Position numbers and translations under genes: made by a program. A stretch of DNA of 64,000 bases from Ascidia mentula (lineage: Eukaryota > Chordata > Ascidiacea > Phlebobranchia > Ascidiidae): NCBI GenBank assembly GCA_947561715.1, contig OX387198.1, positions 17,546,001-17,610,000 of the forward strand. Direction: 5' to 3'. Within the stretch, counting starts at the first letter, position 1, and every line of letters begins with the position of its first letter. Under the pieces are notes generated by a model. The model was not told the DNA's origin, ran no database searches, and saw only the letters and a list, made by a program, of their open reading frames with translations. Shown here in pieces: positions 1 to 64,000 of this stretch.

Positions 1-1183
1 TAAAGAATTTTTGTTTTAATGATAATATAAATATAGTGTCATGTTCATGTATACGTGTGAAATTGTATAGATTTATGCTTTAGATGCATATTACATGGCA
101 TTTTGGCATACTATGTGAAAATAATGCAATCCATTATGAAAAGTATCTCTAATCTGTTCAGATTTGCCGTGTACACGGTGAATATTATTTGTCATGAAAT
201 ATTATGATACAGCCAACATTTTTTCAATTTTTTTTTAAAAAATCGGACAAGGTCATGCTTTGAGCTGAGTGATTTGACATAAACTTACCCACAAGAAAGT
301 CGTAGTGACCCTTGGGTAATAATAAAATTCCATTCTAATTGAACTTTGAAAAAAGTTCAAATAAAAATTTCCGCATTAACGCTACACGCTTTTCAAATCG
401 AAATGAAATCTGTCACCAACTATTTATGGACCATAATCAATGGCACTGGTTTCAAAAGTGTGGTGACATCATACCTGGATGTTTACATGGCAAAGAATCT
501 TCGTCATCATCGAAACTGGGATGACGACGTTTGCGACGCATCAACATGTAATACACGAACTTCTCTGTGTTTTGGCTGAAGTAGAAAAATGGTTTTTAAA
601 GCAATATTCCTAGTAAAATCGTACAAATCTGCACAGGAGTTTCAATTAATGATGAAGTCTTGACGAAACAAATTTCTTTAACAACGCAATAAAACCCAAC
701 GTCCTTGGGTTCAGGCAAAAGAGCTACATGTGATTGCGTGTGACCGGAGGTCATATGAAGTCATACTTCTGCGGTTACACCAAATTGTGTAATAATACGG
801 GATAATGCACTTTGGCCTGAACCACTCCTCGCAACATAGGGTTTGGTTTCAATCTTCTTGCTTATGGCAGTAAATATATAAATGATCTGAGATCTGGGAA
901 GTAAATCAGACGATTCTTTACTCGCAACTTCAAGAATATCGCGTTTCTACCAAAAAGAAACTTTTCGTCGGAAATCCCGAGGTTCATTGAAATGACATTT
1001 TAGTAATACGAGATCTTCAACGTATTCGCATTTAAATTTTCATTTCAGAAATGAGCTCAATTGTTACAAACTTGGCCCGTACCAAATTAGAAGGTAATAC
1101 TGAGTAATATGTTTATATCTCGCATTGGGTGTATATCTCAAAAAATGAGTCTCTAGCGCTTCATGCGGAAAGACGTTACTTAC
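1..1183. other. Left-edge stretch, probably BRSK intron
   Basis: This stretch holds no exon I can support. It lies downstream of the last visible BRSK exon, which ends in a good GTAAGT donor, so it is most simply part of a BRSK intron whose next exon is outside the window. Short open frames at 339-579 resemble nothing I know. A splice-bounded ATG frame on the plus strand near 1050-1092 is noted under rejected items. Confidence 0.6.
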
Positions 1184-4447
<3,264 letters not shown>

Positions 4448-5741
4448 CTCTAATTTTCAGCAACCAAAAATTTTAAACTGAAGGCAAGCAGCTATACTCA
4501 CATTGTTTAGCAACACCACTACAAAAGCAAAGCAACTTAATAAAAACAAAGTTACTCTAATTAAAAAAACATGTCATTGAGTATTCTATGGTATTTTTCC
4601 ACTGATAAACAAGCATCAAACATATATTCCTTTTCTTTTATTGAATGCCTATTGTACTCAAAACAAAAATTCCACTTTATTGACAGATTGAACACAATGT
4701 CAAAGGATTAACCTCCACAAACATTTGCAAAATTTGTATTGGTAATTCGTGCAAAAAACACTAAATGTTTTTTTATAAAACAGATGCACTTTTTTACAAA
4801 ACAGTCCGCACTTCATCCACAAATCAATGAGTGTTTAATGGCATAATTGCACATTCACATCACATGTTGCAACATTTGTGATATTTTTAAACTTTGCAAG
4901 CTTTACATAAACATAAAATTTCAAAAGCAAGCCAGGTAGAATTTTAGTTTACACTATCCTACATTATGATATGCTTCAAACAGAGTCGTTTTATTTCTGC
5001 CTTCCTTGGCGATTATAAAAATAATCAATAAAATTGGATGAGAGAAAAATCTTACATGACCGGAAGGTAAAAAAATACAAATTTAATATTGTATTTTTCC
5101 AAAAACTTAAATTTATAATTCCTTACGTCGAAATAAAATTGTATCTACATTAGTAAATTACCAAAGATGGATGTCAGGTGCCTTTTTCTGCAAGAATTGA
5201 CTTATCATTTAGTTAAATAAACAACCGTAATTATTTTCTGTGCGGGTACACATTTAGATGGGCGACAACTTCTGTATTTATTTCTTTTTAAGTCGCTACG
5301 GCTTCTGTGATTGTGTGCGACAAACAATACCGATCAATCGTAAATATAATTCAGTCCCGATTTCCGTGCACACATGTTTTAGCATGTAAGATTTAGGCTG
5401 TTTAGCAGCCTTAATTAAAACGGTTGTGCAGCAACCGTACAAAACTATAAAGCTTTTGTCTCCGCCCGTGTCATATGACTTTGGGTCTTGTTAATATCAC
5501 CAGTTGGTATTAATGAGGCAGATGAAAGAAGTTAAAAATTAAATTTAAGAGGAAAGACCCGAGATCCCAGCTTTCTTATCGCTTTGTGCATTTATAAATT
5601 TACATTTATAGAGATCTTGGCCCGTTTAAAAAAGTGAAGTAGGGCTTTCACAATCCCTTTTTCTCTCAACACTCTGTGTCTAGTGAAGTGTGCTAAAAGG
5701 GCTTTGCTTATCAACGCAGAGACAGCAGACTCGAAAGCGGC
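4448..5741. promoter_or_regulatory. Head-to-head spacer between BRSK and the semaphorin
   Basis: This 1.3-kb AT-rich region separates the BRSK start (minus) from the semaphorin start (plus). It must contain both promoters, but I can point to no definite element. No open frame of interest is present. Confidence 0.4.
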
Positions 5742-8700
5742 ATGAGGTTTTCAAAAACCCTGATCAGCGCTGTATGTTTTTCTATCTTTATCGTCAGTAT
5801 TAGCGGTAAGTTTTGTGGAAAAGATGTCATGGCTTTATTATTGTGCTATAGTCATTAGAAACCGTCAGTTTCTCGTGGGAATAAAAATTCATCGGTTACA
5901 GCAGCATTATAACGTCAATAATAATAACAACCTTTACAGTTTATAGTTTATTATAAAAACACAATAACACAGAGAGGTAGAATGAAATTTGTTTTTAGGA
6001 TGGGAAATAAAGGAATATGTTCACAATGGATCCGACACAAATTCTGTTTCCTTTCACGATATGGAAATGAGTTTTGTGGGTGGTACAGATTATTTGCTGG
6101 TGATCGACAGAAATACGAAAGATGTTACAAAGGTAGATTTTCTCAAATTGCAAGTTTCCTGAGAGCTGAAATTTGCTTTGCTTTTTCAGATTGATTTTAA
6201 AGCCACGTCGGAAGCCTTCAATTTGTGCACAAGGCTTTCGGTTGGAACGACGTGTGGCGTATTTGTCTTACAAACTAGCAAACGTATTTTTTTGTGTTGT
6301 AGTCAGATCGTTGCTTCAACGTTTTAAAAGTTGTAGAAAAAATAGACAACGGAACTTTGATGATCTGCGGAACCAATGCTAATGCGCCAATTTGTTATCA
6401 TTTTAACATTTGGGTAAGAACTTATTTGCATTCGTTTGAATTAAATAAATCAAACCCACCGTGTTGGTTTGTAAACGTTTAAATCTCGTTCATATTTATG
6501 GTTTCCATAAACAGAGTTTGTCAAAAACAAAACTACAGGAACATGCTTTTTCTTGGTTGCCAACCAAGCAAGGATCAACCATGGCTTCTACATTACTCCA
6601 CGACAACCAAGGTACAAACATTCGCCACATGTTTTCTAGAGTATTGATTTTCTTGCCTATCCAAAGCGTGTTTTTTCACGACAGGTGGCGTTGAGTTATA
6701 CGTGGGGTCATGCCCGAAAACAGGGTGCACAATAAATAGACGAGTTACCAACGTTTTAAAAACAACTGATGGATCCGTTAAAGGTGTTGTTTTTATTGTA
6801 TGTTGCGTTATTATGCAATCCATTTTTTAAATATGGAGATATATAACTCAGTCAACATTACTATTACCAGGTGTTGAGTTTGTCGACGTAAGCGTGTTCG
6901 GAAAAAAACAAAACAAAATCTATTTCTTCTTTCGCGAAGAAAGTGAAGTATATGCATTAGATAAGTTTGCACCAGGATCAACCAGGAGTACCTTCAGTAT
7001 GGTGGCCAGAATTTGCCAGGTTTGTAGTTCTTTATCCCCTATACATTGTCCGCATTTATTCGGTTTCGTTTTTGTATAAGCGATGTAATATATAATGAAG
7101 GCCGACCGCGGTGGATCTTACAACTTACAATCGAAGTGGATAACGTTTATGAAAGTCAGACTGCTTTGTTCATACCCGGGTGGAGCTAAGACTGGAAGTC
7201 AGAGCACTTACTTTGATTATCTACGGTCAACTCATAAGATTGGTGATACGCTTTATGGAGTGTTCAGCTACTCAGAGTAAGAAGTTAGCGGCGCATGTCT
7301 GTAGGCATAGCTTTCAACATTCTAATTGATCGTTTAGTTCATGGAATATTAATCGCTCAGCTGTATGTGCCTTCAAATTTTCAACAATCGATTCGTTTTT
7401 CGATGGAAGTGCGTTCCAGTCAAACAACACGGAATATTACAACAATGGACCTCCTACGTACAGTAAAACGTACCAGCGAACAGCTGACTTTCTTCCAGGC
7501 CAGGTAAAATATTGAATATTTTTGTATTTGGAAGTTCATTTCTGTAAAATCACTTCTTTAGTGTCCTCCAAGCGGTGTTTTGACCACGTCAGTGGACACG
7601 TATTACGAAAACTTCGTGCAAAGTTCGACATTGATTAAAGGAATTGCAAAACCGACTTCTGGTCGTCCCACTTACATAGCAGATGAAGTGATTGATCATA
7701 TGACTGGAACACAAATCCATGGAAAAGACTTGATTTATTTGTTAACAGGTTAGAACTGCTTCGTTTGACCTTTTTACTAAAGCCGTTCATTGGAGTAAAA
7801 ATACCTCCTGATGCAAAATCATAGTTCTGTAGAGTATCCGTTTCACAAGCTTTTTATAGCCATCCGCCGTTGCAAATACAGTAATTGTAAGACACAAATA
7901 GAAATCTCTGATGGGCGTAAAAGTTATAAAAACAATAACTTCAATACATAAATCACAACTATTATTTGATGGCCATAAAATCAAAAGTTTTAAACCGGAA
8001 TTTACGATGATTCACAACTGCGTCATTGAATACCCCAAAGATTTGTCATATTTCCAACAACCATTAGGTTTCTGCTCGTGATGATTGTCTGCATAGTGAG
8101 GTTGGGAGAAAAGATTCTTTACGTCTCAACAACTCTGTTTTTCAGGCACGGGAATACTTCAAAAAATTTTGGTGACGAATTCCAATGGTATTGGAACAGT
8201 TTTGTTCGAAACCCGTATTTTCGACCCGTCTGTAAGTTTTTCTTATCATTTACAAATCTCCAATGCTATTTTTAAAGTATCTTTTACTTAAGTTATTTGC
8301 TTTTAGATTTCCAAATCTGTGGTAAAATCCATTAAAACGATTGAAGAGGTAATACTATCAAAAACGTGAGTTAGCACAATCTAATTTGCTGTGTCTTAGC
8401 AGGGTTTAGTGGTTGTTATGAATGACAAGGTTCTAATTATTCCCTTGGCAAATTGTTTTTCCTATGAAACTTGCACAAGTTGTGAAATAGATCCGCATTG
8501 TTGGTGGAATCTCGGTTGCGCTCAACGACCTTTATCAGAAACCCGAACAAGGTGACCAAGGACTTTTCTTATCTATTATTGGTACTGATTGCCCCCTCGA
8601 CGACAGTACGTTATGTAGAGTTGTAGACAGTGATAATAGTTGGCCGTTTAAGCAGATGTTTTTCTACCGTCAGCAATTATTGACAAAAACGTCAGGCGAA

Positions 8701-11700
8701 TCACAATCGATATTTCTCAATTTATTAAAACAAACAGTAATAAAAAAGCCCTACCACACCTACCACACCTAACATGCCTAACAGCATCAATACAATACAA
8801 TAATAAAGGTCGACAAACACATATAAAATGTAAACAACCATAAACGTGGGGCCTGGGTTAAGGATTAACGTAGCACTTGTTTTATCACAGAATATGCCCA
8901 AGTCAGCCAGCAGCGCCACAATCATTGCAAGTGGAAACAAACGAGCATTTCGCTGTTATTTCATGGATCAATAATCTGCATTCCACACCTCCAATCAGCT
9001 ACTACAACGTATTTGTTATTCGACTGTCAGATGACAACATTGTTTACAATCAAACGACAACAACCAACGACGTTAAGGTATAAGTGGGTGAATATTTTCA
9101 TTTCAAGGCGTCGTCACCTGGATTCATTTGAAAGTATTTGCTAGATTGCAAGTTTGTCTGTATGTATAACACTGACTTTGCATATGCCCCTACCTACCAG
9201 TCAATAATTACAGTTACATGTTGTTAAAAGGTTTTTGCCAGGCTTTTTCGAAAAGTATGGCTTTTCATAGTATGATTTTTCACAGTTGCAGGAAAAAGAT
9301 TTGCGAAATGGCTTTGCTTACAGAGCAGAAATAACTTCTGTGGCTGCAGGCATACGAAGTGAGAAGTTGATGAAGCTGTTCACTATACGTATGTTACTAT
9401 GCCACTGTCTAAATAATTTATCAGACAAATGACGTCATGACCAGCTGTTGCTTCAGACAGCAATGGCAAAAATCTTGTTTATTTTTTCTCCCAAAATTGT
9501 ACTGGGAAAGATCTGCCCAATAAAGCCACCAGCCGAACAAACATTTTTAATTTCAGCTTTAGCCAAACCAGTCATCCAAAATGTCCAAAGTTTGAGTTCG
9601 GAATGCGAAATAACATGGGGAGCTGTCGAATATGCGTTGAAATACAACATATCACTAAGCACACGAACTTCATCTGTGACCAGTTACGTAGTGTACCCGC
9701 ACCATACAAACAACCAGATGTCGATCAAATTTATGGGGTTAACAGAGGGAAATTATTATATTGTTTCAATAACTGCGGTGTCTAGCAGCGAAATTTCATC
9801 AGAGACAACATCTCAAGAATTTTTAACAGGTTCGTGCGGTTTGTTTTATTTATTGGTAACTTATAAAGATACATTCATGCGAGGAAGCCTTCTACTTTCG
9901 TAGCACATTTTATGTTTTTACCTAATTTGGCCGGTTTTAAGCACAAGCAACTACAAAACGGGCACAGACGACTCGACCACCAACAACAATTATTCCAGCA
10001 CCATCTACTTTACCTACAACAACAAACATATCAACCGCAACACTAGCTTCAATGACGTCACAGATAGCAAGTCACACAGAATTGACAACCGCCCGACCGA
10101 ATTTAGGCAATGTTACATCCCCGGGTGACCCTGCCCCAACTAAATTAGGTTCTGTCAAAAAAATAGGTATTTTATTCATGTTACACAAGTGAATGCAGAA
10201 AGGGTGTCATTGTTCATTATTTTTCGGTGTTTGAATGCTTTAAAAAAATTTTGTGTTATTACATGTGCATGCACACGAAATATTTACCTATGGTCATCAA
10301 AATAACTGCTTTTCTTTGATGAAAAGTAAACACATTACATACCGTGATAACGCTTATTGATAATGTGCCATTTGCATGCTAAAATAAACGCATAACCCCG
10401 AGACGACAATGGAAACCAAACATTGGCAACTTATAACCAACGGCATTGATCATACTAAGTGTGTCACGAAGTCCATTATTTATTTCTTGTAGTCTTCGGA
10501 TCTTGGAGCAGACCTAACTAACTACAAGTAAATATAAACGGTTGTTAATACTAACCTTGCAACGTATTGTGTTTACATTGTTCCTGCCTTTTTGTCGCAT
10601 GCCTCAAACAATCGCGCAGCGTGTGGTGTTTGGTGTGATCATAACAATAAGTAATTGATATATTATAGCTTACCATTATTGCAACTATTTTCACGTTTTA
10701 GTGAAAGCTTCTGTTTTTCATCAGGAGAGTCAGTGGCTGAAGCTGAACAGTTTGGTGCTGGTACGGAAATCAGTAGTGGAAGTACATCTGTGTTAATTGT
10801 GGTCATCGCCATCATGGTAGTTCTCTTGGTTCTTCTGATAATGGTACTGATACAAACAAATTGGGTTTTAGGAATGCACACGACGTATTTTGTGTCAGGT
10901 TAGTGAAACGTTTTGTTATGGGTTCAAAGCAGTGGTCGGCAACTTTTTCCATAGCCGTGTACCAAAGCCAAACTCTGCAATGCATCACCTGGCCTTATTA
11001 TTTTTCCACTGACAATGACGTTCTCTTCACTCTTTATACTTTAGTTAAACTCTCGAATTATCTTCTTGTTTTGTTGTATATTAATAATACTCATAGTTAC
11101 TGCTATGTGTAAAGAGGCTGTGGGCTGGGTGATTTTGCTAGGCGGGCCATTGGTTGCCGACCCTATATATTTAAAGCTTTGTTGTAAACCTTAAGCAAAT
11201 GAAACCTTTCTATAATATGAGGAGGTGTAAATTAATTTCACAATTTCACAACTTTTTTAGAACATAAAAACACGAGAGTGAAACGAGTTTGGGGAGTTTT
11301 ATGGAAAAAAGAAACTTTTGGTGAAGGTGAGAAACAACTTTGTATCTTATACATAAAATCAAGGTGGCGTCGCAATAATGTAGCGGCGATCCCTATCAAA
11401 CGCACTTTTTCCAGGCCGCTTGTATTTTGACTCTCGCTCTGACTTCAGGTGAAGCGGTATTAATCCGACTGCAATGGTTCCCAAAGTTTTTGTAGCCAAA
11501 TACCCGTTTTATAAAATCATCAAGTTTTCGAATCCTTACCAAGCATTTACCTAAGGTTCTTGTGACAATCGAAATAAGTTGTACATTTCTTTACATAAAA
11601 ACAATGAGTGCAACAGAACAAGTACCAAAAACACGTGCATTAGAATAATACGACTCCTGTTGGTTATTCATGGACTACAGAAAAATATCCCACGGCGACC

Positions 11701-12001
11701 ACTTGTAGGTCTGCGAATCGTTGGGAACCACTGGGCTTTGCGATGACACCTTGACTGATTAAAGAAAAGGGCTGAATTGATAAGAAACGACTTGCGTATG
11801 GTTGTGCGTTCCAGTCCTAACCAAATCCATCCTGTGTACTTACCTCTGTTAGCTTGTCCTATTGTATTTCAGCTACATGTTTTTCATTCCTCTGTTCTAG
11901 ACAAAATTCATTATTCAAGGTCGAATGCGTCTAACGGAAATTCTCCGGCTCCCCCTAGTGCCGACAAACTTGAAGACGTTTCTTTAACTGTAAGCACATG
12001 A
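5742..12001 (+). CDS. Semaphorin with Sema, PSI, two FN3 domains, mucin-like stalk and one transmembrane helix
   Basis: Twenty exons join in consistent phase into about 871 residues: 5742-5805, 5999-6132, 6190-6240, 6303-6413, 6539-6611, 6685-6783, 6871-7019, 7101-7276, 7338-7503, 7562-7748, 8146-8231, 8307-8348, 8403-8551, 8891-9077, 9286-9388, 9557-9829, 9942-10166, 10725-10898, 11261-11326, 11901-12001. A signal peptide (1-21) precedes a Sema beta-propeller (about 25-445) recognisable from FVGGTDYLLV, LMICGTNANAPIC, KIYFFFREESEVYALD, ARICQADRGG and LYGVFSYSDSWNINRSAVC. A PSI knot follows (about 462-487; CFSYETCTSCEIDPHCWW). Then come two fibronectin type III-like repeats (about 498-592 and 593-683), a Thr/Pro/Ser stalk (684-758), a hydrophobic helix (about 780-802) and a tail of about 70 residues. 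Semaphorins signal through plexins at the cell surface. Known classes pair PSI with Ig or thrombospondin repeats or go straight to the membrane, so FN3 here is odd. The last exon could end at the TGA used, or splice at GTAAGC inside it. Confidence 0.9.
10930..11165. mobile_element. hAT-like MITE in semaphorin intron 18
   Basis: The left end CAGTGGTCGGCAACTTTTTC and the right end, read backwards, TAGGGTCGGCAACCAATGG, share the GGTCGGCAAC core typical of hAT (Charlie-like) termini. The element is non-coding and about 236 bp. I could not find a clean 8-bp target duplication. Confidence 0.55.
11472..11733. mobile_element. hAT-like MITE in semaphorin intron 19
   Basis: The ends are inverted repeats: CAATGGTTCCCAAAG at the left, and CAGTGGTTCCCAACG when the right end is read backwards. 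This is the usual hAT terminal form. The interior is non-coding. The flanks show no clear duplication, so it is probably old. Confidence 0.55.
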
Positions 12002-13120
12002 CAAAGGAATAAGGTTTTAGCAGTTCTGATGATGAGGACTTTTGCACAACGTACCGTGCAGAAGTGTTTGGAAGAGTCCGGGTTGATTTTCTTCGCAAAA
12101 AATAAGTCCCGAATGAGCCTAGTTATGTTTTGTGAGTTTCTTTTGTTAAAAAGTGTGAAAAGATATACCTTTTTTCTATTTGTGCACGTACTTACTTAAC
12201 TGTTCAAACACAGATCTGATTTTGTACAAGCAAACTTAAATATCGATAAAAATCACCTCGTAGCACAGCTGGATTGTCAGTAAATGGACAATACACCTTT
12301 TAAATTTTGATATTAGTCGGTACGTTTTGTAAATTTGCTCTGTCGTTTCGTTTGTGTCTTGACGTGCTATCCTGCCGCTTTTCCCCCGATACTGTGATTG
12401 CATGACTTGCCAACTTTGGCGGGAAAGATAACCAGTGTTGCACTTGTCGCACCCGCTGTTTCTGCCCGCTTTTAACGTGGTGTTGTTGCCTTGTTTTAAA
12501 AAGTAAATACACAGCAGAAATTGCACACATTTCTTTTTAGTTTCAATCAACCGCCAGGTGAGGAGCCCCGGGACAAAAACTATCTATAACATATAAATGG
12601 CCGTTTTTAAAAGCTTGCGCCATACGTTTACTCCCGCTGATCTCTCGGCGAATGAACTGCAGTGGTGAAATTAGCCTTCAGTAATAAGAGACTTTCATAG
12701 AAACTTTTCCGCCTGATAGGATTGACGAGACAATGCCGGTTCTCTGTCACTTCTAGTTGCCTTCTAATACTTAGATTTGAAGTTAAACAATAAATACATT
12801 TTTACCATTTTCGAAAACATTTTTCGTGTTTGCTGGATTTGTTCTTGGTTTGAAATGCACATGCTTTTGCTAAATAATAAATACGAGTTAGGGACATCCA
12901 TGCAAAATACTCTTTGCAGCAAACAAATGTTACTTGTTATTCAACAACACTTTACACCGGACCTTCATGTCACCAAACTACGGCAATACCTTTCAAACCT
13001 CACGGGTTGCAAAATGCTGTGCATGTATCCATGTTACATATACAATGCTTTAAATACCTTTTAATGAACTTTAATAACAAGGCCCAAAACTACGAAACAG
13101 AGACATGAAACATAAAATTG
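12002..13120. other. Convergent spacer between semaphorin and NDUFS8
   Basis: Both flanking genes end here, so it holds two 3' UTRs. Open frames at 12236-12550 and 12777-13064 look like chance: low complexity, no splice context, no family resemblance. An acidic frame just after the semaphorin stop (12022-12105) is mentioned in the findings. Confidence 0.5.
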
Positions 13121-13959
13121 TTATCGATAGAGATAGTCAGCTTTTATATTTGCTTCTATCTCTGTTTCCCATTTGTCGCCATTTTCCAGCAATTTTTCCT
13201 TGTTATACAGCAATTCCTCATGTGTTTCAGTTGAATATTCAAAGTTTGGGCCTTCAACAATTGCATCAACAGGACAAGCTTCTTGGCAGAATCCACAATA
13301 GATGCACTTGGTCATATCAATGTCATATCTGTATCAATTGTATTTGACAGTTTAATTTGACTGTCGAATACATTAACAGCAATAAATACAGTCACAATAC
13401 AAATTAAACCATTATTTTTTTCCAGCAAAGGTGGAATATCTCACTGGAACATTTGCGTTGCATAATAACAATAAACCTTTATTTTGTAAAAGTGCCAAGA
13501 AACTTTTAACTAAAACTAATGTAAAAATTAATAGTTTTAAACAAGACATTAGAAAATAGTTTCTCACCTTGTTGTTCTTCTGCTTCCATCATCCCTTTCT
13601 TCTGCTTCGATGGTGATGGCTTGAGCAGGGCAAACTGCTTCACACAGTTTACAAGCAATGCACCTTTCTTCACCAGATGGATATCTCCTAAGAGCATGTT
13701 CACCACGGAATCTTGGGCTCAATGGACCTTTCTCAAAGGGGTAGTTAATGGTTGCAGGTTCTGAAAAGGATTTGGACAAAACAACGCCAAATCCTTTCAA
13801 CAGCTCAGATGCAAACATTGCATTCGAGTTGGTGTCAACAATGTTTCTTAAGGTCGGATTGTCAAACTTTTCATTTACAAGCTTGTAGGATAGCCGTGGT
13901 GATGAATAACTAACCCCTCTTGCCCAACTCCGAGCAAAACCAAGAACTTTTAATACCAT
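13121..13959 (-). CDS. NDUFS8: NADH dehydrogenase (ubiquinone) Fe-S protein 8, TYKY subunit of complex I
   Basis: Two exons (13959-13568 and 13328-13121) give about 199 residues, close to the 210 of human NDUFS8. The product is the matrix-arm ferredoxin-like subunit that carries iron-sulfur clusters N6a and N6b and passes electrons towards ubiquinone. Two motifs, [12 protein letters not shown] and [12 protein letters not shown], supply the eight cysteines for two 4Fe-4S clusters. [20 protein letters not shown] is the family signature before them. The basic, hydroxylated N terminus ([15 protein letters not shown]) fits a mitochondrial presequence. The splice junction (AG|GTGAG ... CAG|A) restores R-YDIDMTKC in frame. 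The start faces NSRP1. Confidence 0.97.
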
Positions 13960-14546
13960 TTTATTGCAATACTAACACAAAATTTTCAACAAATCATGAT
14001 ATGCTCTTTTCGCTGCAACAATAATTTTTTTTAAAAACCAAACAGAATGAATTTTTAAATTATTACTAGGCCAACCAAAAAAGGGATCCAAAATTAGAAC
14101 TATAAGTGATTTTTAAACATCATACAAACTGATAAGATTGGCACACTGTATAGTGACATAGTGTGGCCTAATTAAACTATAAACCGAGTGCAACAGTTCA
14201 CAACATTCATTACTCACAGAAACATTCCATCATTGACGTAAGTTTTGTTTATAAGGCTTAATTAATATCTGTTTGGCACGTTAAAACATTCGTTGACAAT
14301 CGTTGCAAAAAAGCCAAAATCATTTACGAAGATATATCACTCATACCGCAACCGGGATCGTTCTGTTCTGTTTTGTTCTGTTCAGCAGACAAATGTCAAA
14401 ACTGGCCATGGCTGACCGACTTCGTCATGCTCGGTCGGTTCTTATGAAAATAGGGGACGTGCGAAAAGAATGCATTTGTTGATTTCATTTTTTTATTGGA
14501 TAACTGTCGTTATGGACAAGCATTGATGTAAACTTAAATTTGCAGC
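13960..14546. promoter_or_regulatory. Shared promoter region of NDUFS8 and NSRP1
   Basis: The two start codons lie only 587 bp apart, pointing away from each other, so this short interval must serve both genes. A GTTCTGTTCTGTTTTGTTCTG pentamer-like repeat lies near 14364-14384. No TATA element can be assigned with confidence. Two housekeeping genes sharing a spacer fits a bidirectional promoter, which is an inference. Confidence 0.5.
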
Positions 14547-16467
14547 ATGAACCCCAACAACAGAAAGTAAGTTTTATTCAATGTAGTGGTGGTGTAGCTG
14601 GATATCTCACACCCTAAATTTAAAGGACAATGTTTTTAAAAATTGCGTTGGAACGTAAAAACAACCATTTGCAATGCTCTTAAAATTAATAGATTAATTT
14701 CTGAAAAGATTTTCCACTGCACTGCTTCAAGTTGTTTTTGATCTTGTTAGATACGGATTAATTCTTTCAAAACAGTCTAAGGAAACTGGACAACTTAAAC
14801 CTCGGCTGTCAGCTTTTAGTAATGAAGATTCAAGTGATGATGATGGAAAGGGACGAGTTAACTCCCAGATTCATAAAGAAGCAATAAAGAAAATAATGAA
14901 AAAACAAGTATCAATATAAGGATTTGTTTATCATCTTTAAAAATCAGTTAATGATATCTTAATTTTACCAAAACTGTCAGATAGAAATCTGTATTACTTG
15001 CATATATATAATTAAATTGTGAATTTTTAGACGAAACTTGAAATTCAGAAAGCTTTGGAGGAAGATGCAACAGTATATGAATATGATAATATTTACGATG
15101 ACATGAAAGCAAAATCAGTGAAGAAAACCACACCAACTGCCATTACTAAAGCTGACAAACTCAAAAAGGTTCAAACAAAAGAATTTTTTGGTTTAATTTA
15201 CTCAAACAATTTACAAAGTGTATCTTTTAATTCATAATGTTGTAATTAACTTGGTAACTGCATTTCAAACTCAGCCAAAGTACATTGGAAGTTTAATGAA
15301 AGCTGCTGAAGTTCGACAAAGAGAACGCCAAAGAGTCGAAGAACGAAAAATTGAAAAAGAACGCCAAAAAGAAGGCGATGAATTTAAAGATAAGCCTGAA
15401 TTTGTTACTTCAGCATACCGAAAACGGATGCAGGAAAGACAAGAAGAGGAAGAAAGGGAAAAGAGAGAAGCAGCAATTGAAGGTGAAAATTTGTAGTGTT
15501 TAAAAAATGATAAAACTGCTATAAATTCTGTTTTAAACTAATTTTCTTGCTTGTTAGCAGACCATTTACAGGTTAATAATAAATGTCAATGATAAAATTT
15601 ATATTTGTCTATGTAATGGAAAATTAGGTGCAAAAAACTTGGGAGTATGCAATGGAAATTTAATCTTAAAAAATAAAAACATATTATATAGTAAGTCGAT
15701 AGCCTGTTGTACATTCCAGCCTGAATTTTTAAGCTATATATACCTTTTTCAATGATTGATGCATCAAGTCAAGTTTGTATTTAGATGCTTTGGATGTGCG
15801 AAAACAGAAAGATTTGAGTGGATTCTACAGACACTTTTTACGACAACAAATGGGGGAAGAACCAACTCCGGAACAAAGGTTTGTTATTTTGCTTGAAACT
15901 TTTTTCCTGAATGTGAAACCCTGAAGTTAATTGCAGGTAACAATGTTGGTTCAAACCACTGTTAAACTACTATGTTACTAACGTTGATAAAATATTGACG
16001 TAAAGGAAACTGGAAATTTGGTGGGGTGAATAAATTGTAAACAATGTTGATTTGTTCTCAGGGTTTCAGAAGCAGAGAAACCACCGATGAAAGAATCTCA
16101 TGAGCAAGATAAACCAGATTCCCAAAATGATGATGAAGATGACAGGGACACAGACTTGTCATTCTCCTCAAGTGATTCTGAAGAAGAAAAGGAAATAACT
16201 AAACCTTCACACAATGAGCTATTAAATGAAGAAATGCCACCGGATAAACTGATGGATGTTGATCACAGTGACGTAAAACATAAACTTTCTGAAGAAAGGA
16301 CACAAACAGAGAATAACAATGGCCCTCCAAACAAGCAAATAAAAGAAGATGAAAATGCATCTAGTGCTTTTATAAAACGAACAAATCAAGACTCTGCCTT
16401 ATCTGCCAGAGAGCGATACCTTGCACGGAAAAAAATGGCAAAAAAGGCCCCTGTTGAAAATAGTTGA
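14547..16467 (+). CDS. NSRP1: Nuclear speckle splicing regulatory protein 1 (CCDC55 family)
   Basis: Six exons (14547-14566, 14751-14907, 15031-15168, 15275-15482, 15785-15878, 16062-16467) encode about 340 residues. The N terminus after a tiny first exon reads YGLILSKQ, then KLEIQKALEEDATVYEYD, PKYIGSLMKAAEVRQRE, EFVTSAYRKRMQER and QKDLSGFYRHFLRQQMGEE, all hallmark blocks of NSRP1. The middle is a charged coiled coil (KERQKEGDEF...EEEEREKREA). The C terminus is acidic and serine-rich, then ends in ARERYLARKKMAKK, a likely nuclear localisation tail. In vertebrates the protein sits in nuclear speckles and influences alternative splice choice. This copy is shorter than human (558 residues), having lost much of the RS-like C-terminal region. 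Confidence 0.93.
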
Positions 16468-17446
16468 GTTTGTTGTTTTCTCACCAACTGATAAAAAAAT
16501 TATGTGCTTGCTGTTTCTTTCCAGTCTTGTAAAGGTAAAGTGGGCTATCATTTACTTCCAACTAGGTAAAGAAACTATAAAACAACATTATGTTTTCATA
16601 CTTGACAGCAGAAGTATTTTAATACAAAGAACCACAAGTTGATCAACTACTGTGATATGTTTACACTAAATTTCAGGTTACTTTAGGTTTTACTTGGTCA
16701 CTTTATTTTCTAAATGATCAACATTAGTGTGGGGTCGCAAAGAATACAAATACTTTGACAATCAAACGTGTAATATAACATTGGCAAGTAAATAAGAGAA
16801 GTAAAAATAATCAAAAAAATGAATTGTTTGATAATCGCTGGACAAAGTACAAGAATATGAAAATTAAACAATCTAGCGGTTGAACAATGAAAACATTTTG
16901 AAAAGTAGCACATTGTTTCAAAAATCTTTGAAAAAAACTCTACAAACTTTTGGTCATCGTGGACACAGTTTGAAACACAACAAACAGCCAGTTTGAAAGT
17001 TTTCTTTTGAGCAACTATGTCAGTCTAATTCAAGAATGCAAACCCTAACACCAGACTGTACATTTTAAATAATATTTGCATTAGTAACACAATGCAAGCC
17101 AGATTCCACAACATCAGTGGAATATTTAAATACCTGTGCATGGACTGTACTATGATAAATAACTCTTTAATAGAGTGTATTTAGGATACTTCGATAGTAA
17201 ATAATCATCAATTGCCTTGTGTGTAAGTAAGGCACAAATGTAAATACTGATATACAACAAACATAGATCTTAGGAAGTAAGCGCCATCCAGATAAAGTGC
17301 GATTGTTCCATTTTGAAATGTATTGCACATGACACAGTTACACTTTTCAAGATTTTTCTTAAAATGCAACTTGAGACCCACAAATACTGTTTGGAAGCAC
17401 ATTGGCTAGTACAGCATGCTTTGAAAGTCCCTGCAGCTTGTAATAT
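16468..17446. other. Convergent spacer between NSRP1 and EVI5
   Basis: This stretch holds the 3' ends of both neighbours. It is AT-rich with no supported exon. Open frames at 16421-16642 and 17208-17402 have no recognisable content. Confidence 0.5.
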
Positions 17447-20400
17447 TTAGGATATTGCAAGAGGTGAAACATTGTGGAGTTCTTCACCCAAAGTCACTTT
17501 ATCAAAAGTCTCTTGACTTTGTTCTATCAATTTAAAATCTTCATCCATGTCCTTGGTTGTGGCATTCGCATCAAACAGCAGGTCAGAATCATCACTGACA
17601 TCAGAATCATTTTGTTCATCAATCTCATCAACACTGGCACCGTTACTTGCAGACCTCTTTCGAAGCAAATCAAGTTGACGTTGCTGTTTTAATATTTTGC
17701 TTTGTAATTGTCTGATAATTTCTGTTGAGGCTGGAGACTGAATACTTGGTGTTTGTTTTGTTGAATTGCTGGTTGTTTCTATATTCTGTCAAATATTATG
17801 TGTGATATTTCATAACAACAAGTAAATGCTACTCATAATTTAATTTTTCATTTTTTTACAAAACAAAATTCAAGTTTCACTAAAGTGTTTTTCCAACTGA
17901 ATTAAATTGAAAACAAATCACCATACTTGCAACTTTATTTGAGATATTTCCTGTTGCATTTCAGCAATCTTCATTGTACTATCAGCCTCACGAATTCTTA
18001 AAGACATTAAAGCTTCCTGATTCTGTTGATAATAAACCAATATTTAACACTAAATTACAAAAGAGCTATTTTACACATGTTTCATGAGCCTGTACTTAAA
18101 ATTATACAGAGTAAGCTGCACATAATAAACAGCAGCTGTTTATTATGTTGTTAAAATGACTTGTTTGTATTCTTCCACTAGATAAGAGTGGTTCTTTTAA
18201 AAACGGACACAGAATACCTTGCTTTCAGAATGTGCCAAGCGAGCATTTACTTCATTCAACTGTTGTTGGAGCACTTTTTCATTGTCAATGGCAACACGGT
18301 TTCTCTCTTGAAGAACCGACCGGTCTTCCTCAGCTCTTCGTAGTTGCGACGTACATATTTGGTTCTGGCAAACAACAATACCTCAGGACTAACATCAGCA
18401 CAAAATTCATTTGAGCTGCTTACTGCACTTTCCAATTCTGTAACCCTCCTTGAAGCCTCTGAACACTGTGTGGCCAATTTTGTTTCTCGAAATCTTGCTG
18501 ATATGAGTTCTTCTTGAAGTTCTTGCAAAGCAATTTTACTGGTTTTGCTCGAAGCATTCAGAACAGTCCTTCTTGCTAAACTTGTGCGATTTACGTGCTT
18601 CTAAAATAATGTTAGGATTGCTAATTAATTTTGCAATGGTATCTTCTTACAATGTTTGGCAACGATAAATACATCTACACACAACAATAAAAGGTTTTCT
18701 TTGGTCGAGAACAGCAAATACTTACGTAATTACCTGTAACAAAACCTAAAATAATCTCCATACCTGCCAGCTCTCCTCTAGTGAATGTAATTTATGGGAA
18801 AGATCTTTCATTGCACTTTTTGCTTCAGCCTCTCTTAGTTTGGTTGCAATTAATTCCTCTTGCAAAGAAACGACCTTCGATTGATCTGTAAGTTCCCGAT
18901 TTCTCTCTTCCAAATCACAAATCTTTTCCTATCGAAAGATTCAAACACATAAAATATATTTTTTGAAACCATAACACAGAAAAAGATTTGGAGACATTCC
19001 AGGAAATCAACAATATAAATGAAAATTGCAATTAACCTGCAGCTCAGCGATTGTTGAAGTAGCTTCAGCTTCCCTTAATTTTGCTTGCACAAGATCTTGT
19101 TGCAGATGTAGAACAAACACCTCGGAAAAGTCACTTCCTGTGAAAAAACACACACAGTGAAATTATACTTGCATAAACACCAGGTGGTTACCTGCTTGCT
19201 CATCATCCAAAACTGCTGAATTCAATGATCCAGTTTGACTCAACTTGGCCTGTCGCTTTGCGATGCTTAACTCCTTACCCATGATTATTTTCTCCTCTGC
19301 CTCAAGAGCTCGGTTAACTCGATCCTAAAACAACAATTTATTTAAATTTTACCAGTTTTCTATAAATTGATATTTACAAAATTATTTAAAGAAACCAAAA
19401 GAAGGAATTGCACAATAACTAATGTTTGCTAGTTTGCACATAACAGAGAAGTCGTAATTGTCATACAAAATTTGGTGACAACTCTCATTTTCACAAAATA
19501 AACACAATGTAAACGGGATAAACAAGGCAAAGAGTTAAAAGGCAGAAACAATGTACACCATATCATGGTGCTTGAGTTGTTTGTAGTCATTGGTACAACA
19601 TGTTTGCTGCGACAATATATACTTCCTTGTTGTGTTGGTTGCCAAACTTTCAACTAACTGGTCACATGAGTTCCAGTGTGTACTTCACTTGGCAACAAAT
19701 TGTTACAAATAATTGGGACATGAAGTAGGGCAGAATTTATAAAGGTTTTTGTGGGAGGGAAAGAGTCCAGTCAAGGACCACTCACAGTAAAAGGTGTTGT
19801 GCCTTAGGGCATAAGTACAACTCAACACACAGGCCAAACAATTGCTGTTCATTATGTGAACGACAGCTGTATTGATTTACCAATACACCTATATAGACAA
19901 AATATTTGCACCCACAAACCTGTATCAATTTGTCAGCCAATGTCCCATTTTCAATTTCAAGAGCTTCAATGCGTTGTCTTAACAGCCGGTTTTCAGTGTG
20001 TAGTTTTCTCATTTCAACTTGTTCTTCTTGTTCTTTACTGCGCATTGTCATATATTCCTTTTCCAGCCTAAATGTATGGCACATACAATAGTAAACAATT
20101 ATACCATTTATGACAAAAACTTATGGGGCCAGTTTTGTGTTAATTTTACCTCTGAATGCAATTAACATTTACGCAAAGTGGAATTTAAATACTAAATTCT
20201 CTAACCAAACAAAGGACCTTTAATTGTTATACATAATAATGAGGGTTTAATGAAGAAGAATCACAAATATAGATTTGACCTGCTGCTGATATCAATCATC
20301 TATATTGATCATTTTTGTGAATATATTAGTATAATGAAAAATTAAGTGCCGCAAACTAGAAGTGCTAGAAAGAATCGGACTAAAATACTTGCAAGTATAT

Positions 20401-22420
20401 AATATGAATAAATTACTTTTTCATCTTTTTTGTGTTGTATCTTACTAATAGGTAAGCTTTTTGAAACAACAAATCTGGATCCTTGTTGTAAAACTCTGGA
20501 AGATCTCTTTGAATCAACTGAACATAAACATATTTACTGGTTAAAGTAATTGCAAATGACTGTCCAATACCCAGAAACATGTATTTTTTTCATAAAAAGT
20601 GAAATAAGAGTAAGACTGACTTTTAACATTCCTTCCATGTCCAGTTGTATAAGTTGCTGTTGGCTACCAAGCAACATAGCAAGACCCAAACGAAAAATAA
20701 TCTCCATTCCCTGTGAAAGCATTTAAGGGTTTTAAAAACTAAAAGTTCAAGTGACAAATTCAATATCTTACCTCAGAAATAAAAACATCCATAATCCTTG
20801 ATGCAAGCTTAAAGTTAAAGGTAGTTGCAAAAAGTGTAAGAAACCAAGATGATGCAAACATGGATGTGTGGAAGGCTTGTGCATGAAAATGGATCATTAA
20901 TTCAGGGGCATGCTCCTGTGCAAGTTAAAAATTAACAAACCTTTTCAATGCTTTAGGACTGTGCTGCAAATGCACAAAGTAATGTGAACAAAGCAAAACC
21001 AACAGATACCTGAATTAAATATTCCAATTGATACATGCACAATCCAAGCTCAGCCATCGAGGGCTTGAAGAGTTCCCTCAAGCGGTACTCATGCATTAGA
21101 GTTGTAAAAACAGCAAATGCCTCTTCTTCAGGCATTTGCATCAGTAATAAACCCACTATAAACGCACTTCCTTGACAGTAGCCAACTTCTCTGTCCACAA
21201 GAGAGTATGCCTGCCACAAATTCACAACAAACCTTATTCAAAATTTAATTAACACACAGTCTTGAATACATGATAGCTTCCAATAAGTGATAGAAAGCAC
21301 TCTATGATAATAGTTTAACTGTACTACCTTAATCACATTGAACAGTGTTTCTTGGCCTACACCATTCTGGTCTTTAAAGAAGTCTTGTTCAGGGTAAGTT
21401 CTAGCAATGTCTCTTCGAATGAGTTTCTCTGAGGGTGAATTCTGTTTCAGTAGATCCCCATACTTTATCTTATATGGTGAATTATGAGCGTTACACAGAA
21501 GTTGCCACACCAATCCACGGAAGTGGTGTGGAATACCACAACGTATCATTTCCTGAAAGTCAATGGAAAATAGTTCAAATTTGTGTGAATTACTTCAGCA
21601 ACAAACCATTACCACATTATAAGTAAAACTATGCTATGTGGTGATCACAAAGCAGTAGCTTTTTACTACAGGATCAGTCCGGCATGCTTTGTGGTAAATT
21701 ATCTAATAAAGTTTCTATATTTAATTACACTAAAATGAAATGATGTATTAAAAATGTAATACCCGCAATTGCTTTCCATTTTTCTTTCTATATTCCTCCC
21801 AGTCATTCACAATTTGTCCCCATAGTATCCAAGCTTTGCTGTTTTCGTTATGAAACACAACACTACTTGTATTATCAGAGTTGTTATTAGAAGTTGGAGA
21901 TGAAGATCCATTGCTACTTCTGCGCGAAGTCACAGATTTTTCACTTGAAACCGATTTCATTGATTTAGTGTCAGCTTCCAAAAGCCTGTGCAAGAAAAAA
22001 TGAGAAAGACAAAACAAGTCAAATAGAAAAGTTATTGTCAGTCAAACCTGTTCTGCTGTTCAATCTTTGCCAATAATACAAGATCTTCATGATTTAAATC
22101 TCGGTCACCTTGGATTTGACTAGTGGAATTTTGGTTGGTTCCTACAGCGCACGGGAACAGTAAATAACATTAAAAAGTTGTTATAATAAACACCCAATTG
22201 AGTCAAAAATGTGCAATTTATACTTACCAACAGCAGAATCTTTGCTATGCAACACAGCAGCTTTAGAAATGACGCTAATTTCGCCTGCACTCCTTGACGT
22301 GTATGTTGCACCATCTCCTCTGTTAGAAGTAGGAATTTGTGAACTTGAAGGTGCAGGTGATCGCACTAGATCTCTCATTTTTTGCCGAAAGTTGTCAGCT
22401 GCAAAATAAGCAATGGCCAT
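17447..22420 (-). CDS. EVI5: EVI5/EVI5L-type TBC-domain Rab GTPase-activating protein
   Basis: Sixteen exons in consistent phase give about 858 residues: 22420-22228, 22141-22048, 21985-21763, 21552-21328, 21210-21010, 20915-20772, 20710-20621, 20517-20417, 20067-19920, 19324-19192, 19137-19037, 18928-18764, 18600-18424, 18364-18218, 18022-17927, 17785-17447. After a Ser/Thr-rich N terminus comes LVLLAKIEQQNRLLEADTKS and WILWGQIVNDWEEYRKKNGK, then the TBC domain. Both catalytic fingers are intact: arginine in IRRDIARTYPEQ and glutamine in VGYCQGSAF. A long coiled coil follows, with repeated LREAE units (ELIATKLREAEAKS, MSLRIREADST), as in vertebrate EVI5. The family stimulates GTP hydrolysis on Rab11/Rab10-type GTPases and acts in membrane traffic, centrosome and cytokinesis. 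The tail is acidic (DEQNDSDVSDDSDLLFDAN). The first Met is chosen as the earliest in-frame one; an upstream exon cannot be excluded. Vertebrate EVI5 versus EVI5L is not resolvable. Confidence 0.95.
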
Positions 22421-22975
22421 GATTCATAGTGTTTGTAAGCCTGAAAATGTTTTATAGAAAATCATTTAAGCACTGTAGTATATGCAAAACATTCTCAAAA
22501 CTTTAGCAACTAAACCAGTCAATTTTGTACATAAAAAAAACATACCCAAATTAGACATTGAAATGTGTCACAATGTTCACAGTATTCTGAAGCATAGCAT
22601 TTGGTACAGTGTTTCTTGGTTTTTGATGAATACAGGATAGATAACGAGTTCTTGCTTACATTCCGTGACAGACAATTAAAATTTAACTTAAAATTCAACA
22701 TACCTGAAAACAAAAACACACTATCACTATAGCCTCTATAGGAAGGTCGTAAGTAACACTTGGACAAAAACCACAAATAGTGAAAATGCTTTATACACTA
22801 CTGCCACTTTCATAAGAAAACTTTTTTTCAAGTGCCTTTTCTCTCTCTGGTACCAACTACCAACCAACTCATCTTCAAAAGAACTTTTTACAAATTAACT
22901 TACGCGTTCTTGAAGTTCACATGATGGCACTACAGAGTAAAGAAAACAACCTGAACCGATAATGTACTATACCCG

Positions 22976-23038
22976 ACCCGTATACCAAGAAAAAAAAACC
23001 AGGATGTCCTGGGTTCAAATCCCGGTGTGGTGAAAAAA
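22976..23038 (+). mobile_element. Truncated tRNA-derived SINE with 15-bp target duplication
   Basis: The body contains the pol III B-box-like GGTTCAAATCCCGG and ends in an A-run. It is bounded by a perfect 15-bp direct repeat, AATGTACTATACCCG, at 22961-22975 and 23039-23053. Fuller copies of the family lie at 25467-25559 and 33211-33315 on the other strand, so this one has lost its 5' half. Confidence 0.75.
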
Positions 23039-23539
23039 AATGTACTATACCCGCCCGGTCCTTCGTTTATAAGAAAAATCGCACATCAGTCTACGATACA
23101 CAAGTGTGCCACAAATAGTTATGCATGAGTGCCGGAACCACAATTAGATGGTCGTAAAGATGTAAAAAAACTTCATTGGTTACTGCAGCCAGTGGTGATA
23201 TTCTGTGCAAATCTCTACTTTGAGTTTGCGAAATTCTCAAAAATTGTCAAAACGATTAATACATTCAAAGTTAATATGTGCCTGGATCAGTGTTCCTTAA
23301 CCTACAGTATAAGTTTTATTACACAGGCTTGTTTTGTTTAATTACGAGTCCATTGGAAGTTGGAACCTATTTCCACTGCTCTCTTGGCTGTCCGCGAAGC
23401 ATAGGGGGGAGACCACTGGCCTGGATTAATAAACAAGCAAGCTGCTTTACGACAATTTGCTAATTTGTTGTTTTTTTGCCCCTAAAAGTTGTATTTAACT
23501 ATTTTGAAATTTTAACCTTTTTCGATTTAACCTGTTGCG

Positions 23540-24498
23540 TAGGGAGACCGGGGATAGCTCGGACGGTTTTGGAAAAATTGCTCATATTTTTTTTAAATAA
23601 TGGACCACATTCTTAAATTTTATTTTGTTGTAAGTAGTAAAGCATTACTCAAAAAACAAAAGGGTTTTGATTCGTTTTAGCTCACTAAAAATGCTCATTC
23701 AGCCCATATTTTAAACAGGTCTCAAATGTCCGAAGTCACCCCGGGGTAACATCGGACGTGACTGGGGATATTTCGGACAGCAAGTTTTAAACAGACGTTT
23801 TTTTGTTTATTTAGCAAATATCTGAAATCAAACTTGGCGCAATATCAGCATTGGGGCATTAGCGCATAAAATATCATTCAAGCTTTCAGGAATCGGGGCG
23901 TGGCCACTTATCGTTTCGACCCTTCCCACGTTTATGCTTTGGGTAACTCGTGTACTTTTAAACGACAGCAGGGATATTATAGATTTTCGGGTCAACAAAC
24001 AATTTTTTATCTTTGGGGCTTTTTCTTACTGCCAAAATTCGATCATTTCATCCAGCCTCTGTATATTCTCTTCAATGACCTGATAATTTTTCATAAAACT
24101 CAAAAAGTGTTGTCTTCTAGCGATTTCTTGCCATGATGTCCGAAGTATCCCCGACAACATGATGACATAGAAATTCTTAAAATATGGCCGTATTTTTAAA
24201 GGTTACACAAAAGCACCATTGGCCTATCCAAGAATACATATTTGAATATGCAATCAACCAAAAATTACTGCATTTTGATTAACTGTGACTGATATATAGC
24301 CTTCCACAAGCAAATTGAAAAACTTGGTTTCACTGATAAATTGACTTTTTCGATTATAATTTTTTAGGCAGACATGATTTAATTCCAAAGTTCCTGTTAA
24401 CGTTTGATGGAGACATAAAGCTTTTGTAAAAGTGTCTTAACAATACCCAATTGTGACGTAAAATACCCCGTGTCCGAGGTATTCCCGGTCTCCCCCTA
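23540..24498. mobile_element. Non-autonomous inverted-repeat DNA transposon, TA-flanked
   Basis: The left end TAGGGAGACCGGGGATAGCT and the right end read backwards, TTAGGGGGAGACCGGGAATA, continue as matching CTCGGAC blocks. TA dinucleotides flank the match, as in Tc1/mariner-type insertions. Several inner segments repeat the theme (GTCCGAAGTCACCCCGGGG, CTGGGGATATTTCGGAC, GTCCGAAGTATCCCCGAC). The 78-residue open frame at 23900-24136 resembles no transposase. Superfamily assignment is tentative. Confidence 0.55.
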
Positions 24499-25466
24499 AA
24501 TATCTTGAATTTTTTTTATTTCTTTTGTCTTTACTGTATAGGGCTACTGCTATTGTAACGTTATGAGGTAATGTGTTTTTCATACGCATGAAACTTTTCC
24601 ATGAGGTAATGCAATGATTTAGCAGTTCGTTCCATGAAGTGTAACTTCCATTTTCTCGGAACGACAACGGAGAATCGTTCGTAACATGTAATTATGTATC
24701 GCGGTTCTCACGCAAGCCGCATAACTGGTTAATATGAATTGCCTATAAATCTGTGGTTTCTGTGGTTGATGCCATTCTACATTTTGGTTCGCCTTTAGCG
24801 TAGAATCACCGTCTGTATATATTCTACTCTGGGGCTCAGTTGTATTCTGCACATATATCTTTCGTCTTTGGTGAATAAAACAAACTAACACAAGTTTGGT
24901 TAGTTACGAAGAGGAGTCAGGAGTCAGGGAAACGCAGATCGCAGTTGAACACGTAATCAACACACCAATTTCTACACTATCATCGGTTACGATTATTTTG
25001 GAACCGCATATGGCTCTAATAAAGTCGAAAAGTTGGAACGTTTCTGTTTTAACAGTATTCTTGGAAAATCAAGAAGATTTTTGTAGTAGCAGAAACAACA
25101 ATCACCTGTAGTTAATGCTATCTTCAGAATCTAACGAAAGATCAGTATAATTTAAACTTTACTGGATCATAGAACCAAGCCACCCTGGCAGGCTGTCGAT
25201 CGATTACCGTATGTATGGTTGCTGAGTATAAACAGAAAAATGTCGATCTTGCAGACAGTATATTTCGCCCTAAAAAGGACATCATCAATTTCTGCGGAAT
25301 GCAAAACACAGAAGCAACGTAAAAAAAACTAAGCTCATAATTAGTTTAATAATAAAGTTTCCACACTTGCTGGACCTGTGTTTGAGCATATTTTTTTACG
25401 TTGCTTTTGTGTTCAATTCAGCAACTCAAAATCTTGATTGAAACGGCCCAGAGAGCATTTCTTTTT

Positions 25467-25559
25467 ACCACACCGGGATTTGAACCCAGGCCACAATTCC
25501 CGATCAGGTTTTCTTCTTGGTATATGGGTTTGGCACTTGACCAATGCTGCCAATCACCC
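25467..25559 (-). mobile_element. tRNA-derived SINE
   Basis: Read on the minus strand it starts GGGTGATTGGCAGCATTGGT, resembling a Leu/Ser tRNA A-box region. It continues through CATATACCAAGAAG to a B-box (GGTTCAAATCCCGG) and an A-rich tail. It matches the copy at 33211-33315 over its whole length with scattered differences. No clean target duplication is visible. Confidence 0.7.
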
Positions 25560-26316
25560 ATTTGTCCTCACAAATATCTAAACCCGCATCTTGCAGCACG
25601 CGGGCTAGGGAACTGATACTTTGTTGCCACGGCTTATAATCGTGTAAATACGATGTTGAAGAAAATGCTTTTCTTTTGAAAATAAAGGTAGGCCCAGATG
25701 TAAGCATAGCATAGCCTGGGCTACTTATCGATTTTTGGCGGTTTTGCAATATGGACTTGTAAATCATGTCGAATACCACCATAGTATACTCTTGCTAGAT
25801 TTAAGCGAGTCAACTTTGGTCACTTACTTTCATATTCTTGGTCATCACACCAACAGAAGAGACAGGTTGCGGAATCTCTGATACAGTTTCTGTAATTTGG
25901 AGAGTAGCACAAGTCGTAGGGTACGGTAAGACATGAGGGAGTTTGCTGAGGAAATTCGATCCCGTTCTGAGCCACTACTATACTATGATACAACCCACAT
26001 TTAATAAAACAATAGAAATCATAAATATCGTTTGTGTTGTCATGTTGTCAGAAGCCACACGACACGCACGATGCAAAAATTGTTTAGCTTTTTGCTGACA
26101 AATATGTCGGCGCGACCAGGATGCAAAAACTTGATGTAAGTGCGTGATCCTGTTACCATTTTAAATATTTCACACTAGTCCCAGTAACGACCTAAAATTT
26201 TGTGCGGTTGTTACAATGGTGACATTTACATTAAACTTGCTGCAACCTTTTTTATTTTATATAATAACAAGATAAACCATGCAGGGTTATTAAAAAATTG
26301 TAATCATAGAGAAAAT

Positions 26317-27147
26317 ATGAAGATTGGGATTGTTGGCTTTGGTCATTTGGGAAAATGTTTGTACAACTACGTTACCCAAGAAGGTTGTAAATGTGGTTTA
26401 GAAATTGATTTTGTTTGGAACAGAACTCCTGAAAAACTGAAAGATGTGGACACTGAAAAGATTTTGTATAACTTGGAAGATGTATCAAATCACTCACCAG
26501 ACCTTATTGTTGAGGTTTCGCATCCTAACATAACAAGAAACTTTGGGGTTTTATTTTTGTCAATTTCTGACTACTTTATTGGTTCACCAACTGCATTGGC
26601 AGATAAAAATGTTGAAAATCAATTGCAAGAAGCAGCTAAATTGTACAAGCGAGGTGTCTATATACCAAGTGGTGCATTTTGGGGAGCACAAGATATACAA
26701 AAAATGGCTACATTGGGATCTTTGTCTTCATTAAAAGTAACCATGAAAAAGCATCCTTCAGCTTTTCGTGTTGCAGAGCCTTTGGCTTCAAAAAATGCTT
26801 CTGTGAAAGATAATGCAGTTGTTTTGTTTGAAGGTCCAGTTCGAAATCTCTGTTCCCTTGCTCCAAATAATGTAAACACCATGGCAGCTGCCTCTATCGC
26901 TGCACACAACCTTGGATTTGACAAAGTTGTAGGTTGTCTTATTTCAGACCCAACATTGCAAGGTTGGCATATTGTTGAAGTGGATGTTGAAGGACAAAGA
27001 GCAAAGAATGGTGAATGTTTTTGTGTTAAAACACAGCGTAAAAATCCATCCAGTCCAGGTGCAGTGACTGGAAAGGCAACTTTTAATTCATTTTGTGCAA
27101 GTCTTCTACATGCAAGCGGACAAGGTGTTGGTTTCCATATGTGCTAA
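26317..27147 (+). CDS. ASPDH: Aspartate dehydrogenase domain-containing protein, single exon
   Basis: One uninterrupted frame of 276 residues (human ASPDH 283). The NAD-binding Rossmann start is MKIGIVGFGHLGKCL (GxGxxG). Family blocks follow in order: DFVWNRTPEKL, PDLIVEVSHPNI, SPTALADK, SGAFWGAQDI, SLKVTMKKHPSAFR, VLFEGPVRNLC, NNVNTMAAASIAAHNLGFD and PGAVTGKATFNSFCASLL. Archaeal and bacterial relatives oxidise or form L-aspartate with NAD(P). The animal enzyme's physiological substrate is less certain. The frame stays open upstream to an ATG at 26200, but similarity begins at 26317, so I take that start. Being intronless is unusual beside its intron-dense neighbours; retroposition or intron loss are both possible, and the frame looks intact. 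Confidence 0.94.
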   Translation: MKIGIVGFGHLGKCLYNYVTQEGCKCGLEIDFVWNRTPEKLKDVDTEKILYNLEDVSNHSPDLIVEVSHPNITRNFGVLFLSISDYFIGSPTALADKNVENQLQEAAKLYKRGVYIPSGAFWGAQDIQKMATLGSLSSLKVTMKKHPSAFRVAEPLASKNASVKDNAVVLFEGPVRNLCSLAPNNVNTMAAASIAAHNLGFDKVVGCLISDPTLQGWHIVEVDVEGQRAKNGECFCVKTQRKNPSSPGAVTGKATFNSFCASLLHASGQGVGFHMC

Positions 27148-27427
27148 AAATGAAGTGTTTTCGTGCAATATTAGTGTTTGGTCAATATCACTCATATATG
27201 CAAGACTGGAAGTTATGTTGTCTGCATTGTGCCTCTAAAAACCAAACTTATCCCTTACAATCTCTCCCTGATAAAATCTGTGCTTTTTGTGTGTGTATGT
27301 AACTGTGTACGAAGAAGGAATTTAATCCCACAATAGGTTTTAAGCAGCAGAGCAAGAATGATTTTGTTTCATGATAACCATTTTTGGTTCTAAGCTGGGT
27401 TATTCTGTTAGCATAAAGTGTAATGTT

Positions 27428-27634
27428 AGTAATTAAAAGCTCTTCTGGCAAAAAGAAACACTTGTTTGTTCGACGTTTCGGTCGTTTTTTAGCTTGTGCT
27501 GCTTTTTGCGCGCGTGACTATTTATCGCCGTGTTGGCGTATTGCTTCGATTATCCTGATGAAGGTCCGTTGGATAGCGACCGAAACGTCGAACAAACAAG
27601 TGTTTCTTTTTGCCACAAGAGCTTTTAATTACTA
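27428..27634. mobile_element. Foldback/MITE with 57-bp inverted arms
   Basis: The arms 27428-27484 and 27577-27634 are inverted copies, starting AGTAATTAAAAGCTCTT and containing GAAACACTTGTTTGTTCGACGT, with only small differences. The roughly 90-bp loop is non-coding. The element could form a long stem in RNA or single-stranded DNA. A target duplication is hard to call because the arms run into an AT-rich edge. Confidence 0.75.
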
Positions 27635-28469
27635 AGTAGTATGCCTGGCAGCATCAGCAACAAACTAAAGTATAATCTGTTTTGCGTGATTTTAGATTGC
27701 TTTTGGCGGGAGAATAAAATTATGGTTATGGTTCAATTTGGGGGGAAGAAATCTCAGAATTGTAAGCGCATTGTGAATTTTACGTTCCCCCAATACCTCT
27801 CTGCATACTTAGTATTCGCGTATATAATGTGGGACGTATTAAAATGGTCTTAGTGTAATATAAGAGTTTGTATCCTGTGAGAACGTTTTATATGGTAAAC
27901 AGGATATTAAATGAATCGCTTTACTCGAGAACATTCGATGGGTTTATCATGTGGGTCGCATTATGGGATTATGCAAAACTTGAGCAATGGTGCACACAAA
28001 ACATTACGCAATACAAACACTGTTTTCTGTGACGTATGTTACAGTACCGTAACTGAAATGTGCGTTCTACCAGCACGGGGAAAATAGTAAATAAGTGAAT
28101 GTTATGCCTTATTTAAGGTTTTCTAATCATGCATCAAGCAAACGAAGATTGGTCGTTCGTAACTGTAAAACAAAAATACAACTCGTTCGACATGGTTCAG
28201 CCTTTAATTTTTGTGAACTTTATTTTCCGAACAATTCTTATTGCGTTGATATTGTATAATTACGTCACAAATCCATTTTTGCCTTATGGCGCAGCACATA
28301 GCCTGCACCACTAACAAAAACTTCAAAAAAAGGTAAAATTAGTAACAAACTGAACAATAACCAACATATTTTGCGAAAAAAACAACTACGCATATGAACA
28401 ATACCCAAAATAAATAAAATGACATTGTAAGGTTTTTTCCCGGTGTATTGCAGTAGACTAACTCTTAAC

Positions 28470-28537
28470 TAGGGATGCACCGAATTAATTCGGCAACTTT
28501 TGCCGAATATGAAAATAGCTGTTTCTGTGCATCACTA
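28470..28537. mobile_element. 68-bp hAT-type MITE with perfect 8-bp target duplication
   Basis: The termini TAGGGATGCAC and, read backwards, TAGTGATGCAC are inverted repeats. The element is flanked on both sides by CTCTTAAC (28462-28469 and 28538-28545), a hAT-length target site duplication. A small inner stem (ATTCGGCAA/TTGCCGAAT) occupies much of the interior. It codes for nothing. Confidence 0.85.
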
Positions 28538-30637
28538 CTCTTAACGATGCTTTGATGGCGCTAAAGCATGAGTCTCAATAATTGTTGATCCAAAATCTGT
28601 CGACCAAGACTTAAATGAACAGTTTATTTGTGGTGCGACATAAGCAAATAAAATCGGTGAATAAACCATTTGGGTCACATTATAGGGATATGTTTACACT
28701 TAGGTCGGTAGTTAAGAAATACACAATACTTGTGCATATGCTACAAACAAGGCATTACATCACTATACATATGGTTTGTAATGGACGAGTGTTACTCTCG
28801 AATGTGACAAAAAAGAAAAAAGCAAACGCCGCTTGTCGGATTGAGAGAAACCCTATCGTGTAACTGCAGGCGGTGGTAAACTTTGCGGTTACGGGACCAA
28901 ACCGGTCGTATTAAAAGTAAGGTGCACGGCAGGCATTAAGCAGTTTAATTTGCAAGCGTGTAAAGGTTGTGTTCCGACAAAGTGAACTCTTAGTTGGTAA
29001 TGCATGTAACAATGCCCCATGCGTATGTCACGCCCAATGTTAAGCAAATAATGATATAACAAACTTTGTTGTGTTTCGTCATTGTCTTCATGATTCGTCA
29101 TGTTATAACCTACGCGTACCTCATATAAGCTTACCATACGTCCCAATTTGGTCAGGGCTATTGTGATTTAAACGCCTCGTCCAAGTCGGTTATTGATATG
29201 TCCCGATTATTTGGGCCGTCAATTTACATGACATAACATGGTTTAAGACCTTTTAATTACAGTTGTTAAATTTAACGTTATAAGGTGTGCAAGTGTGGCT
29301 AAACTTACAAAAAGGTTATCATCCTGACAGCATTATTATTAGCCTCCAAAGTCAGGCCAAGTGACTGAGAAAATAAAGTGGCCAAACCAAATGTGACTAA
29401 AAAAACAAAAAAAAAATCTGGTCCAAGCCGGTGGTATTTATAGTAAATTTATGCTGTGTTTACGTGGCTGCTTGTATGAAAACGTCCTTATTTAAAGTTG
29501 TAAAAGTATGGTAAGTCGAAAAAGTCGAGTCAAAAGAGTGACACCTCGCGGATTAATAATGAACGTGCATGGTAGTCAAGCAATTTTTTTTGTTCTTTTA
29601 TGTTTTACAATTTTGCTTAAATGACGAAGCTTTTTGAATCATTTGTTAGTTCGTAAAAAATTCACGGCACAGAATTTGAGAAACCCGACGAGAACAAATA
29701 AAGCTTTTAGTCAATAGTTACACAGGCCTTCCTTGGGACTCTTGCCAAGCGCCATCGAACTATTGTTATTATTGTTAAGCAGCCAATCGCAACAGTGGCC
29801 ATCATCACACCGTGCTGCCAAAGCAAAACCCATCAAAACAAAAACTCCAACTCAGTTCACAGAATCTTTGATCCAGTTAGCTATAGACTTATGTGTAGAG
29901 CTGTGTTCATTACTTGCAAATTTTATATGTGCATCAATGATCCAAGTAAAACAGTGTATTTTAAACTTTTTCTGTTTTGTTTCCCCCTACCACTGAACGC
30001 TGCGCAATCCATTCACCCAATTAATGCAAAACTGATATATGTCCGTAATGCCAGCACATAACAATGTCATTATGATTTGCGTGCATTGTACAATATTTTT
30101 TTGTATTTTATGCTTAGTTCAATTTGAACTTGCTGCAGCATTTATCCTACTATTCAGAAATGATTTTTTTTAGATACGTGCAGGTTTAGTAGTGTCAAAC
30201 TATGGTACATGCACTAGTATCGGTACTAAAACAGCCAAATGCCGGTAAACGAACATTAAATGTTTTTCATCAGTATGTCATAAATCCCACATTAACAAAT
30301 ATTTTCGATCGGCTTGTCATTGACCCAGCCTGGCTGCGATGTCATTGTAACGTTCTGGTTTGATCTACGAACGCCTCAAACACAAGTTCAAATCAGTCAC
30401 TATTTATCAATTTCTATTCCTCCGGGGATTCCCTGTGTGTCTCTCGAGAAACCTTTCCATGCAGGTCAGCGCTATAAGTTTGTTGGCTTTGTGGCGATCC
30501 AAATTGATATACGTACCACAGGAAAATGCGCCCGCCAATACTTTCCAATGAGTTCGATGTCTGAGTGCACCTTGTCACGATTTCTATATGGTTAGATAAT
30601 GTGATCAAAGCACTCAAAAAACGTTTTTGCTTTGAAG

Positions 30638-30916
30638 CAGGAGTCCCCAAAGTCTTGTTAGCATTATACGGACCGGTTTAACACAAGTAATATTTGCACG
30701 GACCGCCCTTCAAGGTATGACAGATAAACACACCATGAAGTTACAACGCTACGTCACGCTGTACCAATGAGAGCGTTCATTAATAAATATAATATCACAT
30801 TTATTGCTCGCTGGATTGGGTTTGCAACCTCTTATGGTAGCTGCGAGCTAAAAGCATCTTTAAATTAAGAATCTTTCCAAGCGGTCACAAATGCATTAAG
30901 GACCGGTGAAGCACTG
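30638..30916. mobile_element. Possible hAT-derived remnant
   Basis: The left edge CAGGAGTCCCCAAAG followed by repeated GGACCGG motifs resembles hAT termini. The right edge read backwards, CAGTGCTTCACCGGTCC, matches only weakly. No target duplication was found. It could instead be unrelated sequence. Confidence 0.3.
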
Positions 30917-32482
30917 AAGATAACAATTAATGTCAAATAGTTTCCAATGAAATCAGTCATGACTTGGCTGGCCTGCAGGTTTTGCCACGAAGGACAGAGC
31001 GGAGACACGAAAAACCTCTGTCAAATACCCCTAAAAAGATCTTACCGTATATAAGAATAATTGTTTGTGTTATCAAAATACATTTGTTTCCTCTCGGTAA
31101 ATACCACAAACTTTTAAATTTAAGATCAATGCGCTATTCCTTGGTATTTTAAGTAAACAAAATATCTGCACCCAAAGCTCCCCACCGCAATACCTGCTAG
31201 GTTTACTATTGCCAAGTGGATCGTCCCGTAATTTCACATCTGTGTTCCGCGACATCGGTCTAAATATTTACTTATCCGAGTATGCAGTGACGTCCCAACT
31301 AAATGAATGAATGACATTGACTTCTAGTTGGCGTAACGTGCAACACGTCACGTAGCAAACCCAGCTATGAGCTCACCATTAGCATGGAAAACGATGTTGG
31401 GAAGACAATGGAGACCTTTAAGCTTTACGTTGGTACCATGTTGTTGCTTGACAAATATTGACCTGGAAAGGAAGAGAGACCAGCTTTACACGCGATGCGG
31501 CTTTATTAGGATATAGGACCGGTTGTTTTGGGGAAAAACAATCTAAAATTCGGATTTCTTTTGAACAAAGGTTGAGATTTCTTTACCGAAAAACAGTGAC
31601 CAATTTGTATTAGCATAGTCATTATTGCTGGAAAGATTAGTTCGTTTAATAATGCCTATTTATTATCCTCCTGAATGTTTCATTATTTCCTATAAAATTG
31701 CCTCAAAATTTTTGTTTTTGCTTAAACAGTAGCAAAGATAGGAGGTCTGCTTAAGTATTTGCCGAGCTCGCAGTTAATGAAAGTGCAGTGTCACCGTCGT
31801 ATTCGTGATTACTGAAACGCTCGCCTGATCAATTGTCCCACTAAAGCAAACACGGCTTCTCACGCGAAGCTCCGACGAAAGCGACCCTTGATCCCGTTCT
31901 ATCCAACCTCTTATAAACATGTTTTTCGCTTATTACCGTTACATCGGGTTAGAATCAGTTGTGGGAAGACATCCCTCGGTTGAGAGCAGTTGTAATGAAG
32001 TGTATTCTTTGTCAGCGTGCTGAGATTTCAGTACTAATCTGTATGTTGTGTTTGTTTTTGAAATATACTTTTTGCTTGGCACTGTTTGTAGGTTAAAATT
32101 ATTGCAATTGTTCAACACGGATCAGTACAAAAAGAATAAATTCAGTCGTAAACCAAAGTAACGTTTGTAGTAATACGCAAATGCAACTTGTTAAAGCTGT
32201 GACATGCAGATCAGATATGATTTATAAACTACAGTTCGGTTTGATGCTGTTTGTGAATTATATGGTGGGATTTATTTTTCATAAGAAGGAAACATTTCTA
32301 AGAAAATCACCAACCAAAATACTTTTGGAGTGAAATAACATCAAGTAAGTGGACATAGATTTGTAACAATATTTAAAAAAAAATAATAATAAAATTAAGG
32401 TTTTTGATGGATTTTTATAACGATGGCGTAATATTAATGATGAAATTACATTATTTGTTGTAGTCAAATAGACATCTAAGAT

Positions 32483-32690
32483 AAGCAATGTGGAGCCAAT
32501 AATATGAATTTGTGTATAAGCTGCAGACAGATGGCCACTGTTTCGACCTAAAAGGTCTCATCAGTGCAGCTGGTGTGGAAGTCTTTGCTTGGCCGTTTGG
32601 TCTGCAAAGTTCGTCTAATAGTCACACCAGCTGCACTGATGAGACCTTTTAGGTCGAAACAGTGGCCATCTGTCTGCAGCTTATACACAA
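32483..32690. mobile_element. Hairpin element with perfect 67-bp arms and 13-bp target duplication
   Basis: The arms 32511-32577 and 32623-32689 are exact inverted copies (starting TGTGTATAAGCTGCAGACAG). One side carries a 28-bp tail (AAGCAATGTGGAGCCAATAA...) that also ends the second copy at 52159-52359, so it belongs to the element. The whole unit is bracketed by AGACATCTAAGAT at 32470-32482 and 32691-32703. A 13-bp duplication is longer than most DNA transposons make. Confidence 0.8.
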
Positions 32691-33210
32691 AGACATCTAA
32701 GATGTTTTAATCGATTCTGGGAATCATTCCCCATTCTGCAATTTTGACGATTTCCTCCTCTTGTATAATTTATACCACAAGCATGTTTCCTTATCTTTGC
32801 TCCGTCTTTCTCAACGCTTCTACCGTTTGCATATGGCAGGTTTTCGGTTGTGTGCAGGGCGTGTTAGCGGTAGTAGTGCGTCTATTCATTTAAATCCTTT
32901 TCGTATTGTTTTTCATAGACACTGACGATGTTTTTCAATGCGAAATATATTTGTCATAAAGTTAACCTGAAAATATACGTTTCCGTAGTTGTGGTACATC
33001 CGTGGTTGTGGTAGTTGTTTTGATTTATTGTTTTAAACATTAGCAAATTGCAACAAACATGTTTAAACATCTTTCTTTAGTAGAGCTTGCTTTAAGTTTG
33101 ACAAGAAATCGAAAAATTTTAGACACAATACTAAAGTTCGTTCTTGGCTTAATGTCGCGAAAAACAAACAGTTTTCTTATTTCAACATTTGAATTGTTTT
33201 GTTTTTTTTC

Positions 33211-33315
33211 TGACCGCACCGGGATTTGAACTTAGCATATCCTGGGCACGAATCCCGATCAGGTTTTTTTCTTGGTATATGGGTCGGGCGCTTGACCAAT
33301 GCTGCCAATCACCCG
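33211..33315 (-). mobile_element. tRNA-derived SINE
   Basis: This is the same family as 25467-25559. The minus strand reads GATTGGCAGCATTGGTCAAG (A-box region), CCCATATACCAAGAAAAAAA, then AGTTCAAATCCCGGTGCGG (B-box) and an A-rich tail. It is the fullest of the three copies. Confidence 0.7.
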
Positions 33316-33643
33316 CCATGCCAATTTCAGCATTTCAAAAAATATCGTTTGCTTTAAGATCGCACATCAGCGCCACCTAACTGAGGCAGCTACTCGTTAA
33401 ATTGCACATTTAGCAAAGTGCGACACTTAGCATGCGTTATTGGATCTATTTTTTAACACTAATGGCGCCATAGAGGTAGAATGAGTCAAAGCGTTCGACA
33501 TCGTATGACGCTTTAAACAGTGAAGAGGTTGTGCGGAAAACCACGGGTTCAAATATTTGTATTTTTTCCAAATATAGACGCATTAGGTTCGTCTGAATTT
33601 ACGAAAAGATCATCACAATTTTTTTTTCCGGTCAACATTGTAC

Positions 33644-33776
33644 AAATTATGTTCCACCAACTTTTGGTTGAAACGAAAGATGGGGGATAAGTTCTCTTTG
33701 TCGGGTTTCATGTCAATTCAGTTGAGGTTGGACTAATCTCATATCGTTTATTTTCGAAACTTTGCCAGTTCCGCAG
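33644..33776 (+). repeat. Diverged 130-bp duplicated segment, copy 1
   Basis: Aligns along its length with 35931-36066. Shared blocks include AAGTTCTCTTTGTCGGG, GACTAATCTCAT and CGTTTATTTTCGAAACTTTG. It is non-coding and in the same orientation as copy 2. Confidence 0.75.
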
Positions 33777-35930
33777 AAACTTTGCAAGGTTCGAAATTCG
33801 TGAAAAGTCACTTGCCGTCATCCGCCTTATGAATCACTACACTTTCCTCGTATTAATGCGTTGTATTTTCTGTGATTCACTAGGAACAAAACAATCTTTA
33901 ACCTGTTTTATTGAACTATTAGCAAAATTTTTTCCGCTAGAGTTCACTGTTTCCACACGAATCGGGTATTTACTGAAAGAAGTGTTCGTTCGATAGTTTA
34001 CATTTGTTTTCAGTGCAAATGTCGTGACTTTAAAACGCTGGAGATTTGACAAGAACGATGCGCTCTAGCCATGTTTCGGGAAATATAACCGGCAATATAT
34101 CAAGGGAGATGTTATATCGCTCACGTAATTTAACGCTGGGTTCTTGTTTGCACAGCCAATGGTAGAGTTTTATTACCTTACATTTTGTCTAGCCAATGTT
34201 AGCCAAGCAGTCAAACTCACACTTGAAGCGGGAGGTTAATCATTACCTGGCGTGCTGTTGCGTCTTTCTCTACTCGCGTCTCGTGTGAAACGACGACATG
34301 CTTTGGCTAATTATTTCCAAGCTAGAGTGGAATAGTACAGCGCGATCGTAACCCTCTGAGGAGACCACTTACGCACCATTTGTTTGCACATGAATTTTGC
34401 ACAGTTGCAGACTATATGCAACAATCCAGTTCTAATTATAAATACAAAAAAGAAAACAAACATATCTGTGTATTGTTTTTGAAACTCTGTATCATAACCA
34501 TAGTGATGAAGTCAAAAACAATAAAATATAAAGTATAGCATAATATATTGTGGGGAAGGTTGGAAAGTGTTTTATTGTCGTGTGTTTGGTTTTTATTACA
34601 TATATCGATGTTCTCAAACCGTCGATACAAACTTGTTGTCCTTTGGTTGCATTTGACTCTGTTTAAATTTAAGCTTTTTAGTTGCAAAGAGAAAAAACAA
34701 ATATCTTGCATCCATTTAGTTGGCAGCAATAAACAGAGCTTCACTTTTCATGGCAATTTACTGATTTCCTGATCCTCTATCACGGAAATATGCCAGTTCT
34801 ATTCGGGATCTCTAAACTGATTTAAAGCGATAAAGTGTTGAGGAAATGTGGATCAGCTATTGTGCCCGAGCTGATCATGGGATTGATTAGTTAACATCTG
34901 TGTGATATTGGGTAACCTGTTCTGATGCTTTATCCGCCATGTGAGATATAATCAGGATTGCCCTCGAGCAAAATGCGTCCACACTTTTGCTGATGTATGA
35001 CGAGATTGCAGACCGCTGCTCACAAAATCATCCGGAAATGCTTTTTTCAACAAAAAGCTTAAAAGCGCATGCTGGTTGTGAGATGATTGTAAACTGCAAA
35101 ATCATTCGTAAGTGAGAGTATAACCAAACCATCAGTGCAAAAATTGTATAGCTTTGCAACATGTTGTACCAATTAATATAACTAATTTTCTAATGTGGCT
35201 CAGAACGTTTGCGAATAAGTTCTTTCTTTTAAACTGACTACACAAAAATATAGCCTACAAACGCAGATATATAGCAACCCACATTCTAAACAATTTGTAT
35301 TTGAAGACAGTTTGTTGTAAATTCTTGTTCCTGTGAATTTAACAAATGGATTCGATAAAAGTTTCTTATCTGCCAGGTAATCGTTACAATTTAACCAAAA
35401 TGCTCCTTCCATGTTCGCATTTGGAGAAAACATGAAATCTTTGTGTGCCAACATCATTTCGCGGCACTATATCCTTATTGCTCGGTCCCTACATACACGT
35501 TTGTTTGCAGAACTGGGACAGCAATCAAAGTTAACAGGGCAAGCACAAATTCCTTTACATTTTCAATTTGATTGAAATTGTCACAATATATTTACACTGA
35601 TAATGGTTTACTAACTGTCTTGTTTATTTAACTATCTAATCTTTGCCAGACGATCAGCAGAAATTGATGATGCTGGAATTCAATTTTGTTACCACAATCC
35701 CCAATGCTGCTGCATTTATCTTGAAATCATTGCAACCGCTCAAGTCTTGCTTTGGAGTTTACATTAATCTTCAGTGGGAGATTGTTTTTATTTCACTTGT
35801 GTCCAACCTTCAAACGTAAACAATTTAACAGCGAAAAGAAAATGTAAAACAAACCCGTACAGTGACGTCACAGCATATCTTCCGTGTTAAGTAATAAAAG
35901 CAAAAGGGAGTAGCAATAAAAGTATTTCAC

Positions 35931-36066
35931 AAATTACGTTCCAGCAAACTTTGGCTGGAAGGGAAATGTGGGTTTGTAAGTTCTCTTTGTCGGGATTACA
36001 TGTCCATTCAGTCGAGGTCGGACTAATCTCATTTCGTTTATTTTCGAAACTTTGCTAGTTCCGCAG
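35931..36066 (+). repeat. Diverged 130-bp duplicated segment, copy 2
   Basis: Second copy of the segment at 33644-33776, about 2.3 kb away in the same orientation. The 3' half (from TCGGG to TTCCGCAG) is best conserved. No inverted termini or target duplication is obvious, so it may be an old repeat or a duplicated regulatory block. Confidence 0.75.
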
Positions 36067-38229
36067 GCAAAGAAGATTAAACTACCTCCAGCCACACGTA
36101 CGTAATTATTTGTTTTTGCCGTCGAGTCATCAATGCCCACTCGCTCCCACACCGAGAAGTTGAAGAAATACAACACGTGCTCCGATAGCTATCTTGATTA
36201 TACCTGCTTCCCGCCATCGACACATCTCCGCTTGCAAAGCTTCTTTTTGGCTCAGCCCGTAGGTGTTTAGTCATCTTAGCGCCGATATAACGTAAATGAT
36301 ATAGGCGAAGAGAACGGGGTAAAATTAGCCATGACGTAAACCAGACGGTCGGCTATTGGTCTACCTGACAGTACCTCGCGAACATGTGTTTTTTTAGAGA
36401 AAAACGCTGTGATTTTTCATCCGTAGCGGAGCGCTTGGTTCGTCCTCAAAATTACAGACTTTGGCAACCTAATCTTTTTTTGTCGAAATGACGTAGTTTT
36501 CGCCGCTGGCCGCTGCGGTCGCTGCGTCAAGTTGGTATTGTTTGTTTTGAAAAAACAGATCCCTATGATTGGTCGGTTTAATTAACATCATCACCTTATA
36601 TTGAAGGATGGTTTTAATGAATTTCACCAAGACACGAGGAAAATCCACATTTGCCAGCTTCTGAATCAATAAGGCAAATCGTTTCGGAAATCAACCTGAG
36701 CACGTTTTATGTTAACAACCCACCAGAAAAACGGATTAGCACAAATATATTCTAATTGTGCTATATTGACTTTTCGTCATCCCATGCAGGCCGACATTGT
36801 TTTGAATAGAAACTCGTGCGATAATAAACGGCAACTAGTGAGATGTGATGACATTTAACAAGGTCCGTAAAGGCATGGTGGTGAACATAATTGTAAATCA
36901 TATTGAGCGAGGAATTAAAACTACACCTTGCAGTGTGTTATTTTGTCTCTGATGTGGCTATTATCGAACAGAAGGAAACCACGAAATCCGGCTGATACAC
37001 ACTGTGAACAATAGAAGCAGACAGCAATTAACAGCAGGGTATAATCAGTGCTGGTCCCGTACCTCTCGCGAGGTGTGCTTGTGGTTTTTCTTTTCGGTCT
37101 CGCGCACACACTCCGATTGCCTGCTTCTCCTAAGCCAAGCCTCCTATAACCATGCCATCATCGACTCTAACCTATGTTTACGTAACATTTCAGTAGATTT
37201 ACCTTCATCAATGGATTCGGGTAGGCCTTTTTCCTTAAAGTATCGGTTTTAAGGGTCGCTGCCTGCTCAAGCTATTTTTGGCCGTGACGGCATTGTGCGG
37301 AACCTGCTCTTTTGCGTGTCACCGCTCAACCGTTAACTTCTCTGGCGTTGCGCTCCCTGCTCAGCGAAGCATAACCAGAGTTACGTAGTCAGCCTAACTT
37401 GGATATTGCAAGCATATACTAAACCTGCATCTGTATTTTTCTGGTCAAAAGTTTCTACATCATGGGTTAGCTTTTTGCTCCGGTACATATTATTGATTGA
37501 ACTGCTGTACTTTGCTAATCTTGCTTCAATTATGTCTTAATCTGCCGTATGAAACCACAAATTGGCTTCATTTGAATATTCCTAGATGTTATCCGCTTAA
37601 TCGTGACCTAATCTTCACAAGTCGTGTCAAACAACTCCAATTTGTCATTGCCATTATCTATTGCAAGCTCAATTAAACGAAAAAACAAACGAAATTCAAA
37701 ACCCGCTTTGCTTTAACTTGGTACAATTATAACAAATAAAATTACAAGAAAACAATAAATTTTTGGAAACAAAAAAATTAAATACGAAGCGTTCATTTCG
37801 AATATTATTCGGCATAAAAGCAAAATGCCAACAAAATTACAAAACTAAAGTACATAAATGTGGAACAAGATCATGAGAGCGCAAGCAGTGAACAGGACAC
37901 TGACACGTTTATAAAAATATAGAAAAAAATTATATCACAGAAAGTAGACGCAGCAGAAATTGTCTCAACAAGGACGTTGGTGTCACACAACGTTTTCAAC
38001 AAAATAAATATCGACCAAAGAAAATGAAACTGACCCTTGCGGGCCATAAATACAAAAAAAATTATATTCGCTGATAGGAAAAAGCCATCGGACGTTGGCA
38101 TAGATAGGAGCTGATATTTCACAGACCTCAAATGTACAGGAACTAAGCTGAGCATTGGCACAAAACTGTTTAGATAGAAACAATTTGGCCCCAGATGTGA
38201 AACACAGCGAAAAAGTGAAAATACAAACT

Positions 38230-41076
38230 TTACTGTGTTGTGAAAATTTCGGCACTTGTAGAAACCGCGGGCCAGTTTGATTGGTAATTTGGATTATTTT
38301 GATACTGCTGCTCGTGTTGCAACTGCAGGGTCTGGGGGTACATGAAGCTGTCATGGCGTGGATATAAACCGCCCTCATCCGGTTTCGCAAAATTAGGGGT
38401 TTGGTGATCGTGGGCGCCCATATCACTGTTATATTGTCTGTATGGATGATGGCGGTGATAAAGATTGGACTGTGAAACCGGGAGGGAAACTCTTCGACCA
38501 ACCGCAGAGTGATTGAAGGCTGGACTAGTTTGATCAAACGACAGGTTTGAATCGGACGAACAACGTGTGACGACCACGCTATCAACGCTCCCTGGAATCA
38601 TGTTGTCGTGCCGAGTAGTAACTTTTGAGCACGCTTCGTACCGCCCATGACCTTGAGCAAACGAATGACCTTCAAATCCAGCTGGGAAAGTTGCGTCGTT
38701 CTGACCTCCAGGCGTCGACTGAGAGACCAGGCTTTGATTGACGTCGTGGTTGTTGAAACCTGGGTAGTGGTGAGGAGTAACGGAGTGGGGAGATGGAGAT
38801 AACGAGGCGATCGTTTCGTGGTAATTTGCATCAAGGTTACGCTGTAGAAAAAACTGGCGCTGAATCGGTGACACCTGCTCTTTCTTAACCTGCTTGTGTT
38901 GCAAATTGTCGTTGTGATGCACTGAAAAATCGCTGACAGCTTCCGGGAGACTCGTGGGTCGCGGCTTCATTGTGACGTCATAACAGAAGCGACTGTTGTG
39001 GTTAAAATGGTTTGGATGGTTGATTGCCGTGGTGGAAGGTGGAGTGCTGGATGAAAGAGACGGATTCGTAGAAATATTCTCTTGTTGATCGATCCAGTTG
39101 TTAGGAAGGTAGGAAGGGTTGGATGAAGTGTGTGGGGAAAATACTGCGTTCTGAGAAGAATAATCTATTGGACTCGTACGCGGATCTGAATCAACCATGT
39201 TGTTGTCGGCTTTACTGTTCATGTTGTAAGGATATGACATGCTTTCATCTGGACGATGAAGGTTGGTTGCCATTGCATCGGGACTGTGTAGTTGAGAGTT
39301 TGGGGAGATGTAGGTTTGATATTCTGCTTCATCAAATGCTGATGACGACACAGAGGACATCACGTGATCATCGTTCGTATTTCCCATGGAGGCGTACGAT
39401 ATCGTAACGTTGTTTACCAAACCTGAAGCTTCGGTGTGGTTTTGAGTGACGTCGTTCCGTTCAAGCAAGTTTACCATAACGTCACCACGTTCGCAAGAAT
39501 ATGTTTGTTTGTTGGATAAATCGTCGGCCGAATTTATCATCGACCTTTGAGCTGGTGAAGAAGGAATAATTGCATCCGGTGAACTCTGGTACCTCTGGAT
39601 GTGTTCCTGCATCTGCTCAAAACCAATGTTTATAGAATTCGAATTCTGTATGTTCACTTGGGGCGAACGTTTTGGCGAATGTTGCATCTGCGGCTTTGCT
39701 ATGGGATTTGCTATTAGGGTTTGATGCATCGATAGGCAATCGCTTGGAGCCGCTCCGCTTTCTTCTGATTTCTTAGCTTTAGTTTGCTGTTTGGAACAAG
39801 TCGGAGTTTGTTCCGAGCCATTGCTTTTGCTGCTTTTTCTTCTACGTGGCTGATACTTGTAATCTGGGTGATCCTTTTTGTGCTTGACTCTCAGGCGTTC
39901 CGCTTCATCGATGAAAGGTTTCTTTTCGGCCTCGCTTAACAATCTGTGAGAGGAACAAGTAATATTATAAAAACTGTTTCACAAAAAAATTGAAGAGGTG
40001 TCTAGTTGAACTTTAAGTCAACCAGTCTCTAAAGACTTTCGTAACAAAGTTGAAATATGTATAACGTTTATTTCTAGACAGCAACCATGCAGTTACAATT
40101 AACAAAAAAACTCCTTAAAACAAGCCTGAACACATACCTCCAAAGTTTGCCCAATGTCTTGCTTAGCTCGGCATTGTGCAGGTGTGGATACTGATCAGCC
40201 AGCTTTCTCCGTGCTGCCTGCAGAGGAATGAATTTAAATACATTATTTTAAAATACACCTAATGGTATAGAAACTTTGACAACAAATTTACATTTACTTG
40301 TGCTAACGCATGTTTGTAAAAAATCTATTTACCTGAGCCCAAACCATGAAGGCATTCATTGGTCTTTTCACGTGTGGTTTTGATTTCTGCGATCCGTTCA
40401 TGCGAACTGGCATCGGTACAAGCGTCCAGTCGTACCCCTTTAGGACTTGGCTTACAGCGTCTTTAATGTCTTTCGACATATCATCAACTTCTTTCTCTGA
40501 ATTTGAATCTTTATCGGACGCCCAGTCCTCGTTGTGCCCTGAACCACACGAACTTGTGGAACACAAAGACTCACGATTTGACAAATCTTGTGTCTTCTCA
40601 TCGGTTCCCTGGTTGTGTCCAAGAAGACTTGCAGCAGCTTTTGCCACAGCCGCAGCTGATTTTATCGTACACAGATTATCGGAACTAAATGGCAAAAGGG
40701 AATCATCGGAGATTGTCCTTGACGTTTCATGTTTACCCGCGCCTTCAAACCCTTCACCAACTTCGTCGCCGCTTAATTTCGAAGCTTCTTGTGTGAAATG
40801 ATGGTCGCTACTTGAAGCTGACAAATACCCGTCATTTTCCACAATGTTTTCGTCTTTTTCGTCTTCAAAATGTTTGTTCTCTTCTGCCGACTTTCGATTT
40901 TGATTCAGATATCTTTTTTCGTTTGGCAATGTCGTTGAAAACGGATGCCACGAACTCGTACATAAGGCTGAGTTGCCTTGGGTAGCTAATATGCCGGTTT
41001 GGTTCAATCCGCTTATTAAAGTCATTTCCTTGTTCATTGCAAGTCCCTTAACCGATCCCAAGCAAAGTGACATCAC
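38230..41076 (-). CDS. SoxE: SoxE-family HMG-box transcription factor (Sox8/9/10 type)
   Basis: Three exons (41076-40333, 40217-40138, 39943-38230) encode about 845 residues. The SoxE-specific dimerisation region is present at about 203-233 ([20 protein letters not shown]), running directly into the HMG box (about 234-311: [70 protein letters not shown]). The protein should bind AACAAT-type sites as a dimer or monomer and act in the nucleus; vertebrate SoxE genes drive neural crest, glia, cartilage and gonad fates. Both flanks outside the box are long, Ser/Asn/His-rich and apparently disordered. The total is well above the 450-510 residues of vertebrate SoxE. The C-terminal half (Gln/Asn/His-rich) is the probable activation domain. 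An initial double Met leaves the exact start open. Two introns interrupt the HMG box. Confidence 0.96.
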
Positions 41077-44000
41077 ACGTTTCAGTCGATAAAATATGTG
41101 CTAACCTCAGTCGCGTAAAACCACTTTAATTACAAAATCTTCTGAACAAAATATAATCATTATTTAAAACTGTATACCAGGCTATAGTAAAAGTAATCAT
41201 GCTGAGTGTTCGCTTACCGCCAACCAGTTTCATTTGACGCACTGTTTGACTACGAGTCCCGTATTTAACACAGGTTTACCGCAGAACCGTCGCACATACA
41301 CACGCCGCATGTGTTAGGGTGTGTGCCTTTCCATTCAGCGCTTGTGGAGGGAAAAGAGAGTCCTGGTTTATCGCTTCAGCGCACCGAAGCGATTAAGAGG
41401 AAAACACGAAAAAAGTTGCCGGCTTAGAAACTTTTAGGCCTCAAACACCGAATGTGAACAATAACGTCATAGCCTAAAGCCGGATAGATCGCTGTGTTTG
41501 TTGCACTTACTGCCAATATTAAACTTTGCTACTAAAATGACAAGAAACGTGACAAATTAACACCTACAGGTTGTATTGTACAATAAACTGACATCCGTAC
41601 AAACAACTCATACGTTTAAACGTTGGACAAAGTTTGAATTATTGAAGTTTTGCATGTTTGCTTGTAGAAACGCGTCTTAACAAAATCATGATGTTTGTGT
41701 ACATAATTGGATCGTGAGGCTTAGTTTCCGTAGCCCCGGGCGACGAACTAGTCAAACTGTTTTAGGCTCTCCATCCTCGCTTTAGGGAGAATCAACGCAT
41801 GATAAGATGTCGCGGAAAAACGTGGAAGGAAATGGACGCAGGATATTGCGCTGGTAGTGGCAGGAAATCAAAAAAATTCTGATCCCCGAAAATGGTCACA
41901 TGTTTTATATTTTATCGTTTGAAGACAAATTGTCACTTTCGAAATACCGTAGTTGAAATGTGAGAACCAGGCCCAAGACAATTACTTCAATTGCTGCTTC
42001 GCCTCGTTATATAGTATCGCGACATTACGATGTACTGGTGAATAAATTCGTTTCCAGTTTTGAGAAAATGGAGTTAAACATTAACCTGATCGATGCGATC
42101 GTATTTTACTTGTTGACATGCGACCAAACCTTTAGCGCAAGAAACTTAACGAGGTGCTGATTTTTACCAACATAACATAAATCGCATTTCGATTGTTTCC
42201 ACTGCTGTTTTCGTGTTTAATCAAATTTATTTTAGTTATTGTGTGTTGGTTTTAATTTTTCACCTCCAACCAACAAAACGTTCTGCCTAGAATGGCTTCT
42301 TATCTTTTCCGCCATCATTGCCGATCCGCCATATCAAAATCTATCTGTATCACGTCACTCGCCCTTTTTAGACGATGATCAATGTGTAGAGGGTGCAGGG
42401 ACATACAAGTTTTAAATCACCAGAGAAGCGATGGATTATGGTCAGCGGTAACCCTATGAAACCTGCGGCCATCCCGTTTACTGTTAAAAATAGATTCAAC
42501 AGTAAACTTACATGTTTAGTATAATGGTCGAAAAATCGACTCGCGTCTAAAGTTCATTTTCTCCTCTTGTTAAAAGTAACCTTTGTTTTCGACGAAATTA
42601 CGCTGTCCTTTAAAATACTTATAAAACTTCTATGGCAAAACTTAATTTCAAATAACTATAATGTTGTTGGCATGTTGTAGTAAATTTACAACAGGAAAAA
42701 GTTAAGCCCCGCGTTGTCCCTTTAACCAGGGCTGGCAAAATCATGCAAAATAAGCAAGTGACATCAATGAAAGGGGGTTCACATCTTGTTAAATTTGCTG
42801 TTACATTTTTAGAGAAAGCGATTTATGTTTGTATGCGGTTCAACAAAATCGATTGGGAAATCACGGAGCCATGTAGTGTTAATGTTATAGTTTTGTTTAA
42901 TTTCGATTGATAAAACATTATATGCTATATTTTTTTTTTGTACCGCACATATATTGGGCACCAAAGTTTAAGGTGCATAAAGGCCTCTAAAGGACTTAAT
43001 CCGACCCTGGTTCCAACCCTGTATCATCAATTCTTACGACCGAAATCTCAATAAAATGCTTCATGTATGGTTTGTAATATAGTCTTTCGAAAATGTTCAA
43101 TTTGGGTATCACAAGTTCTGCTGTATGGCGAGATAAGTGTTGGTGTTATTAATGAACCATTGCTCTGCCGGGACATGATATTGTATATTTCCTGTTGCTG
43201 TCTCATTCCACCTCCAGAAGAGTTTTTTGCGCAGTTTAACACAACAATCGGTGGCTTGGGTTATGATTTGGCCAAGCATGATTCTTGGGCAAAGTTTAAA
43301 GTTTAGGCTAAGATTTCAATTCTGTGTTATTTGTGATAAGATATAACAAAATGTTACAAAACCTTGGTTAAGCAGTGAAATCGACAAATTTGCAGGAATA
43401 GTCAACGAAACGCGCAAAGAGTGAAATCTACGTTTGTGCGGATGAAGATGTTGAAGCCGCATTGCCATTCAAGCATGATCTGCGCGGTTGCTTTGACGTC
43501 AGCAGACACCCCCAACCATGACCCCGAACTTTCAAGGTACGACCAAGAAGCAAACTTATGTCGGTCTCTTCGCTCATGCTTCTTATTTCGGGACACACAT
43601 CAAGCTGGTGTTTACAAAATTGAGTTATTTTTACTCGGCTTATTGGCTCAGTAAGACTTCGAGTTTGGGAAGTATAATGACTGAATGACGACACATGGCA
43701 AGATATTCGTTTCCGTATTTTTACGTTTATACCCTTGTGTGTTTAATCTTTCATAAATCTTTTTGGGGTATATATTTACATAAAGCCATTCACAACAAAT
43801 ACTTGATGACGTTTGCGATTGTGCTTGTGTTGTTGTTTTTTGCAGTAACCCTCATGTATAGTTCGCGGTACTTTATTATAAGAGAATAATATTTGTAAAC
43901 GTGAATTTGGTATAATTAAACGATACTTCCTCTTTTGCTATATATTCATGACACAAGCTATAAAATTAATTGCATACTTTCTTCGTTTGTAATAACTATT

Positions 44001-44997
44001 CTGACATTTCTCACTCCTTGGCAATGATTGCTCTTGTGTAAATTGTCGTGGTCAGAGACGGACGAAATATATTAACGAAGTTACGCAAATACAAGGAAAC
44101 TGCGGCGAGAGTGGGTCTACCCTTTTGTCGCTTGTGACGTAAGCAACCGGTATATGTCATGGGGCCATTGGTGCTAGCAGATGCCACTTTGTAAGAATTT
44201 ATTTTTGATAAACTTGGTATGTCTAATTTTTGACGTTGGACCCGTCTTTCGTGCATCAAGTGATGAAAAACCAGGTTTACTACGGACTCCTAACACACCG
44301 TTTTATTGATGAACAAACAGTGCTTAGGAAGTGTAGTCAAAGAACGCTGGCGCCAATGAGACTACAGATTAAACGGCCAGAATTTTTCCCCATCGTAACA
44401 CAACTTTAGTAACATCATTAATGTTTTGCCGAAATTATTGCGGAATGCTCGAATCTTCCTCATAAAAATATTTGACCGTCAGAACATATTCTTGGCTTAT
44501 TCGACATCTAATGGGACAGAAGCCAGTTAAACTCGTTTTGCACTAAGCTAAAAGATGTTGGAGCTACAAAGCATGTTTCATATTTATTTACAATGTTGTT
44601 GTTTTTAAATGTGCTTGTTGTATCTATAGAGCCATAAGGTGAGAAAGGCACATGTGGCTCCGAAACCATGTCGACCATCCAATTGAAACGTTTTGTTTTC
44701 TTGTAATAACTACGTAACAGTGGTAACACAATACAAGGAATAATGTTACATTTAATTGCACAAACATAGAAAAACACAATGCCAATGCCCAAAATAAATA
44801 GATGCGAAACCTTCTATTTATTTTGTCTTGAATGTTAAATAAGAAATTCATCAAAAATTTACGTTAATACAATAGCACACGATACATTTTAAAAATCAAT
44901 GCTAACTGCAGTCAATATATTTAACATTACAAACAGCTTGATATATTGCACTACATTCTGTAAATAATAAAATAAATAAACAAAAAACAAATAATAC
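41077..44997. promoter_or_regulatory. SoxE upstream region / synaptojanin 3' flank
   Basis: These 3.9 kb lie between the SoxE start and the synaptojanin stop, both on the minus strand. I see no supported exon. Open frames at 41960-42160 and 43067-43694 are unrecognised and lack splice context. A donor-like GCGGTAAGC on the minus strand near 41212 could mark an untranslated SoxE exon. The SoxE promoter should lie at the left end. Confidence 0.4.
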
Positions 44998-47900
44998 TTA
45001 ATCCAGAAGATCGATGAAGTTGGTACTGAACGACTGAGTCACGTTGGAGGCAGATTTCTGGGTCGGGGCAGCCCAAGGGTCCGTTGAATTATTGGAAGAA
45101 ACTTGAATTTGTGGTGTTGGGTTCGTGGTGTTTGAAGGTATTAAAGGAGGTGGCATTGAAGTTTGTGATTCAAATATACGAAAAGGATCGTTTATGGTTA
45201 AAGAAGTGGATGGGGGAATCTCCGGTGGTGGTGGAGGCTTCGGTTTGTTTGTCCGGTTTCCCGCCGAAGGAGGAAGTTTAGGAGGAAGAGGAGCTGGTCG
45301 TTTGGGTAACGTCTTCCTTGGTTTAATCTTGGGTGGCTGGGATTACACAAATATGCAGGGTAAGAACAGAACACTTTTAGTCACAAAAATAAACAAATGT
45401 TTTCTCAAAGTTGTTTGTAAATGTTCGGCTGAATTTGTTTTTGTTTTTTTTCTGAAAGCAAACTTTATCCAGTAAAGTATTTTTTTACTCAGTTTTACCT
45501 TCAGACTTTAAACCAACTTTAAATTTTATTTGAATTACAAGAGTCACGGTGTAAGGAATTACATAAATTCACCTCTTCAAACACACTGAAGTCCAGTTGT
45601 GAAAGGTTTAAAACTTGATGTTGGCCATTGGTCAAACTTTCTTCGACATTCGGTGACGTCAAATCACTTGCGGGCGGGGGCGGAAGTTGTGGGGGGAGCT
45701 TGGGTGGGTTCGGCTTTTGTGGCTTGGAGATAGCGGGGGGTCGGGGAGGAGGTTTACGCGAGGAGGAATTATTTTTTTCAACTTCCACAGGAGAATCACT
45801 TGCCACAGATTGATTCATCATACAAGGAGTGGAGCTAGGTCGAGGAATATGAACGGCGCTTAACGATTTGATATTGTCGCTTGAAAAGTGACTTCTGGAC
45901 ATTCCACGCATTTCATCAGCGATCCCAGATACCTCTCGGTCAGTTTCTAAGTTTGGCGATTCCAGACTGGCTGGTTTCAACCGGATGCGATCTGTGTTGA
46001 CCGAAGCATGGGTTAGTACACAACATCAAGTTTTCGCCCATTAATCGCGACAATGTAAACGATCGGCCGTCGAACGCGGTCGCGAGAGAACAAAGAGCTC
46101 TGTTATGTCACAATAGCCATGTTGTCAAGGGAAACTACTGACATAAACCAAGAAAAATATATAAGAAAAAGCGAGGGTCTTGGGTGTATCACATTTGCAG
46201 AAATTCGGAAAGAAATGTATGTGGGGCAAACGAAGTCTCACATTTAAAAATTTTGGTTTAAAAATTTTCTGCTCATAAAAACACGATGGCATTTCTATTT
46301 ATAGACTTTATTAATACGAGTTACCAATAGTAAACTGTTGCTGTCCACAAACAAACACGCACTGCCACTTTTAACGACAACAGGCCAATTAGGTCAAAAC
46401 ACGCAAATATCAAATCGTATTGCGTCTGCTGCTTTAAACGCTTGACAGTAAAGTTTTATCGATGTGTGCATAAAATACCACAAGCCAGGTTTCTACCTAA
46501 CGTCATGTGATGGTGTGATGCGTTATTACGGTAAGAGGTTAATCATAAATCGCGCGATAAGCGCTTACCCTCTGCGCTGCAAATCCTTATTGTGTATCCC
46601 TGGTACGATGTCCTGTCGTAACCCAAAGCCTCGTTTGCTTTGGCTGAATTCGCGTAGACAACAACCAGGCAATGACGTAGCGATCTGCAAATATGCAACT
46701 TCATTAAATTTGGTAATTCTCCTTCGTTTTAATTATTTCTGGTGTTATATTGGTCAAGTTTGTACAACGGCAAATGATTTACTACACAGTGATGTTTCGA
46801 CTTCAATCCACTGTGTAATGTGGTTGACTCGTTTGTAAAAAATCGCGCTTTATCAAAATAGTTAAAAAATATGTATGGCGACACACGATTCTGATTTATA
46901 GAAACAGTAAATGAACAAAACGTAACACCAAAATATTCAAATTGGCATTTGACAAAGAATTTTGAGCTTACCTACAGCCAGTGAATTCCTCCAAACCATG
47001 GGCGTATATGAATTCAGTACAAACTTGTTTGTCAAAACTTGGGTCTTCGTTAAAAATAAACACAGGAATGTAAATCGGTTCAACTTCACGTCTGATTTCT
47101 TCCATTATTTTATTTCGTTTTTCATCATCAACGGAAACTACTTTAATGTCGATATCCGCAACAACAGGTCTATTAATTGCATGTGTATTATTAGAGTTGA
47201 AACAAAAGGGAAATAATGTTAATTCGATGGTATTAAGTTAAGACTTGAATGACAACAAATAACGATAATTCATAACAATCATTAGCTTTTAGATAGAATT
47301 CAACAATTTTACTCCTGTGAAATATGCTTGATGCAAACTCCCTTGTGACATCTAGCGGCGACATAAAAAAATATGAAAAAGAAAAGCCATGCCTATGATC
47401 GGACGTTTTAAGTTCGGTGCGTCCGTATCTACGCAGTGTGCCTTTGTGAAAGTTTGGTTCCTCAATCTGAAGACAAATTAGCACCGATCACAAAGTTAGA
47501 TACCAAGTGTAATTTAAGTAGATTTAAAAGAAATAATAAAAATGTTATGTGTGAAGAGTTGGAATCGGCAACAAAGACTTTTTTCTTACACCACATAAAA
47601 TTTTGGACCACTCTTGTCGTTTCCACAATATCCTATCAGTCCAGGCAGGAGTCCGACATTTTTCGCTCGTGTCATAATCATCGGAAAAAGGATCATACTT
47701 GTAAGTTGGCGCAAAGTTCATGTCGCCCTCATTGAAGCCCTGACATATATTATTTGAAGTTGAACGCTAAAATATCTAATTTTTTAAAAAATAAAATTTA
47801 CTTTAAATATGTTTCCCATTTTCTTATGAACAAGAAGTTGATCAAATTCTTTCAACTTTTCCCAATTTTCTTCTTTTACAAGTTGTTTTACTTCATCTCC

Positions 47901-50900
47901 GGACAAGTCGATTCGATAATTAAAATCACCACACCAAAACACATAATCGTGACAAAACAGTTTTCGACCCTTGAAAACACAAGAATGAAAAACATACACA
48001 TCACAAAATTACCCCAACTCGTAACAACATGACACATTAGTTGATACATATGTTCGTTGTTTTCGATTTCTTTGCTTTCAACATTGACTCAACTTTATGC
48101 CGTGCAACTATTGCGTTGCGTGAACGACAGTTGAACCGTGTAAATGATAACGCCGTATTTACATATGCAAAACTTTATAGTGACACAAAATTACTACTGA
48201 AGTTTACCTTGGAAAACGTGAGACCAGCAGAAATTTCATTATAGTCGTTGTTTCTTTCAATGACTTGTGTTTGACCGGCAGCAAAATGTGAACATACAAA
48301 ACACACAGAAGTGTTGTACAGCAACATGGAAACGGCAACAGCGCCTTTGTTTCCAGCTGCTCCACCCATTCCTGTTTTTATCATTGAGACTGAAATATTT
48401 CTAAATAAAAGTAAGAAGACAATGCTAAACACAATAAAACATCAAGAAATAATTCCTGGAATCCGCCTGTGCAGGTCGGTGTTGACCGACAGATTTGTCT
48501 TCGTACGTAACAATATATTCCGGGAGCTCAAAAAAGCGTAACTGGCGACTAGCGTCAGTGTCTGTGGACTTTTTTGTTGAAACAGAAATGTAAATTTAAC
48601 CTAATGGAATCGTCAGTTGCTGTCCAATAGGATCATCTATTTGTTACTCTTTTTTGAGTTCCCGGAAAACAATAAAATAAAAGATCTGCCAAACTGTTGA
48701 TTAAACTGACTGAAGCATTTCGTCAATAACATCCGTCTTCACACGGTTTTACTTTTGCATTAAAGTGCTTACGTGATATGTTCCACTAAACACTTGCGGA
48801 CAATAAGAAAAAGACAAACTCCAACCAGTTGATCTGAAATAATTGGAACATAATCATCTTCATCCATTATTGTTTTCAGCAATTCATTTTCCCACAACTG
48901 CTTGTTTGTCAAACTGTTCGAACAAAAACAAATATTGTAAAACAAAACAACCAATAACATTCCTACTTTTCAAACTCGCATTACTTGCGAGTAATAAAAA
49001 TGTTGATGCACATATTTAAAAAAATACCTTTGCCATATCATGTATTGTCACGACAAGGTGTAGAAAAAGGTATTACGGGTATTACAAACGAATCTGGTAA
49101 ATTGCATGTCCTATTTACCAAGCATTTTTATGCGATTAACCAGAATCACTGCAAGGTTATTACGGTGATGCTATTTTACATTTCCTTCAGCTGAAATAAT
49201 TATCTTAGACAACGCAGACGTTTTCTCTCTTTAGTAGTCAGGTTTGTCTTGCAAGCAGATATCATGGCTTAATGGCCAGCGACGAATTCTTCAGGCGAGT
49301 TTGAAAATAAGAAGTAACAGAAACATCTCTTATTACGCAATCTATGCTTGTAAGAGAAACATGGGAGTGTCACTTTAACAATGATATCAATATTTCCGTC
49401 AATTAAATAAATTGTTGATATTCTGTGCAATTAAACAAAATTGGTCTATGGTTACATAAAAAAAGAACAATTTTTAATTCCATTTTCCAAACACACTAAA
49501 ATAGTGTAGTATTATAAAGCAGTAACTAGTTTTTGGATGTAGAATGTAGTAATGGGAAGAAAAAAACTTGTTTCAATTCAAGATTTTTGCACTATAAGGA
49601 CCTTGCATTTAAAATGTTTCCAGCATTGAGTTCAACCATTTCTTCAAAACCAATTGCAAATATGTCAGCAGGATAACTTCCAATTGAATTCATCTAGAAA
49701 AACACACAAAACTGCTTATAAAGGGTCATATGTATGGCAGATGGCAAATAATTGAAGCTAACCTTTGTGACAAAATTAGATGGAAAAACTCCTTCAGATT
49801 TTTCACCCTCTCTGTTCACACAACCTGTCATCCATTCTCCATCCACTTTGGAAACATCAACAACCTACATCAATGTTAACAATGAAATTTACCAGATTTA
49901 TAATTGAATGGCATTTTTTAATTTTTTGCGTAAACTGCAAACTAAAAGATAGGACAAAATGTGTTTAATGCATTGTGTGTTTGCTTTGTGTTTGGTCCAT
50001 GGTTCTGATAAGTTGTTTTACTTTATTGTTGAGATTTACTTGTTGTTTAGGATACAATTTAAATAATTATAAATATTGATTCCTGGTGATATCGAGTAAT
50101 GAATCCCACCTGGCTAATGACCGACTTGTAAACATTTACAATGACATAGACTAAAGATGTCCATTGAGTGAATTGTTAGTTCAATATGAGAAACTTTACA
50201 ACAAAACTTAAGTCTAAGCATTATTTGTGGTGCCATGCAAAGTTCCGATTTTAACAAAGTTTGAAAAGTGAAGAGAATCATTTACCTCGTTTGTCCACAA
50301 TTGCAAATCACCGTCTTGTTGAGCAGGAAAGTCATGAACGACCATATATGGATTGTTAAGCTTCTCAACATATGCAACAGGAAATATTCCTTCAGCATCT
50401 GCCAAACTTCCATGCAACCATTCTCCACCATCAAGCTCTCTATCAACTAAGAAATTCACCACAATAGAAAAAAAAACATTTCTTCACTAACAGCATGCAT
50501 TGCAGACAATAACAATGAATGCAAAATACAAAAAATATGTATTATTAGAACAGGAGTATGTCAAGAGAGGTTCATCGTTCATCACTACAATTTTACTTGC
50601 TTGTTTAACAGATTTGGTGACAATGTTTGCACTTTTGCACAAAACATTGGTTTCAACATTTACCTGTAATTTACACTTAAATGCTGCTTATATATAATTA
50701 ACTAAATATGGTTACAGGATCAAAGCCACCCAACTGGCAAGTTAGACAGGCTTAAGAATATTTAATTTTGTTTTATACCTAAAATAATATCTCCAACCAC
50801 AAAATTTAAGTCTCCTTCTTCAGTTGAATTGTATTCATATACAGCATGGTAATAACATTTTGTTTCGTTTTGTCCATTGTTATAAATCAACCAGTCTTTT

Positions 50901-53900
50901 AATGTCTGTAAATAGAAACAAAAGTAATGATTATAATAACTAAAAATGGTAAATAAAACCTTAAAAATGTTTAGAGGTCAAAGTTGTGTGCAATATCAAG
51001 GAAATTAAACAAAGCAGCCCATATAACACAAAATTGCAATGTTAACGTTGTTGACTGAAATATTTGGTGAGGTGAATTTTACTTGAGATATATGGGCTAA
51101 ACTGGTATGTTGAATGTAATTAAATTTGAGCACTAACAGAATTACCTTATCCTTGTATGCAATTGATCTAAATAATTTTCCACCATTCACATTCCAGGAA
51201 CCAACACAAACTCGAACTGAATATTCCTCAGTGAATTCAAAATGGTGTTTATACGATTCAACGAGAACTTGTGATGAATCTAGAGAAAAAAATGATAACA
51301 AATGTAACAAGCAAAGTACAAACTCACTGGCGAAGAGTACGGGGGTGCAGGGGTAGCACGCACCCCCAACCTTTTCTAAATTTAATCACACAATCGTATC
51401 ATGTCCTTTTGGCTTTCGCCAGTTTAAACCGCAGCAAAGAAGAAGGCGCATTTCTTTTCTGATTACACTCATAAAAGTACTCAAAACACAGTTTCGTTTG
51501 CCTCGTATTCGCGAAAAACAATTACGCAACACAAGCGAAATTATGTTGGTGATGAATGTGAAGAAGGAAGATTTTATCGCTTGTGTAAAGAAAATCTACT
51601 GCCGAGTTTGTCGCAAAAACCACGTTTCTTCCATTTTCTGGGGCCAAAAAAAGCCCAAAAATTGCTAACATGGACGACGCTATAACTTGTATATTATGGC
51701 GTGCAAACGACCTTCTGACGATAGTATTTTGTATTCGCCATACCCCTGTTGATGTGCAAAACTCTACGCCCATGTACATACTATTATTTTGTTAGTTTGG
51801 TGTTTAATTTAATTCTATATAAAATTTGAATTCTATACTAATTACAGTAAAACTGATGATGTCCAATCAGGTCACTGCAGACATGGCGGAGATCAGAATT
51901 AGCCACATTGGACTGAAGAAGTTTGTCCATAGCTTCCTGCTTGCCCTGATCCATTAAGTTGTTTTGAATCGCTCGCGATAGAGAACGAGCTCCATCCTTA
52001 ATTTTTCCAACCTATTAATAAAAATAGCTTTTTACAGCATACACTTAATAACAAAAACATTTGGGATATTGTTTAAAATTTATACCAAAAAAACATGGCA
52101 TATTCACTGTTAAAAATTATAACTTGGTTTCATATTTTTCAAACATAAAATTTCATGAATTGTGTAAGCTGCATACAGATGGTCACTGTTTCGACCTACA
52201 AGGTCTTTTATCAGTGCAGCTGGTGTGACTATCAGACGACTTTGCTGACCAAACGGATGACGGTGATTGTATAGTGGAAGCATTGCTTGGCCATTTGTTT
52301 GGTCAAGTGGCCATCTGAATGCAGCTTACACAATTCATATTATTAGCTCCACTTTGCTTATTTAATTGTGATGTTAGTTGTCAACAATGTGGCTTAACTA
52401 AAATATTGCAATTGTGTAACAATATATAATTAATTTAGTGTTTTTCCCACTATTTTAGTTTTAGGAATGCAACATATGATGAACCTTATCTTTGCCTTCC
52501 AGTGCTGCTGTTCCTGCATAAAGACGACTAATCAAATCACCAGTTTGTTGCCAAGCTGATTTTAAAGCTTCGGTAAATCTTGAAACAAGCTGAGAAGAAG
52601 AGCATCCAAGAACCTCAAGTTGCTTGTTAACCATCTGCAATATTTACGACATATGCCAACATTTAAACCAATAAAGTTCATACAACAAGGAATTATCAAA
52701 AAAACAATAAAATTACAATATTTAAAAAGCAAATAAAAAAAAATTTAGTTTATAACTATTATCTTGTCATTTTATTGTTCCATAGTCCATACGATGTTAC
52801 GTTCAACAAACATTCTATCAAGAACAAACCCAAAATACCTTCAGTCCTACAAATGTCTGAACACTGTTGGTTCTATCCAGGCAGTCCAAACAATTGACAC
52901 GAAGAACTCCAGTTTGTTTTTTAAATTCATTTCCATCATCCACATAAAAACCACTGGACTCCAGAAAAGGCTCCAGCTGATCTACACAAATTTCATAAAA
53001 ATCCTTTGATTTTGTTTTTAAAAGTGTGTGTGTAGTGTGTGTGATGTAAATAAAAAACAAATAATTAACAAATATTACAACTATGATTTGTTAAATACAA
53101 GAAAAAGAATCAACCTAGTAATTTGTTTATATTTGCAATTTTCCCAACTCTACATTCAGCATGATAATCAAAATTCGAAAACTTCATTGTTTTTCCAACC
53201 TCACTTGACTCATGGTGACTCTGTAAAAAGTATAGCAAAGATAATGTAGATTTTTTGTTTTTGTATCTTCATTGCATCACTACACAGGCCTTCATTATTG
53301 GTGGTCCAATCACCAAGGTAATGAAGGATTTTTTGAAAAAACATATTTGTATATAATTTTTTTAGTACAACTGCCACTTAGTAACAGTATGCTTACATTA
53401 TTTTAACCAAAATCAACACAGCATTATCTATTTTTGGAGTTTTGGATGAATATCAAATGTTACCTGGAAAGCCCGACTTAAAAGTGCTTCCCCTTCCTTT
53501 GAACCAAGCAAATTTAGAAGAGTGCATGTTTCATAAAAATCTCTGACATTTTGCAAATGCCTACAACATAATAACTCCACAGTAAAATCAGTTCAGTTCA
53601 TAATTGAGTTTTGAACAAAAAAAATTAAGGATATTTCTTACTTCTCGTAAGCCTTATGAGATATATAGAATGGCATCGGAAGTTTTACTTTATGGGATCC
53701 AACATTTAGACCAGGTTGTTCCCAGTGAAGTGGAACAGATCCCCGTATCATCATGAAACTTGTACATTTGTCGCCAATGCAAACAATCTATATAAATTAA
53801 ATGTAAAGAATTATTACAATAAAAGAAAATGACATAATTAAGTCTATGAAAATAGTATTTCTTTGCAAGTTCAAAAATAACAATCATACAGAGTAGATAT

Positions 53901-56142
53901 TTTAGAATCAGACTCTTTTTGAAAAATTGTAGAAATTGATGAAGCCTTTTTAGGCAAAACATATTTTTTTGAACAAAACAGCCCTGGGTGAGTTGGGCGT
54001 ATGATAGTTGTTTCGAACCTTACATAGAAATTTATATGGTGCATGATTGACAGCTTGTTAGGGTACTTTGGTAAAAGAAGATCAAATTCGGTTTTAATAA
54101 ATTAACACAATTCAAAATCAAGTTTTGTTGCTAATCAATCTTTTTCTCAATGTTTCACCAGCAAGCAACAGGCCATTTTTACGGTGCCTCTAAAAACTTA
54201 TCATCAGCATCGCAGGCAATGTAGGCATCATAGGCATTAAGGCTAAACATTGTAGGCATTACATGATTATTTATTCAATGTCCACAATGCCTAGCCTCAA
54301 TGCATACGATGTCTACAATGCGGGCAACCCATTTGTTGTTATTTGTGCATATAGTTGTGACAAACTGAAATCAGGCAAAAAAAGAATTTCTACTTGTTCA
54401 GTTTCAACAAAGTTTGCAACATTTCCCAGGTCATCAACTCCGCGAACATTATAACGCGTTCCAACACGATCGCTGCTTAGTCTTGAAATAATGGCAGCTT
54501 GTCCCTTCAAATAGTATGACATATATTACCAATACCATGGACAAAATTATAAAACCAAAACACATTCACACAAAACAATTATTTAGAGTGAGTTTAAATG
54601 AGGTTAGTAGACAACTATCATGGGAACAACTTCATTTCAGAACATGTTTCAATTGTGAAAAACAATCAATACACTTGGCTGCAAATCAATATAATGTTAA
54701 CCAAGCTATATTGGTAACAGAGTGAATCTACTAGTATGTGGCAAATATTAATTATTTTTTTATTTTACAACATTACACATAAAAACAATTGTTCCCAATT
54801 TCATAAGCTCTGCAATTAAAGAAGACATGAGCTTATGTTAAATTTTTTGAGCATCCACCAAAATAACCTCCACAAACCTGTTGAGCTCCGACATAAATGG
54901 TACGAATATCAATTCCGCCACACATTACTTCAATGCACCATGGATTATAGGGTATTCCTCTGGATGTGAAGTAAGTTAGCAGATGTCGGTTCCTAAAAAA
55001 ATAATTTTCTCTTTAAAGTCACAATATCAATTCAAACAAAATACTTCTTGACCACATCTCCATCTAAAACAGCTCTGTAATATGTTTTAGTTGTTTGCTC
55101 ACAATAAAAAATGAATTTATTCATACCACAAAAATTGCTTTGTTTCCATTTGGTTTGCCATTACGTGAAAGGAATGAGTAATATTTACAACTTTCCCTGT
55201 AGAGGAACTTCCCACAGTAAAGTAAAATGATCCAGAACACAGTAGCCTTTTCATCTAAAAGACAAACAAAAGACATAAAAAAATACGTTTCAATGTTTTA
55301 TGTGCAATATTACAATACAACCTCAGAATATAGGCCAGACTCAACATTTCCTTCACAAAGTGATACAAAACCAATATCTGTTATTCTCAATATTTCTGTC
55401 TCCAAAATTTTGCCAACACTTCTACATCCAGTGACAATTATTAAATAGTCAACACTCTTGTCTTCTCCACCTTCACAAAATAACAAGTATATATATAACA
55501 AATTTGAAAAAAGATATGGCACATAAAAATAAAAATTTACCAGTCTTTTTAGAGATAATTCCAAGGCAGGCATAAGCATCGGTTAATTTACTACTTGTTA
55601 GCTTTATGTCTTTTGCATCCTTATTACCTAAAGAAAAAGATAATATTATACTGCAAACAATTGTATTAATTAATACCAAACATTTGCATATACAACCAAA
55701 AAAAGTTTTTGCAATACAGCTCTTCTTGCATTTTTTTTTAAATTTTGTCAAAACAAAAAGTAAGTTTGGTGCCTCTATTTTTCATTTTATAAAATCATTT
55801 CATTTAGTGCTAAAGACTACCATTTAATGAACTATACATGCAAATAAAAAGCTTTTCAGGAAGAGCTGTATCAGCATTTATGTCATATTCATATCAAAAC
55901 AAGATATACCTATATGAAATACTTTTGGAAAAACAACAAAATCAGTTAAAAAATGTTTTTAAATCCAAACTGACAAAAAAATTCATTGAATCACATAAAT
56001 TGTATTTTATAGTAAACTCACATAATATCACCAGGGATCCATGTTCCAGTAAAATGCTATTATCTTGATTTCGGCTTTCCACAAGAACTGCATTTGAATT
56101 TTGAATCTTTAAAATTTTTAAATTTCTGCTGACTGTCGACAT
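44998..56142 (-). CDS. SYNJ: Synaptojanin-type Sac1/inositol 5-phosphatase with two SH3 domains inside the 5-phosphatase
   Basis: Twenty-six exons join without a phase conflict into about 1286 residues: 56142-56022, 55627-55541, 55470-55322, 55254-55127, 54992-54878, 54504-54394, 53787-53642, 53560-53464, 53220-53115, 52981-52839, 52634-52485, 52011-51846, 51279-51146, 50905-50779, 50446-50286, 49864-49763, 49693-49602, 48913-48773, 48400-48208, 47969-47802, 47739-47590, 47466-47393, 47169-46972, 46612-46569, 45991-45573, 45336-44998. The Sac1 domain (CX5R site in [11 protein letters not shown]) removes 4- and 3-phosphates; the 5-phosphatase ([56 protein letters not shown]) removes the 5-phosphate of PI(4,5)P2. 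Together they strip the coat phosphoinositide during clathrin-vesicle uncoating. SH3 domains at about 569-624 and 627-682 split the 5-phosphatase. The tail has PxxP runs, DPF, DPW and a terminal IDLLD. The intron at 47392-47170 uses a GC donor. The 46612-46569 exon is the least certain. Confidence 0.93.
49763..50905 (-). other. Exons encoding the two SH3 domains within synaptojanin
   Basis: Exon 50905-50779 begins with phosphatase sequence (TLKDWLIY) and then opens SH3-1 ([21 protein letters not shown]). Exon 50446-50286 finishes it ([18 protein letters not shown]) and starts SH3-2 ([15 protein letters not shown]). Exon 49864-49763 finishes SH3-2 ([16 protein letters not shown]). The next exon resumes the phosphatase ([14 protein letters not shown]). 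SH3-1 keeps the usual ligand-groove aromatics. SH3-2 has His for the first Tyr of ALYDY and Phe for the last groove Tyr, so its binding may be altered. Phases (0, 1, 0, 0) run straight through. Confidence 0.9.
52159..52359. mobile_element. Second copy of the hairpin element, in a synaptojanin intron
   Basis: It lies in the intron 52484-52012 and is related to 32483-32690 in the opposite orientation. Shared parts are TGTGTAAGCTGCA ends, CACTGTTTCGACCTA, ATCAGTGCAGCTGGTGTG and the one-sided tail ending ATTAGCTCCACTTTGCTT. Here only about 27 bp at the ends pair, and the inside of the right arm is different. Confidence 0.75.
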
Positions 56143-56313
56143 TCCAAATCCCTAAAGTAAATTTGCATCAAAAGCCCACAGACGCTACATAAAACCTGTT
56201 TGAAATTTAATATAAAATGAACTAAATTTTCTAAATTAAAATTTCTGCAATAAAAACCATCATAACACATTTGGTAAACTGAACGAACATCACCATTCAC
56301 CGGGTCACCAGAT

Positions 56314-56951
56314 GACTTCTGTCATTTCGGCGAAATATTTTTTTTATCAACGAAATATATTTCACGCATGACTGAACACAACTCTAACGGATTTACCATA
56401 AACATAACACAAGTATATGCCCAAGTTAGAACAAAATGACCATTCAAAAACGTCAATGTAACTTTGGCACCCCTCCGTGATCAATTCTTACTGTTTTTTT
56501 AACAAAATATGTCTATGTCGTCACAGACGGTGACCTGCAGTTAACTTTATTTCGCTGGGAAATTTGAAAATTGTTGGGATTTTATCTTATACCGCGTTCA
56601 TCTGCCTGCTCTATGCAAGCTCTGTGCAAAATTTAAAAAAATCCTACGGCCCGGAAAGGTTTAAAATGTTCGCCTATATCAAGCGACTTCGCCACTTATG
56701 TCTCGTGTAAGTTCGCATCCAAATTCATCCAAAGTATTTCTGCCTCAGTATATACATTTTGTCAAAAAAAATAGTCTGAATTGATCACGAAGGGGTGCCA
56801 AAGTTACATTGATGTTTTTGAATGGTCATTATGTTCTGATTAGTGCATATACTTGTGTTTTGTTTTTGGTAAATCCGTTGAAGTTGTGTTCAGTCATGCG
56901 TGAAATATATTTCGTTGATATAAAAAAAATTTCGCCGAAATGACAGAAGTA
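56314..56951. mobile_element. Long inverted-repeat element with about 174-bp arms
   Basis: The arms 56314-56487 and 56778-56951 are inverted copies with scattered differences. They begin GACTTCTGTCATTTCGGCGA and end at the TGATCAATTC/GAATTGATCA join. The 290-bp centre is non-coding. It directly abuts the next element. Confidence 0.8.
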
Positions 56952-57820
56952 AGGGATGTTAGTTGACAAAAAAAAAACCGCCAGTTAACAAAACTTTGAA
57001 CGCGGGTTACTCGGCCACCTTACGAGGTAGCGGCACGATTTTTTCACACGATACAGTAGCAACATTTATCGGCGAAAGTACGTGACGCGCATACATATGG
57101 CTTGACGGCTTAAAAGAGCGGCGGGCGACGGTCGGGTTGGAGTAAGTAATCGTTGAATTTAGCATAGAATCTCCGACTGAATTGATTCAACTTTGATTTC
57201 ATTCGATAGTGGTATGGTATGATGTTGTTTGTGCAAAAGAAAAGCTCGGAACTCGGTTTGTAGCAACATTTATCGGCGAAAGTATGCACCGGAGCACCCC
57301 TAAACCGTGTTTACAATGGGGGGTGTAGGGTTGAAGTGTATTCGGCTCGTACAGCGGCAGCTCAATGTGTTTTTAGACATGTTTAATATTTTTGGAAAGC
57401 TTGATTTTTGAGCTTTCGTATGGTTGTAAATTGAAACTTGGGCTATAACGATCAAAAAGTTATTAAGGAAAAATCAATATTTTTTCATGTTTAAAAAATA
57501 TAAATTCATTTTTCTGCACAATTAAAGCCCAATTGAATTTTTCAAATGTTTTGATATCGTTTGAACGGGTTTATTAGCGCGTAGAATGTTATGCTTTAAA
57601 ATTTAGCGAAGCGAATCTTGTTTTCGCGACTTATGTCATAATACGCATATGAAATTAATAACCCAATATGAATATATTTTTTTTTAATAAATTTGGTATC
57701 GTTGGAAGGTCAGCCTATGATCTGTATTGTGTGAAAAAATCATGCCGCTACCTCATAAGGTGGCCGAGTAACCCGCGTTCAAAGTTTTGTTAACTGGCGT
57801 TTTTTTTTGTCAACTGACCT
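56951..57820. mobile_element. Second inverted-repeat element with about 95-bp arms
   Basis: The arms 56958-57056 and 57722-57818 share TTAGTTGACAAAAA, GCCAGTTAACAAAACTTTGA, ACGCGGGTTACTCGGCCACC and GTAGCGGCA in inverted order. Inside, GTAGCAACATTTATCGGCGA plus AAGTA occurs twice as a direct repeat (57056-57080 and 57260-57284). A decayed piece of the right arm may lie at 59925-59985, in the first UBE2R intron. Confidence 0.8.
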
Positions 57821-57829
57821 CCCTCTGGT

Positions 57830-58066
57830 CACCGGGTCACATAGATTTTTCCAAACTTGATCCACATAGGCCTATAAGCCTATGTAACATGGAAATCTTG
57901 GCGAATATTAACGCTAGGATTTTGTGCAGTATTTCAAGTTAAAATTTATGAACAAAAATAACAGGTGGTGGCCCTGTTCAAACCTAATGATTAAAATTCG
58001 CACAGATTTCTGTTTTACACTGACTTATACGTGGAACAAGTTTGGAAAAAACTTTGTGACCCGGTG
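57830..58066. repeat. Third inverted repeat, about 42-bp arms
   Basis: The arms 57830-57870 (CACCGGGTCACATAGATTTT...) and 58025-58066 (read backwards, CACCGGGTCACAAAGTTTTT...) continue as TTCCAAACTTG and TCCAC blocks. CACCGGGTCAC also occurs at 56298-56308 in direct orientation, on the far side of the two elements above. Confidence 0.7.
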
Positions 58067-58368
58067 TAGTAGTTTTTTTTTAGTTTTTTTGTTTTCGGGC
58101 GCGTTAAATTACAAGACTGCAAAAAGATCCCACATTTGCACTGGATATGGAGTATACAATTGGGTGCCGTGCATCGAGTACCATTATAGTCGTGGTGGGT
58201 GAGCCACAGGCCGCAGTTACATAGCTGGTAAAGACGGTCACAGCGACACATGTACGTTTTTCGGCAGCACTTATTGTTTTTTTGTGCGTCTGGGGAACTA
58301 CTCTTCTTACGTTTTTTTGGTTTTAAAGACCTTGCATTTGATTGAAGTTGGTGGGATATCTTGTTTCT
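58015..58368 (-). other. Cysteine-rich open reading frame, unassigned
   Basis: An open frame of about 117 codons on the minus strand with a basic stretch (KPKKRKKSSSPD) and then many Cys/His residues (CCRKTYMCRCDRLYQLCNCG, GTRCTAPNC, HIQCKCG). The pattern suggests a zinc-binding module next to a nuclear localisation signal. I do not recognise the family. Overlap with the 58025-58066 repeat arm and its place in the repeat cluster suggest a transposon-derived sequence rather than a host gene. The strand just upstream (about 58440-58590) has an acidic open frame, also unassigned. Confidence 0.35.
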
Positions 58369-59317
58369 TCATTGTGGTGACTTCAGATGAGTGTTCTACG
58401 GAAATTGGTTTGGGTATTAAACATGGTGTGGTCTCTGATGTGAGAGGGGTAGAGTCAGATGTATAAAATCGGATGAAGAGGGGTAATCTGTTGTAGTGAA
58501 GGCTTCTTCTTCGGATTCTTGTCTTGTTGGGGGTTCTTCTTTGTTGTCGACTTTGTCTGACTCGGTCAGGTCTTCTGTGGAGGGTTATTTTTAAGGGCTG
58601 ATTGCTTCATCATAAGGCCCTTTTTTGCCGTTGCTAATTTTATATTGGTCTTAGAGTCGCCAACCCCGGGACACTGGCGCATAGCGGCTATATAACGTTT
58701 CTGTGATTGTGGTATAATTATTCATGAGAGAAAAAAAAACTTGACAACCGAAGTTATCGTGATATAATAGTTAAAAAAAAATACAGTTGCAATAAAAAAA
58801 ATACAGCAAATTCAATATATTAATTAAAAAAATTAGTTTCGTTAATACATAATTGTTTTTAAAAAAGAGGTACCCAATCCGTTATACCGGAAATAAGGCG
58901 GAAAGTTCCGGTAAAAGCTCAACATGATAGAATTCAGTAAACTTTATTGTGATACCAAATTTTGTTGAATTCGTAAAGTTTGCAATTATTTTGTAAACAA
59001 AAATATTTCATATTTCGTGTTGTCTTTTATCACAAAAATAAAAATATTTCGTGTTGTCTTTTATCACAAAATAAAATTTCCGTCCTTTACGGTATCCTTA
59101 AAAGATTTTTTCTATACTTACCTTTGTTGTCAAATTACCAACTGAACTGTTCTTCCTAGTAATCGTCACCTGAAAGAAAGCTACTTGTTTATATTACTGC
59201 GTATGATCATGATGTTGAAAAGCGTTTTTACTTTTTATCGGCCTTTGTATATTTAGTGTAAAAGTAAACACTAGATATTTATAAACGTTTTAAACTGTCT
59301 TCGCCATTTTTAGAACC

Positions 59318-62300
59318 ATGACCAATAGTAGTGCAACTAAAATTTTACAAAGCGAATTTAAAAAGCTGCAACAACAACCTGTGGAAGGATTTACAATTGG
59401 ACTTGTCGAAGACAGTGATATCTTTCAATGGAAAGTAGCTTTATATGGCCCTCCAGATACACTTTATGCTGGAGGATACTTTAGGGTATGTTTTTTTTTT
59501 ATCTTGTTGAACAGAAATTATTGACAACAAACACAGCTAGTAATTCATAATGTTTGCAATATTCTTTGATCCTTATTTGCAGTGGTGGCATATTAATTTC
59601 GATCAGTTAATCAGTGGTTCGTTATGTGTCTCTGTTATAAACCTCTGTTTGTCGCATTCATTCATAATGTCTGAAGATGAATCTGCCCAATTTCAAACCC
59701 ACTGTCAGGCTTCATGTGCATAACAATTATACCATGGACCTAAGTACAGAGTTTTTAAGGCATCTTGCAAGTCACTAACATCAAAGGGAAGTTAGTTAAA
59801 GTAAAGTCCAAGCACATAAGGGCATAGTGTTAATATTCAGGTAATTTGACAGGGCAACCCCTAATATTTCAAATTATGTTTTGTATCATTCAAACTCAGG
59901 GCAGTCAAAATCAAGTCACTTCCTCATAAGATGGCCAAGTTACCGAAAGTAGCATAAACTGGTGATTTTTTTGTTAACTGGTGCTTAAATGTCAACATTC
60001 GCAGAAATTGCACAGGTTAAATGCATAATGCACCTTTATCTTTCTCTCGACTAGATTCTGTCAATAATGTTTGGTTGGAAATGATTATATTTGCACAAAA
60101 ATTGTTGTGTCGGATTGTAACAACAAGTGAGTTGTAACATTGATATACTGGTGACATGCCAACTCCTTGGATGATACACACACAAAATGTTGACCTAGTT
60201 TTATATAAGTTCGCTTACGTAGTTTGCTAATTTGTTGGCTAACCCACAGTATAACATCCAACTGGCCAGTTACTTTGTCAGTTTCCTTATACACTGATTT
60301 TGTTTGTTTATTGTTAACACATACCTGATAATGTTATAATAACAGATTATGGCTTATATACCCATGCACCTATCCTATGAAAAAAAAAAACTAGGTTTCT
60401 ATAATTTTTCGTTGTGTAATAAAAAAATTATAGTTTCAAAACAGAAAAACATTGAGTCTTGTGTATCTTTTTTCATTGAGCACAATTTCATTCGTTAGAT
60501 TCCCTATTTAAAAATCTGGATATGCCTGTTGACACAAATATGCAAAATCGTAGGCAATGCCACTGTCGGACAAAAAGTGGTACTATGACAGAATAACAGT
60601 GTTGTGTTGCATAATCAGCTAATTTGCTCGGTTTTTCTCGGCGGTCTTTGCCAGCCTTAAAATTCAATTAACCTACTTCCATCTTTTGCTGTGAGATGAC
60701 AAAACGACATTGCTAAATTGATGATATGTCTTTGTCGTGTTTTTAAAAGTTAATGTATCACATTAGCGAACATAAATGCTGTAACAACAAGAACACCCTG
60801 TCCCAGTAACTGTTTTATTATTGCAACTAAATAAATATGTTGAAACTGCTGTCATCTGTCTGTGCAGCTCAAATTAACATCAAAATTCGTTTGTTGCACT
60901 TGTTCACTTGTTGTCCCTGTTTAATGCAAAACTATACTAAGCCAGTTCTACAATGTTTTCCATTCCTACGCATAAGGCTTGCTGCCGGCACTCGCACGAC
61001 CAAAGCGCCTTCTATGACGTCACACAACAATAATTTCGCTTTCACATGATTTCATTCGCAGCAGTAAAAAGGGACTTTGATAAGCTGTATCTCAGAAACC
61101 AGTCGCCATATTAAGCTACTTCTTTTGCCAAAAATGTTTTAAAGTTATGAACGTCTCTTAGTTTAATTATTAACATGTTTTATTTTTCCTTGTCATAAGC
61201 ACTTTAAGTGCAACTTACAATATCCCATGGCAAAACTATGTCTGCCTTGAACAAACATTAATGTTTGATCTTTTTGTGAAAGTTCAGATTCTGTGACCTT
61301 TCGCAAACCTAGATATATACAGTTTTGTTGACAAGCATACCAATAAACCCTATTAATAAAGCAAATATGGAAAAACATTATCTCAGGTAAAACTACATGC
61401 TGTTTTCAAAAAGGTTCAGTTGAGAATTTTCATGTCATAAGCGATGTTTTTAAACAAGTTCTGCTCACAATGTATAAATTCTATGGTAAATATAAACAAC
61501 ACCGAAAAAGTTTGATGCTATTTTGTTCTGCTTATTAAAAATCAAGTCAGTGGTTATTCTTTGAATGCGAACTTGCTTGTTGAATTACCATTATAATTTA
61601 TAAAACTGCTATAAAAAGTTACTTTGGTGGTGATACTATTTTGTTTTACTCAATTATTTGAGTTATTGTTATGCCTTATTCCCAACTATATGTAAAGTTT
61701 ATTACACCACATAACTTTGCATTTCGAAACTTGATTTTATGTGTTTAGGCAATCATGAAATTTCCCAATGACTATCCTTACTCACCTCCAACATTTCGAT
61801 TTCTATCCAAAATGTTTCATTCAAACATCTATGAGGTATGGAAAAATTACCATTTTATTGTGTATCTAAATTTGTCATCAACTTCTATTCAGAATGGTGA
61901 AGTGTGTATATCAATATTGCATTCCCCTATCAATGATCCTCAAAGTGGAGAACTGCCTTCAGAAAGATGGAATCCAACCCAGAGTGTCCGGTATGACCAC
62001 AGCATGATGTATCACACACATGTTGTTTGTGAATGAATTTGTTTTGTGTTTAGAACAATTCTACTTAGTGTGATTTCCCTTCTGAATGAACCGAATACTT
62101 TCTCTCCTGCAAATGTTGATGCTTCAGTTATGTACAGGAGATGGAAAGAATCCAGGGGATTGGACAAAGAGTATGAGAACATCATACGGTGTGTTTTTTT
62201 TTAATTTTTATAAATTTTAAAGCGTTTTGTTTGTGTTTTGGTTACTTTTCCAAAATTAACCAGTTTGTGGTTGGGTTATAATGTAAAAAGCTACAGTTTA

Positions 62301-62882
62301 CAAGTTATTTCAAAATGTTAATGACATTACATGCCAACAGATATATATGCACAAAAAATAATCTTTTTTAGCATTTGGTTAAATATAATGCCCTATTTTA
62401 TAATTGTATGTGTTAATCCATACAACTCCTGGACATTTAGACACTTTTTGCCTCCCTGACACAATTTTCACAATCCCGAATGCATGGCAAAGTATTGTAG
62501 CATAAACTAATTAATAATTTGGTGGCCAACATCGTCCAACTTAACCCCTGTGATTGAGTAACCGTCCTTTTCATTACTGTGTGAAGATAAGGTTACAATA
62601 TTAGTCTGTTTACACACAAACTTATATGTTAGCAAACAAGTTGAAGATTCACGAAAAGATGCTGAAAAAGATGGAGTCGTCGTCCCAACTACAGTGTCAG
62701 AGTACTGCATCAAGACCAGGCTGCCCAGCAAGGACTCAAATGCCTCGAACGACATAACGGACATATTTTTTGAAGATGATGATGACGATTATGGATTGAA
62801 TGCCGACTATGAAGATGATGACGATGAAGATGAAACAGAAGATTATGGTGATGATGACAGTGGAGCGCATGATGAAATATAA
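59318..62882 (+). CDS. UBE2R: Ubiquitin-conjugating enzyme E2 R (CDC34) with acidic tail
   Basis: Five exons (59318-59485, 61749-61835, 61893-61990, 62054-62188, 62633-62882) encode about 245 residues; human CDC34 has 236. The UBC fold is clear: [55 protein letters not shown], the active cysteine in [10 protein letters not shown], and the CDC34-specific acidic insertion [20 protein letters not shown]. It continues through [20 protein letters not shown] and [17 protein letters not shown]. The tail is almost wholly Asp/Glu ([20 protein letters not shown]...), the segment that docks on the basic canyon of CUL1 in SCF ligases. The enzyme builds K48-linked chains, for instance on CDK inhibitors. 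Exon 1 is followed by a 2.26-kb intron, long for this window. Confidence 0.97.
59486..61748. other. First intron of UBE2R
   Basis: This 2.26-kb intron contains no supported exon. Near 59925-59985 a sequence (CCTCATAAGATGGCCAAGTTA ... TTTTTTTGTTAACTGGTG) resembles a decayed end of the inverted-repeat element at 56951-57820. Other open frames (60085-60294, 60837-61049) appear to be chance. Confidence 0.55.
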
Positions 62883-64000
62883 CTTACATGCAATATGTTT
62901 TCTCTTATTTTATCGGCAATTTTTTGATAAGCTTGTTGTACACATGAAATGTTATGTATCTTCCAAATGTTGCTTACTTTTTACTTAACTTGCAGGTAAC
63001 TTTTACTGTTGGAACAAAAAAAACATGCTTCTATTAATAAGATAGTCCTTAAATTTGTACCAGTTTATTTGTTTTTACTCCCCGTCTGTTTTATAATTAA
63101 CATCACCATCCACAAATTTGTTTGCAATAGTATGTATTTACAAAAACAACTAACACTTCTTTCGACTTTAATTTGAAGTTAACTCAAGTAATATACTGTG
63201 CATACCAAGTTGACGCAAAATATTTCTCAGGCCGCATCTCTCAATTAAATCCCAAAAATTGAGTTTTAGAAGTCATTTGTTATTGTGCACCTGGTTACAG
63301 TTTCTCTTGTTTGCCAAAAACAATTGCCGGGTCTGATGACTCATGAAGGGGGTCTACTATTGCTGAACAGAAAAAAAAATTGATTGCAGCTGCATTAAGA
63401 CAGCACATTGGGGGGTTTTGCAAAGGCTAACTGCTAAATTGTCAGTCCTAGGGGGTGTACAAACAGCACCGGTGGGGCCCAAAGACAATTACAAGACATC
63501 TAATTCTTCATGAATTGTGTAGAGGAGGGTTGGTGGCTTCACTTAATCGCAAATGGAGGTAACTTTCTCTGATTCATTTTTTCACAAAACAAACCTACAC
63601 CTTTTTCTGCTTTTTTGACCAAAATAATGGCCAACAGAGGGTCAAAATGCCCCCGGGGGAGCAGTTTAAGTAGTTATTTTGATTATAAATTTGGCCACAA
63701 TTCCTTGCCAAGGGTCCGCACTAACAGAAAATCACAAATTGAACATACTTTCTCTGATTCATTTTTTCACAAAATCAACCTCAATATTTGGGTAGTTTTT
63801 CAGCTACATGTACAACAGCACCCTCTACCAATTTACTGCCTGACTAATAGCCCTGAAAAACAAACTAAAACTGCCCCAAACACGCTGAAAATCGCCCTGG
63901 CAACAGCCTGTTCATCTGCGCTCATTCAACCAAAACACTGGCGCCCATGCATGACCCATTGCATTGTTACACACAATTTTACTCTGTTACGCAGGAGTTC
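62883..64000. other. 3' flank of UBE2R to right edge
   Basis: No gene is supported. A near-identical block of about 36 bp, built on TTTCTCTGATTCATTTTTTC, occurs at 63563-63598 and 63748-63784 in the same orientation. The region from about 63280 is relatively G/C-richer and may be a repeat whose other end lies beyond the window. Confidence 0.45.

Follow-up and report, generated by a model that had tools for sequence, protein, structure and literature searches.

Synaptojanin removes phosphates from membrane lipids in endocytosis, and current models hold that SH3 partners bring it to endocytic sites. How far this recruitment matters is under debate: in worms, according to the available text of PMC4435004, a synaptojanin lacking its tail still works. 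A locus in Ascidia mentula, lying within a 64,000-nucleotide stretch of DNA (the window, C2:17546001-17610000 of the 195.8-Mb genome), raises the question of whether a synaptojanin can carry SH3 domains inside its own 5-phosphatase and, if so, how old such an arrangement is, where the domains came from and what they might do there.

By its sequence the gene is a synaptojanin. The coding region (56142-44998, minus strand, as are all features given below) comprises 26 exons with GT/GC-AG splicing and encodes 1310 amino acids without internal stops: of the 25 introns, 24 are GT-AG and the one between exons 22 and 23 is GC-AG. A start of exon 10 at 53003 was rejected because it broke the frame at the exon 9/10 junction; comparison with Phallusia gave an acceptor at 52981, with which the gene reads through. 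Pfam recognizes Syja_N, Exo_endo_phos2 and two SH3 stretches in the protein. The Sac domain (Syja_N, 195 bits) includes an 11-residue motif (52863..52895) that we take to be the CX5RT-type phosphatase signature, and the 5-phosphatase (Exo_endo_phos2, 272 bits) has its motifs, those beyond the insert (54 residues) lying at 47163..48378; they are taken as catalytic by the usual assignment, except that the magnesium ligands come from the SYNJ1 structure (see below). The protein matches the solved SYNJ1 5-phosphatase at E 1.1e-125. An earlier note on this DNA had named the gene a synaptojanin with intact 5-phosphatase motifs, and the spliced protein bears out both statements. Identity of the synaptojanin core to Phallusia is 78%, which places the bearer of the gene close to Phallusia. 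It is the only synaptojanin found in the Ascidia mentula genome: a second one, lacking SH3 domains, was not seen, and the other 5-phosphatase matches (C52, C73) are weaker.

The insert lies in the 5-phosphatase between the helix TLKDWL and the strand DIFAIGFEE. Exon 13 (51279-51146) encodes the linker between the Sac domain and the 5-phosphatase together with the first 5-phosphatase strand (WNVNGG at 51196-51179); exon 14 (50905-50779) encodes both the helix TLKDWL (50905-50888) and, eleven residues further on, the first half of SH3-1; exon 15 (50446-50286) encodes the second half of SH3-1 and the first half of SH3-2; exon 16 (49864-49763) the second half of SH3-2; and exon 17 (49693-49602) the last SH3-2 residue (as bounded here), a short loop and the strand DIFAIGFEE (49666-49640). 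All five exons have an AG acceptor and a GT donor and their phases chain (1, 0, 1, 0, 0), so that the spliced protein runs from 23 residues of 5-phosphatase through two SH3s to a further 21 residues. Exon coordinates proposed previously for 51279-49602 are all identical to those called independently, and the matching of phases claimed with them holds, the frame being open throughout. SH3-1 (residues 569-623; 50854-50358) is split by the intron 50778-50447, and SH3-2 (residues 625-682; 50354-49691) by the intron 50285-49865, with a further intron (49762-49694) just before its last residue. Each scored alone, the two exceed the Pfam SH3_1 family cut-off of 22.9 bits (SH3-1: 34.3 bits, E 1.8e-8; SH3-2: 31.8 bits, E 1e-7), as expected from the claim that two SH3 domains reside within the 5-phosphatase. 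No SH3 was found at E <= 1 in three control synaptojanins (P0009, P0085, P0047); the first of these, a fish protein that scored above other vertebrates, repeats the first-strand segment.

It is very improbable that the SH3 exons are an artefact of the gene model, or that they form part of some other transcript and are left out of synaptojanin mRNA. Exons 14-16 total 390 bases, so the frame would survive the skipping of all three, but such skipping would delete the conserved 5-phosphatase helix. The same join occurs in ten tunicate sequences, of which four lie on contigs of a length that transcripts could have. With TLKDWL and the start of SH3-1 in one exon, the idea of a separate nested gene lacks credibility.

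Ten tunicate synaptojanins carry it – those of Ascidia mentula, Phallusia, Clavelina, Ciona and Styela, plus three lgn and two jgi sequences – and when these are aligned both SH3s stand at the same site in every one. A search with the region found the layout in Phallusia mammillata (76% over the whole region), Clavelina lepadiformis, Ciona intestinalis and the lgn and jgi sequences; the other 112 of the best 120 of 2572 proteins, vertebrates and amphioxus among them, had no SH3 accession and were covered to 42-45%. A second search added Styela clava, with SH3 accessions on 8 of the best 120 of 2274 proteins: since the insert-bearing Phallusia protein was absent from those 120, absence among the matches listed shows little. 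A search with the Styela insert gave 21 matches. Four are synaptojanins (Styela and the three lgn); the remainder are SH3D19, an intersectin-like protein, SH3RF1 and further SH3 proteins. As the 21 lack Phallusia, Clavelina, Ciona and both jgi sequences, they do not amount to a complete census. The vertebrate and amphioxus synaptojanins compared resemble that of Ascidia mentula in having a Sac domain and a 5-phosphatase, but possess a short loop where the tunicates have two SH3s. Of the animals with which alignment had been suggested as a means of dating the insertion, the ten tunicates all have the insert and none of the vertebrate or amphioxus relatives listed does.

A tree calculated without the insert unites the tunicates (100/100) and divides them into two groups, each at 100/100: Styela with lgn, and Phallusia, Ciona, Clavelina, jgi and Ascidia mentula. 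Styela is a stolidobranch, Phallusia and Ciona are phlebobranchs and Clavelina is an aplousobranch; the simplest reading would be a single insertion before the split between stolidobranchs and phlebobranchs/aplousobranchs. The insert would then be no younger than the ancestor that three ascidian orders share, an estimate from ascidian sampling that includes no Oikopleura sequence. The jgi sequences form a long branch; that they are thaliacean would fit their place in the tree and a histidine in SH3-2 shared with non-stolidobranchs (see below), and is unproven. An RRM-like DUF1866 is recognized in Styela and the three lgn proteins, and not in those of Ascidia mentula, Phallusia, Clavelina, Ciona or jgi.

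The Ciona, Phallusia, Clavelina and Styela synaptojanins are identical to that of Ascidia mentula in architecture and insertion site, and differ by sequence divergence only. Because the same architecture is deposited for all four, it is a trait of tunicates rather than an oddity of one genome. This bears on the supposed novelty of the arrangement, which stands in one respect and falls in another: no published description of SH3 domains in a tunicate synaptojanin was found in the titles and abstract openings of the open-licence literature, but database records for these four animals already hold the architecture. Tunicate records bear plain names such as 'synaptojanin', and the architecture is unremarked there. 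As far as literature searches show, it is real, old and overlooked.

Mean pairwise identity over the ten sequences is 73% and 62% for the two parts of the 5-phosphatase, 52% for the Sac domain, 47% for SH3-1 and 45% for SH3-2; the RRM-like part (26%), the tail (18%) and the loops flanking the SH3s (12-13%) are lower. On these means the insert is conserved almost to the level of the Sac domain and well beyond that of the loops, as if it matters. The pair Ascidia mentula and Styela speaks against this, SH3-2 being only 34% identical between them (Sac: 46%).

The two SH3s differ in what has been kept. At the aromatic ligand-pocket positions usual for SH3 domains, SH3-1 retains its Tyr/Phe, Trp, Pro and Tyr in 10/10 sequences. 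SH3-2 retains Trp and Pro in 10/10, while its last pocket Tyr is replaced by Phe in five and by His in two; the first Tyr of the SH3 motif ALYDY is His in six (the non-stolidobranch sequences, including Ascidia mentula) and Phe or Tyr in the other four (Styela and the three lgn). Ligand binding by SH3-2 may therefore be changed or lost. The altered pocket lends something to the idea that the insert is purely structural, the SH3s folding without binding any ligand and acting as a spacer or touching the Sac domain; a domain inserted into a loop that tolerates it can, moreover, be neutral. The pocket positions kept in SH3-1, and a conservation close to that of Sac and far above that of the loops, argue against this idea, and we regard it as unlikely.

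Where the insert sits on the enzyme bears on what it could do. The predicted fold of the Phallusia counterpart (a fragment without the proline-rich tail) preserves the fold of the 5-phosphatase, from which the SH3s loop out; the model is weak near the end of an active-site strand and in the linkers (residues 15-26, 37-41 and 178-183, among others, have pLDDT <50). On this model one enzyme fold with projecting SH3 modules, as the earlier note had supposed, seems attainable. The earlier note's placing of the modules on a loop of the catalytic face disagrees with the topology. In the SYNJ1 structure magnesium lies near N543 and E591, according to the portion of PMC7781601 available. From their 48-residue spacing we infer that N543 matches the second Asn of WNVN and E591 the second Glu of GFEE, each standing where a strand ends. 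The insert links the far end of the intervening helix to the start of the second strand, and should therefore lie at the pole opposite the active site, a position derived from topology rather than from measured coordinates. Neutral sphingomyelinase 2 (PDB 5uvg) has the same fold and likewise an insertion in it, a comparison made by entry title, in which SH3 is unmentioned.

The tail of the same protein offers ligands. Class I and class II SH3 ligand motifs follow well-known patterns: the 355-residue tail contains six of class I, against one of class I or II in the preceding 955 residues. One, PKRPAPLPP (residues 1209-1217; 45280..45306), is conserved: KRx[AP]PxxP occurs once in the proline-rich tail of 10/10 tunicates, and a proline-rich tail with this site is shared with the vertebrate synaptojanins (3/3 compared); the amphioxus record, which stops short of the tail, lacks it. 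At the C-terminus are DPF, DPW and further motifs (11 residues; 45001..45189) that we presume to be endocytic. In GST pull-downs the SH3A, SH3C and SH3E domains of human ITSN2, like those of ITSN1, bind synaptojanin 1 and dynamin 1 (PMC3723668, from the text available). With KRx[AP]PxxP kept in the tunicate tail and human SH3-C binding synaptojanin, both halves of a known interaction would be present on one chain.

A whole-genome search with the insert (E <= 0.001) found one place outside the synaptojanin gene, the intersectin SH3 array at C52 (54% identity, E 4.9e-7); the domain concerned we call SH3-C, presuming the letter from its place in the array. Profile ranking against SH3s of the same genome put intersectin SH3-C first for both SH3-1 (56.3 vs 42.6 bits) and SH3-2 (54.6 vs 37.0 bits) among those scanned (42 loci; 30 of 73 SH3 matches had loci of their own, so part of the genome's SH3s was compared). 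In pairwise scores over a chosen panel, it was the top non-synaptojanin match for 4/4 domains (both SH3s of Ascidia mentula and of Styela). Against PDB chains, the best single-domain match of SH3-1 was an intersectin 2 SH3 (59.8 bits); the SH3-2 profile did not single out intersectin. The reciprocal comparison failed: for intersectin SH3-C, synaptojanin SH3-1 ranks third of 27, two other SH3s being preferred. An SH3 tree joined the synaptojanin SH3s with intersectin SH3-C at 59/87 over 57 columns, with one jgi SH3-1 placed elsewhere. In intersectin, SH3-C belongs to a scaffold with several SH3s and is encoded in a single uninterrupted frame; introns divide both of the synaptojanin SH3s. SH3D19 was rejected as donor: its tandem SH3s and the Styela insert match at 33-35%, but SH3D19-like domains of the Ascidia mentula genome score below intersectin SH3-C. 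An intersectin origin of the pair is thus likely but unproven: SH3-C is the top match, yet reciprocity fails and tree support is weak. We also considered whether the insert took over from a partner that had been lost; since the genome retains both the intersectin SH3s and an endophilin-type SH3 piece, nothing shows that it did.

Together these data suggest a function, to which we give somewhat better than even chances: an SH3 pair, acquired before at least three ascidian orders diverged and kept since, would dock proline-rich tails at endocytic sites on an enzyme active on PI(4,5)P2. Two SH3s, nearest in type to intersectin SH3-C, would have entered the helix-to-strand loop at the pole away from the active site, leaving an Ascidia mentula enzyme that should still hydrolyse PI(4,5)P2. 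The pair would dock in trans on dynamin tails and on those of other synaptojanin molecules, allowing the phosphatase to cluster and place itself without awaiting an SH3 of intersectin or endophilin; the tail of the same molecule would be a competitor for these sites. Work on worms counsels caution, for there, in the part of PMC4435004 available, the tail is dispensable for transmission, and a tethered endophilin SH3 gave more synaptic enrichment of Sac-less synaptojanin, yet no rescue. An SH3 alone need not, then, suffice.

Docking in trans appears the most likely role and is our first choice over a mere spacer, discussed above, and over an intramolecular clamp, in which the SH3s would hold their own tail and keep enzyme or tail closed until endophilin or intersectin opened it by competition. 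The pair and an invariant class I ligand do occupy one chain in 10/10 sequences, and human intersectin domains of the SH3-C type bind the synaptojanin tail, as the accessible text of PMC3723668 reports; being away from the active site by topology, the insert cannot simply cover it, and we consider a clamp improbable. A broader reading, which we put forward tentatively, would have early tunicates capturing the synaptojanin-binding SH3 of intersectin within the catalytic domain of synaptojanin itself, so that an enzyme once recruited by partners became a self-assembling, tail-gated PI(4,5)P2 phosphatase that recognises its own and its neighbours' tails and has lasted across the ascidian radiation.

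Whichever role applies, tunicate synaptojanin offers a clear example of a catalytic fold that took in two domains and has retained them since at least an early ascidian ancestor. The domains are of the type normally supplied by synaptojanin's partner proteins: with an SH3 pair built into the enzyme, in animals amenable to laboratory study (Ciona), docking through SH3 domains, or control of the tail by them, could be put to direct test.

The second of the two SH3 domains inserted in the 5-phosphatase domain of synaptojanin (SH3-2; window 50354-49691) carries a substitution in its ALYDY motif, the first tyrosine of which belongs to the aromatic ligand pocket of SH3 domains: in Ascidia mentula, Phallusia, Clavelina, Ciona and both of the unnamed tunicate proteins labeled jgi this residue is histidine. 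Histidine is absent from the position in SH3-2 of Styela and of the three unnamed proteins labeled lgn.

Mean identity among the ten tunicate synaptojanins is 26% in the RRM-like DUF1866 part. A Pfam scan did not recognize DUF1866 in this part of the Ascidia mentula protein (window 46569-47169), nor in the synaptojanins of Phallusia and the single jgi sequence scanned; in Styela synaptojanin the domain was recognized. The intron 3' of exon 22 is of the GC-AG type, with its GC donor at window 47391-47392 on the minus strand.

Other probable genes share the window. Oriented divergently from synaptojanin, a plus-strand gene that appears to encode a ubiquitin-conjugating enzyme starts at 59294-59524. 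Large minus-strand reading frames at 38230-41100, which include an HMG-box start (14 letters of protein sequence), are presumably a SoxE gene. An apparently single-exon open frame of 319 aa (26188-27147, plus strand) resembles an aspartate dehydrogenase domain protein, and a minus-strand frame containing a 16-letter ferredoxin-type motif (13564-13971) resembles the NADH dehydrogenase subunit NDUFS8.

At the extreme C-terminus all ten tunicate synaptojanins carry FSTNF, FSTDF or FTTDF (window 45001-45033 in Ascidia mentula), and eight have DPW 15-19 residues upstream. The terminal sequence is possibly an endocytic adaptor motif.
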